Shown here piece after piece: positions 1 to 64,000 of a stretch of DNA of 64,000 nucleotides (its first letter is position 1; each line of letters begins with the position of its first letter). The stretch covers positions 807,501-871,500 of the forward strand of contig NZ_FSQT01000002.1 in the NCBI RefSeq assembly GCF_900143515.1, read 5' to 3'. Source of the DNA: Micromonospora cremea (GTDB taxonomy: Bacteria; Actinomycetota; Actinomycetes; Mycobacteriales; Micromonosporaceae). The notes below the pieces were generated by a model. The model was given only the letters and a program-made list of their open reading frames with translations. It was not told the origin of the DNA and did no database searches. The position numbers and the translations under genes are program-made.

Positions 1-295
1 TGGCGCCCGTTCTCGGCCGGTTTTTCCGGCCTCCCCCGTGCAGAGAGAAAGTTACGCGGACGGCCCGCAGAAGGCAAATCAGGGTTCATCATTGGTTAGG
101 TCGGCCAGTGCGGTCTGGATCTGCTCGGGCCTACGAGGGGTGCAACGGTGCGGCCCGCCGGCTGTTCCCGGGGCTGCCGCGCCGGGCGGAGAGCCACGGC
201 GGTACGCGAGTTGCAATGACCCGAGTCCAACCCCCATTCCTCCATCCCCGCGTAGCCGGCGACGCGGGGCGCACCGGCGTGCCAGAGTGTCAGGC
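1..295. other. Left-edge non-coding stretch
   Basis: I see no convincing gene in the first 295 bases. A short hairpin with six-base arms around a T5 loop (15-20 and 26-31) could be the terminator of a gene lying to the left of the window. The rest is upstream DNA for the small membrane protein that starts at 296. Confidence 0.4.
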
Positions 296-520
296 ATGGA
301 TGAGTCCGGGCTCGGCGCCACGGTGCACGCCGAGGAGGCGCTGCTCGGCCTCCTCCTGCCGTTCTGGCAGTTGGTGATCGGCGCGGTCGTGCTGGTCGTC
401 CTGGTGCTCTCGGTGGGGCGCCTGGCCCGGCGGGGCCGATCCCGGATGACCACCGCTCTGCTGGTGACCGCCGCGGTCATCGCGGGCTTCACCGCGCTCG
501 GGGTGCTGCTCGAGGGCTGA
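296..520 (+). CDS. Small two-helix membrane protein, unknown function
   Basis: The 74-residue product has two clear hydrophobic segments, roughly residues 22-44 (LLLPFWQLVIGAVVLVVLVL) and 55-70, separated by a short basic loop (RLARRGRSR). That is a small integral membrane protein with both termini probably on the same side. The ATG at 296 was chosen because the frame upstream has no membrane-protein character. The gene converges on the nitrilase gene, leaving only 4 bp between stop codons. I do not recognise a named family; small proteins of this kind are common beside core genes in actinomycetes. Confidence 0.6.
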   Translation: MDESGLGATVHAEEALLGLLLPFWQLVIGAVVLVVLVLSVGRLARRGRSRMTTALLVTAAVIAGFTALGVLLEG

Positions 521-524
521 GGGC

Positions 525-1322
525 TCAGAGCCGGCGGTTGGCCAGGCTGGGCAGCTCGGCCCGGATCTGGACGAGCCGGTCAAGGTCAAGCTCGACGACG
601 GACACCCCGGGGCCGTCCGGCAACTGGGTCAGGATCGTCCCCCACGGGTCGACCACCATGCTGCGCCCGAAACAGGTGCGGCCGGGCTCGTGGTCGCCGG
701 TCTGACCGGCGGCCGCGACGAAGCACTGGTTCTCGATCGCCCGCGCCCGCAATAGGACCTCCCAGTGATCCCGCCCGGTGTGCAGCATGAACGCCGCCGG
801 GACCACGAGCAACTGGGCGCCACCCTCAGTGGCCAGGCGCCGGTACAACTCCGGGAAGCGCAGGTCGTAACAGATCGACAGGCCCACCCGGAGCCCTTCG
901 ACGTCGACCACCACCGGCTGGGTGCCAGCAGCGACGCTCGCCGACTCCAGGTAGGAGACCCGGCCCGGGATCTCCACGTCGTACAGGTGGATCTTGCGAT
1001 AGCTCGCGGCCAGGCTGCCGGATCGGTCGAAGACCAGCGACGTGTTCCAGGTGTGCTCCGGGTCGGGGCCGGCCTCGTGGAACGACCCGGCCACCAGCCA
1101 GATACCGAGTCGCCGGGCGATCCCGGCGAAGAAGCTGCCCACCTCGCCGTCCACCGGCTCCGGCTCGGGCAACCCGGCGGCGGGGCCGAGGTAGTCGACG
1201 TACTCCGGCAGGACGGCGAGGTCCGCGCCGCCGGCGGCGGCGCGTTCCAGCAGGACCTCCGCGGCCGCCAGGTTGGCCTTGCGGTCATCCCGGGCGTTGA
1301 GCTGGCAGACGGCGACGCGCAT
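525..1322 (-). CDS. Carbon-nitrogen hydrolase (nitrilase superfamily)
   Basis: This 265-residue cytoplasmic amidohydrolase carries the complete Glu-Lys-Cys triad of the nitrilase superfamily: Glu in LPEY (about residue 46), Lys in YRKIHLYD (about 110) and the nucleophilic Cys in SICYDLRFPE (about 147). The length matches the Nit1/Nit2 branch, whose members hydrolyse omega-amidated or deaminated small molecules, for example deaminated glutathione; the substrate cannot be read from the sequence. I start it at the ATG giving MRVAVCQLNA, because the family begins right before this first beta strand; an in-frame start 30 bases upstream would add an atypical tail. It is a single gene between a convergent membrane-protein gene and clpX. 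Confidence 0.85.
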   Translation of the reverse strand: MRVAVCQLNARDDRKANLAAAEVLLERAAAGGADLAVLPEYVDYLGPAAGLPEPEPVDGEVGSFFAGIARRLGIWLVAGSFHEAGPDPEHTWNTSLVFDRSGSLAASYRKIHLYDVEIPGRVSYLESASVAAGTQPVVVDVEGLRVGLSICYDLRFPELYRRLATEGGAQLLVVPAAFMLHTGRDHWEVLLRARAIENQCFVAAAGQTGDHEPGRTCFGRSMVVDPWGTILTQLPDGPGVSVVELDLDRLVQIRAELPSLANRRL

Positions 1323-1475
1323 GAGCCCAGGGTACGGCCGAGAGGGCCGCACGGGCAGCCTCGGATGTTGGCCGGCACCAGAGCCGCGGCGGCGAAGCCG
1401 TCGGGCGAGGAGGACCGACGAACCCGCTCGCGCCGGCCGCGTCAGGACTGAGCGGCCGGCGCGACGCGAGGACGA

Positions 1476-2771
1476 TCAGGCCGACTTCTCCTCGCGGTCC
1501 CGCCGGGCCCGCCGGCCGGTGAACTCGCGCGGCACGATGGTCGGGTTGACGTTCTCCAGGACCACCTCGCGGGTGATCAGCACCCGGGCGGCGTCGGGGT
1601 TGCTCGGCACCTCGTACATCGCGGAGAGCAGGACCTCCTCGATGATGGCCCGCAGGCCACGGGCGCCGGTGCCCCGGAGCATGGCCTGGTCGGCGATCGC
1701 CTCCAGCGCCGGCTCGTCGAACTCCAGCTCGACCCCGTCCAGCTCGAAGAGGCGCTGGTACTGCCGAACCAGGGCGTTGCGCGGCTCGGTGAGGATCCGC
1801 ACCAAGGCGCTGCGGTCCAGGCTGCGCACGTTGGTGATCACCGGTAGCCGGCCCACGAACTCGGGGATCAGCCCGAACTTGAGCATGTCCTCCGGCATGA
1901 CCTGGCTGAAGATGTCATCGGTCGACCGATCGGACACCGACCGGAGCCGGGCACCGAAGCCGGTGCCACCCTGCCCGGTGCGGGACTCGATGATCTGATC
2001 CAGCCCGGCAAAGGCGCCACCGCAGATGAACAACACATTGGTGGTGTCGATCTGGATGAACTCCTGGTGCGGGTGCTTGCGCCCACCCTGCGGCGGCACG
2101 TTGGCCACCGTGCCTTCCAGCATCTTGAGCAGGGCCTGCTGCACACCCTCGCCGGAGACGTCCCGGGTGATCGACGGATTCTCCGACTTGCGGGCGATCT
2201 TGTCGACCTCGTCGATGTAGATGATGCCGGTCTCGGCGCGCTTGATGTCGTAGTCGGCGGCCTGGATCAGCTTGAGGAGGATGTTCTCCACGTCCTCGCC
2301 GACGTAGCCCGCCTCGGTCAGCGCGGTGGCGTCGGCGATCGCGAACGGGACGTTCAACATCCGGGCCAGCGTCTGCGCCAGGTGGGTCTTGCCGCACCCG
2401 GTGGGACCGAGCAGCAGGATGTTGGACTTGGCCAGCTCGACGGCGTCACTGCCGGAGCCCGGCGCGCCGGCCGCCTCGGCCTGAATCCGCTTGTAGTGGT
2501 TGTAGACCGCGACGGCGAGCGCCTTCTTGGCCTGATCCTGCCCGACCACGTAGTTGTCGAGGAACTGGCAGATCTCCATCGGCTTGGGAAGCTCTTCCCA
2601 CTTCACCTCGCCGGACTCGGCCAGCTCCTCTTCGATGATCTCGTTGCAGAGATCGATGCACTCGTCGCAGATGTAGACCCCAGGCCCCGCGATGAGCTTC
2701 TTCACCTGCTTCTGCGACTTGCCGCAGAAGGAGCATTTCAGTAGGTCGCCGCCGTCACCGATCCGTGCCAC
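1476..2771 (-). CDS. clpX: ATP-dependent Clp protease ATP-binding subunit ClpX
   Basis: ClpX is the AAA+ unfoldase that recognises tagged substrates and threads them into ClpP. The 431-residue protein has the N-terminal zinc-binding domain (CSFCGKSQ followed by CDECIDLC, residues about 14-41), Walker A GPTGCGKT (about 122-129), Walker [11 protein letters not shown] and the pore loop GYVGED. The C-terminal small domain ends in a charged tail. The length is normal for actinobacteria. It follows clpP2 on the same strand but is separated by about 210 bp containing a strong hairpin, so it probably has its own promoter, unlike the tightly linked clpP1-clpP2 pair. Confidence 0.98.
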
Positions 2772-2930
2772 CTACGTTCTCCCTGCACTCATCGGCCGGA
2801 GACCCGGCCCTGACCCTGCGGACGCTGCGCGCCGTCCGGCTCCGTTCACCCCGCCGGCGCCAACCGGCGAAGCGGTACGGACCCGACGTTACCCGCTGGC
2901 GGGGCATTCTCCGACCCCCAAAACGGGTGT

Positions 2931-2973
2931 GTCAGAGGTCGGCCGGGAACGGACGCCCCGGCCAACCTCTGAC
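2931..2973 (-). terminator. Hairpin between clpP2 and clpX
   Basis: Arms 2931-2947 and 2957-2973 pair at 16 of 17 positions around a 9-base loop, starting 10 bases after the clpP2 stop. On the minus strand the 3' side runs into a short T-containing stretch (CGTTTTGG). It could terminate or attenuate clpP1P2 transcription before clpX. Confidence 0.6.
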
Positions 2974-2983
2974 CCGGTACTGC

Positions 2984-3646
2984 TCACCTGGCGGCGTTGG
3001 CCGCCAGCAGACCCTTCTTGCGGCTGGTCAGGATCGTGTCGACCAGCCCGTACTCCTTGGCCTCCTCGGCCGTCATGATCTTGTCCCGGTCGATGTCCTT
3101 GCGGACCTGCTCGATCGGGCGGTTGCAGTGGCGGGAGAGCATGTCCTCCAGCTGAGTCCGCATCCGCAGGATCTCCCGGGCCTGGATCTCGATGTCCGAG
3201 CCCTGCCCGTAGCCGCCCTCGGTGGCCGGCTGGTGGATGATGATCCGCGAGTTCGGCAGCGCCATCCGCTTGCCCGGGGTGCCGGCCGACAGCAGGACCG
3301 CCGCCGCGCTGGCCGCCTGACCCAGGCAGACGGTGGAGATGTCCGGACGGACGTACTGCATGGTGTCGTAGATCGCCGTCATCGCGGTGAACGAGCCACC
3401 CGGCGAGTTGATGTACATGATGATGTCGCGGTCCGGGTCGGTGCCCTCGAGCGTCAGCAGCTGGGCCATCACGTCGTTGGCCGACGCGTCGTCCACCTGG
3501 ACGCCGAGGAAGATGATCCGGTCCTCGAAGAGCTTGTTGTACGGGTTCGACTCCTTGACCCCGTACGACGTGCGCTCGACGAACGACGGCAGCACGTAAC
3601 GGTTGTGCACGGCCGCGAACTGGGGCGGCAAGCTCAGATCGGTCAT
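2984..3646 (-). CDS. clpP2: ATP-dependent Clp protease proteolytic subunit ClpP2
   Basis: This is one of the two serine-protease subunits that form the mixed ClpP1P2 tetradecamer in actinobacteria. The 220-residue protein shows the Ser of GQAASAAAVLL, the His of IIIHQPATEGG and the Asp in the DRDKIMTAEEAKEYGLVD region. The glycine-rich IIHQP loop with GGYGQGSD is typical of the ClpP2 type. It lies 10 bp downstream of clpP1 on the same strand, consistent with co-transcription and stoichiometric production. Its partner unfoldase ClpX is the next gene. Confidence 0.96.
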   Translation of the reverse strand: MTDLSLPPQFAAVHNRYVLPSFVERTSYGVKESNPYNKLFEDRIIFLGVQVDDASANDVMAQLLTLEGTDPDRDIIMYINSPGGSFTAMTAIYDTMQYVRPDISTVCLGQAASAAAVLLSAGTPGKRMALPNSRIIIHQPATEGGYGQGSDIEIQAREILRMRTQLEDMLSRHCNRPIEQVRKDIDRDKIMTAEEAKEYGLVDTILTSRKKGLLAANAAR

Positions 3647-3656
3647 CGTCAGCTCC

Positions 3657-4298
3657 TCAGCTCAGGGTCCCGGCGCCATCCGGAACCTGAGCGGCCCCGA
3701 TGATCACCTTGTCGATGAAGCCGTAGTCCATGGCCTCCTGGGCGGTGAACCAACGGTCCCGGTCCGAGTCCGCCTCGATCTGCGCCTGGCTCTGGCCGGT
3801 GTGGTGCGCGACCCGCTCCTGGAACATCCGCTTCGTGTAGAGCATCTGCTCCGCCTGGATGGCGATGTCGGACGCCGTACCGCCCAGACCACCGGACGGC
3901 TGGTGCATCATGATCCGGGCGTGCGGCAGGGCGTAGCGCTTGCCCTTGGTGCCCGCGCAGAGCAGCAGCTGGCCCATCGAGGCAGCCATGCCCATCGCCA
4001 CGGTCGACACGTCGTTGTCGATGAACTGCATGGTGTCGTAGATCGCCATGCCGGAGTAGACCGAGCCACCCGGCGAGTTGATCCACAGGTTGATGTCGCG
4101 GTCCGGGTCCTCCGCGGCGAGCAGCAGCAGCTGCGCGCAGATGCGGTTGGCGACCTGGTCGGTCACCTCACTGCCCAGGAAGATGATGCGCTCCTTGAGC
4201 AACCGGTTGTAGACCGAGTCGTCGAGGTTGCCAATGGAGTCGCCACCGCGCGCGTCAATCGCCCGGAGCGACTTCTTGGGGATGTGCATGTCGGTCAT
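3657..4298 (-). CDS. clpP1: ATP-dependent Clp protease proteolytic subunit ClpP1
   Basis: The 213-residue catalytic subunit has the nucleophilic Ser in [11 protein letters not shown], the His in [11 protein letters not shown] and the Asp near [18 protein letters not shown]. It is the promoter-proximal gene of the clpP1-clpP2 pair, and the order tig-clpP1-clpP2-clpX is the same as I recall for M. tuberculosis. A good ribosome-binding stretch (GAAGGG) precedes the ATG giving [10 protein letters not shown] candidate ClgR operator lies 78-91 bp upstream (4376-4389), suggesting stress-induced expression. The P1/P2 assignment rests on gene order and active-site context and is secure. Confidence 0.96.
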
Positions 4299-4375
4299 GG
4301 CAGCCCTTCGCTCTCCGTACCGTCTTTCCCGACACTAACCGCTGTGCGGGGCGGCAGAGTCCCGGTCGGGGCACT

Positions 4376-4389
4376 GTTCGCTCTCAGCG
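4376..4389. promoter_or_regulatory. Candidate ClgR operator upstream of clpP1
   Basis: The bases at 4376-4389 read GTTCGC-N5-GCG, the core reported for ClgR, the actinobacterial activator of clp genes. The distance to the clpP1 start (78-91 bp) fits an activator site. No promoter hexamers could be assigned with confidence. Confidence 0.5.
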
Positions 4390-4472
4390 CAGCTGCGTCG
4401 GGCGTACCCGCGGCGCGGGCTTCCGGGCGTACCGGCGACGCTGGCCGCCGGGGCGTACCCGGAAAAGGATAA

Positions 4473-4507
4473 GGCCGCCATCCACCGCACAGCGGCGGAC
4501 GGCGGCC
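4473..4507 (-). terminator. Terminator hairpin downstream of tig
   Basis: Arms 4473-4488 and 4492-4507 pair at 14 of 16 positions with a 3-base loop, right after the tig stop codon at 4519. On the minus strand the stem is followed by TTATCCTTTTCC, a T-rich run, as expected for intrinsic termination. Confidence 0.7.
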
Positions 4508-4518
4508 GCACCCGACGA

Positions 4519-5865
4519 TCAGTGGTCGTGGTTGTGCTCCGCCTCGTTGGCGGCGCGCAGCGCGTCGAGGGTGACCTCGTTGCCGGCCGAGTCCTTGATC
4601 GTGATCCGCTCCATGACGGCCGCGAGCGCCTTGCCCCGCCGCACGTCACCGAAGACCGCGCCGGCCGCGCCGGAGCGCACCAGCTGGTCGTAGTACTGCT
4701 GCGGGGCCATCCCGGCCCGCTGCGCCCGGTGCACGATCTCGTGGCCGAACTCGTCGTCGGAGACCTGCACGTCCTCGGCGTCGGCCAGGGTGTCCAGCAG
4801 CAGCTGCACCTTGACGCCCTCGGTCGCCGCCTCGGTCAGCTCGGCGTCGATCTGCTCCTCGGTCTTCTCCTCGGCGGCGAGGTACTCCTCCATCGAGGCG
4901 CCGATCCGCTCCAGCTGGTCGACCATCGCCTGCTTGCGGCTGGCCACCTCCTCGCGGACCACACCCTCCGGCGCCGGCACCTCGGCGGCCTCGACCAGCT
5001 GCGCCAGGGCCTTGTCCCGAGCCGCGTAGATCTGCTCGACCTGCTTGCCCTGGGTGACCCGCGCGCGCAGGTCGCCGCGGAGCTCCTCGATCGTGTCGAA
5101 CTCGCTCGCCATCTGGGCGAACTCGTCGTTCAGCTCCGGCAGCTCCTTCTCCTTGACCGTGCGCACGGTCACCGCCACCTCGGCGTCCCGGCCGGCGAAG
5201 TCGCCGCCGACGAGCTGGGTGGTGAAGGTGGTGCTCTCGCCGGCGGCGAGACCGACCACGGCCTCGTCGAGGCCCGGCAGGAGCTGCTTGCTGCCCACCT
5301 CGTGGGAGATGTTGCTCGCCTGGCCGCCCGGCACGTCCTCGCCGTCGACGGTCGCGTTCAGGTCGATCTGGACGTAGTCGCCCTCGGCGGCGGCCCGCTC
5401 GACGGTCTTGAGGGTGGCGAACCGCTCCCGCAGGTTCTTCACCTGCTCGTCGATCTCGCTCTCGTCGATCTGCAGCTCATCGACGGTCACCTCGATGGTC
5501 GACGCGTCGGGCAGGGTGATCTCCGGACGGACGTCCATCTCGGCGGTGAAGTTCAGCGAGTCACCGTCGTTGAACTCGGTGATCTCGACCTCCGGACGCC
5601 CCAGCGTCTTCAGGTCGTGCTCGCGAACCGCGGCGAGGATGTTGTCCGGGATGGCGTCCTGGACCGCCTCGTTGAGGACGGTGCCCCGGCCCACCCGCTG
5701 GTCGATCACCGCGGTCGGCACCTTGCCCCGGCGGAAGCCGGGAACCTGGACCTGCGAACCGATCTCCCGGTACGCCTTCTTGAGGCTCGGCTCGAGCTCG
5801 ACGAACGGCACCTCGATGGCGAGCCGCACGCGCGTCGGGCTCAGAGTCTCGACGGTGCTCTTCAC
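4519..5865 (-). CDS. tig: Trigger factor, ribosome-associated chaperone/PPIase
   Basis: Trigger factor binds the ribosome exit tunnel and folds nascent chains. The 448-residue protein has the N-terminal ribosome-binding domain with the signature GFRRGKVP (about residues 43-50). The FKBP-like PPIase domain spans about 150-245, and a long helical C-terminal chaperone domain ends in a His-rich tail (EAEHNHDH). The start is the GTG giving VKSTVETLSP, preceded by AAGGAG at the right distance. It lies upstream of clpP1 in the same orientation, the common actinobacterial arrangement, but with its own terminator hairpin at 4473-4507. Confidence 0.97.
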   Translation of the reverse strand: MKSTVETLSPTRVRLAIEVPFVELEPSLKKAYREIGSQVQVPGFRRGKVPTAVIDQRVGRGTVLNEAVQDAIPDNILAAVREHDLKTLGRPEVEITEFNDGDSLNFTAEMDVRPEITLPDASTIEVTVDELQIDESEIDEQVKNLRERFATLKTVERAAAEGDYVQIDLNATVDGEDVPGGQASNISHEVGSKQLLPGLDEAVVGLAAGESTTFTTQLVGGDFAGRDAEVAVTVRTVKEKELPELNDEFAQMASEFDTIEELRGDLRARVTQGKQVEQIYAARDKALAQLVEAAEVPAPEGVVREEVASRKQAMVDQLERIGASMEEYLAAEEKTEEQIDAELTEAATEGVKVQLLLDTLADAEDVQVSDDEFGHEIVHRAQRAGMAPQQYYDQLVRSGAAGAVFGDVRRGKALAAVMERITIKDSAGNEVTLDALRAANEAEHNHDH

Positions 5866-6010
5866 AGGCGTACTCCTTGACGGATCTCAGTTGAGTCTGG
5901 GCGTGATTCAGCCCATCGAGTGTAGGTGAGCCGGCCTGACGCTCCGGCAGCGCCCGGGGACCGCGCGGAAAACTCGGCGGCACCCGGGGCGGCCCGGCCG
6001 CGGACGACAG

Positions 6011-6084
6011 TCGGGGTGGCGGGATTTGAACCCACGGCCCCTCGCTCCCAAAGCGAGTGCGCTACCAAGCTGCGCCACACCCCG
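6011..6084 (-). tRNA. tRNA-Pro (anticodon TGG)
   Basis: The minus strand folds into a complete cloverleaf: acceptor CGGGGTG/CACCCCG, D arm GCGC/GCGC, anticodon stem CTCGC/GCGAG around TTTGGGA, and T arm GTGGG/CCCGC with loop TTCAAAT. The anticodon is TGG (reads CCA and related Pro codons) and the discriminator base is A. The CCA end is not encoded. Confidence 0.95.
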
Positions 6085-6244
6085 TGGCGACGTGCAGTCT
6101 ATGCCGTCGGCGCGCCGCAGACGTGCCGGGGCCACCTCTCACCCGGACACATTCCCCGAAACTTCCCCTCCTCCGGCGTGCCTCCCCGGCCTTGGGGCAT
6201 CTCGACCCCCGGGACTTCCGGGCCTTTGCCCGGCCTCTCGGGGG

Positions 6245-6324
6245 CAAGATCCGCGCAACTTCAGGGAAAGTGCTGCCTGCCGGCGCGCTGAGGCCACTGC
6301 ATCCCTGAAGTTGCGCGGATCTTG
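6245..6324. repeat. Long inverted repeat, 23-bp perfect arms
   Basis: Arm 6245-6267 (begins CAAGATCCGCG) is the exact reverse complement of 6302-6324, with a 34-base interval. Intergenic and without coding potential, it looks like a dispersed palindromic element rather than a terminator for either flanking tRNA. Confidence 0.75.
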
Positions 6325-6330
6325 GCTCGG

Positions 6331-6380
6331 CGCGACGCGGCACGGCACGGCACGACCCGGCACGACCCGGCACGACACGG
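6331..6380. repeat. Degenerate 10-bp tandem repeat
   Basis: Five consecutive 10-base units related to CACGACCCGG (two of them identical, 6351-6370) lie immediately after the inverted repeat. Similar but less regular units continue to about 6412. No reading frame here looks coding. Confidence 0.6.
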
Positions 6381-6488
6381 CGCCGTACGACACGGAGTGG
6401 CGCGGCACGGCGCGGACGGTGGCGCGGCTGCGCGAGCGGCACGGGGATTGGGTACGCTGTCGGCTGCGTCCCCCGTTGACGGGGTCAC

Positions 6489-6562
6489 GCGGGCGTAGCT
6501 CAATGGCAGAGCTTCAGTCTTCCAAACTGACGGTGCGGGTTCGATTCCCGTCGCCCGCTCCA
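6489..6562 (+). tRNA. tRNA-Gly (anticodon TCC), CCA encoded
   Basis: Complete cloverleaf: acceptor GCGGGCG/CGCCCGC, D stem GCTC/GAGC, anticodon stem TCAGT/ACTGA around CTTCCAA (anticodon TCC), T arm with loop TTCGATT, discriminator T and encoded CCA at 6560-6562. Its 3' portion (6518-6563) is duplicated at 7347-7392, the configuration left by site-specific integration into a tRNA gene. Confidence 0.95.
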
Positions 6563-6563
6563 C
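6518..6563 (+). repeat. Direct repeat copy 1 (attL-like, inside tRNA-Gly)
   Basis: A 46-base segment from the anticodon loop to one base past the CCA is repeated without mismatch at 7347-7392. Bases on both outer sides differ. In tRNA-targeting integrases the att core usually covers exactly this 3' half of the tRNA. Confidence 0.8.
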
Positions 6564-6798
6564 CGGCCTCCGGCCCAGGTCAGAGGCTGCATCCCCCGAT
6601 CCTGGGCCGGCCGACCACTCCCCCGCTCTGATCTTGCGGGCCATCCGTGGGCCATTAGCTGCCGCCCTGGCCGCCCTTGCGCCGGGCCTGCCGGACGATT
6701 CGCGGGTCCATGGCCAAGGCGGCGCCGCCCGGCCTCGGCCTGCTGGCGACCTCCGGCCGGCATCGGCCGGGCCGGCCGGCCATACTGGGAGCGCGAAG

Positions 6799-7095
6799 TC
6801 AGTCCACTGCGCCATCTACAACGTGCACATGGTCGAGACTTGGCGAGAAGTCCACAACATGGCCGGGCTTGCCATGGTGCGGCTTACTTGGCCGGAACAG
6901 TCCGCGCGAGACGGCGTAGTCGTAGGAGCCCTCACCGACCGGGTATTCAGTGAGCAAGCCCGTCAGACGGTGCTCCGCCGCCCAGCTCAGGCCGTCTGCC
7001 CGCGAGGCGAACACGCCCGAAGCAAAACGCGCTCCATCGCGGTGGAAAATCCAGACGGTCGGCAGGTCTTCAGGAAGGCTAACGCCGCTGGTCAC
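6799..7095 (-). CDS. Small conserved protein (DUF7710-like), unknown function
   Basis: The 98-residue product contains the stretch VWIFHRDGARFASGVFASR, followed by W..EHRLTGLLTEYPVGEGSYDYAV and GLFRP. I associate this pattern with a small uncharacterised actinobacterial family (DUF7710). The start is a GTG at 7095. The codon and base composition look less GC-rich than the flanking core genes. It is the only credible gene between the intact tRNA-Gly and its 46-bp partial copy, so it may be surviving cargo of an integrated element. Function unknown. Confidence 0.6.
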   Translation of the reverse strand: MTSGVSLPEDLPTVWIFHRDGARFASGVFASRADGLSWAAEHRLTGLLTEYPVGEGSYDYAVSRGLFRPSKPHHGKPGHVVDFSPSLDHVHVVDGAVD

Positions 7096-7533
7096 GGCCT
7101 CAGTCTGTCATCGATGGCAACCAGGCTGCGCCGCTTGCGCCGGGCGGCCGCGGCTAGGGTCATGTCCCCCCGGTGCTCGACTCTCCACGCCTCTCTAGGG
7201 ACGGGGGCGGAGCAGCGACAGCCGAGGGTGCCGGGCCATCCACGGACCAGCAACCGTGGCGCGCAACGGGCACGAGGGGGCACGAGACGCAGCCCAGCAG
7301 ACCGCCGGCGGCAGGCGTTTCGGGCATCACGACCGGTCGAGCACGCTCTTCCAAACTGACGGTGCGGGTTCGATTCCCGTCGCCCGCTCCACACACGAAG
7401 GCCCAGGCAGACCGCACGATCGCGGCACCTGGGTCAGTCCACCTCCCCCTTGTTCGACCCTGCGTGCCATCCGCGTGCCGTTCACAGCCGGCGGCGGCCA
7501 TTTCCGGAGGCGCCGGGTGGGCGGTTGGAACGA
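7096..7533. other. Gene-free stretch around the partial tRNA copy
   Basis: About 440 bases with no convincing gene. It contains the 46-bp tRNA-Gly 3' copy at 7347-7392 and the upstream region of the lipoprotein gene at 7534. I see no integrase remnant in any frame. Confidence 0.5.
7347..7392 (+). repeat. Direct repeat copy 2 (attR-like partial tRNA-Gly)
   Basis: Identical over 46 bases to 6518-6563, including the encoded CCA, but lacking the 5' half of a tRNA: the preceding bases do not form an acceptor or D stem. It is therefore a displaced 3' tRNA end, not a second functional tRNA gene. Confidence 0.85.
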
Positions 7534-8517
7534 ATGCCTGTCGGGACGCGTCTCAGCAGTGTGCTGAGACGTGCCCCGATACTCCTGCTGACCGTGGCCA
7601 TCCTCGCCGGCTGCAGCAGGACCGGTTACTCCCCGCTCCGGGATCGCGAGCCGGTGATTCACGCTACCTGGACGTCGTGTGCGGAGGAGTTCGAGCCGAA
7701 CGGCGACTCCTGGGGTCGGTATCCGGCGCTGCTCGGCGACGGGTTCCGCCCGGTGTCCGCGCTGGTCTGCGCGCAAGAGGAGCGGGACCAGCCAGACGGC
7801 GGCCGTGACCGCGTCGAGGTCGAGAGCCGCATCGACGATATCGGCGCGATCGTTCGGGCGCTGCGTCTGCCGGACCAGCCGCGGACGGCCGAAGCTTGTG
7901 GGGACGGTAGCGCCAACCCGCCGTGGCTGGTTCTCCTCGATCAGGACGGGCGGTGGCTGCGGCCCGGTGTCCCGGTCGACGACTGCGGCCTGCCCAGGAA
8001 CGAGGTGCTCGACGCCGGCAAGGCGCTGCGGCTGACGGTGGTTCGCACCAGGGTCGTCGAACAGATCGTCTCTGGGGCGGCGGCGAAGGCTGGCTGCCAG
8101 CAGCATTTTCCCGACAAGTTCTGGCCGTCCCCCCAGGAGCGGGAGCACGGGGGGTATCTGCCGTCTCTACCGGTGGGCCGGCCCGCCCTCAGAATCGAGA
8201 CGTTGACCGTGGCATGCCGTTATCACAGGCCGAACAGGTGGCAGGGCACCGCGACGGTCGTGGCCGAGTTCGAGCGTGGCGGCCAGGTGCCGCCCAATCG
8301 GTTAGCCGAACTCCACGGGCGGTTGGCGTCGTCGACACCCGCGGAACCCTGCACGACCCACGCAACGAGATTCGTGTCGCTGTCCGAGGTGGTCGACCGA
8401 GGCGAATACGTCTACATCGAGGTCGACGGCTGCATGCGGATGCTCACCGTCGTCACCGGTCTACACGTACTGACCCAGGCCGATTCCGAACTGCGCACGC
8501 TGCTCGCCGCGTTCTGA
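7534..8517 (+). CDS. Predicted lipoprotein, unknown function
   Basis: The 327-residue protein begins with a basic n-region, a hydrophobic stretch (PILLLTVAIL) and a lipobox LAGC (Cys about residue 24), so it should be lipid-anchored on the outer face of the membrane. The mature part has several Cys residues (TSCAEEF, ALVCAQ, EACGDG, VDDCGLP, KAGCQQ), suggesting disulfides. I recognise no domain. The ATG at 7534 was chosen because it places the signal peptide at the N-terminus. The gene starts about 140 bp after the partial tRNA-Gly copy, so it lies just outside the apparent integration remnant. Confidence 0.7.
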   Translation: MPVGTRLSSVLRRAPILLLTVAILAGCSRTGYSPLRDREPVIHATWTSCAEEFEPNGDSWGRYPALLGDGFRPVSALVCAQEERDQPDGGRDRVEVESRIDDIGAIVRALRLPDQPRTAEACGDGSANPPWLVLLDQDGRWLRPGVPVDDCGLPRNEVLDAGKALRLTVVRTRVVEQIVSGAAAKAGCQQHFPDKFWPSPQEREHGGYLPSLPVGRPALRIETLTVACRYHRPNRWQGTATVVAEFERGGQVPPNRLAELHGRLASSTPAEPCTTHATRFVSLSEVVDRGEYVYIEVDGCMRMLTVVTGLHVLTQADSELRTLLAAF

Positions 8518-8696
8518 GCACGCTGCGCCCAACCCGTCTCAAAGGACGACACACCCTGACCGACCGGTGCGATCGCCTTCCTGGCCGGAGGATTCGCGGT
8601 GCTGTCCCAGCGGCCCGCGCCGTGACCCACCTCTGGAGAGCCTGACATCTTCGACAGTCCGGAGCGGCACCCGTATGCGGCACTTACCGTCATCCC

Positions 8697-8725
8697 TTGA
8701 CAGCTGTCGATCTATGGACTGGTGT
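8697..8725 (+). promoter_or_regulatory. Possible promoter of the M14 carboxypeptidase gene
   Basis: A perfect TTGACA lies at 8697-8702, about 60 bp before the start codon. A hexamer 17 bases further (TGGTGT, 8720-8725) is a poor -10 match, so only the -35-like element is persuasive. Confidence 0.3.
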
Positions 8726-8761
8726 AAGGACCAGACCCATTGACGTCCGTCAGGAGGGCAC

Positions 8762-10912
8762 ATGATCGTCCGACGACGGTGGACAGCTGCCGCCACCACA
8801 GCGATCCTGCTCAGCGCGGTGCTGTCCCATCCCGGCCCGGGCATTGCGGCACCCGCCGCCCCGGCCACACCGATCACCCTGAGCGCCACCGAGACCGCCC
8901 TGGTCCGGATGCAGCTACGCGATCAAGCTCAGCTCGACCGCCTGGTCGCCACTGGTGCAGACCTGGCCAACCGACCCCGGGCCCGGGACGGGCGGATCCT
9001 CGCCGACCTGGTGCTGACCGGCGCCCAGCTCGCCGACCTGACCGCGCAGGGCGCGACCGCCGTGCAGATCGTGCAGCGTGCCGGGGACGGTAGCCGGCAC
9101 TACGCCGACAGCGTCCGCGCGGCGCAGACCCGCACCGCGGCCGGGCTGCGCGCTTCCGCCGCAGGCCAGCGGAACACGACCGCCGCCGCGGCCGTGGACA
9201 CACTCCAGGTGCAGCAGGCGTACTGGTGGACCACGAGCGGGCAGACGTTCCTGCAGGCGCAGGTGGCCACCACCGCCACCGACGACCCGGACGTGGAGAT
9301 CACCGTCAGCTGGCGGACGGCCGACGGCGCCACCGGGTCGTTCCCGCTCTCCCGGTTCGAGGACTCCGGCGAGTACCAGTACCACTACGCGCTCCCCCAG
9401 CCGGTGCCGAACCGGCCGGTTCAGCTGACCGCCACCTCCAGCCTCGGCGGGGTCAGCCGGGCGGTCACGCCGGCCCTCTGGCCGAACGCCACCCCGCCGC
9501 CGCTTCCGGCCGGCTACCAGAAGGACTTCATCGACGCGTACCTGACGCCGGTGGACATCCAGGCGCGGATCAAGCGACTGGCCCGCCAGTACCGGGACCT
9601 GGTGGACGTGATCGACCTGCCGAACCAGACGCAGGGGTACCGGCGGAACGCCGTCGCGTACCTGGGCGACCCGGCGGTGGCCGCCGTGGTGGTCGAGTCG
9701 GTCCGCTTCGGTGACCAGGGCATGAACGGTGTGCAGGTGCGCACGGTCGACCCGGGCAAACGGAACCGGCCGCTGACCGTCGGCTACCGCGACCGCGTCC
9801 TCACCGTCACACTCGCCACCGACACCGCCGGCAAGACGGTGAGCACCACCGACGAGGTTGCGGCGGCGATCAACGCCCGCCAACCGAACCGGTTCCGGGC
9901 CACCGTCGAGGACGGCTCGGCCGGGCTGCCGATGCCGGTCGCCGGCCCGGCCCGGCTCGACGACGGGCTCCAGGGCACCGAGGTGCCGGCGCGGCCGTGG
10001 ACGGTCCAGGCGCTGCGCCTCGGCGTACACCGGGACGGCTCCCGGGTCGGGGTGCTGGCGTACTCCCAGGAACACGCCCGGGAGTGGGCCACGCCGCTGG
10101 TGACACTGGAGTTCGCCGAGCGGATGCTGGCCAACGCCCGCACCGACCCGGCCACCCGCGAGCTGCTGGAGCAGGTCGACGTGTTCGTCATCCCGACGGT
10201 CAACCCGGACGGCGCGAACTACTCGTTCAACGACTACAACTTCCAGCGCAAGAACCTGGTCAACCACTGCACCGGGCCGACGCGGGACCCGCGGTACCGC
10301 ACCTCGTGGGGTGTCGACATCAACCGCAACTACACGGTCGGGTCCTACTTCGACGGGTACGTGGGCGCCAGCGCCAACTGCCTCTCGGGCAACTACGCGG
10401 GCACCGCGGAGCTGTCCGAGGCGGAGAGCCGCAACGTGATCGCGCTCGCCCAGGCCCACCCGAACATCAAGTTCGCGATGAACGTGCACTCCTACGGCGG
10501 GTACTTCATGTGGCCGCCGGGGGCGTACCGGGCCGACGGGCGGGTCACCCTGCCCCGGCCGTCGATCGACGAGTCGAAGATGTTCCTGGACAGCGCGCGC
10601 CGGATCGTCGGCGCCATCGCGCAGGAGCGCGGGACGGTCACCTGGCCGTCGCAGACCGGCCCGGTCGCCGACGTGCTCTACTCGGCCGCCGGCAACTCCG
10701 CCGACCAGCTCTACTACGAACTGGGCATCTTAGCCTGGGACTTCGAGGTCGGCAACGATCGGTGGAACCCGACCACCGGCGAGTGGGAGGGCGTCGGCTT
10801 CCAGCCGCCGTTCGACGAGGCGCACGGCGAGGCCCAGGAGTACGCGGGAGGTCTGGTCGAGATGGTCCGGGTGGCGCGCGACTACGCGGCCGCCCAGCCC
10901 GCCGCCGGGTGA
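8762..10912 (+). CDS. Secreted zinc carboxypeptidase (peptidase family M14)
   Basis: The 716-residue protein starts with a Sec signal peptide (MIVRRRW, hydrophobic core TAILLSAVL, likely cleavage after GIAA). About 280 residues of N-terminal extension precede the M14 catalytic domain. Zinc ligands are visible as the HxxE of SQEHAREW (about residues 438-441) and the later His of AMNVHSYGGYF. Substrate-binding Arg is in VDINRNYT, and the catalytic Glu is probably that of WDFEVGND. It should trim C-terminal residues from extracellular peptides. GGAGG precedes the ATG closely. A perfect 16-bp terminator hairpin follows the stop. Confidence 0.9.
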   Translation: MIVRRRWTAAATTAILLSAVLSHPGPGIAAPAAPATPITLSATETALVRMQLRDQAQLDRLVATGADLANRPRARDGRILADLVLTGAQLADLTAQGATAVQIVQRAGDGSRHYADSVRAAQTRTAAGLRASAAGQRNTTAAAAVDTLQVQQAYWWTTSGQTFLQAQVATTATDDPDVEITVSWRTADGATGSFPLSRFEDSGEYQYHYALPQPVPNRPVQLTATSSLGGVSRAVTPALWPNATPPPLPAGYQKDFIDAYLTPVDIQARIKRLARQYRDLVDVIDLPNQTQGYRRNAVAYLGDPAVAAVVVESVRFGDQGMNGVQVRTVDPGKRNRPLTVGYRDRVLTVTLATDTAGKTVSTTDEVAAAINARQPNRFRATVEDGSAGLPMPVAGPARLDDGLQGTEVPARPWTVQALRLGVHRDGSRVGVLAYSQEHAREWATPLVTLEFAERMLANARTDPATRELLEQVDVFVIPTVNPDGANYSFNDYNFQRKNLVNHCTGPTRDPRYRTSWGVDINRNYTVGSYFDGYVGASANCLSGNYAGTAELSEAESRNVIALAQAHPNIKFAMNVHSYGGYFMWPPGAYRADGRVTLPRPSIDESKMFLDSARRIVGAIAQERGTVTWPSQTGPVADVLYSAAGNSADQLYYELGILAWDFEVGNDRWNPTTGEWEGVGFQPPFDEAHGEAQEYAGGLVEMVRVARDYAAAQPAAG

Positions 10913-10917
10913 CCCTT

Positions 10918-10956
10918 CGGCGGTGCCGCGCCCCGGACCCGGGCGCGGCACCGCCG
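10918..10956 (+). terminator. Terminator hairpin after the M14 carboxypeptidase
   Basis: Arms 10918-10933 and 10941-10956 are perfect 16-base complements around a 7-base loop, 5 bases after the stop codon. There is no T run, as is usual for high-GC terminators. Confidence 0.75.
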
Positions 10957-11034
10957 GCCGGGCAGCAGTCGGGGCCACGGTTTTCCGGCCGCGCCGGTGG
11001 CGTCGGCACAGGACGGCGACCGCCCGAGGCGCTC

Positions 11035-11070
11035 GACCGGAAGCGGGCGACATTTCGCCCGTTTCCGGTC
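11035..11070. promoter_or_regulatory. Hairpin in the leader of the 88-residue protein gene
   Basis: Arms 11035-11050 and 11055-11070 pair at 15 of 16 positions around 4 bases, ending 25 bases before the ATG at 11096. It could be a leader structure or a second terminator of the gene before it. Confidence 0.4.
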
Positions 11071-11095
11071 GGGGACCGCCGGGTAGGGCATCGAC

Positions 11096-11362
11096 ATGGA
11101 CATGAACAGCACGGCACACCTGGTTGGCGGGCCCCGCGACGGCAGCACCCACGACACCGGCGGCGACGCCCTCGTCGAGGTGGAGATCGACGGCATGATG
11201 CATCGCTACATCAGGACCACGAAGCAGCACGACGACGGCCGGCCGCTCTACAACTACGACGGGATGGTCGCCCCGGACGGCGGCGAGCCCGGCGTCGAGG
11301 ACCCGGCCGCTCGGGTCGCCTCGCCACGAGCCGACGCGGAGCGGTACGGCGGCACCCACTGA
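11096..11362 (+). CDS. Small conserved hypothetical protein
   Basis: An 88-residue soluble protein, rich in Asp, Gly and His, with the N-terminal pattern STAHLVGGPRDGST followed by VEVEIDGMMHRYIRT and PLYNYDG. The HLVGGPRDG start and YxY segments recur in small uncharacterised actinobacterial proteins. No signal peptide or membrane helix is present. The start at 11096 has a weak AGGG upstream. A strong hairpin at 11497-11536 separates it from the convergent membrane-protein gene. Confidence 0.6.
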   Translation: MDMNSTAHLVGGPRDGSTHDTGGDALVEVEIDGMMHRYIRTTKQHDDGRPLYNYDGMVAPDGGEPGVEDPAARVASPRADAERYGGTH

Positions 11363-11496
11363 CCGCCGTACCGTCGGACCAAGCAGGTCCCGCCGCCACG
11401 CCAGTCGGACCGGCCACGGATGAACCGTGGCCGGCCGGGTAAGCAGCGGCCTTGCCTGGTGGGGAGACGACCGGTGTCGCGGCGTGCCGCGACCGG

Positions 11497-11536
11497 ACGC
11501 GCGGGCGGGGCGCCGTCGGCCGGCCCGCCCGCGCGT
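11497..11536. terminator. Bidirectional terminator hairpin
   Basis: Arms 11497-11509 and 11524-11536 are perfect 13-base complements with a 14-base loop, between the 3' ends of two convergent genes. It can serve both strands. Confidence 0.6.
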
Positions 11537-11544
11537 AACCCGGA

Positions 11545-12090
11545 TCAGTTCGAGGAGATCCAGTTCCAGGCCGAGACGACCCACTCGGTCTGCTGGAGCC
11601 AGGCCACGCCGAGGCCGGCGAGGAAGACCGCGGTCGCCAGGTGCGCCCCCCGTGCGCTGCGCCGCACCCGCCCGAGCTGGCGCTCCAGCACCACCCTGCC
11701 GACCAGCCGGGCCAGCGCGAACAGACCGACCGCCACCAGCAGGCTCAACACCAGCACCAGCAGCGGACCGGTCAGGTCACCCTGACCGGAGAGCGCCCAG
11801 ATCCCCCAGCACACGAACGCGAAGAGCCCGGCCGCCGCGCTCCACTCGCCGCCGCGACGCAGCTGCGCCAGGCGCCAGCTCAGCGGCCGGCGCGGCTCCG
11901 GCCCGCCCGGCCAGCCGGTGCCGGTCGGGTCCTGCTCGACGGTCGGGAACGGCTCGGTGCGCGGGCTACGCGGCTGACCCACCGGAGCCACGCCCCGGCG
12001 GAAGCCGTCCCGCTGCGGCGGCACCGCGACGCCCGCCTGCGGTGGCACCTCCACGGTCCGCTCCGCCCACGGCTGCGTCTGGTCTGCCAT
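11545..12090 (-). CDS. Membrane protein with proline-rich cytosolic N-terminus
   Basis: The 181-residue product has about 75 hydrophilic residues rich in Pro, Arg and Gln. Three hydrophobic segments follow: WSAAAGLFAFVCWGIWAL, LLVLVLSLLVAVGLFALARL and HLATAVFLAGLGVAWLQQ. The start at 12090 (MADQTQPW) is supported by a strong GGAGG about 8 bases upstream; the longer open frame upstream is an artefact of GC bias. No family is recognised. The disordered, Pro-rich cytosolic tail is typical of actinobacterial division or envelope-associated membrane proteins, but no role can be assigned. Confidence 0.65.
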   Translation of the reverse strand: MADQTQPWAERTVEVPPQAGVAVPPQRDGFRRGVAPVGQPRSPRTEPFPTVEQDPTGTGWPGGPEPRRPLSWRLAQLRRGGEWSAAAGLFAFVCWGIWALSGQGDLTGPLLVLVLSLLVAVGLFALARLVGRVVLERQLGRVRRSARGAHLATAVFLAGLGVAWLQQTEWVVSAWNWISSN

Positions 12091-12228
12091 CTCGTCCTCC
12101 CCCTGACCGGCGACACCAACGCCGCCTGGATCCGAGGGTAGCCAGCCGGCAAATCGGTCGCCGCGCCCGTCCGACGCGGCCCGGCACGACGGTGCCGAAT
12201 CCCACACCGGACGAGGTACGGTCGGCTG

Positions 12229-12570
12229 ATGGGCGACCCGGACCGACGACGACGGCGGCTGCGCCACCACCCCTACTCTGAGCCAGCCGGGCGGGGTACC
12301 GACGGCCCGACGGCCAGCACCGCCGGCGTGCACGACGGCACCGACCCACCGCCCCGCCGTCGGGGCCCGGCGAACGACGAGCGCGACGGTGAGCGAGGTC
12401 TGCGCGGCCTGGTCGGCTCCGGCTCGTCCCAGGTCGGGCTGAGCGCCGCGCTGCGGGCCCGCGACGGCGCCCGCCCCACCGACGACGACCTGACCGAGGC
12501 GGAGGCCCGGGTGGTGGTCGTCCGCCGCAACTGGGTCCCCCGCGAAGACCTCCCCCGCTCGCCACGCTGA
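12229..12570 (+). CDS. Conserved small Arg-rich hypothetical protein
   Basis: The 113-residue protein is hydrophilic. Its C-terminal half (RGLRGLVGSGSSQVGLSAALRARD, then EAEARVVVVRRNWVPREDLPR) resembles a short family I have seen annotated as hypothetical in Micromonospora-type genomes; the N-terminal half is low-complexity and Arg/Pro-rich. The frame is open on the plus strand and has a plausible start at 12229. It is divergent from the membrane-protein gene. Function unknown. Confidence 0.6.
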   Translation: MGDPDRRRRRLRHHPYSEPAGRGTDGPTASTAGVHDGTDPPPRRRGPANDERDGERGLRGLVGSGSSQVGLSAALRARDGARPTDDDLTEAEARVVVVRRNWVPREDLPRSPR

Positions 12571-12656
12571 CGCGTGCCCCACGCCGCCCGCCGCACGCCC
12601 GCCGCCGCCCGCCCCGCCGCCCGCCGCCCGCCGCACGCCGCACGCCCGCTCCACGC

Positions 12657-12714
12657 CGATCTAGGGAAAATCGTCGCTAGTGGATCTCCGTCCACAGCGA
12701 TTGGCCCTAGATCG
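12657..12714. repeat. Palindromic element with GATCTAGGG ends
   Basis: Ends 12657-12666 and 12705-12714 are perfect 10-base complements. Imperfect pairing continues inward (AAAATCG against CGATT) to an inner GTGGA/TCCAC hairpin. The 58-bp structure lies between convergent genes and is preceded by a GCC/CGC-rich low-complexity run (12590-12650). Confidence 0.65.
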
Positions 12715-12754
12715 ACGCGCCAGGGAGCGTGGGCAGCGCCGCCGGGGGCGGGGG

Positions 12755-13222
12755 TTAGGGCAGGTGGGGGAGCTGGCGGGTTTGCTCGTAGTCGGCCACC
12801 TGGGCGATTCGGCGGGCGTGCCGCTCGTTGCCGGAGAACGGGGTGTTCAGGAACGCCTCGACGATGGCGGTGGCCTCGTCCAGGGTGTGCTGGCGGGCAC
12901 CCACCGCGACCACGTTCGCGTCGTTGTGCTGGCGGGCCAGTTGCGCTGTCTCGACGCTCCAGGCCAGCGCGGCGCGGACCCCGGCGACCTTGTTCGCGGC
13001 GATCTGCTCACCGTTGCCGGACCCGCCGATGACCACCCCGAGGCCAGTCTCGTCGGCCACCACCCGGTCGCCGGTGTGCAGGCAGAACGTCGGGTAGTCG
13101 TCGTCCGGGTCGAAGCTGTGCGGGCCGACATCGACCACGTCGTACCCCTGCTTGGCCAGATGGTTGGCCAGGTGCACCTTCAACTCGAAACCGGCGTGAT
13201 CGGATCCCAGGTAGACGCGCAT
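12755..13222 (-). CDS. rpiB: Ribose-5-phosphate isomerase B / RpiB-LacA family
   Basis: RpiB interconverts ribose-5-phosphate and ribulose-5-phosphate in the pentose phosphate pathway. The 155-residue protein has the family N-terminus MRVYLGSDHAGFELK (Asp-His of the phosphate/substrate site), GGSGNGEQIAANKV and the HNDANVVAVGAR segment. Cys is replaced in GGSGNG, as is usual for the actinobacterial type in which another residue acts as base. It starts at 13222; the open frame extends further upstream but lacks homology. It corresponds in position to Rv2465c in the recalled mycobacterial order. Confidence 0.93.
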   Translation of the reverse strand: MRVYLGSDHAGFELKVHLANHLAKQGYDVVDVGPHSFDPDDDYPTFCLHTGDRVVADETGLGVVIGGSGNGEQIAANKVAGVRAALAWSVETAQLARQHNDANVVAVGARQHTLDEATAIVEAFLNTPFSGNERHARRIAQVADYEQTRQLPHLP

Positions 13223-13244
13223 ACCGGGCAGTCTGTCAGGCCGT

Positions 13245-13278
13245 CGGCGGGAACGCCGCAGGGGCGGCGTCCCCGCCG
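13245..13278 (-). terminator. Hairpin downstream of the DUF1015 gene
   Basis: Arms 13245-13259 and 13264-13278 pair at 14 of 15 positions with a 4-base loop, in the gap between the DUF1015 stop and the rpiB start. Probable terminator for the minus-strand gene. Confidence 0.5.
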
Positions 13279-13308
13279 GGTTCGTCACACGGCCGTGCGG
13301 CCGGTCGC

Positions 13309-14508
13309 TCAGCGGGGCAGTTCGGCGACCACCAGGCCGCCACGCGCCTTCGGGGTGAACCAGGTGCTCTTGCGCGGCATCTTCTCGCGGGCCAGATTGA
13401 CCGCGACGAAGTCCGCGACGGTCACCGGCGCGATCAGGATCGCCAGCTCGGCCCGCCCGGCGTCGACCTCCCCGGTGAGCCAACTCGCCGGGTAGTCACC
13501 ACCCACGTAGGTGATCCGCTTGTCGCCCGGGTCCAGGCCCAGCGCGTCGCGCAGCAGCAGCCGCTCGACCAGGGCGTGGTCCAGGTTCTCCAGGCGGTCG
13601 TCGGCGGTGCCGGGCAGGCGCACCGCGTACCCCTGGCCGGGCAGCCGGAGGTGCACGGTGCCGCCGGCCGCCGGGACCTCGACCGGGCCGTCGATCGGCT
13701 CGACGTCGGCGCCCGCCGCGCCAAGCCGCTCGAGCAGCTCGTCCGGCGTGGTGGTGAGCTCGCTGACCAGCCGGTTGTACGGCTGGATGGCCACCGAGGC
13801 GGGCGTGGTCACCACGGCCAGGAAGCGCGGCAGCCCGCCGGTCTGGGCGGCCAGGCTGCGGTGGTTGCCGTCGGCGACGACCAGCTCCCCGCCGCCGGCG
13901 AGGCCGGTCAGCTCGTCCTGCTCGGGGCCGGGGCCGAGCAGCCAGATGGCGTGCGTGCGCCCCGCCTGGTCGGTGTCCGTGGCGGCGGGCGCGCCGGCCG
14001 CCTCGGTCGCCGCCGCGAGCGCGGCGTGCAGCTCGTCGCCGCGCCCCGTCTGGAGCAGGAGTACGGGCGAGAGCAGGTGACCGAGCGATTCGGCCAGGGC
14101 CACCCGCTCACGCACCTTGGCGATGAAGACGTCCTCGTTGCGGATGACGAGGCCGGGCTCGTCGGCCCGGGTGGAGATCTGGTCGGTGTCCACCATCGCG
14201 AACAGCCCGTACGCCGGCTCGTCGCCCGGCGCGCTGATCCGGTAGAGCACCACCACCTGCTCGGCGGGGGTGTAGCTGCCGTCGGCCTTCGCCTCGGCGA
14301 GCCGGGCCACCGCGTCCGGCAGCGCGTCGAGGAAGGACTTCCCCCGGCTCTCCGGCGCTCGGTGCGGCATCTCGATGCCGAGGGCACTGTGCGGGTTCGC
14401 CTCGATGATCGCGGTGATCTCCGCGTCGTCGGCGAACTCGTCGTAGTTCTGCGCGCCGGTGCCGCCGGTGGTGATCCAGGCCCGGGCGATCGGATGTACG
14501 ACCGTCAT
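13309..14508 (-). CDS. DUF1015 family protein
   Basis: The 399-residue cytoplasmic protein begins MTVVHPIARAWITTGGTGAQNYDEFADDAEI and contains VVLYRISAPGDEPAYGLFAMVD and the DGNHR motif (VVADGNHRSLAAQ), which I associate with DUF1015. That family is widespread but enzymatically undefined; the DGxHR motif suggests a phosphate- or nucleotide-binding site, which is an inference. The length is close to the usual 400 residues. Its neighbours are rpiB downstream and the Pro/Ala-repeat protein upstream, with no obvious functional link. Confidence 0.85.
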   Translation of the reverse strand: MTVVHPIARAWITTGGTGAQNYDEFADDAEITAIIEANPHSALGIEMPHRAPESRGKSFLDALPDAVARLAEAKADGSYTPAEQVVVLYRISAPGDEPAYGLFAMVDTDQISTRADEPGLVIRNEDVFIAKVRERVALAESLGHLLSPVLLLQTGRGDELHAALAAATEAAGAPAATDTDQAGRTHAIWLLGPGPEQDELTGLAGGGELVVADGNHRSLAAQTGGLPRFLAVVTTPASVAIQPYNRLVSELTTTPDELLERLGAAGADVEPIDGPVEVPAAGGTVHLRLPGQGYAVRLPGTADDRLENLDHALVERLLLRDALGLDPGDKRITYVGGDYPASWLTGEVDAGRAELAILIAPVTVADFVAVNLAREKMPRKSTWFTPKARGGLVVAELPR

Positions 14509-14594
14509 GTCCGCTGACGCTACCGGCGACGGCGTCGCCGGTAGCGGGGACCCGCGCGGCGTCCACCAGATGAAAGCGCCGGCCCGGGGCGCGG

Positions 14595-15362
14595 TCAGCC
14601 GGCGCGGCCGGATGTGCCCCGGCGGTGCCGGCCGGCAGCGGCGGGCCCGCCGTTGCCCCGCCGGCCGGCCCCGGCGGGCCCGGTGGTCGCGTTGCGGCGG
14701 GGCGCCGCGGGCGGCCCCGGCACGGGACGCGGCTCGTGCGGCGGCGCCGGGACGGGTCGCGGGCTCAGCGGCGGCGTCGGTACCGGACGCGGGGCCGCGG
14801 GCGCCGGCGGGGGCGGCGCGGGTTCGGCCGGCGCGGCCGCCGACAGCACGGCCGGCGCAGCGGCCGACGGCACGGCCGGCGCAGCGGCCGACGGCACGGC
14901 CGGCGCAGCGGCCGACGGCACGGCCGGCGCAGCGGCCGACGGCACGGCCGGCGCAGCGGCCGACGGCACGGCCGGCGCAGCGGCCGACGGCACGGCCGGC
15001 GCAGCGGCCGACGGCACGGCCGGCGCAGCGGCCGACGGCACGGCCGGTGCGGCGGCCGACGGCACGGCCGGTGCGGGCGCCGACGGCACGGGAGCCGACG
15101 GCACGGCCGGCGCGGAAGCCGCGAGCTGCGCCGGAAGATCGGCCGGCGTGGTGTCGGCGGGCGGGGTCAGGCGGGAGGTGACCGGGACCCGGGCCACGCC
15201 GACCACGATCGGCGGGGCCAGCAGGTCCACCAGGTGGGCGGGAAGGTCGGGACGGACTGACGGCCAGCGGGAGTCGTCGACCGACCAGTAGGCCGCGCCG
15301 GGAGTCTCGATCACCCCCTGCCGGGTCAGCTGATCGTCACCGGACGCACGGTGCTTGGCCAT
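14595..15362 (-). CDS. Pro/Ala octapeptide-repeat protein, unknown function
   Basis: The 255-residue product has a folded-looking N-terminal part of about 85 residues (MAKHRASGDDQLTRQG, AAYWSVDDSRWPSVRPDLP). A long low-complexity region follows, with about ten copies of the octapeptide APAVPSAA (residues about 95-180), and then a Pro/Arg-rich tail. No signal peptide is visible. The repeat arises from a 24-bp tandem DNA repeat, so repeat number may vary between strains. The start at 15362 is chosen because the N-terminal part reads as real protein, while other strands and frames across the repeat give only simple Arg- or Gly-rich sequence. Confidence 0.6.
   Translation of the reverse strand: MAKHRASGDDQLTRQGVIETPGAAYWSVDDSRWPSVRPDLPAHLVDLLAPPIVVGVARVPVTSRLTPPADTTPADLPAQLAASAPAVPSAPVPSAPAPAVPSAAAPAVPSAAAPAVPSAAAPAVPSAAAPAVPSAAAPAVPSAAAPAVPSAAAPAVPSAAAPAVPSAAAPAVLSAAAPAEPAPPPPAPAAPRPVPTPPLSPRPVPAPPHEPRPVPGPPAAPRRNATTGPAGAGRRGNGGPAAAGRHRRGTSGRAG
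14827..15120. repeat. 24-bp tandem repeat array inside a coding region
   Basis: About eleven units of 24 bases (plus-strand unit approximately CGGCGCAGCGGCCGACGGCA plus CGGC), several of them identical between 14850 and 15045, degenerate at both ends. The unit is a multiple of three, so copy-number change keeps the minus-strand frame. Confidence 0.85.
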
Positions 15363-15556
15363 CGGGATTGCCTCCACGAGCTGCGGGGTGCGGCCCTGCG
15401 GGTCGCTGCGGCGGACACCGAAGGAAACGACGCCGCCCGCCCACCGGTGACGCCGTAACCGTCCCGGCCCCCGGCGGCGCACCCGGCGTCCGACGCGACG
15501 CGCCCCCGCCCGGGCAGCCGGCGGTGTCCGGAACGGGGGCGCGTGGCGGCCGTGGA

Positions 15557-16183
15557 TCAGTCGAAGATCGGGCCCTGCTCGCGGGTGCGCTTGATCTCGT
15601 AGAAGCCCGGGGTGCCGGCGACCAGCAGTACGCCGTCCCAGAGCCGGCCGGCCGCCGCACCCTTCGGCGCCGGCGTGATCACCGGACCGAAGAACGCGAC
15701 CTGGCCGCCGTCCGGGCCGGGTGCGTGGATCACCGGAGTGCCGACGTCCTGCCCGACCGGACGCATGCCGGCCTCGTGGCTGGCCCGCAGCGCCTCGTCG
15801 TACTCCGTGCTGTCGGCGGCATCGGCCAGCGCCGGGTCCAGGCCGGCGTCGGTCAGCGCGGCGACGTAGAGCTCCCGACCCCGCTCCTCCTTGCCGAGGT
15901 GGATCCGGGTGCCGAGCGCGGTGTAGAGCTTGCGGAGGACATCGCCGCCGTACCGCTGCTCGGCAGCGATGCAGACCCGCACCGGGCCCCAGGCGGTGCT
16001 CAGGAAGGTCTTGTATTCCTCGGGCAGCTCGTCTCGGCCGTCGTTGAGCACGGCCAGGCTCATCACGTGGAAGCGGATGTCCACGTCACGGACCTGCTCG
16101 ACCTCGAGCAGCCAGCGCGAGGTGATCCACGCCCACGGGCAGGCCGGGTCGAACCACATGTCCACGGCGACACGTTCGGTCAC
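15557..16183 (-). CDS. DsbA-like protein related to mycothiol-dependent Rv2466c
   Basis: The 208-residue thioredoxin-fold protein (DsbA/FrnE branch) matches the Rv2466c type: N-terminal VDMWFDPACPWAWITSRW, internal helical insertion, cis-Pro region GTPVI and tail IKRTREQGPIFD. Rv2466c is a mycothiol-dependent reductase with a CxxC site. Here the motif is CPWA, so only the first Cys (about residue 14) remains and a monothiol mechanism with mycothiol is more likely. It lies divergently from pepN exactly as in the recalled Rv2466c-Rv2467 arrangement. The predicted location is the cytoplasm. Confidence 0.85.
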   Translation of the reverse strand: MTERVAVDMWFDPACPWAWITSRWLLEVEQVRDVDIRFHVMSLAVLNDGRDELPEEYKTFLSTAWGPVRVCIAAEQRYGGDVLRKLYTALGTRIHLGKEERGRELYVAALTDAGLDPALADAADSTEYDEALRASHEAGMRPVGQDVGTPVIHAPGPDGGQVAFFGPVITPAPKGAAAGRLWDGVLLVAGTPGFYEIKRTREQGPIFD

Positions 16184-16395
16184 GGTGAGGTCCCTTCGCG
16201 ACAGGTGGCGCCGGCGATCCGGCGTCTACACGAATCTTCACCCCGGCTCGCGCCGGCCGGCACCCGAATCAGAGCGTGACCTCGGCCACCGCCGGCTGCC
16301 GGCACGTGGAAGACTCGGATCCGGACCGGCCGCCACGAGCGGTCGGCGGACGGGCGCCGCCGGGCGTACGGCGAGATGTGGGATGGAGACGAACA

Positions 16396-18954
16396 GTGCC
16401 GGGAGTGCGCAACCTGACGCAGGTCGAGGCGACCGAGCGGGCACGCCTGCTCGACGTGACGGGGTACGACATCAGTCTGGACCTGTCGAGCGCCGTGCTG
16501 GCGGCCGACGGCCGTACGTTCCGGTCGAGGACCGAGGTCCGATTCCGCTGCGCCGAGCCGGGCGCGAGCACGTTCATCGAGGTGGCCGCCGATGCGGTGC
16601 GTTCCGCCACGTTGAACGGCGCTCCGGTCGACCTGTCCGACTGGTCGGCCGAGAAGGGCCTGACCCTGTCCGGGCTGGACAGCGAGAACACCCTGGTGGT
16701 CGACGCCGACTTCGGCTACTCCAACAGCGGTCAGGGGCTGCACCGCACGGTCGACCCGGTGGACGGCGAGACGTACCTCTACAGCCAGTTCGAGACGGCC
16801 GACGCGCAGCGGGTGTTCGCGTGCTTCGACCAGCCGGACCTGAAGAGCGTGTACACCTGGCACGCCACCGTGCCGGCGCACTGGCGGTTGGTGTCCAACA
16901 TGCCGGTGCAGCGTGAGGAGCCGGCGGGTGAGGAGCTCAAGACCCTCCACTTCACCGAGTCGCCCCGGATGAGCACCTACATCACGGCGCTCTGCGCCGG
17001 GCCGTACCACGAGGTGCGCGACACCCACGACGGCATCGACCTGGGGGCGTTCTGCCGGGCGTCGATGGCGCCCTACCTCGACTCGGACGACCTGTTCCTG
17101 ATCACCAAGCAGGGCTTCGACTTCTTCCACGAGAAGTTCGGGGTGCGGTACCCCCTGCCGAAGTACGACCAGCTCTGGGTGCCCGACTTCAACGCCGGCG
17201 CGATGGAGAACTTCGGCTGCGTGACGCACGCCGAGTCGCACTACCTGTTCCGCTCGCAGGTCACCGACTTCGAGTACGAGCAGCGCGCCAACACGATCCT
17301 GCACGAGATGGCCCACATGTGGTTCGGTGACCTGGTCACCATGCGCTGGTGGAACGACCTGTGGCTGAACGAGTCGTTCGCCGAGTGGGCCAGCCACTGG
17401 TGCAACACCAACGCCACCCGGTTCACCGAGGCGTGGACGACGTTCCTGTCCATCCGGAAGAACTGGGGCTACCGGCAGGACCAGCTCTCCTCCACCCACC
17501 CGGTCTACACCGAGATGCCGGACATGGAGGCCGTGGAGGTCAACTTCGACGGCATCACCTACGCCAAGGGCGCGAGCGTGCTCAAGCAGCTCGTCGCGTA
17601 CGTGGGTGAGGAGCCGTTCGTGGCCGGGCTGCGGGCGTACTTCGGCAAGCACGCCTGGGGCAACGCCACCTTCGACGACCTGCTCACCGAGCTGGAGGCG
17701 GCCTCGGGCCGGGAGCTGCGCAAGTTCGCCGCGCAGTGGCTGGAGACCGCGCAGGTCAACACGCTGCGGCCGGAGGTGACGATCGGCGCGGACGGCACGT
17801 ACCAGCAGGTCGTGGTCCGGCAGGAGGCACCGGCCGCGTACCCGACGCTACGGACGCACCGGATCGGCGTGGGCCTGTACGACCTGACCGACGGGCGGCT
17901 GGTCCGCCGCGAGCGGCACGAGGTGGACGTGACCGGCGAGCGGACCGACCTCGCCGAGCTGCGCGGCGTCCGGGCGGCCGACGTGCTGCTGCTCAACGAC
18001 GACGACCTGAGCTACACCAAGCTGCGACTCGACGACCGGTCGATGGCCACGGTCGTGCAGCACATCGGTGGCTTCGAGTCGTCGCTGGCCCGGGCGCTGT
18101 GCTGGACGGCGGCGTGGGACATGACCCGGGACGCCGAGCTGGCGGCCCGCGACTACGTGGCGCTGGTGATCAGTGGGCTGCCCACCGAGACCGACATCAA
18201 CCTGGTCACCGCCACCCTGCGGCAGGCGACCACCACGCTCACCCTGTACGCCGATCCCGCCTGGGCGCCGACCGGCTGGGCCGAGCTGGCCCGCACGGCG
18301 AGGGACGCGCTCGCGGCGGCCGAGTCGGGCAGCGGGTTCCAGCTGGCCTGGGCCCGGGCGTACGCCTCGGCGGCCCGCTCCGAGGAGGACCTGGCCACCC
18401 TGCGCGGTTGGCTGGACGGCTCCGGCGTGCCGGCCGGGCTGACCGTGGACACCGAGCTGCGGTGGACGGTGCTCGGTGCGCTGGTGGCCAACGGCGCGGC
18501 CGGCGCGGCCGAGATCGAGGCGGAGCTGGCCGGTGACCGCACCGCCAGCGGCGAGCGGGAGGCCGCGTACGCGCACGCGCTGGTGCCGACCGCGGAGAAC
18601 AAGACCGCCGTGTGGGCTCTGCTGACCGGTCCGGACGCGCTGCCCAACTGGCGGCACCGGGCGCTGTTGCAGGGGTTCGCCCACCCGGCGCAGGTGGAGC
18701 TGCTCGCCCCGTACCGGGAGCGGTACTTCGCGACGGTCGGCCAGGTGTGGGCCACCCGGGACAGCGAGCCGGCGCAGGAGTTCGCCCAGCTGGCGTACCC
18801 GACCTACCTGGTGGAGGACGACACGGTGGCGGCCACCGACGCGTGGCTGGCCGGCGACGGGCACCCCGCCCCGCTGCGCCGGCTGGTCGCCGAGGGCCGC
18901 GACGGCGTTCTGCGGGCGCTCAAGGCCCGCGCGAAGGACGCCCAGAGCGCCTGA
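16396..18954 (+). CDS. pepN: Aminopeptidase N (M1 family)
   Basis: PepN removes N-terminal residues from peptides in the cytoplasm. The 852-residue protein has the substrate-anchoring GAMENFG, the zinc-binding HEMAHMWFGD with the third ligand Glu in LWLNESFAEW, and the C-terminal ERAP1-like helical domain. The GTG at 16396 (VPGVRNLTQVEATERARLL) is preferred because it has a GGAG sequence 7-10 bases upstream and matches the family N-terminus; the extra 40 codons upstream look non-coding. It is transcribed divergently from the DsbA-like gene, and a clear terminator follows at 19078. Confidence 0.96.
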   Translation: MPGVRNLTQVEATERARLLDVTGYDISLDLSSAVLAADGRTFRSRTEVRFRCAEPGASTFIEVAADAVRSATLNGAPVDLSDWSAEKGLTLSGLDSENTLVVDADFGYSNSGQGLHRTVDPVDGETYLYSQFETADAQRVFACFDQPDLKSVYTWHATVPAHWRLVSNMPVQREEPAGEELKTLHFTESPRMSTYITALCAGPYHEVRDTHDGIDLGAFCRASMAPYLDSDDLFLITKQGFDFFHEKFGVRYPLPKYDQLWVPDFNAGAMENFGCVTHAESHYLFRSQVTDFEYEQRANTILHEMAHMWFGDLVTMRWWNDLWLNESFAEWASHWCNTNATRFTEAWTTFLSIRKNWGYRQDQLSSTHPVYTEMPDMEAVEVNFDGITYAKGASVLKQLVAYVGEEPFVAGLRAYFGKHAWGNATFDDLLTELEAASGRELRKFAAQWLETAQVNTLRPEVTIGADGTYQQVVVRQEAPAAYPTLRTHRIGVGLYDLTDGRLVRRERHEVDVTGERTDLAELRGVRAADVLLLNDDDLSYTKLRLDDRSMATVVQHIGGFESSLARALCWTAAWDMTRDAELAARDYVALVISGLPTETDINLVTATLRQATTTLTLYADPAWAPTGWAELARTARDALAAAESGSGFQLAWARAYASAARSEEDLATLRGWLDGSGVPAGLTVDTELRWTVLGALVANGAAGAAEIEAELAGDRTASGEREAAYAHALVPTAENKTAVWALLTGPDALPNWRHRALLQGFAHPAQVELLAPYRERYFATVGQVWATRDSEPAQEFAQLAYPTYLVEDDTVAATDAWLAGDGHPAPLRRLVAEGRDGVLRALKARAKDAQSA

Positions 18955-19077
18955 TCGGCCATACCCGAGCGAGGGGTCGGCGTGGGCGGGAAGCCCGCGC
19001 CGACCCTCGGCGACGTGCCCTGGCCCATGATGCTGGAGCCGGGCGCCTAGCCGCGTTGGATCAAGCCCGCACAGACC

Positions 19078-19111
19078 GAAGCCCGGCCCGCTTTTCAGCG
19101 GGCCGGGCTTC
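19078..19111. terminator. Strong terminator hairpin after pepN
   Basis: Perfect 14-base arms (19078-19091 and 19098-19111) around a TTTTCA loop, between convergent pepN and the DUF5130 gene. It is the clearest intrinsic-terminator shape in the window. Confidence 0.8.
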
Positions 19112-19127
19112 GTCGTACGAGTGGCTC

Positions 19128-19535
19128 TCAGCCCTTGCCGGCGTGGCTGGCGAGCTGGTCGAGGCCGTTGATGATGCCGCCGGCCAGGTCGCCGCCGCTG
19201 AACGCGCCCACCATGGAGAGCGCGGCCAGCTTGGCGTACGTGTCGGGGATGCGCTTGCGGGCGTGCCGTCCGGTGACGATCTCCAGCTGCCGCTGGTTGG
19301 GCGACACCGCGATCAGCACCGACCTGTCGGGGTTGGCGAGCTGGCGGTGCAGCCGCTGGGCGTGCTCCCGGACCGGCTCGTCGAGGCCGCCGACGAAGAC
19401 CGAGAAGACCAGGCCGGTGCCCTGGTCGGCCAGGCGCAGCGCCTCGTCGATGCGCAGCAACTGGCGGGTCGAGAACGGCCCGTCCAGCACCTCGGGCGGG
19501 TTTTCCGTCCTGGTCTGCTCCTCACCAACGGTCAC
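19128..19535 (-). CDS. DUF5130 family protein (TPM-like)
   Basis: The 135-residue protein contains PEVLDGPFSTRQLLRIDEAL, GLVFSVFVGGLDEPVREHAQRL and RQLEIVTGRHARKRIPD, a pattern I associate with DUF5130, related to TPM domains. No signal peptide or membrane helix is seen. The GTG at 19535 is chosen because it has GGAGG 5 bases upstream, whereas an ATG further upstream does not. The gene then overlaps the end of the preceding ctaJ-like gene by 14 bases, indicating translational coupling. Function unknown; it sits next to pepN as in the recalled mycobacterial gene order. Confidence 0.75.
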   Translation of the reverse strand: MTVGEEQTRTENPPEVLDGPFSTRQLLRIDEALRLADQGTGLVFSVFVGGLDEPVREHAQRLHRQLANPDRSVLIAVSPNQRQLEIVTGRHARKRIPDTYAKLAALSMVGAFSGGDLAGGIINGLDQLASHAGKG

Positions 19536-19845
19536 TTGCGCCTCCGGTTCCACCGGCCGGCGCCTCAACGCTGGCCTGCTCAAGCTTGTGGCTGGTCAGC
19601 GCGGGCGCCTGCGCGCCCGCCGCCAGCGCGGTGCCGGCCGAGTCGGCCAGCTGCTCCGGGCGGCCAAGGAACCAGACCGGAGTGAAGTCGAAGGGCCGGC
19701 CCGGCCGGTAGCGCTTGGAGCCACCACCGCCGCCGGCGGCACCACCGCCGCGGCTACCGGCGTACGCCAGGCCGGCGATCACCAGCACCGCGGCCGCCGG
19801 GATGCCGACGAAGACCAGCAACGTCTCGGTAACAGACAATCCCAA
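19522..19845 (-). CDS. ctaJ: Probable aa3-type cytochrome oxidase subunit CtaJ
   Basis: The 107-residue protein has one N-terminal transmembrane helix (TLLVFVGIPAAAVLVIAGLAYAG), a Gly-rich linker and the block RYRPGRPFDFTPVWFLGRPEQ. I associate this with the small actinobacterial oxidase subunit CtaJ. If correct, it is an accessory subunit of the bcc-aa3 supercomplex in the cytoplasmic membrane. It overlaps the DUF5130 gene by 14 bases, forming a two-gene unit. An alternative is an uncharacterised membrane protein of the same length; the name rests on the RPGRPFxFxPVWF pattern alone. Confidence 0.6.
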   Translation of the reverse strand: MGLSVTETLLVFVGIPAAAVLVIAGLAYAGSRGGGAAGGGGGSKRYRPGRPFDFTPVWFLGRPEQLADSAGTALAAGAQAPALTSHKLEQASVEAPAGGTGGASDRW

Positions 19846-19893
19846 CGCCCCCAGGCGGAAGAAGGACCTCGAACAACCGGGTCGGTTGCACGA

Positions 19894-21357
19894 TCATGAT
19901 GGCGACCGGCCGACTCCGTCGCCATTCACGTTAGCGGAGTCGACCGCCCGCCAGATTGCGGGGTGCCGATCCCATCCGTCACTCAAGTTTTCGAGTTGCG
20001 CAGCGGCCGCGATGAGCCGCCCGTCGTCGCCGTACCGGCCGGTGAGCAGCACCCCGACGGGCAGACCGTCGGTGGTCGTGCCCAACGGCAGGGACACCGA
20101 GGGATCGCCGGTGACGTTGAAGATGGCGCAGTAGGGCGAGAACCGGCGTTGCCGGTCGAAATCGGCCGCCGGGTCACCGTCCGCGGTGAACCACCCGACG
20201 GGTGCCTGCGGTGCGGCCAGGGTGGGACAGAGCAGCAGGTCACAGCCGGCGGTGCGGCGGGCACCCAGGCGGACCTGGGCCTGCAACTCACCGAGGGTCG
20301 CGGCCAGGGTGCCGGCGGTGACCTCGGCGCCCCGGGCGCGTAGCAGCCGGGTCAGCGGCAGCAGCTCCGACTCCCGTGGTGGCGGCACCGGGGCCAGCGC
20401 CAGCACGTACCAGATGACTTCGAAGAGCGGCCACGCCTCCGGCCCGAGTGGCGCCGGCACCTCGACCATCTCGTGGCCGGCGGCGGTGAGCAGCGCGGCC
20501 GCCCGGTCCACGGCGGCCACGCAGTCGGGGTGCACCGGCTCGTCGGCGAGCATCGGGGTGGTGAACCGGCCGATCCGCAGCCGGCCGGGCTCGGCCCGGC
20601 GGGCGGCGGCCAGGTAACCGCCGGGCGGCGCGGCCGGCGGCAGGTACGGCTCACCGGGCACCGGCACGGCCATGACGTCGAGCAGCGCGGCGACGTCGGT
20701 GACGGTCCGTCCGAGCGGCCCGCTGGTGGGCAGGCCGAACGCGCCGGAGCCGAGCGGCCCGCCGGAGACCAGGCCACGGCTGGGCTTGTAGCCGACCAGG
20801 CCGCAGAGCGACGCCGGGATGCGCAGCGAGCCGCCGCCGTCGGAGCCCTGGGCGACCGGGACCAGCCCGGCCGCCACCGCCGCCGCCGCGCCGCCGCTGG
20901 ACCCGCCGGCGGTGTACGCGAGCTGCCACGGATTGCGGGCCGGTGGCGCGACCAGGCCCTCCGAGTAGAGCGAGCAGCCCAGCTCGGAGGTGGTCGTCTT
21001 GCCCAGGCTCACCAGGCCGGCGGCCTTGATGAACCGGACCACGTCGGCGTCGACCGGCGGGACGAAGTCGACGAAGGCGGCCGACCCGAAGGTGGTGCGG
21101 ACTCCGGCGGTGAGGGTGAGGTCCTTGATCGCGGTCGGTACGCCGTGCAGCGGGCCACGCCCCTCGGCGGGCACGGCGTCGGCGGCGCGGGCCGCCTCGC
21201 GGGCCAGGTCCGCAGTGACCGTCACGAAAGCGCCCACGGTGTCGCCGATCGCCGCCACCCGGTGCAGGTGGTGCTCGACCAGGTCGCCGCTGGACAGCTC
21301 GCCGCGGGCTATCGCGCCGGCCTGCTCCAACGCGGTCAGGTCGTGCATCTCGGCCAT
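19894..21357 (-). CDS. Amidase (amidase-signature family)
   Basis: A 487-residue amidase-signature hydrolase with the Ser-cisSer-Lys triad: Lys in TAIKDLT (about 79), Ser in the [16 protein letters not shown] loop (about 155) and the nucleophile Ser in [12 protein letters not shown] (about 178). The family includes GatA, urea-carboxylase partners and many nonspecific amidases; no GatB/GatC neighbours are present, so a catabolic amidase is more likely. The ATG at 21357 ([10 protein letters not shown]) is favoured; an alternative start lies 42 bases upstream. It sits downstream of the kynurenine operon on the same strand, separated by a palindromic repeat, and is probably an independent unit. 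Confidence 0.88.
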
Positions 21358-21482
21358 GCCGTCATCCTGCCGGCCGCCGGGCTCCGGTGCACCCGTCACG
21401 CGCCGACGATCGGCAACCGGCCGCCGGCCGGTCCACCCTCGATTACTCCTTGGCTCTCACCGGACCGCTGACAGTCCCGCAT

Positions 21483-21573
21483 ACAGCCTTTGCTCTGCTT
21501 CAACGCACGCAACAGGGAACGTCCGATATCCGGACGGCCGGTGTTGCGTGGAGTGAAGCAGAGCAAAGGCTGT
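21483..21573. repeat. Palindromic repeat, family P1, copy A
   Basis: Arms 21483-21514 and 21542-21573 (32 bases, 3 mismatches) enclose a loop that itself contains CGTCCG/CGGACG. The arm core CTTTGCTCTGCTTCA and the CACGCAACA end recur in copy B at 52436-52506. It follows the last gene of the kynurenine operon and could act as its terminator. Confidence 0.85.
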
Positions 21574-21672
21574 CGAGGTGGTTGGGCAAGGCCGCACCCG
21601 CGGTGGGCGACCGCCGATGACCAGCATCGGGCCACGACGCGGAGGGTGAGCCGGCACGCAAGCCGACTGCGC

Positions 21673-22674
21673 TCAGCCGTGCAGGAAGCGCAGGGCGTTG
21701 GTGGCGAGGAGCTTGTGGCGCTGGTCGGGGGTGAGGAAGTCGGCCGCGTGGACCACCGCGCCGGCCGGCCGCTCACCCAGGGGGTACGGGTAGTCGCTGC
21801 CGACGAGCACCCGGTCCTCCCCCATCGTGTCGACCAGCAGCCGCAGCGCGGGCGGGGCGAAGACCACCGAGTCGACGCTGAACCGGTCGACGTAGCTGCT
21901 GGGCGGAGCTGCCGACGCGCCGCGGACCAGGTCGCCACGGCGGTGCCAGGCGTTGTCGGCGCGGCCGAGCCAGAAGGGGAAGCTGCCGCCGCCGTGCGCG
22001 AAGCAGATCCGCAACGTCTCCGGCACCCGGTCGAAGACGCCGCCCAGGATCATGGCCAGCACCGACAGGTGCGTCTCGGCGGGCATCCCGGTGAGCCAGC
22101 GGGCCATCCACCGGTCCAGCCGGGGGCCGCCCGGCATGTCCCACGGATGGACGAAGACCGGCGCGCCCGCCTCGGCGCAGTGCTGGAGGAAGGTGACCAC
22201 ACCGGCGTCGTCCAGGTCCCGGTCGCCGACGTGGTTGCCGATTTCCACGCCGACGTGCCCGGCGGCCAGGCAGCGGTCCAGTTCGGCGCAGGCGGCGTCC
22301 GGGTCCTGCAACGGCACCTGGCAGAACGGCACCAGCCGGTCGCCGCCGGCCGCGGTGACCTCCAGGGTCAGGTCGTTGAAGATCCGGGCGACCTTCACCG
22401 CCTGGTCGGCGGGGCGGTCGTAGCTGAAGAAGACCGGGGTCGGCGAGACGACCTGCACGTCCACGCCGTCCGCGTCCATGTCTGCCAGTCGGCTCGCCGC
22501 GTCCCAACACTCGGCGCCGACGGGGCGGAACTCCGACTCCCCCACCATGATCATCGCGGCCCGCTCGGAGTCGACCCGCAGCCAGGGCCAGCCGGACCCG
22601 CCGCACGCAGCGCCGAGGTCCGGCCATCCCTTCGGTACGACGTGCGTGTGCACGTCGACCACACCTGCGGGCAT
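21673..22674 (-). CDS. nbaD: 2-amino-3-carboxymuconate-6-semialdehyde decarboxylase (ACMSD)
   Basis: ACMSD diverts 2-amino-3-carboxymuconate semialdehyde to 2-aminomuconate semialdehyde. The 333-residue amidohydrolase-fold protein has the metal-binding VDVHTHVVP (HxH, residues about 9 and 11), a His in PVFVHPWDMPGG, CFAHGGGSFPFWLGR and the Asp of GSDYPYPLG. Length and motifs match ACMSD rather than other amidohydrolases, and the placement beside 3-hydroxyanthranilate dioxygenase supports this. Its ATG shares one base with the stop of that gene (TGATG), so translation is coupled. It is the last gene of the operon. Confidence 0.93.
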   Translation of the reverse strand: MPAGVVDVHTHVVPKGWPDLGAACGGSGWPWLRVDSERAAMIMVGESEFRPVGAECWDAASRLADMDADGVDVQVVSPTPVFFSYDRPADQAVKVARIFNDLTLEVTAAGGDRLVPFCQVPLQDPDAACAELDRCLAAGHVGVEIGNHVGDRDLDDAGVVTFLQHCAEAGAPVFVHPWDMPGGPRLDRWMARWLTGMPAETHLSVLAMILGGVFDRVPETLRICFAHGGGSFPFWLGRADNAWHRRGDLVRGASAAPPSSYVDRFSVDSVVFAPPALRLLVDTMGEDRVLVGSDYPYPLGERPAGAVVHAADFLTPDQRHKLLATNALRFLHG

Positions 22675-23198
22675 CAGCCCTTGCCCGGGTGCAGCGTGCC
22701 GCAGTTGGCGCAGGTGCGCGCGGCCTCATCGGCGTAGAACGCCTGGAACACCGGCGGCAGGTCGGCGGCGATGTCCCGGACCTGCAACTCCACCTCGTGG
22801 ACCTTGTGCCCGCACTCCGGGCAGTACCACTGGAACGTCTCCAGCGTGCCCTCCTCGCGGACCCGCTCGACCACGACACCGATCGAACCGGCCTCCGGCC
22901 GCTGCGGCGAGTGCGGGGTGTTCCGCGGCAGCATCCACATCTGGCCCTCGCGCACGTGCACCGTACGCGGCCCCTCGGGAGTCATCAGGTTGATGTGCAT
23001 GTTGCCCTTGACCTGGTAGAAGAACTCCTCGTACGGGTCCACGTGGAAGTCGGTGCGCTGGTTGGGCCCGCCCACCACCATCACGATGAAGTCGTCCCCG
23101 CCCGGGAACATCTCCTTGTTGCCGACCGGCGGCTTCAACAGGTGCTGGTTCTCCGCGATCCATCCCGGAAAACTGAACGGCTCGGCGATCTCACTCAC
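22674..23198 (-). CDS. nbaC: 3-hydroxyanthranilate 3,4-dioxygenase
   Basis: This non-haem Fe(II) cupin opens the ring of 3-hydroxyanthranilate. The 174-residue protein has the metal ligands in [18 protein letters not shown] (His and Glu) and the His of [12 protein letters not shown]-terminal rubredoxin-like iron site follows (CPECGH and [12 protein letters not shown]), as in bacterial enzymes. The start is the GTG at 23198, with GGAGG 8 bases upstream; it overlaps the stop of the Rid-family gene (GTGA). The longer open frame upstream belongs to another gene's shadow. Confidence 0.95.
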
Positions 23199-23617
23199 GA
23201 CTGACCTCCGGAGGGAAGAAGGGCCACGGCCTGAATCTCGATGAGCAGGTGCGGGTGGGGCAACTGGTGCACCGCCACCGTCGTGCGGGTCGGCCCGGAC
23301 GCGTCGAAGAACTCGGCCCACACCTCGTTGTAACCACCGAAGTCGTTCATGTTGACCAGGTACGACGTCACCTGGACGAGGTCGGTCAGGTCGGCACCGA
23401 CCGAGCGCAGCAGATCCCGGACGTTCCCGATGACCGCCCGCGTCTGCGCCCGGATGTCGAGGTTCGTCGTCCCGAACTCGTCCACCTCGACACCGGCGAA
23501 CGTGTTGTCCGCCCGCCGCGAGGACGTACCGGAGACGAAGACGAACCCGCCCGCGACCTTGACGTGCGGAAACGCCCCCCGCGGCGTGGCCTTCCCGGCC
23601 ACCACGCGCGCGGTCAT
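23195..23617 (-). CDS. Rid-family protein, probable 2-aminomuconate deaminase
   Basis: A 140-residue YjgF/Rid protein: [41 protein letters not shown], then [23 protein letters not shown], where TRTTV carries the conserved ligand-binding Arg. General RidA proteins hydrolyse reactive enamines. The position between the decarboxylase and dioxygenase genes of this pathway suggests the NbaF/AmnD role of deaminating 2-aminomuconate to 2-oxo-3-hexenedioate. It is coupled on both sides by ATGA/GTGA overlaps. A generic RidA activity cannot be excluded from sequence. Confidence 0.85.
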
Positions 23618-24387
23618 GAGGAAGACCGCAGCGACGCCGTGCCGAGCTTCTCCACGACCGCACGGACATGGGCGCCCGGACGGAGCGGGACGGCCGCCGT
23701 GGCGGCGCCGGCCAGGAAGACCCACCCGGACTCCAGGCGTACGCCGTGCCGGCCGGCCAGCCGGATGCCCTCGTCGAGTGCCCGGCGCGGATCGCCGAGG
23801 ATCGCCGCCGTCGAGCCGACCTGAACCACCCGCCCGTCGACCTCCAGCAACACGCCGAGGTTGTCCAGCCCGGCCGGCACCGGCGACCAGGGCCCGATCA
23901 CGAACGCGGCGGCCGAGGTGTTGTCGGCGATCACGTCCGGCAGGGAGAACCGGAAGTCGGCGTACCGGGAGTCGATCAGCTCGATCGCCGGAGCGACCGC
24001 GCGCACCGCCGAGGCGAAGTCGCCGACCGGCTCGCCCGGCTCGGGCAGCCGGTCCAGCAGGAACGCCACCTCCGGCTCGACCCGGGGGTGGATGTACGCG
24101 GCCCGGTCGACGGCGCCGCCGTCGGGCACCCGCATCGCGTCGGTGAGCCGCCCCCAGATCACCTCGTCCACGCCGACCTGGGCCATCTTCGCCTTGCTGG
24201 TCAGGCCCATCTTCAGCCCGACCAGCCGCTCGCCCCGGTCCAGCCGGCGCTGCACCAGCGCCGCCTGCACGCCGTACGCGGTCGGCACGTCCAGCCCCAC
24301 CTCGGCGGCGAGCTGCGGAATGGCGGTGGCGGTGTCGGCCGCCGTGCCCAGCTTCGCGGCAACGCCCGCGGTGTCCACGCCGATCAT
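23614..24387 (-). CDS. 2-oxo-3-hexenedioate (4-oxalocrotonate) decarboxylase
   Basis: A 257-residue member of the hydratase/decarboxylase family (FAH-like fold) with [28 protein letters not shown] (metal-binding Glu residues) and [25 protein letters not shown]. In meta-cleavage routes it decarboxylates 2-oxo-3-hexenedioate to 2-oxopent-4-enoate. Its paralogue at 26380 belongs to the same fold; assigning this one as decarboxylase and that one as hydratase follows pathway order and similarity and could be reversed. It overlaps both neighbours by 4 bases (ATGA). Confidence 0.85.
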
Positions 24388-25457
24388 CGGGCGGTCTCCT
24401 CCTCACGCTTACCGGCCAGGTCCAGCGCCACGTCCACGATCATGTCCTCCTGGCCGCCGACCATCCGGCGCCGGCCCAGCTCGACCAGGATGGAGCGGAC
24501 GTCCACCCCGTACTTCGCCGAGGCCCGCTCGGCGTGCCGCAGGAAGCTGGAGTAGACCCCGGCGTACCCCAGGGAGAGCGTCTCCCGGTCGACCTGGACC
24601 GGCCGGTCCTGCAACGGGCGGACCAGGTCGTCGGCCGCGTCCATCAGCGCGAACACGTCGCAGCCGTGCTTCCAGCCGTGCAGCTCGGCGACCGCGACAA
24701 AAACCTCCAGCGGCGCGTTGCCGGCGCCCGCGCCCATGCCGGCCAGCGAGGCGTCCACGCGCACGGTCCGGCCGTGCGCCGCGTCGGCGCCGGCCGGTGC
24801 GGACCCGGTGACCCGGCCGTGTTCGACGGCCAGCACACTGTTGGCCACCCCGAGGGACAGGTTGTGGTGGGCGTGGATGCCGATCTGCGTCTCCGGCTCC
24901 AGCACCTGCCGGTACGCGTCGACCCGCTGCGCCACGTCGGACATCAGCAGCCGGCCCCCGGAGTCGGTGACGTAGACGCAGTGCGCCCCGTACGACTCCA
25001 TGAGCTTGGCCTGCCCGGCCAGCCCGGCCGGGTCGTTCATGTGCGACATCATCAGGAACCCGGCCACGTCCATGCCGTTCTCCCGCGCCCAGGAGATGTG
25101 CTGGGCGGAGATGTCCGCCTCCGTGCAGTGGGTGGCGATGCGGACGCTCGTCACCCCGAGCGCCTTCGCCGCCTTCAGGTCGGCGATGGTGCCGATGCCC
25201 GGCAGCAGCAGGGTGGTCAGCTTCGCCGTGGTCAGCACCTCGGCGGCGGCGGAGATCCACTCGGCGTCGCTGGCCGCGCCGTGGCCGTAGTTGACGCTGG
25301 ACCCGGCGAGCCCGTCGCCGTGCGCCACCTCGATCGCGGCCACCCCGGCGGCGTCCAGCGCCGCGGCGATGGTGCGCACCTGGTCGACCGTGTACCGGTG
25401 GGCGATGGCGTGCATGCCGTCGCGCAGCGTCACGTCCTGGATGTAGAGCTCGGTCAC
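24384..25457 (-). CDS. 4-hydroxy-2-oxovalerate aldolase
   Basis: The 357-residue DmpG-type enzyme splits 4-hydroxy-2-oxovalerate into pyruvate and acetaldehyde. The TIM-barrel motifs are [17 protein letters not shown] (catalytic Arg/Asp/His), the divalent-metal site [16 protein letters not shown], and [17 protein letters not shown]. The start is a GTG at 25457 overlapping the stop of the acetaldehyde dehydrogenase gene by 4 bases. DmpG and DmpF form a complex that channels acetaldehyde, so the adjacency is functionally meaningful. Confidence 0.95.
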
Positions 25458-26383
25458 CGGGTGGCCACCTCTCGGAGGGCGACCAGCCGCTCGGCGGTAC
25501 GCAGCGCGGCGGAGGTCATGATGTCCAGGTTCCCGGCGTACGCCGGCAGGTAGTGCCCGGCGCCGGAGACCTCCAGGAAGACCGACACCTGGAGGCCGAC
25601 CACGCGCCGACCGAGCGACGGCAGGTACGCGTCGACCCGGTCGAACTGCACGTCCTGCTTGAGCCGGTAGCCAGGGACGTACTCCTGCACGCTGGCCACC
25701 ATGTCGGCGACGGAGGCGGCGATGGCGTCCGTGTCGGCGTCGGCGTCCGGGCAGAGGCAGTAGACGGTGTCGCGCATCAGCAGCGGCGGCTCCGCCGGGT
25801 TGAGCACGATGATCGCCTTGCCACGCTCGGCGCCGCCGACCACCTCGATGGCCCGGGCGGTGGTCTCGGTGAACTCGTCGATGTTGGCCCGGGTGCCCGG
25901 CCCGGCCGAGCGCGACGCGATGGAGGCGACGATCTCGCCGTACGCCACCGGGGTGACCCGGCGCACCGCGGCGACGATCGGCACGGTCGCCTGCCCGCCG
26001 CAGGTCACCATGTTCACGTTCGGCTCGTGCAGGTGCTCGTCCAGGTTGACGGGCGGCACCACGTACGGGCCGAGCGCGGCCGGGGTCAGGTCGACCACCG
26101 TGCGACCGTGCGCGCGCAGCACCTCGTCGTGGCGCCGGTGCGCGCCGGCCGACGTGGCGTCGAAGACCAGCTCGACGTCGGCGAACTCCGGCATCGCCAC
26201 CAGCCCGTCCACGCCCTCGGCGGTGGTGGCCACGCCGAGCCGGCGGGCCCGGGCCAGGCCGTCGGAGGCCGGGTCGATGCCGGCCATCGCCACCATCCGC
26301 AGCTCGCTGCTGAGCCGCAACACCTTGATCATCAGGTCGGTGCCGATGTTGCCGGAACCGAGCACCGCCACGCCGACCGTCAT
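25454..26383 (-). CDS. Acylating acetaldehyde dehydrogenase
   Basis: The 309-residue DmpF/MhpF-type enzyme converts acetaldehyde, CoA and NAD+ to acetyl-CoA. It shows the Rossmann start [14 protein letters not shown], the catalytic Cys in [17 protein letters not shown] (about residue 128) and the dimer/complex region [20 protein letters not shown]. It is translationally coupled to both the aldolase and the hydratase genes by 4-base overlaps. The ATG at 26383 begins the NAD-binding strand directly, matching the family. Confidence 0.95.
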
Positions 26384-27177
26384 GAGGTTCCCTCCGTGGA
26401 GAAACAGGTCCGCACCGAGCCCAGCCCGGAGATCCGGGCCTCGTACGCCGCGCCCGGGGTGACCGGCACCATCGGGCCGAGCGCCCCGGAGAGAACCACG
26501 TCCCCGGCGCGCAGCGGGTCACCCGCGCGGGCCAGCGTGCCGGCCAGCCAGTGCAGGGCGTGCAGCGGGTTACCCAGGCAGGCCGCGCCGGCGCCGACCG
26601 AGACCGGCTCACCGGCGTGCTCCAGCACCATCCCGCAGAGCCGCAGGTCGACGTCGGCTAGCCGGCGCGGCGTGGTGCCGAGCACGAAGAGCCCGCTGGA
26701 GGCGTTGTCGGCGACCGTGTCCACGATGGAGATGTCCCAGGAGGCGATCCGCGAGTCGACGATCTCGATCGCCGGCAGCACGTGGTCGACGGCGCGGACC
26801 AGGTCGACCGTGGTGATCCGCGGGTCCGGCAGGTCCTTGTCGAGCACGAACGCGATCTCCGCCTCGACTCGCGGCTGGAGCAGCCGGTCGATCGCCACCT
26901 CGGCGCCGTCGGCGACGGCCATCGCGTCGGTCAGCATGCCGAAGTCCGGCTGGAAGACCCCGAAGCTCTCCTGCACCGCCCGGGAGGTCAGCCCGATCTT
27001 CGCGCCGACCCGGCGCTCGCCGTGGCCCTGCCAGGCCCGCGTCTGGAGCTGCTGCACGCGGTACGCCGACTCGACGTCGCCCTCCGCCAGCAGCCGGCCG
27101 CGCAGCGGCGGGCACGGCTTGCCGGTGGTGCGGGCCTCGGCCAGCTCCCGGTTCGCGGCCTCGATGTCAGCTTTCAT
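26380..27177 (-). CDS. 2-oxopent-4-enoate (2-keto-4-pentenoate) hydratase
   Basis: The 265-residue MhpD-like hydratase adds water to 2-oxopent-4-enoate to give 4-hydroxy-2-oxovalerate. Visible motifs are [19 protein letters not shown], the metal-binding [11 protein letters not shown] and the block [25 protein letters not shown]. It resembles the decarboxylase gene at 23614 in fold and length, as these two enzymes usually do. There are 22 bp between it and the preceding dehydrogenase gene, the largest internal gap of the operon, and an ATGA overlap with the next gene. Confidence 0.88.
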
Positions 27178-27199
27178 GCCCGCTCCTCGCTGCGGCGGC

Positions 27200-28708
27200 T
27201 CACGACAGGTCCACGCAGACGTTGGTGAGTTCGGAGTAGAAGTTCAGCGAGTGCACGCCACCCTCGCGGCCGATGCCGGATGCCTTCACCCCGCCGAACG
27301 GGGTGCGCAGGTCGCGCAGGAACCAGGTGTTGACCCAGACGATGCCGGCGTCCAGCCGGGTGCCGGCCCGGTGCGCACGGCCCACGTCGCGGGTCCACAC
27401 CGTCGCCGCCAGCCCGTACTCGGTCCCGTTGGCCAGCGCGTAAGCCTCGTCCTCGGTGTCGAAGGGCGCGACGTGCACCACCGGGCCGAAGATCTCCTCG
27501 CGGTTGGTGCGGGCGTCCGCGCCGAGACCGGTGAGCACCGTCGGCTGCACGTACGACCCGCCGTCGCGGGCGTCACCGAAGGTGGGCGTGCCGCCACCGG
27601 TGAGCACCTGGGCGCCCTCGGCGCGGGCCAGCTCATAGTGGCCGAGCACCTTGGCCCGGTGCTGGTGGGAGATCAGCGGCATGGTCGCCGTCGCCTCGTC
27701 GGCCGGCCAGCCGTACGCCAGCTCCCCGGCCCGCTTCACCAGCCGGGCGGTGAACTCCTCTAAGATCGGGCGCTGCACGTAGATGCGTTCGGTGCAGAGG
27801 CAGACCTGCCCGCCGTTGGTGAAGCTGGAGCGCACCGAGCCCGCCACCGCGGCGTCCAGGTCGGCGTCGGCGAACACCAGGCCGGCGTTCTTGCCGCCCA
27901 GCTCGAAGCTCACCGCCTTCACCCCGTCGGCGGCGGCCCGCATGATCGCGCCGCCGGTGGCCGACTCGCCGGTGAAGGTGATCGCGTCCACCCCGGCGTG
28001 GCGGGTGAGGAACTCGCCGGCCGAGTCGGGCCCGAACCCGTGCACCAGGTTGAACACCCCGGCCGGTACGCCGGCGGCGGCCATCACCTCGGCGAGCAGC
28101 GTCGCCGAGGCCGGCGTCTCCTCGCTGGGCTTGACCACCACGGCGTTGCCGCAGGCCAGCGCGGGGGCCACCTTCCAGGTGAGCAGCAGCAGCGGCAGGT
28201 TCCACGGCACGATCACCGCGACCACGCCGACCGGCTTGCGGACCGCGTAGTTGAGCGCCCGGCCGCCGGTCGGGGTAACCGTGGTGAACGACTCGGTGGG
28301 CGCGGTCGCCACGATCTCCGCGAAGGCCCGGAAGTTCGCCGCGCCCCGGGGGATGTCCAACGTGCGGGCCTGGGCGATGGACTTGCCGGTGTCGGCGACC
28401 TCGGCGGTGACCAGGTCGTCGAAGCGGCGTTCCAGCTCGTCGGCGACCCGGCGCAGCACCTCGGCGCGTTCCCGCTCCCCCATCCGGCCCCACGGCCCGC
28501 GCAGCGCGGCCCGGGCGGCGGCCACCGCATCGTCCACCGTGGACTTCGACGCCTCGACCACCTCGAAGACCGGCTCACCGGTGACCGGGCTGACCTTGGT
28601 GAACGTGGGCCCGCCGTCGACGAAGTCGCCGGCGACGAAGTTGCGCAGCCGTGGCGGCCCGGCCGGCGCCCGGCCGGCCATCAGTCGCGGATCCCAGCTG
28701 CCGGTCAT
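27200..28708 (-). CDS. 2-aminomuconic / 2-hydroxymuconic semialdehyde dehydrogenase
   Basis: A 502-residue aldehyde dehydrogenase: PWNLPLLLLTWKVAPALACGN, the NAD site FTGESATGG, the general base Glu in SFELGGKNAGLVF and the nucleophile Cys in NGGQVCLCTERIYV. The context indicates that it oxidises 2-aminomuconate semialdehyde (NbaE/AmnC role); the family also accepts 2-hydroxymuconate semialdehyde. The start at 28708 (MTGSWDPRLM) has GGGAGG upstream and overlaps the stop of the monooxygenase gene by 4 bases. The longer upstream open frame has no dehydrogenase similarity. Confidence 0.93.
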   Translation of the reverse strand: MTGSWDPRLMAGRAPAGPPRLRNFVAGDFVDGGPTFTKVSPVTGEPVFEVVEASKSTVDDAVAAARAALRGPWGRMGERERAEVLRRVADELERRFDDLVTAEVADTGKSIAQARTLDIPRGAANFRAFAEIVATAPTESFTTVTPTGGRALNYAVRKPVGVVAVIVPWNLPLLLLTWKVAPALACGNAVVVKPSEETPASATLLAEVMAAAGVPAGVFNLVHGFGPDSAGEFLTRHAGVDAITFTGESATGGAIMRAAADGVKAVSFELGGKNAGLVFADADLDAAVAGSVRSSFTNGGQVCLCTERIYVQRPILEEFTARLVKRAGELAYGWPADEATATMPLISHQHRAKVLGHYELARAEGAQVLTGGGTPTFGDARDGGSYVQPTVLTGLGADARTNREEIFGPVVHVAPFDTEDEAYALANGTEYGLAATVWTRDVGRAHRAGTRLDAGIVWVNTWFLRDLRTPFGGVKASGIGREGGVHSLNFYSELTNVCVDLS

Positions 28709-30042
28709 GCGCGCCTCCCTCGGCTGAGCGCTGCGCCGATCGCGCCGACCAGCAGCAGCGCGGCGCCGCCGGCGAGCACGCCGAGCGCCCGGTGCTGCCG
28801 GCGGACCCGGCGGCGAACCTCGGCGTACGGAGTGGTGGAGAAGGACACCAGCTCGTACTGGGAAACGTACCGGCCGGGCAGCGCCCGTTCCAGTGCGTGC
28901 TCCACCCGCCGGCCGAGCTGGAAGACCGGGGAGGCGACCTTGTCCCGCATCTCCACGAAGTTGGTCAACGCCATCCTCGCGATGGCCTCGGCGTTCTCCT
29001 GCCGCCGCCGCTGGAACAGTGGCAGCGCCGCCGCCCAGTCGTCGGCGCACTCGTCGAGACAGCGGTCCAGCTCCACCACGTCCTCGAAGGCGCAGTTGGC
29101 GCCCTGGCCGTAGAACGGCACGATGGCGTGCGCCGCGTCGCCGAGCAGGCCGACCGTGCCGTTGACCTGCCAGGGTGCGCAGCGAACCGTGCCGAGCACG
29201 CCCACCGGGTTGTGCTGGTAGTCGTCCACCAGGTCCGGCGCCAGCGGGATCACGTCCGGGTAGTGCTGGGCGAAGTGCCGCTCGATCGCGGCCGGGCTGT
29301 CCAGCGAGGCGAAACTGCCGGCGCCCTGGTTGGGCCAGAACAGCGTGCAGGTGAAGGAGCGGTCCGGGTTGGGCAGCGCGATCATCATCGAGGTGCCGCG
29401 CGGCCATATGTGCAGCGCGTCCTCCTCCAGCGCGAAGTCCCCGCCCAGGGGCGGCAGGGTCAGCTCCTTGTAGCCGTAGTCGAGGAAATCCACGGTCTCG
29501 CTCAGCAGCCCGTGCGCCAGCAGCTGTCCGCGTACCGCGGAGCCCGCGCCGTCGGCTCCCAGCACCACCGACGCCTTCGCGGTGACCGGGCCCTGTGGAG
29601 TGTCGAAGGTCAGGCCGCCGTCGGTCGGGTCGAGCCCGACCAGCCGGTGATCGAAGACGATCCGCACGCCGGGCAGCGCGGCGGCCGCGTCCAGCAGGGC
29701 GTTGTTCAGCGCGCCCCGGCTGATCGAGTTGATCGCCCGGTCACCGGCGGCGCTGTACGACTGGAACTGCGGCTCCCCCTCGACCGGGTGGATCATCCGG
29801 CCGCGCATCGGCAGCGCGTCGGTCATCACCTGCTCGTCGAGGCCGATCCGGCGCAGCGCGTCCAGCCCCCGCTCGGAGAGCGCCAGGTTGATGGAGCGGC
29901 CCCGCTCGGCCGTACCGGTGCGCGGGTCCGGCCGGCGCTCGTAGAGCGCCACCGGGTAGCCGCGCCGGGCCAGGAAGCAGGCGGCCAGGCAACCGGCCAG
30001 CCCGGCGCCGATGATCGCGATCTCGTCGCGCCGCACCGTCAT
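28705..30042 (-). CDS. kmo: Kynurenine 3-monooxygenase with C-terminal membrane anchor
   Basis: The 445-residue FAD monooxygenase hydroxylates kynurenine using NADPH and O2. It has the FAD-binding IIGAGLAGCLAACFLARRG with YERRPDPR, the kynurenine-monooxygenase stretch GRSINLALSERGLDALRRIG, VVLGADGAGSAVR, and GDAAHAIVPFYGQGANCAFED. The C-terminus carries a hydrophobic helix (LGVLAGGAALLLVGAIGAAL) followed by SRGRRA, which resembles a tail anchor. The start at 30042 (MTVRRDEIAI) overlaps the kynureninase stop by 4 bases. It supplies 3-hydroxykynurenine to kynureninase. Confidence 0.94.
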   Translation of the reverse strand: MTVRRDEIAIIGAGLAGCLAACFLARRGYPVALYERRPDPRTGTAERGRSINLALSERGLDALRRIGLDEQVMTDALPMRGRMIHPVEGEPQFQSYSAAGDRAINSISRGALNNALLDAAAALPGVRIVFDHRLVGLDPTDGGLTFDTPQGPVTAKASVVLGADGAGSAVRGQLLAHGLLSETVDFLDYGYKELTLPPLGGDFALEEDALHIWPRGTSMMIALPNPDRSFTCTLFWPNQGAGSFASLDSPAAIERHFAQHYPDVIPLAPDLVDDYQHNPVGVLGTVRCAPWQVNGTVGLLGDAAHAIVPFYGQGANCAFEDVVELDRCLDECADDWAAALPLFQRRRQENAEAIARMALTNFVEMRDKVASPVFQLGRRVEHALERALPGRYVSQYELVSFSTTPYAEVRRRVRRQHRALGVLAGGAALLLVGAIGAALSRGRRA

Positions 30043-31343
30043 GAGGACACCTGCCCGACCGTCGCGGCGAGTGCGGCGGCGGCCCGCCAGCAGTCGTGGT
30101 ACGTGGAGTAGAGCGGCACCGGGGCGAACCGGACGACGTCCGGCTCCCGGGCGTCCGCGATCACGCCGTGCTCGTGCCGCAGGCGCTTGGTCAGCTCGGC
30201 GGCGCTGCCGGCGCCGATCCGCACCGAGAGCTGGCAGCCCCGCCGGGCCGGGTCGCGCGGGGTGACGACGCGCAGCGGCCGGTCGGCGGTGACCTCGTCG
30301 AGCAGTTGCTCCAGCCAGCCGGTGAGCCGCAGGCTGCGCGCGCGCAACGCCGGCATGCCGACCGCGTCGAACAGCTCCAGCGAGGTGCGCACCGGGCCCA
30401 TCGCGAAGATGGGCGGGTTGGAGATCTGCCAGGCCTCCACGGTGGCGGGCGGCCGGGACACCGGGGTCATCTCGAACCGGGTGGCCGCCGCGGTGCTCCA
30501 CCAACCCTCGAAGCGGGGCAGGTCGGGATCGCCGAGGTGCCGCTCGTGCACGAAGACACCGGCCAGCGCGCCGGGCCCGGAGTTCAGGTACTTGTAGGAG
30601 CACCAGGCGGCGAAGTCGACGTCCCAGTCGTGCAGGGCCAGCGGCACATTGCCGACCGCGTGCGCCAGGTCCCAACCGACCACCGCGCCGGCCGCCCGGC
30701 CGGCGGCCGTGATCGCCGGGATGTCCAGCAGCTCGCCGGTCAGGTAGTTGACGCCGCCGAGCAGCACCAGCGCCACCCGGTCGCCCTCGGCGGCCAGGTA
30801 TCCGGTCACGTCCTCGGTGCGCAGGGCATCCTCGCCGGGGCGCGGGCGCAGCCGGACCACGGTGTCGTCCGGGTCCAGGCCGTGGAACCGCGCCTGGCTA
30901 CGCACCGCGTAGCTGTCCGAGGGGAACGCGGCGTCCTCGATGACGATGCGAGTGCGGGCGCCGGCCGGGCGGTAGAAGCTGACCATCATCAGGTGCAGGT
31001 TGACCGTGAGCGAGTTCATCACCACGGTCTCCGCGGGCCGGGCGCCGACCAGCCGGGCCGCCGGCGCCGTCAACAGCTCGTGGTACGGCAGCCAGGCCCG
31101 CTCCGCCTCCAGGTGCCCCTCGACGCCGAGCCGCTGCCAGGCGTCCAGGTCCGCGAGGAGTTCGGCACGGGTGGCCCGGGGCTGCAGGCCGAGCGAGTTG
31201 CCGGCGAGGTACGCCGACTCGGGGTGGCTGCCGCCGTCGGCCGGCGGCACGTGGAACAGGTGCCGGTGGCCCGGGTCGGCTTCGTCGAGGCGGTAGGCCT
31301 CTCCTTCAGGGGTGTGCACAGGGGTGTCTCGCTCTCCGGTCAC
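30039..31343 (-). CDS. kynU: Kynureninase
   Basis: This PLP enzyme cleaves (3-hydroxy)kynurenine to (3-hydroxy)anthranilate and alanine. The 434-residue protein has YLAGNSLGLQPRAT, the PLP-pocket region NSLTVNLHLMM, the Asp of VVGWDLAHAVGN, the Schiff-base Lys in AWCSYKYLNSGPG (about residue 245) and the C-terminal VRFAPVPLYST. The start is the GTG at 31343, which overlaps the TDO stop (GTGA). A longer open frame upstream exists, but only the coupled GTG fits the operon pattern. Next downstream is the monooxygenase gene. Confidence 0.94.
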   Translation of the reverse strand: MTGERDTPVHTPEGEAYRLDEADPGHRHLFHVPPADGGSHPESAYLAGNSLGLQPRATRAELLADLDAWQRLGVEGHLEAERAWLPYHELLTAPAARLVGARPAETVVMNSLTVNLHLMMVSFYRPAGARTRIVIEDAAFPSDSYAVRSQARFHGLDPDDTVVRLRPRPGEDALRTEDVTGYLAAEGDRVALVLLGGVNYLTGELLDIPAITAAGRAAGAVVGWDLAHAVGNVPLALHDWDVDFAAWCSYKYLNSGPGALAGVFVHERHLGDPDLPRFEGWWSTAAATRFEMTPVSRPPATVEAWQISNPPIFAMGPVRTSLELFDAVGMPALRARSLRLTGWLEQLLDEVTADRPLRVVTPRDPARRGCQLSVRIGAGSAAELTKRLRHEHGVIADAREPDVVRFAPVPLYSTYHDCWRAAAALAATVGQVSS

Positions 31344-32245
31344 ATCGCGGTGCGGGCCGACCACAGCTCCGGGAAGACCACCCGGGCCATGCTGCGCTGC
31401 AACCACGCCAGCCCTGCGGAGCCGCCGCTGCCGACCTTGGCGCCCATTGTCCGCTGCACCGCCTTGACGTGGTTCCACCGCCAGTCGCCGAACTCCTCGG
31501 CGACCCCGCTCAGCGCCTCGCCGAGCAGCCGCAGGTGGTTGTCCGGGCCGGCGTCGGCGTAGATCCGTACCCAGGCCGCCTCGACCGACGGCAGCGGGTC
31601 ATGCTCGACCGCCACGTCCCGGTCGAGCAGGTCGGCGGGGAGGTCGAAGCCGTGCCGGGCGAGCAGCGCGAGCACGTCGTCCCAGAGGCTCGGGCTGGCG
31701 AGGGCGGCGCTGAGCTCGGCGTACACCTCGGCCTGCCGGCGGAACGGCCGGATCAGCGCCGGGTCGCGCAACCCGAGCAGGAACTCCAGCTGCCGGTACA
31801 TCGCCGACTGGAAGCCGGAGCCCTCGCCGAGCAGGTTGCGGAACCGGTTGAAGTCGGCCGGCGTCATCCAGCGCAGTCCCTGCCAGGCGGCGTTCAGCCC
31901 CTCCAGGTGCAGTTTGGCGCGGCGCAGCGGGGCCAGCGCGTCCCAGATCCGGTCGGCGCGCAGCAGTCGCTGGGTCTCCCGCAGCTCGTGGCAGGTCAGC
32001 CCGAAGTACAGCTCCATGATCTGGCTGACCACCAGGAAGGACATCTCACCCGGGTCGGCGCTGAGCGGGCGCTGCAACTGGTGCAGGGCGCTCGCCTGCA
32101 CGTACGCGTCGTACGGCACCAGCTCGGCGAACTCCAGCGTCGGCTCGCCGCCGTTGCGGGCCGCGCGCGCGGCCCGCTGCCGCGGGGTCACCGGTCGCAC
32201 CGTGGCGGCGCGGTTCGGCGCCCGCCGCTCCGTCTGATCCACCAT
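31340..32245 (-). CDS. kynA: Tryptophan 2,3-dioxygenase
   Basis: TDO is the haem enzyme that oxidises tryptophan to N-formylkynurenine, the first step of the pathway. The 301-residue protein has the active-site region SFLVVSQIMELYFGLTCHEL (distal His) and the C-terminal signature WRWNHVKAVQRTMGAKVGSG with the proximal haem His. The length is normal for bacterial TDO. It is the promoter-proximal gene of the eleven-gene operon; GGGAGG lies a few bases before the ATG at 32245. The divergent Lrp/AsnC gene 144 bp away is the likely regulator. Confidence 0.96.
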   Translation of the reverse strand: MVDQTERRAPNRAATVRPVTPRQRAARAARNGGEPTLEFAELVPYDAYVQASALHQLQRPLSADPGEMSFLVVSQIMELYFGLTCHELRETQRLLRADRIWDALAPLRRAKLHLEGLNAAWQGLRWMTPADFNRFRNLLGEGSGFQSAMYRQLEFLLGLRDPALIRPFRRQAEVYAELSAALASPSLWDDVLALLARHGFDLPADLLDRDVAVEHDPLPSVEAAWVRIYADAGPDNHLRLLGEALSGVAEEFGDWRWNHVKAVQRTMGAKVGSGGSAGLAWLQRSMARVVFPELWSARTAM

Positions 32246-32389
32246 TCGTCTCCCTCCCCCGGACTGGCCGACGTCATGATCTCGCGGTCAGATCGGGGTG
32301 CGGAATGCCGGATCAACGGCTCTTGCCAAGTTCAGCTGCCGAAACAAAGGCAGCTAGGCGAATTCGGTTCACGAAAGTAAGGTCTGAGC
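32246..32389. promoter_or_regulatory. Divergent promoter region with inverted repeat (kynA / Lrp)
   Basis: The 144-bp intergenic region between kynA and the Lrp/AsnC gene contains AGCTGCC-N8-GGCAGCT (32334-32340 and 32349-32355). This perfect 7-bp inverted repeat has a centre spacing plausible for a dimeric regulator. The local sequence is visibly less GC-rich than the genes. The assignment as an Lrp operator is an inference. Confidence 0.45.
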
Positions 32390-32854
32390 GTGGACGACAT
32401 GGACTGGGCGCTGGTGCGCGAGTTGCAGGCCGACGCCCGGCTCTCCTTCAGCGAGCTGTCCCGCCGGGTGCACCTGTCCCCACCGGCGGTCGCCGAGCGG
32501 GTCCGACGGCTGGAGGAGGCCGGGGTGATCACCGGCTACCACGCCCACGTCGACCTGACCCGGGCCGGCCGCACCGTGGTCGCCCTGATCCGGATGTCCT
32601 GCTACGGCGCGCGATGCATCCTGCACGACCCCGCGGTGGCCGGCTGGCCGGAGATCCTGGAAATCCACCGAATCACCGGGGACGCGTGCAGCATGCTCAA
32701 GGTGGCGGCCGGTTCGATCGGCGAGTTCGAGGCGGTCATCGACAGACTCGCCCCGTACGGTCAGCCGTCGAGCACGATGGTCCTGTCCTCCCCGCTGGAC
32801 TGGCAGCCGATCACCCCGCTCCCGTCCGCCGGCACCGGCTCCCGCCGCCGCTGA
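32390..32854 (+). CDS. Lrp/AsnC family transcriptional regulator
   Basis: The 154-residue regulator has an N-terminal winged helix-turn-helix (DWALVRELQADARLSFSELSRRVHLSPPAVAERVRRLEEAGVI) and a C-terminal RAM effector domain (RTVVALIRMSC, EILEIHRITGDACSMLKVAAGSIGEFEAVID). The start is the GTG at 32390 or the ATG nine bases later. It is divergent from kynA, and Lrp-type proteins typically sense amino acids and control adjacent catabolic operons. It is therefore a strong candidate for the tryptophan- or kynurenine-responsive regulator of this cluster (inference). Confidence 0.92.
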   Translation: MDDMDWALVRELQADARLSFSELSRRVHLSPPAVAERVRRLEEAGVITGYHAHVDLTRAGRTVVALIRMSCYGARCILHDPAVAGWPEILEIHRITGDACSMLKVAAGSIGEFEAVIDRLAPYGQPSSTMVLSSPLDWQPITPLPSAGTGSRRR

Positions 32855-32958
32855 CCCACCCGCACCCTGCCCCCCTGCGGGTTTGCCCCGGGGCCAGCGG
32901 GAAATCAGCGCGGTGCCCAGGGGAGGGTTCCGGCGGTCGTCGCCGGGAGGGGGAAATC

Positions 32959-33480
32959 ATGCAGGGTCTTCGCACGATCAACCGCGCGATCTCGGCCGCC
33001 CTGACACTGGTCGGGCTGGTCGGGGCGTTCGTCCTGATGTCGGTCACGCCGGCGCGCGCCGGTGAGAACGCCTTCATCGAGGTGACGCCGAACAGCGTCC
33101 AGGCCGGAAGCCAGGTCAATATCCGGGCGAGCTGCGACAACAACAACAACGAGCAGGCCAACGTGCACTCCGACGCGTTCGGGCACGTGATGCTCAGACC
33201 GGACAAGGGGTTCCTGACCGGTGAGGTCACCGTCCCGGGCAACAAGGAGCCCGGCGACTACCCGGTCGAACTGCGCTGCCAGAACGGCCAGAGGGCCTCG
33301 ACCACGCTGACCGTGTTGAACATGGCCTCGCCCAGCAAGGGACCGGCGACCGGGGGCGGCGGCACGGCCAGCGGTCGCGGCACCGGATCGCTGCTGGTGC
33401 TCGGCGGGGTGGCGCTGGTGGCCACCGCGGTGGCGCTCGGCATGGCCGGGGGCCGGCGTCGGACTGGGGCCGGCTCCTGA
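32959..33480 (+). CDS. Secreted or cell-wall protein with C-terminal membrane segment
   Basis: The 173-residue protein has a Sec signal peptide (hydrophobic AALTLVGLVGAFVLMSV, cleavage near ARAGEN). A beta-rich domain of about 90 residues follows, with two Cys (ASCDNNNN and LRCQNGQ) likely bridged. It ends with a Gly/Ser/Thr-rich linker, a hydrophobic helix (LLVLGGVALVATAVALGMA) and GGRRRTG. This is the layout of a sortase substrate, although no canonical LPxTG is present; the nearest resemblance is GPATGGGG. A sortase gene follows 12 bp downstream. GGGAGGGGGA precedes the ATG at 32959. Confidence 0.75.
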   Translation: MQGLRTINRAISAALTLVGLVGAFVLMSVTPARAGENAFIEVTPNSVQAGSQVNIRASCDNNNNEQANVHSDAFGHVMLRPDKGFLTGEVTVPGNKEPGDYPVELRCQNGQRASTTLTVLNMASPSKGPATGGGGTASGRGTGSLLVLGGVALVATAVALGMAGGRRRTGAGS

Positions 33481-33492
33481 GCCGGATCAGCC

Positions 33493-34329
33493 ATGAGCCG
33501 CAGAACCGCGCGTGCGCGGCCGGACCGCGGTGCCCGCTTCCGGGCCGGGGCGACGCTGCGCGCCTCCGGCCGGCTGCTGGCCCGCGCCTCCGGCCGGCTG
33601 CGCCGGGTCGCGGGGCAGGCGGTGTCGGCCAGCGTCGCCACCACCGATCCGGCCGCCCGCCCACTGCCGCCACGCCGCCCGGCCGGGTCGCCGCTGGCCC
33701 GGCGGCGGCTGGGCACCGGACCGGGGGTGCCGGTGCTGGCCGTCGCCGCGTTGATGGTGCTGATCGTGGCGATGCTCGGCGTCGAGCAGGTGACCGGGAT
33801 CAACATGCTGCCCGACCGGCTCAGCGCCGGCCTGCGGCCGCCGCCGAAGAAGTTCCCGGTGCTGCCGGCCAGCCGGCCGACGGGTCTCGCCATCCGCACG
33901 CTGGACGTGCAGGCGCCGGTGCATGACGTGGGCATCGCCCCGGACGGCACCATCGCCGTGCCGGACGCGGCCCGCGCCCAAGAGGCCGGCTGGTACGACC
34001 AGGGCCCCACACCCGGACAGTACGGTCCCGCGGTGATCGTCGGGCACGTGGACACCACCAGCGGGCCGGCGGTCTTCCACCATCTGCGGGAGCTGCGTTC
34101 CGGCGATCAGATCGAGGTCACCCGCTCCGACGGCAGCGTGGCCGTCTTCGAGGTCGACTCGGTGGAGCGGTTCGACAAGGGCCGGCTGCCGGTGGACGAG
34201 GTGTACGGCGACTTCAGCCGTCCGAGCCTGCGGCTGATCACCTGCGGCGGCCGCTGGGTCGGCGGCGAGACCGGCTACTCGGACAACGTGGTGGTGTTCG
34301 CTTCGTTGGTCAAGGCGCGTGGGGGTTAA
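33493..34329 (+). CDS. Sortase (class E/F-like)
   Basis: The 278-residue protein has a long basic, Pro/Arg-rich cytosolic N-terminus, one transmembrane helix (GVPVLAVAALMVLIVAMLGV, about residues 76-96) and an extracytoplasmic sortase domain. Catalytic His is in VIVGHVDTTSGPAVFHHL, and Cys is in LRLITCGGRWVG. It resembles the short actinobacterial class F sortases, whose substrates are poorly defined. It lies directly downstream of the secreted protein at 32959 and is almost certainly co-transcribed with it, so that protein is the obvious candidate substrate. Confidence 0.85.
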   Translation: MSRRTARARPDRGARFRAGATLRASGRLLARASGRLRRVAGQAVSASVATTDPAARPLPPRRPAGSPLARRRLGTGPGVPVLAVAALMVLIVAMLGVEQVTGINMLPDRLSAGLRPPPKKFPVLPASRPTGLAIRTLDVQAPVHDVGIAPDGTIAVPDAARAQEAGWYDQGPTPGQYGPAVIVGHVDTTSGPAVFHHLRELRSGDQIEVTRSDGSVAVFEVDSVERFDKGRLPVDEVYGDFSRPSLRLITCGGRWVGGETGYSDNVVVFASLVKARGG

Positions 34330-34345
34330 GGTTTGGGGTCGGGGT

Positions 34346-34423
34346 GCGGGGTTTGCGGGAGCCCGACCCGCTCCGGGCGGTCAGGCTTGATCCCTGCGCG
34401 GGTCGGGCTCCCGCAAACCCCGC
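34346..34423. terminator. Large hairpin with perfect 26-bp arms
   Basis: Arms 34346-34371 and 34398-34423 are perfect reverse complements with a 26-base interval, lying between the 3' ends of the convergent sortase and HNH genes. The length exceeds a normal terminator, so it may be a dispersed palindromic repeat acting as a bidirectional terminator. Confidence 0.65.
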
Positions 34424-34490
34424 CGCCTGCCGGCTGCGCCTTGCGCCACCGAGCTCATGGGTAGCTTCAGGCCAGTTGCGGCTTCGGGGG

Positions 34491-35036
34491 TCAGGCGGCG
34501 GCTTCGGGCTCTCGCAGGTCGAGCCAGTCGGCCCAGCGCGGGTCGGGTGCCCGGTGCCCGAGCACCCGCCAGGCGGTGCCCTTCGGCGCGGCCGGCAGGG
34601 CGTGCAGCCGCCAGCCCAGCTCGGCCGGGGTCTTGTCGCCCTTGGTGTGGTTGCATCGCGCGCACGCGGCGACCACGTTCTCCCAGGCGTGCCGGCCGCC
34701 CCGGCTCCGCGGGAAGACGTGGTCGATGGTCTCCGCCGGGCCTCGGCAGTAGGCGCACCGCCACCCGTCCCGGGCGAAGATCGCCCGGCGGGACAGCCCG
34801 ACGTGGGTGCGGTAGGGAACCCGGACGAAGCGGGTCAACCGGACGACCGACGGCACCGGGAGCGCGTCCCGCGCGCTGTGCAGGATGCCGTCACCGTCGG
34901 CGACGCAGACCGCCTTGGCGGAGAGGACGAGGATCGCGGCTCGACGCACCGACACGACGCACAGCGGCTCGTAGGTGGCGTTGAGGACCAACGCGCCGGA
35001 GCCCACCGTGGGTCGTATGTCAGGCATCGCGCTCAC
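34491..35036 (-). CDS. HNH endonuclease family protein
   Basis: The 181-residue protein opens with LVLNATYEPLCVVSVRRAAILVLSAKA and has a classical HNH zinc-finger nuclease core: FARDGWRCAYC, DHVFPRSRGGRHAWENVVAAC and RCNHTKGDKTP. The CxxC pair, catalytic His (DHV) and Asn are all present, so it is predicted to be active. This type is conserved as a single-copy chromosomal gene in actinobacteria (Rv2469c position in the recalled order), which argues against it being a mobile homing nuclease. Cellular role unknown. Confidence 0.9.
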   Translation of the reverse strand: MSAMPDIRPTVGSGALVLNATYEPLCVVSVRRAAILVLSAKAVCVADGDGILHSARDALPVPSVVRLTRFVRVPYRTHVGLSRRAIFARDGWRCAYCRGPAETIDHVFPRSRGGRHAWENVVAACARCNHTKGDKTPAELGWRLHALPAAPKGTAWRVLGHRAPDPRWADWLDLREPEAAA

Positions 35037-35444
35037 CCTCCCGGTTCAGCGGCTGCTGGGCGCCGCCGCCGACCAGGGTGGGGCACGACGGCCCACACGG
35101 TCGACGCCGGTCCGATCACCGACGTCCGTTGCGCCAATAGTCCCTGATCGGACCCCGGATTGCACGTACTAATCTCTCTTCTGGTAAGCGGATCACCCGC
35201 ACCGGGACGGATCACCGCTGTGGCCTGGGCGAACTCTGCTGTTACCGGACAGTGGTGAACAGCCCTTGCCGGCCTCAGCTGTGCCGGATCCGCGCCCGAT
35301 GATCTTCAGCCTCGCCCCCTGGCTCGCGCCGTTCAACCGATCCGGCAGCCCGTGGTCCGGTCCAGTGGAGATCGGCGAAGAATCTTGCGCCGAGGCCCCT
35401 CTAAGCTCCGCTGCTCGGCGTGTAAGCAGAGCAGGAGGTGGCGT
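35037..35444. other. Long divergent intergenic region (HNH / SigE-type sigma)
   Basis: About 400 bases without a gene. A 9-bp inverted repeat (GTCCGATCA at 35110-35118 and TGATCGGAC at 35145-35153) lies on the HNH side. No ECF-type promoter could be named for the sigma gene, which would be the obvious autoregulated target. Confidence 0.5.
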
Positions 35445-35957
35445 GTGGATGCCGACCGGCAGTCGTTCGAGGCGTACGTGCAGGCCCGTGGTCCGGGTCT
35501 GTCTCGGCACGCCTACCTGCTCACCGGCGATCACCACCTCGCCGAGGATCTGGCCCAGCAGGCTCTGCTGCGGGTCGCCGGCCGGTGGAAGCGGGTGGTG
35601 GCCAACGGCGATCCGGACCCGTACGTGCGTCGAGTCCTCTACCACCAGCACGTCTCCTGGTGGCGGTGGCGGTACCGCCGGGTCAGGGAGACTCCGCTCG
35701 ACACCATCGATCGGCCGGTGCCGGACGAGGCGGACGCGGTCGCCGTATCGCTCGCGGTCCGGGCGGCGCTGGCCCGGCTCGCACCCCGGCAGCGCGCGGC
35801 GATCGTGCTGCGGTATTTCGGCGATCTCAGCGAGGCACAGATCGCCGAGACGCTCGGCTGCCAGGTGGGGACGGTGAAGAGCCAGCTGCGGGACGGGCTG
35901 GCCCGACTGCGGGTGCTCGCCCCGGAGTTGGCGGGGCGGTTGGAGGTGCAGTCGTGA
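35445..35957 (+). CDS. SigE-family (ECF-type) RNA polymerase sigma factor
   Basis: The 170-residue protein has sigma region 2 (FEAYVQARGPGLSRHAYLLTGDHHLAEDLAQQALLRVAGRW) and region 4 with its helix-turn-helix (LAPRQRAAIVLRYFGDLSEAQIAETLGCQVGTVKSQLRDGLARL). This is the layout of the actinobacterial SigE family (SigE-like ECF41/SCO-type group). The GTG at 35445 is chosen because GGAGG lies 6 bases upstream. Its stop overlaps the next gene by 4 bases (GTGA), so it is translationally coupled to a membrane protein that probably acts as its anti-sigma factor or sensor. Confidence 0.9.
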   Translation: MDADRQSFEAYVQARGPGLSRHAYLLTGDHHLAEDLAQQALLRVAGRWKRVVANGDPDPYVRRVLYHQHVSWWRWRYRRVRETPLDTIDRPVPDEADAVAVSLAVRAALARLAPRQRAAIVLRYFGDLSEAQIAETLGCQVGTVKSQLRDGLARLRVLAPELAGRLEVQS

Positions 35958-37375
35958 GCGATCAGGTGCTGACGGAGACGCTGCGTCGGATGGCCGACGA
36001 GTCGCGCCCTGCACGGATCTCGCCGGATATCTGGCGACGAGGGCGACGCCGACGCCGACGCCAGGTCGGGGCGGTGCTGGGGACGCTCGTGGCGGTGTTG
36101 GTCAGCGTGCCACTGCTGCTGCCCGCGCTGCCGGACGCCGGTCCCGTGCCGACCAGCCCGGACCGGCCGGTGGTGCCGTCGCGGGCCTACCCACCGCTGA
36201 CCGGAGAGGCAACCATCAACGAGGACCCACCGGGGCCGGCGGTCCTGCTGGTGACCGGCGACCGAGAGCTTCGCGGCAGCGACATCTGGGGCTGGGAGGG
36301 GCGCAGCCTGGTAGTGGCGGCCGACGGCAGCTACCGCCTGGCCCGCACGGTCGGGGAGACCACTGCGGGAACCGGCGGTCTGCTGCTCTCGCCCGACGGT
36401 CGCCAGCTGGCCGCTCAACCCGGGCTGGAGGGCAGCGACTGGCCCGACGACCCGCTCGGCACAACCATGATCGTCGACCTGGCCAGCGGTCAGATGCGGC
36501 ACTATGCCGGTGGCCTGCCGGTCGCCTGGGCCCCGGATGGCCGGTCGCTGCTGGTCATGTCACACACCCTCGACGGGCAGCTGGGGCGGTTGAGCCTGCT
36601 CGACCCGGCTACCGGGGCGCTGCACCAGCTCCCCCGAATCACCGGGGCGTTCCACACCGGCAACGTCGCCGCCTTCGCCCCGGACGGCTCCCGCCTCGCC
36701 GTGGCGACGACTGACGCGCTGTACATTGTCGACCTGGCCGCCAGCACGACACGCACCCTTGGTGCCCTCACCCCACGCGACCGCCTCGCCGGGCCCGGTG
36801 CCTGGACGCCCGACGGCAACCGGCTTGCCACCTGGGCAATTGGCGACTGCGAGGACGGCGGCAGCTGCGACGAGAAACGCCTGGCCGGGCGGCAGATCCG
36901 GATCGAGTACCGGGACGCGGCCACCGGCGCCCCGGCGAGCGGGCCAGCACTGCCCCCCGCACGAGGCCTGGCCGCCAGGCTGCTCGGCTGGCAGCGCGAC
37001 GGTGACGCCGTCGTCGCCGAGTACCAGCCGGAAGAGGGAACGATCAAGCGGCCGGACGACCCCCTCTGGTCCGAAACCGGCTGGTGGCAGGTCGGCGCGG
37101 TCGAGCTGCGGGAGTTCCGCCCGGACGGGTCCCGCCCCACGTTGGTCGAGCTGCCTTCCAGCGCCCTCTTCGTCGACGTACCCGCCAACCTGCTGGACAA
37201 CTTCGGCGGACCGTCGCCGTCGTGGCCCGAGGGGGCCATCCGTCGGCTGCTCGCCATATGGTGGCCCGTCGGGCAGTTCCTGGTGGCGCTGGTCGGACTG
37301 GTGCTGCCCCTGGTGGGCTGGCGGCTGGTCGCCCGACGACGGATGGCACCCGGTTCGACGGCTGCTCGTACTTGA
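35954..37375 (+). CDS. Membrane propeller protein, probable sigma-linked sensor
   Basis: The 473-residue protein has a short cytosolic N-terminus (ETLRRMADESRPARISPDIWRRGRRRRRR) and a transmembrane helix (about residues 35-57). Next comes a large extracellular TolB/WD40-like beta propeller with repeated blade motifs (LSPDGRQLAA, WAPDGRSLLV, FAPDGSRLAV, WTPDGNRLAT), and then a C-terminal transmembrane helix. The cytosolic segment is too short for a classical zinc anti-sigma domain, so the anti-sigma role is inferred only from the GTGA overlap with the sigma gene. The next gene begins 25 bp later, so the operon may extend further. Confidence 0.75.
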   Translation: MSDQVLTETLRRMADESRPARISPDIWRRGRRRRRRQVGAVLGTLVAVLVSVPLLLPALPDAGPVPTSPDRPVVPSRAYPPLTGEATINEDPPGPAVLLVTGDRELRGSDIWGWEGRSLVVAADGSYRLARTVGETTAGTGGLLLSPDGRQLAAQPGLEGSDWPDDPLGTTMIVDLASGQMRHYAGGLPVAWAPDGRSLLVMSHTLDGQLGRLSLLDPATGALHQLPRITGAFHTGNVAAFAPDGSRLAVATTDALYIVDLAASTTRTLGALTPRDRLAGPGAWTPDGNRLATWAIGDCEDGGSCDEKRLAGRQIRIEYRDAATGAPASGPALPPARGLAARLLGWQRDGDAVVAEYQPEEGTIKRPDDPLWSETGWWQVGAVELREFRPDGSRPTLVELPSSALFVDVPANLLDNFGGPSPSWPEGAIRRLLAIWWPVGQFLVALVGLVLPLVGWRLVARRRMAPGSTAART

Positions 37376-37399
37376 TCGGTCCGGATAGGATCGCCGGTC

Positions 37400-38479
37400 G
37401 TGACCCCGAACTCGCGCCGGCTGTCCGCCCTACTGAAGCCGCTTCGGAGCTGGGCGCCGGCGCTGGTCCTGTTGGGGGCGGTGGTCGCGGCCACGGGGGT
37501 CGTGGCCGTCGGACTGCGCGGTTCCCCCACCGCACCGTCCCGGGCTGTGCTGGTCTCCAGCGGTGCGTGGGCACCGTTCGTGGGTCCCGATCTGCCCGAC
37601 GGCGGGCCGGTCACGGAGTTGGTCGTCGAACTGCTCAGCCGCTCCGGATACTCCCCCGAGGTCAGGTACACATCGTGGTCCCTGGCCGAGGAGAAGGTCT
37701 CCTCCGGTGCCTCCATCGGGGCGTTTCCGCTGGTGGGCAGCGAGTCACGGCGTACCAAATTCCTCCTCTCCGACCCGCTCATCGACTTCGAGTACGTGCT
37801 GTTCTACAACCGCCGCCGCGGCGAGCCGAAGATCTCGTCCGCCGGCGACCTCGGTGCGTTACGGGTGGGCGGCATCGCCGGGTACGACTACTGGGACGAG
37901 CTGGAGTCCGCGGTTCCCGAATTCGTGGAGTTCGGATCGGCCCTGGAGGGCTTCCGGGCGCTCGCCGACGGCCGGATCGACCTGCTCGCCGAGGGGCTGC
38001 TCTCCGGGCAGGCGGTGCTCGCCGACCCGTCCTTCGCCGGTGACGCCGCGGACTTCGGTCACCTCCAGGGCGACAACCGGCTGGTGCATTCGGTGCAGGG
38101 CCTGCACTTCATGATGGCGGACACCGACGAGGGCGCCTCGGTGATGGCGAAGCTCAACGCGATGCTCAGGACGATGCGCCAGAGCCAGGAGTACGAGGAC
38201 ATCGTCGCCGAACTCGAACCGTCCGCGTCCCACGAGGTGACCCTGACTCCGGTCGCCGCGTCGGGTCTGGTGGAACTCCTCGACCAGGACGGCAAGCCGG
38301 TTCTGCTTGCCCCGAGGGGCACCAGGGCGCGAGTGCTGGCCTGGCCCGAGGCGTTCGTCGGCACCGCAGGCCCGCCGCCGGCACAGGTCCTCGTCAAGGT
38401 GAAGGTCACCAACGGTCCCGCGCAGGGCCGGGTGCTTCACGTCGATGCCCGTGCCCTGCTGCTCGATCCGGTGACCTGA
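37400..38479 (+). CDS. Membrane-anchored solute-binding-like protein (SBP family 3)
   Basis: The 359-residue protein has an N-terminal membrane helix without a lipobox (about residues 18-40). A periplasmic-binding-like domain of roughly 200 residues follows: SGAWAPFVGPDLPDGGPVTELVVELLSRSGYSPEVRYTSW, FSLSDPLIDFEYVLF-type block, ADGRIDLLAEG. An extra C-terminal beta-rich domain of about 100 residues completes it. There is no ABC permease or ATPase nearby, so it is not a standard uptake receptor. The start is the GTG at 37400. Its stop shares a base with the next start (TGATG), tying it to the two following membrane proteins. Confidence 0.75.
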   Translation: MTPNSRRLSALLKPLRSWAPALVLLGAVVAATGVVAVGLRGSPTAPSRAVLVSSGAWAPFVGPDLPDGGPVTELVVELLSRSGYSPEVRYTSWSLAEEKVSSGASIGAFPLVGSESRRTKFLLSDPLIDFEYVLFYNRRRGEPKISSAGDLGALRVGGIAGYDYWDELESAVPEFVEFGSALEGFRALADGRIDLLAEGLLSGQAVLADPSFAGDAADFGHLQGDNRLVHSVQGLHFMMADTDEGASVMAKLNAMLRTMRQSQEYEDIVAELEPSASHEVTLTPVAASGLVELLDQDGKPVLLAPRGTRARVLAWPEAFVGTAGPPPAQVLVKVKVTNGPAQGRVLHVDARALLLDPVT

Positions 38480-39906
38480 TGATCCAGCTACGGACCCTGG
38501 CCCCGGTCGCGGTGGACTACTACGCCGTACCGGGTGCGTCGCTGCGCGATCCGCACGGGTACGCGCGGTTCTGGGCCGAACAGCAGCCGGCGGTGGACGA
38601 GTTGCTGGCGGGACTGACCCCGGGCCCGGTGGCGGATCGGCCCCGACGCCCCCCGTCCGTCGTGCTGGAGCACACCCGGGCCACACGGTCGTTCAATCTC
38701 TACCGCACCATCGATGACCACGCCATCGAGCGCACGATGCACGTCCTCACCGGCACGCTGTACCCCGAGCATCTGCCAGCCGCGTTCAGCGGCGTCACCA
38801 CCGCCCCGCATGCCGGGGTCATCGAGATCAGTTTCCGGCTCTACGACCACGGCCTGATGTTGCTCGAGATACTGGCGGACGTTGATCCGCGGCCGACCGA
38901 GGACACCGACGGCCTGGCGAGCCGCCTCGACGAACTCCAGGCCCGAGCGGTGGCGATGGGTGAGCGGGCAGCGCGGGAGATCGTCGCGCGGTACCTGGAC
39001 CCGCTGCTGCGCCTGCTGCGTCAGGCCGACCGGGACAGCCGGATCCTGGCCACGGCGACCCCTGACGGCGACCCGTTGACGGCGGAGTTCGGGGAACCGC
39101 TCTGGGTCACCCGTAGCCTCGTACTCGATCCGGCCGAGCCCGGAGCCGATGCGGTGACGCGGCACTGGATCAAGGACGTGGTGATCGCCGACGACGTCCG
39201 CAGCCCGGCGGACCGGCTGCTCGACGGCGACCTGGAGCATCTGATCCGCTGGCTGAACTACATCTTCCTGGACCGCACCGGGGCAGGCGGCCGGATGCTG
39301 CCCGGCGACCCGTTCCGCGACCAGTGGGACGCCCTGCGCTACGCGCAGGTGTTCTACGGCGCGCTGGACCGGATCGACGCCCGGCTGTCGAAGATTCTCG
39401 CAGATTCGGCGGCGGCCGGTTCCCGCTGGGAACTGGAGCAGCTCAGGGGGAACCTGTTGGGGCTGAGTCAGCGCGCCGAGCTGATCATGATGGAGCGCCA
39501 GGACCTGTCGAAGTACCTCAAGCGCGCGGTACGGACGGAGATGGACGCCATCCTCGAGTTCTGGGACTACGAGAGCCTCCTGGCGCAGCCGGTCCGGTTC
39601 AAGATCGAGATCTGTGACCGGCGCCTGGCCGAACTCGCCGCACGGCGCACCGCCCGTTCGGCGATGTTCACCGACCTCATCCTGCTGGGTATCGGTGTGA
39701 CGTCGATCCTGGGAACGGCGCTCGCGGTCACCGAGTTCGGGCGCTCGTTGGCCAACGACCCGGGCATGGCGGTCTCCGACCTGGGACGGTCGTCCATCAT
39801 GGGATGGATCGCCGGGCAGCCGGCGGACGCCGTCCTGATCACGTCCGGCATAGTGTCGCTGCTGTTGGTGATCATGTATTTGTTCTTCCGTCGCGACCGG
39901 ACCTGA
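38479..39906 (+). CDS. Unknown protein with CorA-like shape (soluble domain plus two C-terminal helices)
   Basis: The 475-residue protein is hydrophilic and helical over about 395 residues, including a long helix-rich stretch (about 290-395) with YLKRAVRTEMDAILEFWDYESLL. Two hydrophobic helices come near the C-terminus: MFTDLILLGIGVTSILGTALAV and AVLITSGIVSLLLVIMYLFF. The layout resembles CorA-type channels, but I do not see a GMN motif between the helices (the loop reads GMAVSDLGRSS and WIAGQP). No family is recognised. It is flanked by TGATG overlaps on both sides and so is co-translated with the solute-binding-like and MFS proteins. Confidence 0.6.
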   Translation: MIQLRTLAPVAVDYYAVPGASLRDPHGYARFWAEQQPAVDELLAGLTPGPVADRPRRPPSVVLEHTRATRSFNLYRTIDDHAIERTMHVLTGTLYPEHLPAAFSGVTTAPHAGVIEISFRLYDHGLMLLEILADVDPRPTEDTDGLASRLDELQARAVAMGERAAREIVARYLDPLLRLLRQADRDSRILATATPDGDPLTAEFGEPLWVTRSLVLDPAEPGADAVTRHWIKDVVIADDVRSPADRLLDGDLEHLIRWLNYIFLDRTGAGGRMLPGDPFRDQWDALRYAQVFYGALDRIDARLSKILADSAAAGSRWELEQLRGNLLGLSQRAELIMMERQDLSKYLKRAVRTEMDAILEFWDYESLLAQPVRFKIEICDRRLAELAARRTARSAMFTDLILLGIGVTSILGTALAVTEFGRSLANDPGMAVSDLGRSSIMGWIAGQPADAVLITSGIVSLLLVIMYLFFRRDRT

Positions 39907-41093
39907 TGCGAACAGCCCTGCGCAGTCGCCCGATCCGGACGCTGGCGATCACCCAGTTCCTGCTCGAAGTGCAGTTCTGGTTTCCCATCTGGCTGATCTA
40001 CCTGCTCGACCTGGGCTTCCCTCTGACGACGGCGGTACTCGCCGACGGAGCGTTCCGGATCGTCTCGGTGATCTGCGAGTTCCCGGTGGGGCTGGTCGCC
40101 GACCGGATCGGGCGGCGGGCCACCTATCTGACGCTGGCCGGTGCGACGGTGCTGACCTTCACCGTCATTACGCAGATCCGGTCCGTGCAGGTGCTGTTCG
40201 GAGCGTGGGTGCTCTGGGGTGTGCTGTGGGCACTGTCGTCCGGCGCGGCCAGCACCTACCTGTACGAACTGTGCGCCCAGGACCCTCTCGACATCGACCC
40301 GGCCAGGGCCATCGGGCTGGTACGGGCGGTCGGCAACGTGTCCGTACTCGTCTCGCTGCTGGCCGCCGGCTACCTGTACGACGTGGACCACCGGCTCCCG
40401 TTCGCCGTCACCGCCGTGCTGGCCGCGGTCGCGTTCCTGCTCGCGTACACGCTGCCGGAGATCGCCGGCTCACGGGTGGTCGCCACGCTCTCCTCGGTGC
40501 TGGCGGACATCCGGGGCGCGGCAGCCGACCCCCGGGTACGCCGGGCCGTGCGGCTGGGGGCGCTGCTGCTGCTGTTCGGCTGGAGCGCCCGCATCCTGTT
40601 CCAGCCACTTGCGCTCCATCTGGGCCTGACCGCGCAGGTCACCGGATGGATGTACGGGGTGTTCGCGGCCGCCTCGGCGCTCGGTGGGCTGGTCGCCGGA
40701 TACGTCCGCCCGCGGCACCGCCCGGGTGCGCTGAGCGCCGCGTTCCTCCTCATCCTCGCCGCGCTGGTGGCGATCAACCAGATGGACCGGCTCGGCCCGT
40801 TCCTCTTCCTGCCGATGATGGGATTCGGATACACCCTCGGCCTGACGGTGCTGGAGGTCTTCACCAACGAGGTCACCCCGCGAGCGGTGCGCGCCACGAT
40901 ATTCGGGGTGATCGCCTGTGTCGGCGGTGTCGGCATCGCCGTGGCCCGCCCCGGTCTCGGGATACTGGCGGAGCGGCACTCCACGTCTTTCGCGTTCGGG
41001 ATCTGGGCCGGCACAGGCGTGGTGCTGATCAGCCTGGCGGTGCCTGGAATCCGCCGGATCCGGATGGCCGCCGGCCCTGCACCCGACCGCTGA
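39906..41093 (+). CDS. MFS transporter
   Basis: The 395-residue protein has about 12 hydrophobic segments and the MFS loop motif between helices 2 and 3 (GLVADRIGRRATYLTLAG). It resembles drug/metabolite efflux permeases of the actinobacterial MFS group, but the substrate is unknown. Its ATG shares one base with the stop of the preceding gene (TGATG). It closes a unit with the solute-binding-like protein and the CorA-shaped protein, possibly also with the sigma and propeller genes upstream. The most C-terminal residues are Arg-rich and cytosolic. Confidence 0.88.
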   Translation: MRTALRSRPIRTLAITQFLLEVQFWFPIWLIYLLDLGFPLTTAVLADGAFRIVSVICEFPVGLVADRIGRRATYLTLAGATVLTFTVITQIRSVQVLFGAWVLWGVLWALSSGAASTYLYELCAQDPLDIDPARAIGLVRAVGNVSVLVSLLAAGYLYDVDHRLPFAVTAVLAAVAFLLAYTLPEIAGSRVVATLSSVLADIRGAAADPRVRRAVRLGALLLLFGWSARILFQPLALHLGLTAQVTGWMYGVFAAASALGGLVAGYVRPRHRPGALSAAFLLILAALVAINQMDRLGPFLFLPMMGFGYTLGLTVLEVFTNEVTPRAVRATIFGVIACVGGVGIAVARPGLGILAERHSTSFAFGIWAGTGVVLISLAVPGIRRIRMAAGPAPDR

Positions 41094-41160
41094 GCGGCGG
41101 CAGGTCACCGGCCGGTGGGTCGGCGGCGGGCGCTCGGCTTCCTTACGGTACGAAGACAGG

Positions 41161-42201
41161 GTGAGTGCCGCCAGCGTGACGCCCCTTGCCCTGTCCACCG
41201 CCACGTCGGTGAACTGCCAGGGCAGTTCCTCCTGCGAGTTCCTGTACCGAATGACCCACTCGGCCTGGTTCGCCGAGGGCAGCTACTGGATCCTGCTCAA
41301 GCCGCTGCGAGTACTGCTGATCGTGGCGCTGGCGATGTTCGCCCGATGGGCGCTGCACCGGACGATCGACCGGTTGGTCCGGACCACCACCGACGGTGCG
41401 GTGCCGACGATGCTGCGGCCACTGCGCGAACGGGTGCCCACCGCCGCGGTCGACCCGACCGAGTTCGTGCCGGAGCGGCGTCGGCAGCGGGCCGAGGCGA
41501 TCGGCTCGGTGCTACGCAGCCTGACCACCGCGTTCGTCTTCGGCATCGCGCTGCTGATGATCCTGCGTGAGTTCAGCTTCGACCTGGCTCCGCTGCTGGC
41601 CAGCGCCGGGATCGCCGGTGTCGCGCTGGGCTTCGGCGCCCAGAGCCTGGTCAAGGATCTGATCGCGGGGTTGTTCATGCTGATCGAGGACCAGTACGGC
41701 GTGGGTGACACCGTCGACCTGGGCGAGGCGACCGGTGTGGTCGAGTCGGTCGGGCTGCGGGTCACCACCGTGCGCGACGGTCGCGGTGTGCTCTGGTACA
41801 TCCGCAACGGCGAGATCATCCGGGTGGGCAACAAGAGCCAGGGATGGGCCCTAGTGGTGGTGGACCTCCCGATCGGCTTCAGCGGCACCGAGGAGGCGAC
41901 CGCCGTGCTGCGGACCGCGGCCGCCTCGGTGGCGGTGGACCCGGAACTGTCGCCGGAGATCGTGGAGGCGCCGGAGGTGCTCGGCGTCGAACAGATGACG
42001 GTGGACGGCGCGGTGATCCGGACGGTGGTGAAGACGACCGCCGACGGGCAGTTCGCGGTGGGACGGGAGCTGCGCCGGCGGCTGGCGGAGGCGCTGGAGA
42101 ACTCGGGGATCACCGCACAGATCGCCTCGTCGCGCATCTATCCCGGTCTACTGAACCGGCCGATGGCCGACGGCGAGACTGGTCAGGGCGGCGCGACCTG
42201 A
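41161..42201 (+). CDS. Mechanosensitive ion channel (MscS family)
   Basis: MscS-type channels release solutes on hypo-osmotic shock. The 346-residue protein has about three membrane helices and the pore-lining TM3 with Gly/Ala packing (LLASAGIAGVALGFGAQSLV) followed by KDLIAGLFMLIEDQYGVGDTVDLG. The beta domain and C-terminal alpha/beta domain follow. The N-terminus contains an unusual short extracellular segment with two Cys (CQGSSSCEF). The start is the GTG at 41161 with a weak ribosome site. It is separated by 67 bp from the MFS gene and may or may not be co-transcribed. Confidence 0.92.
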   Translation: MSAASVTPLALSTATSVNCQGSSSCEFLYRMTHSAWFAEGSYWILLKPLRVLLIVALAMFARWALHRTIDRLVRTTTDGAVPTMLRPLRERVPTAAVDPTEFVPERRRQRAEAIGSVLRSLTTAFVFGIALLMILREFSFDLAPLLASAGIAGVALGFGAQSLVKDLIAGLFMLIEDQYGVGDTVDLGEATGVVESVGLRVTTVRDGRGVLWYIRNGEIIRVGNKSQGWALVVVDLPIGFSGTEEATAVLRTAAASVAVDPELSPEIVEAPEVLGVEQMTVDGAVIRTVVKTTADGQFAVGRELRRRLAEALENSGITAQIASSRIYPGLLNRPMADGETGQGGAT

Positions 42202-42446
42202 CCCGGCGGGCACTGTCCGCGAATCCAGGGGTCGCGGGCCACCCGGCCCCTCAGGTATCGTCCGTTCGTTCAGTCGGGGATGCGACGAATGATCCGTTAG
42301 CGCTAGCTAGTTGTCAGACGATCGGGCAGAATCCGGAGCACGCGTTCCCGCCGGAGCGTGATCACATCCTCGTTGATCCGTAGATCTGACGAGTGTTCCC
42401 GGCCGGGCTGCCACGAGCGGTCCCCCGGGGGCCGATGGAGGCGACG
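42202..42446. other. Intergenic region upstream of the second MFS gene
   Basis: A 245-base gap with locally lower GC. It holds a short dyad-rich segment TTAGCGCTAGCTAG (about 42297-42311), which contains two overlapping palindromes and may be an operator. I could not assign promoter hexamers. Confidence 0.35.
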
Positions 42447-43823
42447 GTGCCCGACGAGCGACCTTCTGCGGAAGGCCCGGCCACTTTCCGCGAGGTGTTC
42501 GACCAACGCGAGTTCCGGGCCGTCTTCACGGCCGGCGCCCTCTCCTGGGTCGGTGACTACGTCGCCAAGGCCGCCGTCACCCTGCTCGTCTACCAGCAGA
42601 CCGAATCCGTCGCGCTCTCCGCCGCCGCCTTCGCGGTCAGCTACCTGCCCTGGCTGCTCGGTGGCCCTCTGCTCGCCGCGCTGGCGGAGCGCTACCCGTA
42701 CCGACGGGTGATGGTGGCGTGTGACGTGATCCGGATGGCGCTTATGCTGCTCATCGCCATCCCCAACCTGCCCATCCCGGCGGTGCTGGTGCTGATCTTC
42801 GCCGCCACGCTGGCCAACCCGCCCAGCCAGGCGGCGAAGTCCGCGCTGATACCGCAGATCCTCGCCGGGGACCGGCTGGTGGTCGGGTTGTCGCTGAACA
42901 GCAGCATCGGGCAGGCTGCCCAGGTCGTCGGCTACCTGCTCGGCGCCGCCGTCGCCGCGATCGACCCGGGGCTCGCGCTCCTGATCAACGCGTTGACCTT
43001 CGCCGCCTCGGCGCTGCTCGTCCGCCTGGGCGTCCGCGACCGGGCCCCGCTGATGACCACCGCGCACCGCAGCCACCTGCTCCGCGAGACCGCCCAGGGG
43101 TTCCAGATCGTGTTCGGCACACCGGTGCTGCGGGCAATCGCGGTGCTGGTGTTCAGCGCGATGCTCTTCTCGATCGTTCCGGAGGGGCTGGCCGCGGCCT
43201 GGGCCAACAAGGACGCCGGCGGCGACCTGGACGCGGGCGTGGCGCAGGCGGTGATCATGGTGGCCAACCCGGTCGGTTTCATCCTCGGCGGGCTGCTGGT
43301 GAGCCGACTGTTCGGTCCGGCACGCCGGCTGGCCCTGATGCGGCCGCTGGCCGTGTTCGCCCCACTGGTGCTCGTGCCGGCGCTGTTCGACCCGCCGCCG
43401 CTGGTGGTGGCGCTGCTCGCGGCCCTCTGCGGGTTCGCGGTCGCCGGCATGCTGCCGATGGCCAACGGGCTGTTCGTCCAGGCGCTGCCCGCCGCTTTCC
43501 GGGCCCGCGCGTTCGGCGTGATGGCCACCGGCGTGCAGGTCATCCAGGGTGTGGCGGTGCTGGTCACCGGGTTGCTCGCCGAGCGGTTCGCCATCCCGCT
43601 GGTGGTCGGGGTGTGGAGCGCGGCCGGGGTGCTGCTGATGACGGTGGCCGCGCTGCGGTGGCCGGACCAGCAGACGGTGAACGGGACGATCGCGGCAGCG
43701 GTCGCGGCCAACGCCGAGTCACCGGTCAGCCAGCCAGATCCGGACGGCCCGACCTCCGGCGGCGCGGCGGCGGGCCCCGAGCCGCGGACCGGTGACGGCC
43801 GCCGCCGGCACGCGGTCACCTGA
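42447..43823 (+). CDS. MFS transporter
   Basis: The 458-residue protein begins with a cytosolic stretch (VPDERPSAEGPATFREVFDQREFRAVFTAGALSWVGD) and has about 12 membrane segments with the loop motif AERYPYRRVMVACDVIRM. It ends in a long Gly/Pro/Asp-rich cytosolic tail. The GTG at 42447 is preferred because GGAGG lies 5 bases upstream; an in-frame ATG at 42435 is the alternative. The FREVFxxREFRAVFxAxxLSxxGD start is typical of actinobacterial MFS exporters. Substrate unknown. Confidence 0.88.
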   Translation: MPDERPSAEGPATFREVFDQREFRAVFTAGALSWVGDYVAKAAVTLLVYQQTESVALSAAAFAVSYLPWLLGGPLLAALAERYPYRRVMVACDVIRMALMLLIAIPNLPIPAVLVLIFAATLANPPSQAAKSALIPQILAGDRLVVGLSLNSSIGQAAQVVGYLLGAAVAAIDPGLALLINALTFAASALLVRLGVRDRAPLMTTAHRSHLLRETAQGFQIVFGTPVLRAIAVLVFSAMLFSIVPEGLAAAWANKDAGGDLDAGVAQAVIMVANPVGFILGGLLVSRLFGPARRLALMRPLAVFAPLVLVPALFDPPPLVVALLAALCGFAVAGMLPMANGLFVQALPAAFRARAFGVMATGVQVIQGVAVLVTGLLAERFAIPLVVGVWSAAGVLLMTVAALRWPDQQTVNGTIAAAVAANAESPVSQPDPDGPTSGGAAAGPEPRTGDGRRRHAVT

Positions 43824-43920
43824 GCCGGTCCCTGCGGGCTCCGACGGGAGCGGGCCGGCGTGACCCGACGCACGGCGTCCGGGTCGGGCTGACGCAGGCC
43901 ACACCTGGCAGGATGGAACG

Positions 43921-44349
43921 GTGAACCCCGCAGGCGAATCCGACCGTCCCGGTGCGTCGACAACCCTCTTCGAGGCGATCGGCGGCGAGCCCACCTTCCG
44001 CAAGCTGGTGGACGAGTTCTACGCCGGCGTCGCCACCGATCCCCTGCTCCGGCCCATGTACCCGGAGGAGGACCTGGGCCCGGCGGCGGACCGGATGGCC
44101 CTGTTCCTGATGCAGTACTGGGGCGGGCCGAACACCTACTCCGCCCAGCGGGGGCACCCGCGGCTGCGTATGCGGCACGCCCCGTTCCGCATCGGCCTGG
44201 CCGAGCGGGACGCCTGGCTGCGGCACATGCGCCGCGCCGTGGACCGGCTCGAACTGGAGCCTGAGGTCGCCGGCGCGCTCTGGGACTACCTGGAGCGGGC
44301 CGCGTACTTCATGGTCAACGCCACGGAGGATGCGGCCGACGGCGCCTGA
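43921..44349 (+). CDS. glbO: Group 2 truncated haemoglobin (GlbO type)
   Basis: The 142-residue globin has the group 2 pattern: TLFEAIGGEPTFRKLVDEFYAGV, LRPMYPEEDLGPAADRMALFLMQYWGGPNTYSAQRGHPRLRMRHAPF (proximal His region) and WLRHMRRAVD. In mycobacteria trHbO binds O2 tightly and is linked to oxygen metabolism and oxidative stress. The start is the GTG at 43921, with AGGA upstream. The gene order HNH ... glbO ... ettA agrees with the recalled Rv2469c-Rv2477c region. Confidence 0.95.
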   Translation: MNPAGESDRPGASTTLFEAIGGEPTFRKLVDEFYAGVATDPLLRPMYPEEDLGPAADRMALFLMQYWGGPNTYSAQRGHPRLRMRHAPFRIGLAERDAWLRHMRRAVDRLELEPEVAGALWDYLERAAYFMVNATEDAADGA

Positions 44350-44382
44350 CGGGCCCGTCCCGGCGCCCGCCCGGCGGCAGCC

Positions 44383-44967
44383 TCAGAGCAGCGCGCCCTC
44401 GTCGTGCAGCCAGTCCACGAAGCTGGTGGCCACCGCGGCGCCGCAGTCGAGCATCTCGACCAGCAGGGCGTCGTGGGTGCCGGCGGCGAGCGGCACCTGA
44501 AGCTCGGCGTAAATCGGTAGCTGCCCGCGTTCGGTCGGGTCACCGATGTACGCCTTGCAGAACCGTCGGGTGTGGTTCCACTCGTTGACCACCCGGTAGG
44601 CCCGGTCGGCCCAGTCCGGCGGCACCGTGGCGTGCGGACGGGCCCGCATCACCAGGATCTCGTCCTCCGGCCCCTCGAGGGTGACCAGCACGGCGTGCCG
44701 CTCCCACATGGCCAGCAGGTTGCCGTCGCCGTCGGCCAGGTATCGCACGTCGAGCAGATCGAGTGCGTCACAGACCCGGCGCAGGCTCACCGCCTCGACG
44801 GTGGCCGGCATCTCGGTCAGCACGGGCCGCTCGTTGCCCGGGCAGTCGTCCCCCGGCTGGCGAGGGCTGGGCGGTCCGACCCGGACCGCGCTCTCCACTG
44901 TGATCCCGCTTCGGGTTTCCGGATCGCCGCCCTCGGCGGGACCCGGGCGCCATGACCACCACGGCAT
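44383..44967 (-). CDS. YbjN-domain-like protein
   Basis: The 194-residue protein has a hydrophilic leader of about 45 residues (MPWWSWRPGPAEGG). A YbjN/type III chaperone-like fold follows: RRVCDALDLLDVRYLADGDGNLLAMWERHAVLVTLEGPEDEILVMRARPHATVPPDWADRAYRVVNEWNHTRRFCKAYIGD. YbjN-like proteins are cytosolic regulators or chaperones of unclear function; in actinobacteria they often occur in pairs. The start at 44967 is chosen because the sequence upstream is low-complexity and arginine-rich. The hypothetical gene at 45100 may be transcribed together with it. Confidence 0.75.
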   Translation of the reverse strand: MPWWSWRPGPAEGGDPETRSGITVESAVRVGPPSPRQPGDDCPGNERPVLTEMPATVEAVSLRRVCDALDLLDVRYLADGDGNLLAMWERHAVLVTLEGPEDEILVMRARPHATVPPDWADRAYRVVNEWNHTRRFCKAYIGDPTERGQLPIYAELQVPLAAGTHDALLVEMLDCGAAVATSFVDWLHDEGALL

Positions 44968-45099
44968 CGCTCGTCGCACCTCACTCCCCAGCGGATCCAG
45001 CCGCCTACGGTGCGTTGGATCCGAGGATGGACGGTACCCGGACAGCCGGGTTGAAGCATCCCCCCAACGACCGCCCCAGCCCATAAGAATGACCAGGGG

Positions 45100-45843
45100 T
45101 CATCCGTTCAGACGAGTCCCCAGGGGCGTCACGGCGAGATCCGTGGCCTTCTGCAACCAGGCCGCTCCGTATGGTCCCACCAGGCCGACCCAACGGCCGG
45201 CAACCCGCACCTGGACGGCCGCCTCCGCGGACGCGCCCACGGGGCGGTCCGCCGTGCCCAGGAAGCCCATCCGGATCAGCCCCTGCACCAGTCGCTGCGG
45301 CACCTCCACCGGCGGGCCGGGCGGGTCGTCCGGAGTGACCAGCACGGCCACGTGGTCGAGCAGCGCGTCGCGCAGCGCGCGCTGGCCCACCGCGCGGCCG
45401 GCCACGCCGTGCTCACTCGCGGCCCGCAGGGTGCCGGCCGCCGCGCCCGCGATCCGCCACAGCTCGGCGGCGGGCAGCGCCTCCACCGGCCGGCTGCGGG
45501 GCGGCGGCAGCGGCCACCGCCACTGCGCGTCCCGGCGTGCCGGCAGGGCCACGCCCCCGCGCTCCAGCTCCGCCAGCAGCTCCGGGGCCGCCACCGTGAC
45601 GTCCGTGGACGTGCCGTCGGCCGGACCGCCGTCCACGGTCCGGACCACCAGCACCTGCCACGGCAGCCGGGCCCAGAGAGCGACCCGGCCGGCGGCGCCG
45701 GCCGGCCGCAGCCGGACCGGCGCGACGGGATCCAGCCGGACCAGCCTGGCCAGGAAGGCGCCCGCGTCGGCCACGCCGGTGAGGCCGTGCCCGGGCGCCG
45801 GCGCCTCCGCGCGGTCCGGCCCGGCCGCGCCCGGCCGGGTCAC
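45100..45843 (-). CDS. Conserved hypothetical protein, coupled to the thioesterase
   Basis: The 247-residue soluble protein has no signal peptide or membrane helix. Stretches that look structured are LPWQVLVVRTVDGGPADGTSTDVTVAAPELLAEL and VQVRVAGRWVGLVGPYGAAWLQKATDLAVTPLG. I recognise no family. The start is the GTG at 45843, which overlaps the thioesterase stop by 4 bases (GTGA), so the two proteins are made together; related proteins may recur beside this thioesterase in relatives. Function unknown, with an acyl-CoA link only by association. Confidence 0.65.
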   Translation of the reverse strand: MTRPGAAGPDRAEAPAPGHGLTGVADAGAFLARLVRLDPVAPVRLRPAGAAGRVALWARLPWQVLVVRTVDGGPADGTSTDVTVAAPELLAELERGGVALPARRDAQWRWPLPPPRSRPVEALPAAELWRIAGAAAGTLRAASEHGVAGRAVGQRALRDALLDHVAVLVTPDDPPGPPVEVPQRLVQGLIRMGFLGTADRPVGASAEAAVQVRVAGRWVGLVGPYGAAWLQKATDLAVTPLGTRLNG

Positions 45844-46286
45844 GCCGCGCCGCCCTGCGGGGCGTAGGTGAGCAGGAACTCCCGCTCCTCGGCGGTGATC
45901 CGCCGGGGCACCTGGCGGGTCAGGTCGAACGGCACCAGCACCGAGCGGGCCCGGCTGGCCAGCACCTCGCCGTCGTACAGCTCGTAGGCGACGGTGAACC
46001 GGGAGGCCCGGATCTCCTCCACCCACAGCTCGATCCGGACGGTGGGCGCGGCCTCCGCGGTGGCCCGACCCAGCGCGTAGTCGACCGGGCGCAGGTAGTC
46101 CACCTCGTGCCGGCGGATCACCACCCCGTCGGCGAACGAGCCGACCCCCCAGGCCCGGCCGCCGGCGAACATCAACGCCACCCGCGCCTCCTCGTACAGG
46201 GTGAGGAAGCGCGAGTTGTTGACGTGGCCGTACGCGTCCAGGTCGGACCAGCGCAGTGTGCAGTGGTAGACGAACCGGTCAGACAC
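45840..46286 (-). CDS. Acyl-CoA thioesterase, 4HBT hotdog family
   Basis: The 148-residue single-hotdog protein carries the 4HBT active-site segment RWSDLDAYGHVNNSRFLTLYEEAR with the catalytic Asp. The rest fits FadM/YbgC-like thioesterases (VIRRHEVDYLRPVDYALG, IRASRFTVAYELYDGEVLASRARSVLVPFD). It would hydrolyse acyl-CoA thioesters in the cytoplasm; chain preference cannot be read. It lies just downstream of ettA (13 bp from the ettA stop) on the same strand, as Rv2475c lies near Rv2477c in the recalled order. Confidence 0.9.
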   Translation of the reverse strand: MSDRFVYHCTLRWSDLDAYGHVNNSRFLTLYEEARVALMFAGGRAWGVGSFADGVVIRRHEVDYLRPVDYALGRATAEAAPTVRIELWVEEIRASRFTVAYELYDGEVLASRARSVLVPFDLTRQVPRRITAEEREFLLTYAPQGGAA

Positions 46287-46298
46287 CTTCTCGGCCGG

Positions 46299-47975
<1,677 letters not shown>

Positions 47976-48293
47976 GGTGCGGGCTACCTCCGTCGGTTGC
48001 TGTCGCATGATCGGCGGCGCGGCGCGGGCTGCGACCTCCGCCCGCCGCCGCCGGCCGGGAGCCGGCCGCGCGCACGCCATCGTCAATCCTGACAGGTACG
48101 GCCCGCTTCGCCCACATCACCCCGCCCCAGGAGTACGTCGTGCCGCTCACCGAACCACCCTGTCAACAAGATCACGATTCCGATTCAGCCCCCGCGGAGC
48201 GGGTACGGAACTCCGGCACGGGGCAACAGAGGCCGCAGCTACGCTCAGTACGCTCATCGCGGTGGACCCGTCAGTACCCGGAGGTGGCCGATC
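47976..48293. other. Divergent intergenic region (ettA / otsA)
   Basis: About 320 bases without a gene between two divergent units. The minus strand has GTTGACAGGGTGG near 48145-48155, which contains a -35-like TTGACA, but I cannot place a matching -10. No clear operator is visible. Confidence 0.4.
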
Positions 48294-49694
48294 GTGACCG
48301 TCCGTAGCTCCTTTGTCGTAGTGGCGAACCGTCTGCCGGTCGACGAGGTGAGCACACCTGAGGGACGGCAGTGGCGACGCAGCCCCGGCGGGCTGGTCAC
48401 CGCGCTGCATCCCGTGCTCGCCGAGCACCAGGGGACCTGGGTCGGCTGGGCCGGCGGCACCGGTGCCGCCCCCGAGCCGTTCGACCTGGAGGGCATCCGG
48501 CTGCACCCGGTCCCGTTGAGCGCCGAGGAGTTGGAGCGCTACTACGAGGGCCAGTCCAACGCGACGATCTGGCCGCTCTATCACGACGCGGTGGAGACGC
48601 CGGCCTACAAGCGCCGCTGGCGGGAGGCGTACCGCCTGGTCAACGCGCGGTTCGCGGAGGCCGCGGCGGACGTCGCGGCCGAGGGCGCGACGGTGTGGGT
48701 GCAGGACTACCAGCTCCAGCTCGTCCCGGCGATGCTCCGGGAGCTGCGGCCGGACCTGCGGATCGGCTTCTTCCTGCACATCCCGTTCCCGCCGATCGAG
48801 CTGTTCATGCAGATGCCGTTCCGCACCGAGATCCTGCGCGGCCTGCTCGGCGCCGACCTGGTCGGCTTCCAGCAGCGGCTCGCGGCGCAGAACTTCGTCC
48901 GGCTGGCCCGGCACCTGCTCGGGCTCCGCTACGAGGGGCAGATGATCCAGGTCGACGGCCGGCAGGTGAAGGCGGGCGCCTTCCCCATCTCGATCGACAC
49001 CCAGGAGATGGAACGGATGGCCGCCGACCCGGCGGTCCAGGCCCGGGCCAAGCAGATCCGCGCTGAACTGGGTGACCCGAAGACGATAATCCTCGGCGTG
49101 GACCGCCTGGATTACACCAAGGGCATCGAGTTGCGGCTGAAGGCTTTCCGGGAGCTCCTGGCTGACGGAAAGTTGACAGTTCCGGACGCGGTTATGGTGC
49201 AGGTGGCCACGCCGAGTCGGGAACGGGTCGAGCATTACCAGGCTCTTCGGGTCAAGGTGGAGCGCGAAGTTGGTCGGATTAATGGTGAATTCGGCAGGGT
49301 CGGCGTGCCTGCGGTGCACTACCTGCATCAGTCGTACAGTCGCAGTGAACTGGCCGCGATGTACGTCGCTGCCGACGTGATGATGGTGACCCCGCTGCGA
49401 GACGGAATGAATCTGGTGGCCAAGGAGTACGTCGCATCGCGCGCCGACCAGGGTGGCGCGCTCGTGCTCAGTGAATTCGCCGGCGCCGCGACCGAGCTGC
49501 GCCAGGCCTTTTTGTGTAACCCGCACGACCCGGACGCAGTCAAGGACGCCCTGCTCCGGGCCGTGCACGTGGAGAAAACCGAGGCACGCCGCCGGATGCG
49601 GACAATGCAACGTCACCTGCGTACCCACGACGTGGGGCACTGGGCCAAGTCTTTCCTCTCCGAGCTCGGAGTCTCGGAGGCGGAGGCCGCGTGA
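48294..49694 (+). CDS. otsA: Trehalose-6-phosphate synthase (GT20)
   Basis: OtsA joins glucose from a nucleotide sugar to glucose-6-phosphate. The 466-residue GT20 enzyme has the N-terminal VANRLPV and SPGGLVTAL, the region [34 protein letters not shown], the sugar-phosphate site [19 protein letters not shown], and the C-terminal [16 protein letters not shown] and LSEFAGAA. The start is the GTG at 48294. Its stop overlaps the start of the phosphatase-hydrolase fusion by 4 bases (GTGA), so synthesis and phosphate removal are translationally coupled. Confidence 0.97.
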
Positions 49695-52297
49695 ACACGT
49701 CCGTCAACGACGGAGCGGCGATCGCCACCGGGGTGATGGACCCCGAGCTGCGCTCGGCCATCGGGCGGATCGCCCGGGTCCCCCAGCTCCTGATCGCGTG
49801 CGACTACGACGGCACCCTGGCGCCGATCGTGGAGGACCCGAGCACGGCCGTACCGCTGCCCGAGTCGGTGGCCGCGATCCGCGCGCTCGCCGCGCTGCCG
49901 CAGACCACCGTTGCGGTGGTCTCCGGCCGGGCGCTGCGCGACCTGGCCGCACTCTCCCGGCTGCCCAGCGAGGTGCACCTCGTCGGCAGCCACGGCTCCG
50001 AGTTCGACATCGGCTTCGTCGAGCGGCTCTCCCCCGAGCTGGTCGCGGTACGCAACCGGGTCCGGGACGCGCTGCGCGAGATCGCCGCCGAACATCCCGG
50101 CATCCGGCTGGAACGCAAGCCGGCCAGCGTCGCGGTGCACACCCGGGGGGTCGACCCGCAGATCGCCGCCGCGGCCATCGAGGCGGTCCGCAACGGGCCG
50201 GCCACCTTCGACGACGTCACGGTCACCCAGGGCAAGGAGGTCATCGAGCTCTCCGTGGTGGCCACCCACAAGGGCACCGCGGTCGACCAGCTGCGAACCC
50301 AGCTCGCGGCCAGCGCGGTGCTCTTCATCGGCGACGACGTGACCGACGAGAACGCGTTCGGCAACCTGCACGGTCCGGACGTCGGCATCAAGATCGGTCC
50401 CGGGGACACCCAGGCCGACTACCGGGTGGCCGAGCCGCTCGAAGCGGCCCGCGCGCTCGCGCTGCTGCTGGAGACCCGACGGCACTGGCTGTTCGGCGAG
50501 CGGGCGGTGCCGATCGAGCGGCACTCCATGCTGTCCAACGGCCGCACCGTCGCGCTGCTCACCCCCGACGCCAAGGTCAGCTGGCTGTGCCACCCCAAGC
50601 CGGACTCGGCGGCGATCTTCGCCGACCTGGTCGGTGGCAGCCCGGCGGGCCACTTCAGCATCACCCCGGAACGCGGCGGCATCCCGCTGGGCCAGCGCTA
50701 CCGCTCCGGCACGATGACCGTGGAGACTCGGTGGTCCGGGCTCACCGTCACCGACTGGCTGGACAAGCCGGCCCGGGAGACCACCCCGGACGGCCCGGTC
50801 GTGGTCACCGGCGACTCGACCCTGATCCGGGTGCTCACCGGCAGCGGCCGGGTCCGGCTGGAGTTCGCGCCGCGGCCCGAGTTCGGTCAGGTCGCCGTGC
50901 AGTTGCAGCCGCTCGGCGACGGCCTGCTGGTGCTCGGCTCGAACGAGCCGATCGCGCTCTACTCCCCCGGCGTGGAGTGGCAGGTCGGCAACGACGGCGG
51001 CTACGAGACCGCCAAGGCGGTCGTCGACCTCTCCGCCGCCGGCGGGCAGGTCGTGCTGGAGCTGCGCTTCGGCACGCACAGCCTGGAGCATCACCGGGTG
51101 CCGATCCACGACCGGCAGGCCGCGGCCGAGCAGCCGTGGAAGGACTGGGTCGCCTCGCTGCGGCTGCCGTCCACCTCCCGTGACCTGGTCGCCCGCAGCG
51201 CGCTCACCCTGCGCGGGCTGTACCACGAGGCCACCGGTTCGATCCTGGCGGCGGCGACCACCTCGCTCCCCGAGGAGCTGGGCGGCGTCCGCAACTGGGA
51301 CTACCGCTACTGCTGGCTCCGCGACGCGGCACTGACCGCCCGCGCGCTGGTCGACCTGGGTTCCCTCGAGGAGGCCGAGGGGTTCCTGCGCTGGGTCGAC
51401 GGCTGCATCGAGCGCACCGGCGGGCACCCGGAGCGGCTGCACCCGCTCTACACCATCGACGGCTACGAGCTGGGCGCCGAGGCGGTCATCGACACCCTGC
51501 CCGGGTACGCCGGCTCCCGGCCGGTCCGGGTCGGCAACCTCGCCAATCACCAACTCCAGCTGGACGTCTTCGGCCCGATCGCCGACCTGATCGCAGCGGT
51601 CGCCGACGCCCGCGGCTCGGTCCGTGAGGACGAGTGGCGGGTGCTGGACAACATGGTCGAGGCGGTCCGCCGTCGTTGGCACGAGCCCGACCACGGCATC
51701 TGGGAGGCCCGGCTGCCACCCCGGCACCACATCTTCTCGAAGGTGATGTGCTGGATGACCGTTGACCGGGCGCTGCACGTCATGCGCCAGCACGGCGGCG
51801 AGGACCGGCCCGAGTGGAAGGATCTGCGCGACCGGATCGCCGCCAACGTGCTGGAGCACGGCTGGCACGAGGAGGTCGAGGCGTACAGCGTCGCGTACGG
51901 CGACGAGGACATGGACGCCTCGTCGCTCTGGATCGGGCTCTCCGGCCTGCTTCCGGGCGACGACCCGCGCTTCCTGTCCACGGTGCTGCGGATCGAGGCG
52001 GACCTGCGCAGCGGGCCCGTCGTCTACCGCTACCACTGGGACGACGGCCTGCCCGGCCGTGAGGGCGGCTTCCACATCTGCACGGCGTGGCTGATCGAGG
52101 CGTACCTGCGCACCGGCCGCCGCACCGACGCCGAGGAGCTGTTCGCGCAGATGGTGCTCACCGCCGGTCCGACCGGTCTGCTCCCCGAGCAGTACGACCC
52201 GCTGGCCGAGCGCGGGCTGGGCAACCACCCGCAGGCGTACAGCCACCTCGGTCTGATCCGGTGCGCCCTGCTGCTGGACAACATGCTCAAGCAGTAG
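49691..52297 (+). CDS. otsB: Fusion of trehalose-6-phosphatase (OtsB) and GH15 glycoside hydrolase
   Basis: The 868-residue protein has two enzymes. Residues about 1-265 are a HAD-type trehalose-phosphatase with the nucleophile Asp in [36 protein letters not shown] and the acidic [10 protein letters not shown]. Residues about 275-868 are a GH15 domain: [71 protein letters not shown] and a C-terminal LPEQYDP region with catalytic Glu. GH15 members of this type in mycobacteria are trehalases, so the fusion could both make and degrade trehalose, or hydrolyse another glucan. It has a GTG start coupled to otsA, and a 13-bp terminator follows. Confidence 0.93.
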
Positions 52298-52318
52298 CCG
52301 ACCGACCGCCAGTTCGAC

Positions 52319-52350
52319 GACGGGCCGGAGCTTCACTGCTCCGGCCCGTC
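52319..52350 (+). terminator. Terminator hairpin after otsB-GH15
   Basis: Perfect 13-base arms (52319-52331 and 52338-52350) with a TTCACT loop, 22 bases after the stop codon. It is separate from palindromic repeat copy B, which follows about 85 bases later. Confidence 0.75.
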
Positions 52351-52435
52351 GGCTGTCCCTGGGCAGCCCCGTGTCGTGGCCGGCCGGCCGGCCGTCGATG
52401 CTGCCGACCGGTGGGGCCGGGACTACCCGGCACGC

Positions 52436-52506
52436 CCTTTGCTCTGCTTCAGTCCACGCAACACAAACGGCCTCTCAGTGTTGCGTGGGCTGAAGCAGAG
52501 CAAAGG
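52436..52506. repeat. Palindromic repeat, family P1, copy B
   Basis: Arms 52436-52463 and 52479-52506 pair at 27 of 28 positions with a 15-base loop. The arm shares CCTTTGCTCTGCTTCA and CACGCAACA with copy A at 21483-21573, while the loops differ. It lies between convergent otsB-GH15 and cysG. Confidence 0.85.
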
Positions 52507-52675
52507 ATGCCCGAAGCGGGGTGTCCCCCCCGGCTCCTGTGTCGCGTCACTGGCTCCAGCACCGCACGCCGGGGCATCCCGCACGTCGAAGCCCCGCACG
52601 CCGATGCCCTGAACGGCGAAGCCTCGTGCGCCGAGCCGGCGCGTCGAAGCGCGCGGCAAGGCCCGCTGCCAACCG

Positions 52676-53905
52676 TCAGCTGTCCAGCGCGTGCACGACG
52701 TCGCCCACCACGACGACGGCGGGCGGGCGCAGGTCGGCGGCGAGCGCCTCGGCGGCCACCGCGCCGAGTGTCGACCGCAGCACCCGCTGGGCGCCCGTCG
52801 TGGCCTCCTGGACGACGGCGGCCGGCATCTGCGGAGACCGACCGTGGGCGATGAGGGTGGCCGTGATCGCGGCGAGGTTCTTCAAACCCATGAGGATCAC
52901 CAGGGTGCCGCGCAGGCCCGCCAGCGCCTCCCAGCGCACCAGGGAGGCCGGCGAGTCGGGTGCCAGATGCCCGGACACCACGGTGAACTCGTGCGACACA
53001 GCCCGGTGGGTGACCGGGATACCGGCCGCGGCCGGGGCGGCGATCGAGCTGGTCACCCCGGGGACCACGGTCACCGGTACGCCGGCTTCCGTGCACGCCA
53101 GCAGCTCCTCGCCGCCCCGGCCGAAGACGTACGGATCGCCGCCCTTCAGCCGGACCACGAAGGCGCCGGCCAGGGCACGGTCGACCAGGATCCGGTTGAT
53201 CTCCTCCTGGGTCCGGGACGGGCCGTACGGGATCTTCGAGGCGTCCACCAGCTCGACGTCGGGGCGCAGCTCGTCCAGGAGCAGCCCGGGCACCAGCCGG
53301 TCGGCGACCACCACGTCCGCCTCGGTCAGCAGCCGCCGGCCCTTCACCGTGATCAGCTCCGGGTCGCCCGGTCCCGCCCCGACCAGCGCCACCCGTCCGC
53401 CAGCGTCAGGAAGGGACCCTGCCTCTACCGCAGGCGTCGACAGGGGGCCCTTTCTTGCACCGAGGAGGTCGCGAATGGCGTCGCGGACGGTCATCGCGCG
53501 GCGCGGGTCGCCGCCACCGAGCACCGCCACGGTGACCGGGCCGTGCCGGGTCACCGCCGGGGTCCAGGCCGTGGCGGCCGTCCGGTCGTCGGCGCGGACG
53601 CAGAAGATCCGCCGCTCGGCGGCGGCCGCGCTCACCGACTCCGCCGCGACGGGGTCGTCGATCGCCACCTGGACCAGCCACGCCCCGTCCAGGTCATCCG
53701 GCTCGAACCGGCGCGGCACCCAGCGCAGCCGGCCCGCGTCCGCGCGGGCGCGCAGCGCCGGGGTCAGCTCCGGCGCCACCAGCAGGACGTCCGCGCCGGC
53801 ATCCAGCAGCGCCGGGACCCGTCGGGTGGCGACCGCGCCGCCGCCCACCACGACCACCCGCCGCCCGTCGAGCCGCAGACCGAGCGGGTACGGGTTGGTA
53901 CTCAC
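52676..53905 (-). CDS. cysG: Bifunctional precorrin-2 dehydrogenase / uroporphyrinogen-III C-methyltransferase
   Basis: The 409-residue protein joins an N-terminal NAD-dependent precorrin-2 dehydrogenase (VVVVGGGAVATRRV, then AIDDPVAAESVSAAA) to a C-terminal SAM-dependent SUMT domain. The latter shows VALVGAGPGDPELITVKG, VRLKGGDPYVFGRGGEE, GVTSSIAAPAAAGIPVTHR and VILMGLKNL. It makes precorrin-2 and oxidises it to sirohydrochlorin, feeding sirohaem or cobalamin. The linker (about residues 149-166) is encoded by a 51-bp palindrome-like sequence that looks like an inserted repeat. It is the last gene of the cysG-cobT-cobC-like run, 34 bp after cobT. Confidence 0.95.
   Translation of the reverse strand: MSTNPYPLGLRLDGRRVVVVGGGAVATRRVPALLDAGADVLLVAPELTPALRARADAGRLRWVPRRFEPDDLDGAWLVQVAIDDPVAAESVSAAAAERRIFCVRADDRTAATAWTPAVTRHGPVTVAVLGGGDPRRAMTVRDAIRDLLGARKGPLSTPAVEAGSLPDAGGRVALVGAGPGDPELITVKGRRLLTEADVVVADRLVPGLLLDELRPDVELVDASKIPYGPSRTQEEINRILVDRALAGAFVVRLKGGDPYVFGRGGEELLACTEAGVPVTVVPGVTSSIAAPAAAGIPVTHRAVSHEFTVVSGHLAPDSPASLVRWEALAGLRGTLVILMGLKNLAAITATLIAHGRSPQMPAAVVQEATTGAQRVLRSTLGAVAAEALAADLRPPAVVVVGDVVHALDS
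53407..53457. repeat. Palindromic repeat embedded in the cysG linker
   Basis: An imperfect inverted repeat (outer AGGAAGGGACCCT against AGGGGGCCCTTTCTT) with a GTCGAC-containing centre lies in frame in cysG between its two domains. It encodes a Pro/Ser/Glu-rich linker (KGPLSTPAVEAGSLP). Similar stretches occur, as I recall, elsewhere in Micromonospora genomes. Confidence 0.6.
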
Positions 53906-53939
53906 GCCGCCGCCGCGCTACTTCGTTCGCTGCGCTCGC

Positions 53940-55070
53940 TCACTTCTCGGCCACCCCGGCGGAGTCGAAGGTGGCCACCTCGTGCAGCACCCGGACCGCG
54001 CCGGTGACCACCGGCAGCGCCAGCAGTGCCCCGGTGCCCTCCCCGAGGCGCAGCCCCAGGTCGATCAGCGGGTCGAGGCCGAGGTGGCGCAGCGCCACCG
54101 TCGCGCCCGGCTCGGCCGAGCGGTGGCCGGCGACCATGGCGCTGACCGCGTCCGGGGCGAACGCGGCGGCGGCGAGGGCGGCGGAGACCGCGATCACCCC
54201 GTCCAGCAGCACCGGCGTGCGGCGCGCCGCGGCGCCCAGGATCAGCCCCGCCAGCGCCGCGTGCTCCAGGCCGCCGACGGCGGCCAGCACACCCAGCGGG
54301 TCGGCCGGGTCGGGCGCGTGCCGGGCCAGCGCGGCCCGCACCACCGCCACCTTCCGGGCGTACGTCGGGTCGTCGACCCCGGTGCCCCGGCCGGTGGCGT
54401 CGAGCGGGTCGGCCCCGGTGAAGGCGGCGATCAGCGCGGCGGCGGGGGTGGTGTTGCCGATGCCCATGTCCCCGGTGAGCAGGATGGCCGCCCCGGCGTC
54501 GATCAACTCGTCGGCGATCCGGATGCCGGTCTGCACCGCCGCCCGTGCCTCGTCGCGGGTGAGCGCGGCGGTCACCGCGAGATCCCGGGTGCCCCGGCGG
54601 ACGGACGCGGCGACCAGCCGGGGCGTGGACGGGTCGAGGACGACCGGGCTGGACGGGTCGAGGACGACCGGGCCGGACGTCTCAGCGGCCGGCTGGGCCG
54701 GCCCGGCGGGCAGCGGCGTGGCCACGCCGACGTCGACCACGGTGACCGAGGCTCCCGCCTGCCGGGCGAACGCGTTGACCACCGCACCGCCGGCCAGGAA
54801 GTTGCCGATCATCTGCCCGGTGACCTCCTGCGGCCACGGGGTCACCCCCTGGGCGTGCACCCCGTGATCCCCGGCGAAGATCGCCACCGCAGCCGGCTCG
54901 GGCAGCGGCGGCGGGCAGGCCCCGGCCAGGCCCGCGAGGCGTACCGACAGCTCCTCCAGCGCGCCCAGCGAGCCGGCCGGCTTGGTGAGCCGGCCGTGCA
55001 GCTCACGGGCGTCGGCCATGGCCGACTCGTCCGGCGGTTGGATCGCCGCGATCGTGGTCTCCAGCATCAT
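53940..55070 (-). CDS. cobT: Nicotinate-nucleotide--dimethylbenzimidazole phosphoribosyltransferase
   Basis: CobT makes alpha-ribazole phosphate, the lower-ligand precursor of cobalamin. The 376-residue protein has LTKPAGSLGALEEL, FAGDHGVHAQGVTPWPQEVT, LLTGDMGIGNTTPAAAL and the catalytic Glu in RLGEGTGALLALP. An internal tandem duplication of 24 bp (54627-54649 and 54651-54673) gives the repeated VVLDPS segment in a loop, probably a strain-specific expansion. The ATG at 55070 overlaps the stop of the upstream PLP-enzyme gene (ATGA). The three corrin genes thus form one operon. Confidence 0.95.
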   Translation of the reverse strand: MMLETTIAAIQPPDESAMADARELHGRLTKPAGSLGALEELSVRLAGLAGACPPPLPEPAAVAIFAGDHGVHAQGVTPWPQEVTGQMIGNFLAGGAVVNAFARQAGASVTVVDVGVATPLPAGPAQPAAETSGPVVLDPSSPVVLDPSTPRLVAASVRRGTRDLAVTAALTRDEARAAVQTGIRIADELIDAGAAILLTGDMGIGNTTPAAALIAAFTGADPLDATGRGTGVDDPTYARKVAVVRAALARHAPDPADPLGVLAAVGGLEHAALAGLILGAAARRTPVLLDGVIAVSAALAAAAFAPDAVSAMVAGHRSAEPGATVALRHLGLDPLIDLGLRLGEGTGALLALPVVTGAVRVLHEVATFDSAGVAEK

Positions 55071-56170
55071 GCCTCCATGGTCTCGCGCAGCACCTCGACG
55101 AACGCGTCGGTGGTGGATCGGTCGCGCACCGCCACCCGCAGCCAGTCCGGGCCGAGCCCGGGAAACGTGTCACCCCGGCGTACCGCCCAGCCGCGCTCGC
55201 GCAGGGCCGCCCGGACACGGGTCGCTCCGGGCAGGTGCAGCAGCACGAAGGCGCTGGCCGGGCGGCCGACGACGCGTACACCGGGCAGGTCGGTCAGGCG
55301 GGCGGTCAGGTGGTCGCGGTCGGCGGCGAGGTCGGCGGCGATCGCGCGTTCGGCCTGGACCGCGACGGGGGTGGCGCAGGCGGACGCGGCGGCCAGCGCG
55401 GGCGTGGAGACCGCCCAGAGCGGCTGAACGGCGGCCAGCCGGGACAGCAGCTCCGGCGCGCCGAGCAGATAGCCGATGCGCAGGCCGGCCAGGCCCCAGG
55501 TCTTGGTGAGGCTGCGCAGCACGAGCAGCCCGGGCAGGTCGCGCCGCTCGGCCAGCGACTCCGGCTCGCCGGGTCGACCGGGTGCGGCGGTGGTGTCGGC
55601 GAACGCCTCGTCGACCACCAGCACCCGGCCGGGGCGGGCCAGCGCGGCCAGGGTGTGCGCCGGGTGCAGCACCGACGTCGGGTTCGTCGGGTTGCCGATC
55701 ATCACCAGGTCGGCGTCGGCGGGCACCCGGTCCGGGTCGAGCCGGAAGTCCTCGGCGGGGTCCAGCAGCACCCGCTCCACCGGGTGCCCGGCGGCCCGCA
55801 GCGCCGCCTCCGGCTCGGTGAACTGGGGGTGCACCACGACCGGCCGCCGGACGCCGCGCAGCGCCTGGGCGATCAACACGAACCCCTCGGCGGCGCCGGC
55901 GGTGAGCAGTACCTCGTCCGGGTGACGCCGGTGCCGGGCGGCGACCGCGGCCCGGGCCGGTGCCGGGTCCGGATAGCGGGCCAGGTCGGTGAGGGTGGCG
56001 GTGATCGGGCCGGCCAGCCAGTCCGGCAGCGGTGCCTGGCGGACGTTGACGGCGAGGTCGATCAGGCCGGCGCCCACCTCCGCGTCGCCGTGGTGGCCCA
56101 GGTCCGGCTCCGGAACAGCCGTCGGTCCGGTCCCGGGGACAGGTGCCACTCCGCTCGGCTGATCACGCAT
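55067..56170 (-). CDS. cobC: PLP aminotransferase-fold protein, CobC/Rv2231c type
   Basis: The 367-residue fold-type I PLP enzyme resembles threonine-phosphate decarboxylase and histidinol-phosphate aminotransferase. It has NPTNPTSVLHP, VVDEAFADT, the Schiff-base Lys in LRSLTKTWGLAGLRIGYLLG (about residue 234) and the C-terminal Arg-rich LRVAVRDRSTTDAFVEVL. Beside cobT it most likely makes (R)-1-aminopropan-2-yl phosphate for the corrin side chain, like Rv2231c annotated near cob genes; an aminotransferase role cannot be excluded. The start at 56170 (MRDQPSGV) has AGGA upstream. The gene is divergent from the PBP gene. Confidence 0.82.
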   Translation of the reverse strand: MRDQPSGVAPVPGTGPTAVPEPDLGHHGDAEVGAGLIDLAVNVRQAPLPDWLAGPITATLTDLARYPDPAPARAAVAARHRRHPDEVLLTAGAAEGFVLIAQALRGVRRPVVVHPQFTEPEAALRAAGHPVERVLLDPAEDFRLDPDRVPADADLVMIGNPTNPTSVLHPAHTLAALARPGRVLVVDEAFADTTAAPGRPGEPESLAERRDLPGLLVLRSLTKTWGLAGLRIGYLLGAPELLSRLAAVQPLWAVSTPALAAASACATPVAVQAERAIAADLAADRDHLTARLTDLPGVRVVGRPASAFVLLHLPGATRVRAALRERGWAVRRGDTFPGLGPDWLRVAVRDRSTTDAFVEVLRETMEA

Positions 56171-56291
56171 GTCCGCGATCCTGCCGGGAAGGTGGCCGAT
56201 GGGACAGCTGATCTCCGCGTAAGCCGCGTCACCACCCGCCGGTTTATGAGTTCTTCTCATGTACGAATCGGAAATGTCATAACTTGGCCAC
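56171..56291. promoter_or_regulatory. Divergent promoter region (cob operon / PBP gene)
   Basis: A 121-bp region with a distinctly AT-richer core (ATGAGTTCTTCTCATGTACG near 56246-56265, containing an ATGAG/CTCAT dyad). I saw no cobalamin-riboswitch hallmark (no clear B12 box). Promoter hexamers are not assigned. Confidence 0.35.
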
Positions 56292-58424
56292 GTGAGCAAC
56301 CGACCCCTTGCTGCCGCTGGTCGACTCGTCCCTCTCCTCCGCGCCGGGCTGATCGCGGGCATCGTGATCGCCGCCGCCGCGTACCCGCTGGTCGCCCTCA
56401 CCGGGCTCGGCGCGAAGGCCACCGCGCACGCCGTGGAGGCGAAGACCAAGCTGCTGGCCACCGCCCTGCCCGCCGAGACCTCGTACCTCTACGCCCCGGA
56501 CGGCAAGACCGTGCTGACCATGTTCTACGAGGAGTACCGGCAGTACACCAAGCTGTCGGACATGTCGCCGAACATCCAGCAGGCGATCGTCGCCGCCGAG
56601 GACTCCCGCTTCTATCAGCACCACGGCGTCGACCCGAAGGGCGTGGCACGGGCCTTCGTGGCCAACACCCGCTCCAACGGCGTCTCCCAGGGTGCCTCCA
56701 CGCTGACCATGCAGTACGTCCGGATGGCCCTGCGGGACAGCGCGACCACCCCCAAGGAGGTCCAGGAGGCCACCCAGCAGACCAGCCTGCGCAAGGTCAA
56801 GGAGATGCGGATGGCGCTGGACCTGGAGAAGGAGATGAGCAAGGAGCAGATCCTGGAGCGCTACCTGAACTCGGCGTACTTCGGGCACCGGGCGTACGGC
56901 ATCTACGCGGCCAGCGAGATCTTCTTCTCCAAGACCCCGAAGGACCTCACCCCGGTCGAGGCGGCCACCCTCGCCGGGCTGGTCAAGTCGCCGTCGGAGT
57001 ACGACCCGGCCGACTCCGACCAGAAGGAGGCCACCGGGCGGCGCAACTACGTCCTGGATCGGATGAGCCAACTCGGCTACCTCTCCCCCGACTCGGCCGC
57101 CGCCGCGAAGACCGAGCCGATCCGACTGAAGCTGACCAGCCCGCCGAACGACTGCGCCGCGGTGCTGGAGAAGTACACCAGCTGGGGCTTCGCCTGCGAC
57201 TACCTGAAGAACTGGTGGAGCGCGCAGCCGGCGTTCGGGGCGAACCGGCTGGAACGGATGGACAAGCTGCGCCGGGGCGGCTACCGGATCGTGCTCAGCA
57301 TCGACCCGAAGATCCAGGAGGCGGCGGAGAAGAACGTCGGCGCCAAGGAGGGCAGCGGCAGCCCGTTCGCCAACGGCATCGTGCTCTCCGAGCCGGGCAC
57401 CGGGCGGGTGAAGGCGATGGCGGTGAACCGGACGTACTCGCTGGACCTGAGCGAAAATCCGCAGAGCTCCAACCCCGAGGCGGGGCCGAAGGTGAAAGCC
57501 AACTACCCGAACACGGTGGCGCCACTGCTCGGCGGCGGTGACCTGCCGGGCTACCAGGCCGGGTCGACGTTCAAGATGTTCCCGATGCTGGCCGCACTGA
57601 ACTCGGGCAAGACGCTGTCCACGGAATTCAACGCCCCCTACCGATACCAGTCGCGGGTCTATGACGGCTGGGCGCCGTCAAACGCCAGCGGGGCGATGAG
57701 CGGGCGGCAGACCATGTGGTCCGGCTTCGGCAAGTCGGTGAACACGTACTTCGTGTGGTTGGAGGAGCAGGTGGGCGCGGAGAAGGGCGTCCGCCTCGCC
57801 GAGCAGCTCGGGCTTCGCTGGCGAACCGACGTGGACCGGGAGCATGCCTCGCCGACCAAGGCGTCGAAGTGGGGCGCGTTCACCCTGGGCGTCTCCGACG
57901 CCACCCCGCTGGAGATGGCGAACGCGTACGCCGCCATCGCCGCCGACGGCCGGTACTGCGAGGCGATCCCGGTGCAGGCGATCATGAACCGGGACGGCAC
58001 GCCGACCACGTACGCCACCGCCAGCGGCATCCAACGCGAGGTTGCCAAGCCGCGCTGCCGGCAGGTGGTGAGCGCGGACGCCGCCCGGGCGGCCACCGAC
58101 GCCGCCCGCTGCCCGACCGGGGACACCCCGGCGCGTGGGAGCTGCGGCGGCTGGTCCACCGCCGACAGCGTCCGGGGTACGGTCGGCCGCCCGGTGGCCG
58201 GCAAGACCGGTACCACGGACAGCACCCGGTCCGCCTGGTTCGTCGGCTACACGCCGGAGTTGGCCGCGGCGAGCTTCATCTCCGACCCGGACAACCCGTT
58301 CAACGCGGTCGGCGACGGGCAGTCCCAGATCCCGATCGCGGCGGTCGCGGAGACCCTGCGCGACGGTCTGAAGGGTCAACCGACCCGCCAGTTCACCCCA
58401 CCCTCGGACGCCATCGTCGGCTGA
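56292..58424 (+). CDS. Class A penicillin-binding protein (transglycosylase/transpeptidase)
   Basis: The 710-residue protein has an N-terminal membrane helix (about residues 12-35), a GT51 domain (EDSRFYQHHGVDPKGVARAF with the catalytic Glu, then QGASTLTMQYVRM) and a penicillin-binding transpeptidase domain. The active-site Ser is in AGSTFKMFPML, followed by KSVNTYFVW and KTGTTDSTRSAWFVGYTP. It polymerises and cross-links peptidoglycan outside the membrane. The start is the GTG at 56292. It has no obvious partner genes; the flanks are corrin genes and a GNAT gene that converges on it (9 bp between stops). Confidence 0.95.
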   Translation: MSNRPLAAAGRLVPLLRAGLIAGIVIAAAAYPLVALTGLGAKATAHAVEAKTKLLATALPAETSYLYAPDGKTVLTMFYEEYRQYTKLSDMSPNIQQAIVAAEDSRFYQHHGVDPKGVARAFVANTRSNGVSQGASTLTMQYVRMALRDSATTPKEVQEATQQTSLRKVKEMRMALDLEKEMSKEQILERYLNSAYFGHRAYGIYAASEIFFSKTPKDLTPVEAATLAGLVKSPSEYDPADSDQKEATGRRNYVLDRMSQLGYLSPDSAAAAKTEPIRLKLTSPPNDCAAVLEKYTSWGFACDYLKNWWSAQPAFGANRLERMDKLRRGGYRIVLSIDPKIQEAAEKNVGAKEGSGSPFANGIVLSEPGTGRVKAMAVNRTYSLDLSENPQSSNPEAGPKVKANYPNTVAPLLGGGDLPGYQAGSTFKMFPMLAALNSGKTLSTEFNAPYRYQSRVYDGWAPSNASGAMSGRQTMWSGFGKSVNTYFVWLEEQVGAEKGVRLAEQLGLRWRTDVDREHASPTKASKWGAFTLGVSDATPLEMANAYAAIAADGRYCEAIPVQAIMNRDGTPTTYATASGIQREVAKPRCRQVVSADAARAATDAARCPTGDTPARGSCGGWSTADSVRGTVGRPVAGKTGTTDSTRSAWFVGYTPELAAASFISDPDNPFNAVGDGQSQIPIAAVAETLRDGLKGQPTRQFTPPSDAIVG

Positions 58425-58433
58425 CGGCGAGGG

Positions 58434-59003
58434 TCAGCGCAGGTCGGCGGCGACGAACGACCAGAGTTCGAGGTCCACCCGGGCACCGCGGACGTAACCG
58501 GCGTTGCGCAGCAGGCCCTCGTAGCTGAAGCCGGCCTTCTCGGCGACGCGGCGGGAGGCCAGGTTGCCGGGAGCCACCCGCAGCTCGACCCGCTGGAAGC
58601 CGTGCTCCAGGATCAGCGCGATGGCCACCGCGTCCACGGCCTCGGCGGCCAGGCCGAACCCGCGCGCGTGCGGCGCCATCGCGTAGGAGATCTCGGTGGT
58701 CCGGGCGCCCCAGTCGGTGCGCCGGGTCCACAGCGAGCCCACCACCTGGTCGTCCTCGCGGCGGACCACCGCCCAGTGGTCCCCCTCGCCGCTGTCGCGC
58801 CGCTGCCGGGCCAGGTCCGTGCACCAGGCGTGCCCGTCGATCGGGCCGGAGTCGTCGGCCAGCGGCAGCCAGCGCCGGGTGAGCTTGTCGTCGAAGATCT
58901 CCCCCACCGCCGCCGCGTCGGCAGCGGTGTGCCGCCGCACCTCGGTGCGCGGGGTGGAGACGGTCAGCGCCGGGAAGCGGCGCACCGCCACCTGACCGAT
59001 CAC
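58434..59003 (-). CDS. GNAT family N-acetyltransferase
   Basis: The 189-residue protein fits the RimJ/RimL branch of GNAT: an N-terminal strand with LTVSTPRTEVRRHTAADAAAVGEIF, QVVGSLWTRR, the acetyl-CoA loop region EISYAMAPHARGFGLAAEAVDAV, and RVELRVAPGNLASRRVAEKAGFSYEGLLR. It would acetylate a protein N-terminus or a small amine. The start is the GTG at 59003, overlapping the stop of the CobB-like gene by 4 bases (GTGA), so it is translationally coupled to that gene for reasons that are not clear. Confidence 0.9.
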   Translation of the reverse strand: MIGQVAVRRFPALTVSTPRTEVRRHTAADAAAVGEIFDDKLTRRWLPLADDSGPIDGHAWCTDLARQRRDSGEGDHWAVVRREDDQVVGSLWTRRTDWGARTTEISYAMAPHARGFGLAAEAVDAVAIALILEHGFQRVELRVAPGNLASRRVAEKAGFSYEGLLRNAGYVRGARVDLELWSFVAADLR

Positions 59004-60406
59004 GCCGGCACCCCGCCGGGCTCCACGGGCACCGCCTCGGTCGCCGGGTCGGCCGCCGCCGCCGCGACCAGCCGGGCGGCGGTCTCCGGGTGGCCGGCCC
59101 AGTGCAGGGTGAGCTGCGAGGCGTGCACGTTGCGCCAGACGAAGCCCTCCGGCGTGCCGCCGTCCCAGCTCCACGCCGGGCGCTGACCGGCCCGCGGGGT
59201 GAGCACCGCGCGGTGCTCCTTGTGCCCGACCAGCACCGTGCCCTGCGCGGCGACCACGCTGTCGGTCTGGGCGGTCGCCTCGCGGTAGCCCACCACCAGG
59301 CCGTCCCGGCTGACACCGACCGCGTCCAACACCCCGCACATCGGCAGCCCGTCCAGCTCCCGGGCCAGCCAGAGCAGGCCGGTGCCCTCGGCGATCACCG
59401 GACGCCCGGTGCGCGCCAACTCGGCCACGGCGATGCATAGCCGCCGGTTGCCCGACAGCTCGTCGGCGTACGCCTCGGGCAGCGCGCCGCCGACGACCAG
59501 CGCGCGGGTGCCGGCCGGCAGTGCCTCGTCGCGCAGCGGATCGACCGTGACCACCTCGGCGCCGGCGGCCCGCAGCAGCTCGGCGGTCTCCGGGTGGCTG
59601 AAGCTGCCGCCCGGCCCGCCGGCGAGCGCCACCAGCGGGCGGTCCGCGGGGACCGTCACCGGGCCGAGCGCCTCCTCCGGCGACCACGCCGAGGCCGGTA
59701 GCGGCGGAGCGGAGCGGGCCAGCCCGAGCAGCCGTTCCAGGTCGACCGTGGCGGCGACGGCCTCGCCCAGCCGGCGGACCGCGCGGGCGGCGTCGGCGGA
59801 CCCGCCGACCACCGGAACCACGCCGTGCCGGCGCGACGGCAGCACCGCCGGCAGGTCCTGCCGGCGCAGCGCGCCGTAGACCGGCACGTTCACGTCATCC
59901 AGCGCCTCGCGCAGCATCGCCTCGTGCCGCGAGGACGCCACCCGGTTGAGGATCACCCCGCCGAGCCAGAGCTGCTCGTCGTACGAACGGAAACCGTGCA
60001 CCAGGGCGGCCACCGACTGGCCCATCGCGGCCACGTCGACCACGAGCACCACGGGGCTGCGCAGCGCGGCGGCCGCAGCGGCCGTGGACTCCTGCTCCGG
60101 ACGGCCGCCGACCGAGTCGTACAGGCCCATGCTGCCCTGCACCACGGCGAGCCCGGCGCCCTCAGCGCCGTGCGCGACCAGCGGGGCGAGCCGGTCGACG
60201 CCGACCAGCCGGGGATCGATCACCCGGCCCGGTCGACCGGAGGCGAGGCCGAGGTAGGCGGCGTCGACGTGGTCCGGGCCGAGCTTGAACCCGGCGACGT
60301 CGACACCCCGCTCGGCCAGGGCGGCGAGCAGCCCGATAGCCAGCGCGTTCTTGCCGTGCCCGGAGGACGGCGCGCTGAGCACCAGGCGCGGCACGACGGT
60401 CATCAT
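59000..60406 (-). CDS. CobB/CbiA-like a,c-diamide synthase paralogue, key residues altered
   Basis: The 468-residue protein has the full CobB layout. The N-terminal P-loop ATPase-like part reads RLVLSAPSSGHGKNALAIGLL, KLGPDHVDAAYLGLASGRPGR, VVQGSMGLYDSVGG. The C-terminal glutaminase-like domain includes GALPEAYADELSGNRRL and VHASQLTLHWA. Two key residues differ from active CobB: the Mg-binding Thr/Ser after the P-loop Lys is Asn (GKN), and the glutaminase Cys of AECGG is Gly (AEGTG). A canonical amide transfer from glutamine is therefore doubtful; ammonia-dependent or different activity is possible. The start is ATG 60406 or 60403. It is coupled to a GNAT gene and divergent from SURF1. Confidence 0.85.
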   Translation of the reverse strand: MMTVVPRLVLSAPSSGHGKNALAIGLLAALAERGVDVAGFKLGPDHVDAAYLGLASGRPGRVIDPRLVGVDRLAPLVAHGAEGAGLAVVQGSMGLYDSVGGRPEQESTAAAAAALRSPVVLVVDVAAMGQSVAALVHGFRSYDEQLWLGGVILNRVASSRHEAMLREALDDVNVPVYGALRRQDLPAVLPSRRHGVVPVVGGSADAARAVRRLGEAVAATVDLERLLGLARSAPPLPASAWSPEEALGPVTVPADRPLVALAGGPGGSFSHPETAELLRAAGAEVVTVDPLRDEALPAGTRALVVGGALPEAYADELSGNRRLCIAVAELARTGRPVIAEGTGLLWLARELDGLPMCGVLDAVGVSRDGLVVGYREATAQTDSVVAAQGTVLVGHKEHRAVLTPRAGQRPAWSWDGGTPEGFVWRNVHASQLTLHWAGHPETAARLVAAAAADPATEAVPVEPGGVPA

Positions 60407-60576
60407 CGACTCCTCGCGGGCGGCGGCGGGTACGCGACGGCGGACCGGGTGGGCCGGTCCGTCCGCGTGACGATACCCGCCCCGCGCGACACGCGAGCAC
60501 CGCCGACCGGGGCCGGTCGACCGGTCGCGGCCCGGTCCCGGTCAGTGGCGCCGGTCATACGGGTAGCCTCGGTCGC
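60407..60576. other. Divergent region between CobB-like gene and SURF1
   Basis: A 170-bp gap with no gene and no clear hairpin. Promoters of both divergent genes should lie here, but none could be assigned from sequence. Confidence 0.35.
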
Positions 60577-61398
60577 GTGTACCGGTTCCTGCTGAGCCCA
60601 CGCTGGCTGGGCGCGCTCGCCCTGACCCTGGTCGCCGCCGCGGTCATGGTCCTGCTCGGCAACTGGCAGCTGGACCGCTACCGGGGGCGCACCGAGGTCA
60701 ACGAGCGGATCGACGCCGGCCAGCGGATGGCCCCGGTCCCGCTGGCCGACGCGCTGCGCGCCCCCACCGGCGGCGCGGGGACGGCCGGCCCGGCCCCCGC
60801 CGAGGACAAGGTGTGGACCCGGATCACCGCCACCGGCCGGTACGACCCGACGAACACCGTCCTGGTCCGTGGCCGGACGGTGGACAGCCGGGTCGGCTTC
60901 GAGGTGCTCACCCCGCTGGTGCTCGCCGACGGCACGGCGCTGCTGGTGGACCGGGGTTGGATCCCCCCGGCGCCGGGCGGGGCGACCGCACAGCCGCCGG
61001 TGCCCGCCGCACCGACGGGCGACGTGACCGTCGTCGGCCGGGTGCACGAGACCGAGAGCGGCGCCGGCGCGGTGGACCGCCGCGACGGGCGGCTGGAGAC
61101 CCGGCGGATCGGGGTGTCGCGGCTGGCCCGCGAACTGCCCTACCCGGTGTACGGCGGTTACCTGCTGCTCGACGAGCAGACCCCGGCGGCCGACCCGGTG
61201 TTCAAGGCGGTGACGGTCGGGCACGCCAACAACTGGCAGAACTTCGGCTACGTCGTGCAGTGGTGGCTCTTCGCCGTGATGGCCCTGTTCGGCTACGGCT
61301 GGGTGGCCCGCCGGGAGGCCCGCCGGGCCGACGGCATCGGCGCCACCCCGACCCCGATGGACCGGGCCGCCGAGCCGACGCCGAGCGCGTCCGCCTGA
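60577..61398 (+). CDS. SURF1 family cytochrome oxidase assembly protein
   Basis: SURF1 proteins help haem a insertion into aa3-type oxidase. The 273-residue protein has the typical two helices at the ends (WLGALALTLVAAAVMVLLGNWQ and VVQWWLFAVMALFGYGWV). The SURF1 domain between them reads GNWQLDRYRGRTEVNER, VWTRITATGRYDPTNTVLVRGRTVD, GFEVLTPLVLADGTALLVDRGWIPP and PVYGGYLLL. The start is the GTG at 60577. It converges on the DNA ligase gene with a 37-bp gap. No other oxidase assembly gene adjoins it, but the ctaJ-like gene at 19.5 kb belongs to the same complex. Confidence 0.93.
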   Translation: MYRFLLSPRWLGALALTLVAAAVMVLLGNWQLDRYRGRTEVNERIDAGQRMAPVPLADALRAPTGGAGTAGPAPAEDKVWTRITATGRYDPTNTVLVRGRTVDSRVGFEVLTPLVLADGTALLVDRGWIPPAPGGATAQPPVPAAPTGDVTVVGRVHETESGAGAVDRRDGRLETRRIGVSRLARELPYPVYGGYLLLDEQTPAADPVFKAVTVGHANNWQNFGYVVQWWLFAVMALFGYGWVARREARRADGIGATPTPMDRAAEPTPSASA

Positions 61399-61435
61399 TC
61401 GGGCCGACCGCGCCGGTGACCCGGTGCGGGGCCGG

Positions 61436-63028
61436 TCAGCCGGTGGGACGGCCGGCGTGGATGGCGCGGACCGCGTCGATGGTGTCCGCCTCGGCAGCGG
61501 ACTTGTCGTCGCGATACCGCACCACCCGGGCGAACCGCAGCGCCATCCCGCCCGGATAGCGCGAACTCGTCTGCACCCCGTCGAAGGCGATCTCCACCAC
61601 CTGCTCGGGACGGACCCGGACCACCCAGTCGCCGCGCTCCACCGCGAGGTCGAGGAAACGCTCGGTCTGCCAGCGCAGCAGCTCGTCGGTGAGCCCCTTG
61701 AACGTCTTGCCGAGCATCACGAAGTCGCCGGTGCGCGGGTCGCGCGCGCCGAGGTGCAGGTTGGACAGCCAGCCCTGCCGCCGGCCGCTGCCCCACTCGA
61801 CGGCGAGCACCACCAGGTCGAGGGTGTGCCGTGGCTTGACCTTGACCCAGGCCGCGCCGCGCCGACCGGCGTCGTAGGGCGCGTCCGGCGCCTTGACCAC
61901 CACGCCCTCCTGGCCGGCGTCGATGGCGGCGGCGAACGCCGCCCCGGCCTGCTCCGGGTTGTCGACCTCCAACCGCCCGACCAGCAGCGACGCGTCCACC
62001 GCGCCGGCGAGCGCGGCCCACCGCTCCCGGCCGGGCAGGTCGATCAGATCCTGGCCGTCGAGGTGCAGCAGGTCGAAGAAGTACGGCGTCAGCACGGTCT
62101 CGCCGGCGCTGGCGGCGGCCGCGAGCACCGCCGGGGCGACCGGTGTGCGCCCCGTGGTGCTGGGCGTGGTGCGCCTGGCGGCCCGGCTGGACGTCTGCTG
62201 GAACGGCAGCGGGCGGCCGGTCTCGTCCAGGCCGATCGCCTCGCCGTCGAGCACCAACTCCCGGCCGGGCAGGGCGCGGACCGCGGCGACCACCTCGGGC
62301 ACCCGGGTGGTGATCTCGTCGAGGCTGCGGGTGAAGACGGCGATGTCGGCGCCGGAGCGGTGCACCTGGATGCGGATGCCGTCGAGCTTCACGTCGACCA
62401 CCGCCGGTGCGCCGGTCGCGGCCAGCGCCTCATCGACCGAGGGCGCGCTCTGCGCGAGCATCGGCGCCAGCGGCCGGCCGACCCGCAGGCCGAACCCGGC
62501 CAGCTCGGCGGCGCCTCCGGCCAGCGCGGCCACCGCCACCGCGCGCAGGTCACCGGCGAGCAGCAGGGCCCGACGGACCAACGCCACCGGCACCTCGGCG
62601 GCCCGGGCCACCGCGTCGGCGAGCAGCCCGGCCTGGGCGCCCTGCCGCAGCTCGCCGCTGAACAGGTTGGTGAGCAGCCGCTGCTCCTCGGCGGTCGCCG
62701 CCGCGTAGAGGGCCCCGAGCAGCGCTCGGCGTCGCGCCTGCGAGCCCGCGCCGTGCACCCCGGCGATCTGCTCGATGGCCGCGTCGACGGCGGCCACGGT
62801 CAACGTCGGCTCGGCGGCCGATGGCGGCAGGTCACGCAGGCTCGCATAACCCACCCCGGTCTGCCGCTGACGCAGCTCACCGGCGAGATAGCCGGCGCCG
62901 GGCTCCACCTCGGCCGGGTCGAGCCGGCGCAGCGCGTCGGCGAGCAACTCCACCTTGGCGCGCCGGCCGCTGGTGGCGCCGACGGCGGCGGACGTGGCTG
63001 CCAGGTCGAGGAACCGCACGACGCTCAT
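61436..63028 (-). CDS. ATP-dependent DNA ligase (LigB type)
   Basis: The 530-residue enzyme seals nicks with ATP. The N-terminal ligase domain is followed by nucleotidyltransferase motif I VVDVKLDGIRIQVHRSG (adenylated Lys), motif III ELVLDGEAI, motif IV EGVVVKAP and motif V AAWVKVKP, then an OB-fold domain ending in QTSSRYPGGMALRFARVVRYRDDK. Length and the ATP-dependent type resemble mycobacterial LigB, an accessory enzyme alongside NAD-dependent LigA. The ATG at 63028 (MSVVRFLDL) is chosen, although GTG codons at 63040 and 63049 are possible. It lies downstream of the short SOS-box gene. Confidence 0.93.
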   Translation of the reverse strand: MSVVRFLDLAATSAAVGATSGRRAKVELLADALRRLDPAEVEPGAGYLAGELRQRQTGVGYASLRDLPPSAAEPTLTVAAVDAAIEQIAGVHGAGSQARRRALLGALYAAATAEEQRLLTNLFSGELRQGAQAGLLADAVARAAEVPVALVRRALLLAGDLRAVAVAALAGGAAELAGFGLRVGRPLAPMLAQSAPSVDEALAATGAPAVVDVKLDGIRIQVHRSGADIAVFTRSLDEITTRVPEVVAAVRALPGRELVLDGEAIGLDETGRPLPFQQTSSRAARRTTPSTTGRTPVAPAVLAAAASAGETVLTPYFFDLLHLDGQDLIDLPGRERWAALAGAVDASLLVGRLEVDNPEQAGAAFAAAIDAGQEGVVVKAPDAPYDAGRRGAAWVKVKPRHTLDLVVLAVEWGSGRRQGWLSNLHLGARDPRTGDFVMLGKTFKGLTDELLRWQTERFLDLAVERGDWVVRVRPEQVVEIAFDGVQTSSRYPGGMALRFARVVRYRDDKSAAEADTIDAVRAIHAGRPTG

Positions 63029-63113
63029 CCTGCCAGTCACCCCCGACACCGCCCGGGCATTGCCGTGCCCGGGCGGTTGTCGGCAGGATGCCGCCGATCA
63101 CGCGGACGGCGGA

Positions 63114-63320
63114 TCAGGCGGAGACGGGTTCCTCGATGCGCAGCCCCCGGGCGCGGACCTCGCCGGCGACCCGGGAGAGCACCGAGTCGAGGGCGACCAG
63201 GGCGGCGGAGAGCTCACCGAGCTGTTCTTTGAGCGTGTCCTCGGACCACGCGGAGACGTCGACGTCCCCCAGGGCGCTGACGGCGGCCCCCAACCGGGCC
63301 ATCACCTCGTTCGTACTCAT
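63114..63320 (-). CDS. Short protein resembling the N-terminus of DUF222 (13E12) proteins
   Basis: The 68-residue, mostly helical protein (MSTNEVMARLGAAVSALGDVDVSAWSEDTLKEQLGEL, then LVALDSVLSRVAGEVRARGLRIEEP) looks like the first helices of DUF222/HNH (13E12 family) proteins and then stops cleanly. It has no membrane segment. A palindrome TCGAAC-ATGA-GTACGA, almost a perfect actinobacterial SOS box, covers its start codon. TATAG a few bases upstream could be a -10 for a leaderless transcript. It may be a self-standing small DNA-damage-induced protein or a truncated remnant. Function unknown. Confidence 0.6.
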   Translation of the reverse strand: MSTNEVMARLGAAVSALGDVDVSAWSEDTLKEQLGELSAALVALDSVLSRVAGEVRARGLRIEEPVSA

Positions 63321-63326
63321 GTTCGA
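63311..63326 (-). promoter_or_regulatory. Candidate LexA (SOS) box over the start codon
   Basis: On the minus strand this reads TCGAAC-ATGA-GTACGA, 11 of 12 conserved positions of TCGAAC-N4-GTTCGA, with the N4 containing the ATG of the 68-residue gene. A TATAG-like -10 lies just upstream, so a bound repressor would block initiation directly. Confidence 0.55.
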
Positions 63327-63400
63327 AAGGCTATAACAGCCCCGCGCCCGACACACCGCAAACTCCCAGATCACACCGGAAGTTACGGTTCCGACACCCA

Positions 63401-63563
63401 GGGCGCGTTTCAGAAGTGTCGGTCGAGCCGAGCCGGAGCCCAGGCGTCGTCCGGCAAGGCGGAACGGTGTCCGGATACCGGTGTTGTATCCGGACACCGC
63501 GACAACGCGGCCGGGCGGTGGCTGGGCCCGGCGCAGGCCGGCCAGCACTTCTGAAACGCGACC
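63401..63563. repeat. MITE-like element with 15-bp terminal inverted repeats
   Basis: Ends 63404-63418 and 63546-63560 are perfect inverse copies (CGCGTTTCAGAAGTG), and GGG/CCC flank them. Inside is a second perfect stem (63465-63478 and 63486-63499, 7-base loop). There is no coding sequence. It lies between the 68-residue gene and the dipeptidase gene. Confidence 0.7.
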
Positions 63564-64000
63564 CTAGCTCCCGTTCGAGCCCGCCACGGCCACCTTGCCC
63601 AGCAGCAGCGCCTCGGCGAGGCAGACCCGGGCGAACTCCCCGAGGTGCAGGCTCTCGTTCGGGCCGTGCGCGCGGGCGTGCGGGTCCTCCACACCGGTGA
63701 CCAGGATCGCCGCCTTCGGGAACATCTCCTGGAAGGTGGCGATGAACGGGATCGACCCGCCGACGCCGATGTCCACCGGGTCGGTGCCGTCCCAGGCCTC
63801 CCGGAACGCCGAGCGGGCGGCGTCGAACATCGGCCCGGACGCGTCGATCACGCAGGGGTCGCCGTCGTGCTCGAAGGAGACCGTCACCTGGGCGCCCCAC
63901 GGCGCCTGCTTCTCCAGGTGCGCGCGCACCGCCGCGTACGCCCGCTTGGGGTCGTCGCCCGGGGCGAGCCGGATGCTCAGCTTCGCCTTGGCGGACGGGA
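63564..64000 (-). CDS. M20 family dipeptidase, C-terminal part (runs off window)
   Basis: Reading begins beyond the right edge, and the visible 145 residues form the C-terminal catalytic part of an M20 metallopeptidase (dipeptidase/PepV-CNDP type). The dimerisation-domain strand KLSIRLAPGDDPKRAYAAVRAHL is followed by GGSIPFIATFQEMFPKAAILVTGVEDPHARAHGPNESLHLGEFARV, which contains the conserved zinc-site His of HGPNE. The stop is TAG at 63564, right beside the MITE-like repeat end. The start and the first metal ligands lie outside the window, so intactness cannot be judged. Confidence 0.88.
   Translation of the reverse strand, partial: PSAKAKLSIRLAPGDDPKRAYAAVRAHLEKQAPWGAQVTVSFEHDGDPCVIDASGPMFDAARSAFREAWDGTDPVDIGVGGSIPFIATFQEMFPKAAILVTGVEDPHARAHGPNESLHLGEFARVCLAEALLLGKVAVAGSNGS

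Follow-up and report, generated by a model that had tools for sequence, protein, structure and literature searches.

Binding-protein-dependent secondary transporters of the TRAP and TTT types consist of a binding protein and membrane subunits of twelve and four transmembrane helices (PMC5812351). A trio of genes within the stretch of Micromonospora cremea DNA analysed here (the window, 64,000 nucleotides) resembles these systems in having three parts: an extracytoplasmic binding protein, a 12-TM secondary transporter and a small membrane subunit. It differs from them in that the binding protein has a family-3 fold rather than that of DctP or TctC; the transporter belongs to the major facilitator superfamily (MFS) rather than to DctM or TctA; and a CorA-shaped protein with two membrane helices and a large soluble domain stands in place of the 4-TM subunit. 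None of the TRAP/TTT families (DctP/DctM, TctC/TctA) was detected by a Pfam scan of the three trio proteins at E up to 1. The amino-acid-binding fold of gene 1 recalls the GlnPQ-type and GlnH-type ABC uptake systems, but the trio has neither an ABC permease nor an ATPase, and gene 1 carries an extra C-terminal domain and a helix anchor. Gene 2 resembles the CorA/MRS2/ZntB (2-TM-GxN) channels, including CmaX, in its N-terminal alpha/beta part, long helices, stalk helix running into TM1, outer loop, TM2 and basic C-terminal end; unlike them, it lacks the GMN motif in all 68 members aligned, and comparison of full profiles gives 4% probability.

In Pseudomonas aeruginosa, genes for CorA-type and MscS-type proteins and an ECF sigma factor lie close together at the cmaX-cfrX-cmpX-sigX locus (PMC7641640), and the window too has CorA-shaped, MscS-type and ECF sigma genes near one another. 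This parallel with the published locus is probably accidental, because the MscS and sigma genes are not constant neighbours of the trio: the former adjoins it only in the window, in L003/L024 and in L028, the latter only in the window. No paper on such a three-part system was found among titles and the beginnings of abstracts, mostly outside subscription journals and preprints; the trio may be an undescribed machine for solute uptake or sensing.

Locus layout, distribution and neighbours

The original prediction of a TGATG-overlapped trio at 37400..41093 was exact in its coordinates, and both junctions in the window read TGATG (Table 1). Across 21 loci (L024 covers the L003 stretch again and is not counted), this tight packing is kept more strictly at the first junction than at the second: the gene 1 stop is overlapped by an in-frame start in 20 and the gene 2 stop in 11, and in the remaining 10 the first in-frame start of gene 3 follows the first base of the gene 2 stop codon at a distance of 18-52 bases. 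In the same 21 loci, a TANNNT box precedes the start of gene 1 by 6-8 bases in 10, a further 5 have TAGGAA at that position, 3 have neither sequence, and for 3 no start was assigned. The dN/dS of the three genes is 0.19-0.46 (window versus three relatives), which together with their shared distribution (below) speaks against a chance arrangement. Rfam at gathering score gave no match on 34900-41400, and PADLOC gave none on the three trio proteins.

Table 1. Features of the trio and of the region before it, in window positions.
Feature	Position	Strand	Remarks
Sigma factor and propeller-like gene	35352..37375	+	SigE-type sigma factor; outside the module; L003 and L028 lack this stretch
-10-like box TAGGAT	37386..37391	+	Possible leaderless promoter for the three genes, 8 bases ahead of the GTG start
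Gene 1	37400..38479	+	Membrane-tethered family-3 solute-binding protein, 359 aa; GTG start at 37400, TGA stop at 38477-38479
Gene 1 membrane anchor (residues 17-42)	37448..37525	+	Single hydrophobic stretch (Kyte-Doolittle, window 19)
Gene 1 R117	37748..37750	+	Conserved in 60/60; aligned with R of TDER/TDAR in 6h30
Gene 1 E198	37991..37993	+	Conserved in 60/60; alignment with 6h30 of low confidence here
Gene 1 extra C-terminal beta-rich domain (residues 275-359, about)	38222..38476	+	Strands in the model
Gene 2	38479..39906	+	CorA-shaped two-helix membrane protein, 475 aa; ATG at 38479, TGA at 39904-39906
Gene 2 TM1 (residues 394-420)	39658..39738	+	Most conserved segment of the protein
Gene 2 F420-G421-R422	39736..39744	+	At the TM1 end, the site of the YGMN filter in CorA
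Gene 2 TM2 (residues 447-472)	39817..39894	+	Hydropathy and column counts
Gene 3	39906..41093	+	MFS transporter, 395 aa; ATG at 39906

The original prediction would have been refuted had the three genes rarely been neighbours in related genomes, and this was not the case: searches of 350 genomes with all three profiles found the proteins in one identical set of 18, each as a single copy. At E limits of 1e-3, 1e-20 and 1e-60, and with 4-5 candidates per genome scored, no member occurred as an orphan; two of the 18 MFS matches contain one TAG. Order and strand are identical in 21 of 21 genomes (the window, 18 others and two more), and the order is kept down to 32-42% identity. Trees of the proteins have 6-9 of 16 splits in common between pairs within the trio versus 4-5 with rpoB, with 2-3 supported splits in conflict within the trio and G599 as a long branch; topologies being weak evidence, the correlation of pairwise distances without G599 was used instead. 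These distances correlate at r 0.86-0.89 over 18 genomes, and at 0.80-0.86 with rpoB (one 590-residue stretch) held constant. The distribution is patchy, at 2 of 394 in a class sample and 3 of 47 in the family to which G599 belongs, in addition to the 18 of 350. The trio is a conserved block of genes that evolve together, scattered across actinobacteria.

Flanking genes were clustered for 19 loci (L024, L097 and L098 left out). Seven trios lie between pheT and argC, three have the flanks seen in the window, and no other cluster of flanking open reading frames covers more than 7 of the 19 loci; since the flanks differ and the trio is constant, the trio is the unit. The original prediction also linked the trio to the sigma factor (TIGR02983) and propeller-like gene that end at 37375, 24 bases before gene 1. 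As a part of the system this pair has to be discarded: with an E limit of 1e-3, neither of its proteins was detected at the 21 other trio loci (20 genomes); L028 and L003 keep the DNA on both sides, with 80 and 132 unmatched bases, respectively, against about 2.1 kb in the window; and a -10-like box stands directly before gene 1. In the window itself, transcription may nevertheless read through from the pair into the trio. The MscS gene was set aside for the limited occurrence given above. A BTAD-type regulator cluster flanks the trio in 4 of 19 loci, with no fixed distance or strand (it adjoins the MFS gene in L036), and was likewise rejected as not constant. The same holds for ABC-type ATPases, which are encoded near the trio in 6 of 19 loci, also without a fixed distance or strand. 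Three of these six are the window, L003 and L028, and the ATPase in the window is EttA, a translation factor of the ABC-F type (46299-48086). The statement that no ABC transporter is present agrees with the scan of 8 nearby window genes, and in the flanks of the 19 trio loci no ABC permease or ATPase gene recurs as a constant partner. In L023 a TctC-type gene lies downstream of the trio.

Properties of the three proteins

Gene 1 was described from the outset as a tethered family-3 binding protein with an extra C-terminal domain, and anchor, fold and beta-rich stretch were all recovered. The structure model places the anchor in a helix of residues 13-39. The two-lobed periplasmic-binding fold of amino-acid type is indicated both by Foldseek (glutamine-binding protein, E 1.7e-13, probability 1.00) and by profile comparison (PDB 6h30, E 1.4e-10). 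The window protein falls short of the Pfam SBP_bac_3 cut-off (17.8 bits versus 26.4, E 0.003), and this family is listed for 43 of 60 members at E up to 1, the best at 8.8e-7. Of the residues invariant in these 60 sequences (the window and 59 of 71 homologues), R117 aligns, in the comparison with 6h30, with the arginine that binds the ligand carboxylate in amino-acid-binding proteins, and E198 may stand at about the place of the aspartate that binds the ligand ammonium. The C-terminal domain matches no Pfam family above cut-off; its W315, K335, G339 and G343 are conserved in 60/60.

The product of gene 2 was said to have two C-terminal helices and no known family, and so it appears: both hydrophobic stretches are evident, no family reaches a curated cut-off, and its profile has no match among PDB sequences at E up to 10. 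Homologue searching yielded 72 protein clusters, and a second search with the profile of alignment A1 returned the same 72 and no wider family (about 8,000 candidates scored in each search). A1 comprises 68 rows, namely the window and 67 of the 72 homologues, leaving out P0028, P0047, P0052, P0055 and P0072 as partial or less covered. Plasmid and phage records searched with the gene 2 protein gave no match. DUF6172 was rejected as a family assignment (listed for 36 of the 68 members, at E 0.0013 at best; in the window protein a stretch of 35 residues, under cut-off), and a weak match in G056 (E 4e-5) was discarded when the A1 profile found nothing there.

Conservation of gene 2 is concentrated at its first membrane helix: mean entropy is 0.61 bits for residues 397-419 versus 1.8 for residues 1-279 (68 members); T398, D399, I401, L402, I405 and T408 are present in 68/68; and position 419 is acidic in 59/68. 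Directly after it, G421 and R422 are invariant, and F420 is found in 67/68 with one Y. A low-confidence profile alignment puts this FG on the YG of CorA. As for the description of the protein as CorA-like, the layout stood and the fold may do so weakly; the CorA signature did not, and the sequence profile gives the description little support. No member has G[MVIQLA]N in its last 95 residues (68/68), FGR being present instead. The Pfam CorA model (PF01544) does not match the window protein even at E up to 10 and is not among the best 25 of 28 families for the 68 members, of which at most one could match; the same model does find ordinary CorA genes, three in number, at other places in this genome. 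Comparison of full profiles with 20 CorA proteins gives 4% probability over 14 columns, and the membrane ends alone give 35%, versus at most 1.7% in 8 control comparisons.

Gene 3 is an MFS permease, as first proposed, and passes the Pfam MFS_1 cut-off with 82.8 bits versus 33.4. Among solved proteins, profile comparison places NorA closest to it (E 1.3e-7). NCBIfam has no specific model above cut-off for it and gives a weak match to EntS.

Possible functions of the trio

Our preferred reading, held tentatively and at somewhat less than even odds, is that the trio forms one membrane complex for ligand-dependent transport without ATP. The protein of gene 1, held by its N-terminal helix, would capture a small amino-acid-like ligand with its outer domain, the fold being predicted and the ligand class suggested by R117 and E198. 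It would dock on the MFS permease, which would move the ligand by means of an ion gradient. The CorA-shaped protein, with its large cytoplasmic domain, long stalk helix and two membrane helices, would be an obligatory partner, TM1 and the outer loop serving as the docking or gating part and the cytoplasmic domain controlling the transporter. What the genomes show is that the genes were not found apart, overlap or lie close, and evolve together; that their products form a complex, which way transport runs and what is bound are our inferences. The binding protein, as originally suggested, would act as the sensor or delivery subunit of a non-ABC complex. A bolder form of this reading, which we regard as somewhat unlikely, makes the trio a third class of binding-protein-dependent secondary transporter, in which an amino-acid-type binding protein feeds an MFS permease and a GMN-less CorA-shaped protein is the obligatory gating subunit. 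This would be, to our knowledge, the first MFS transporter with a dedicated binding protein of such kind and the first CorA-shaped transporter subunit.

Sensor-controlled export, in which gene 1 senses a compound outside, gene 2 relays the signal across the membrane and an exporter-type MFS protein pumps out the compound or a related antibiotic as an accessory self-protection module, is unlikely but draws on several observations: the affinity of gene 3 to NorA and, weakly, to EntS; a patchy distribution, as for accessory functions; the use of family-3-type binding folds as sensor-kinase domains (3h7m); and the recurrence of the BTAD-type regulator. That regulator, however, varies in position and strand and was not seen in the other 15 loci, and no other flank gene is constant.

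The family-3 binding fold gates ionotropic glutamate receptors, and the trio could by analogy be a split ligand-gated channel with a transporter, the binding domain of gene 1 gating a pentameric CorA-shaped channel with FGR in place of GMN as its filter, and the MFS protein handling the ligand or balancing charge. The conservation of TM1, with its invariant T398, D399 and T408, of G421 and R422 and of the acidic residue at 419, and a layout that resembles CorA in its long helices, its stalk helix and its TM1-loop-TM2 end are consistent with such a channel; we nonetheless judge it quite improbable, as GMN is needed for CorA conduction and is absent from every aligned member, and comparison of the full profile with CorA gives 4% probability. 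That three genes with separate tasks are merely co-transcribed is very improbable: loosely linked functions can share operons and genes 2 and 3 do not overlap in 10 of 21 loci, but no member was found apart in 350 genomes at the E limits used, and gene order survives deep divergence while the flanks differ.

If the trio is one machine, as in the preferred reading, secondary transport by the major facilitator superfamily could also depend on a binding protein, and the CorA shape would serve for more than Mg2+ channels. The trio is directly testable, consisting of three genes with no other constant partner seen, and its hosts have workable actinobacteria among their relatives. Whatever the mechanism, the gene 2 family deserves a family entry of its own, because the CorA filter is absent from all 68 aligned members and yet 5 of the 72 clusters bear the public name CorA-like Mg2+ transporter.

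Co-inheritance of the three genes

The three-gene block put forward in the original prediction, encoding a binding protein, a CorA-shaped middle protein and an MFS transporter, is real, and its genes form one unit. Profiles built from 68 middle proteins, from 60 binding proteins (E up to 1e-20) and from 19 MFS proteins of trio loci (E up to 1e-60) match the identical 18 of 350 Micromonosporaceae genomes, with one copy of each protein per genome. Order (binding protein first, then the CorA-shaped protein, then MFS) and strand are the same in 21/21 module genomes (the window, 18 others, G774 and G770) and hold also in three genomes at only 32-42% identity. The TGATG overlaps proposed with the block are present at both junctions in the window; across the 21 genomes, an in-frame start codon overlaps the stop of gene 1 in 20 (the exception being locus L032) and the stop of gene 2 in 11, the first in-frame start in the remaining 10 lying 18 to 52 bases beyond the start of the gene 2 stop codon. 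In a set of 18 genomes, the trio proteins' pairwise distances show correlations of 0.86-0.89 with one another and of 0.45-0.62 with those of rpoB; with rpoB held constant, correlations of 0.80-0.86 remain among the trio proteins. Comparison of the window with three relatives gives dN/dS ratios of 0.19-0.46 for the trio genes. Because the three genes obligatorily co-occur, overlap and co-evolve, they very likely share a function.

Distribution of the module is patchy: the middle protein is found in 18/350 Micromonosporaceae genomes, in 2 of 394 genomes of a class-wide sample (the window's own and G599) and in 3 of 47 genomes of the family of G599. Of same-genus genomes other than the window's own, 0 of 36 were hit in a single-sequence search of the relatives sample, and six carry it in the larger 350-genome sampling. 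None of the papers listed in literature searches concerned such a three-part system, and the combination of binding protein, CorA-shaped protein and MFS was new to us; as far as the searches reach, the module is uncharacterised.

Features of the trio and its surroundings in the window
Feature	Position	Strand	Description
Small protein	34491-35036	-	
Sigma/propeller pair	35352-37375		SigE-type sigma factor (TIGR02983), then propeller-like protein with two hydrophobic stretches
Upstream sequence	37372-37399		28 bases before the start codon
Gene 1	37400-38479	+	359 residues, single N-terminal hydrophobic stretch
Gene 2	38479-39906	+	475 residues, two C-terminal hydrophobic stretches
Gene 3	39906-41093	+	MFS transporter, 395 residues
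MscS-type channel gene	41161-42201		

Component proteins and possible modes of action

The predicted model of the gene 1 protein (pLDDT 84.8) matches amino-acid-binding proteins (Foldseek E ~1e-13, probability 1.00), and its profile matches GlnPQ binding domains (E 1.4e-10) in an alignment that pairs R117 with the TDER Arg and E198 with an Asp of the second lobe; R117, E198, Y162, W165 and P110 are invariant in 60/60 binding proteins. These fold and profile matches, together with invariant R117 and E198, make it very probable that binding of a small ligand has been kept, the ligand most likely carrying a carboxylate. Residues 275-359 are modelled as an extra beta-rich domain that matches no Pfam family above cut-off, contains W315, K335, G339 and G343 (invariant in 60/60) and, to our knowledge, is absent from ordinary uptake binding proteins.

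TRAP and TTT systems, as set out in part of PMC5812351, comprise a binding protein, a 12-helix-type secondary transporter and a small membrane subunit; the trio is like them in composition (tethered binding protein, secondary transporter, small membrane subunit) but unlike them in that no homologous part was seen. Binding-protein-dependent transport is the best, if tentative, reading of the trio. The gene 3 protein has no specific NCBIfam name, and its nearest solved relative by profile is the exporter NorA (E 1.3e-7); sensor-controlled export is a possible but somewhat unlikely function. The family that includes the middle protein has no name. Five relatives (P0001, P0005, P0013, P0021 and P0040) carry the public name CorA-like Mg2+ transporter, which is a probable over-annotation because GMN is absent and the families listed for the 68 middle proteins do not include Pfam CorA; that the trio forms a split ligand-gated channel is doubtful. 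Set beside the co-inheritance of the three genes, an accidental operon is improbable.

Flanking genes and the upstream border

Flanking ORFs (19 loci, ~8 kb per side) were compared all-against-all, using a simple custom caller that missed or displaced some genes, in several loci including trio genes; no fourth gene in this comparison is constant with the trio, and the largest other clusters cover 7/19 loci. ABC-type ATPases (6/19 loci; EttA in the window, with counterparts in L003 and L028 that cluster with it) and a BTAD-type transcriptional activator (4/19: at L036:4807-7899, where it directly adjoins the MFS gene, and in the flanks of L025, L026 and L038) were considered as constant partners, and neither is constant.

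In seven loci (L030-L035, L037) the trio follows pheT and precedes argC (names checked in L030), in some with several other genes intervening. This site, between genes for phe-tRNA ligase and for arginine biosynthesis, may be an insertion hot spot. A second site is common to the window, L003 and L028: one side has a class F sortase, and the other has an MscS gene, another MFS and a small gene, by eye a truncated globin, with no NCBIfam match. The MscS-type channel gene adjoins the trio only in these three loci; taken with the window's sigma gene, it resembles the Pseudomonas aeruginosa cmaX-cmpX-sigX locus, probably by chance.

The original prediction drew the border of the trio correctly, but its link to the sigma/propeller pair is not supported: none of the 21 other trio loci (20 genomes) matches the pair at E up to 1e-3, and the window's sequence on both sides of it aligns at 94-96% with L003 and L028, which have 132 and 80 unmatched bases, respectively, in place of ~2.1 kb. 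Since the pair is extra in the window relative to these two loci, which have both flanks, it was probably inserted recently, just upstream of the trio. The 28-base stretch preceding the start codon differs at one position between the window and L003, and thus the trio's immediate upstream sequence is retained. It contains TAGGAT, 8 bases upstream of GTG; TANNNT stands 6-8 bases upstream of the start in 10/21 loci and TAGGAA in 5/21, while 3/21 have neither and in 3/21 the start is uncertain. Several loci (TACAGT, TAGCAT, TAAGAT) retain the -10 pattern but not the AGGA ribosome-binding reading, and TAGGAT is probably the trio's own leaderless promoter. The small protein encoded farther upstream shows similarity to parts of Cas9d and IscB far below cut-off (NCBIfam E ~1e-11) and by eye appears to be an ordinary HNH endonuclease.
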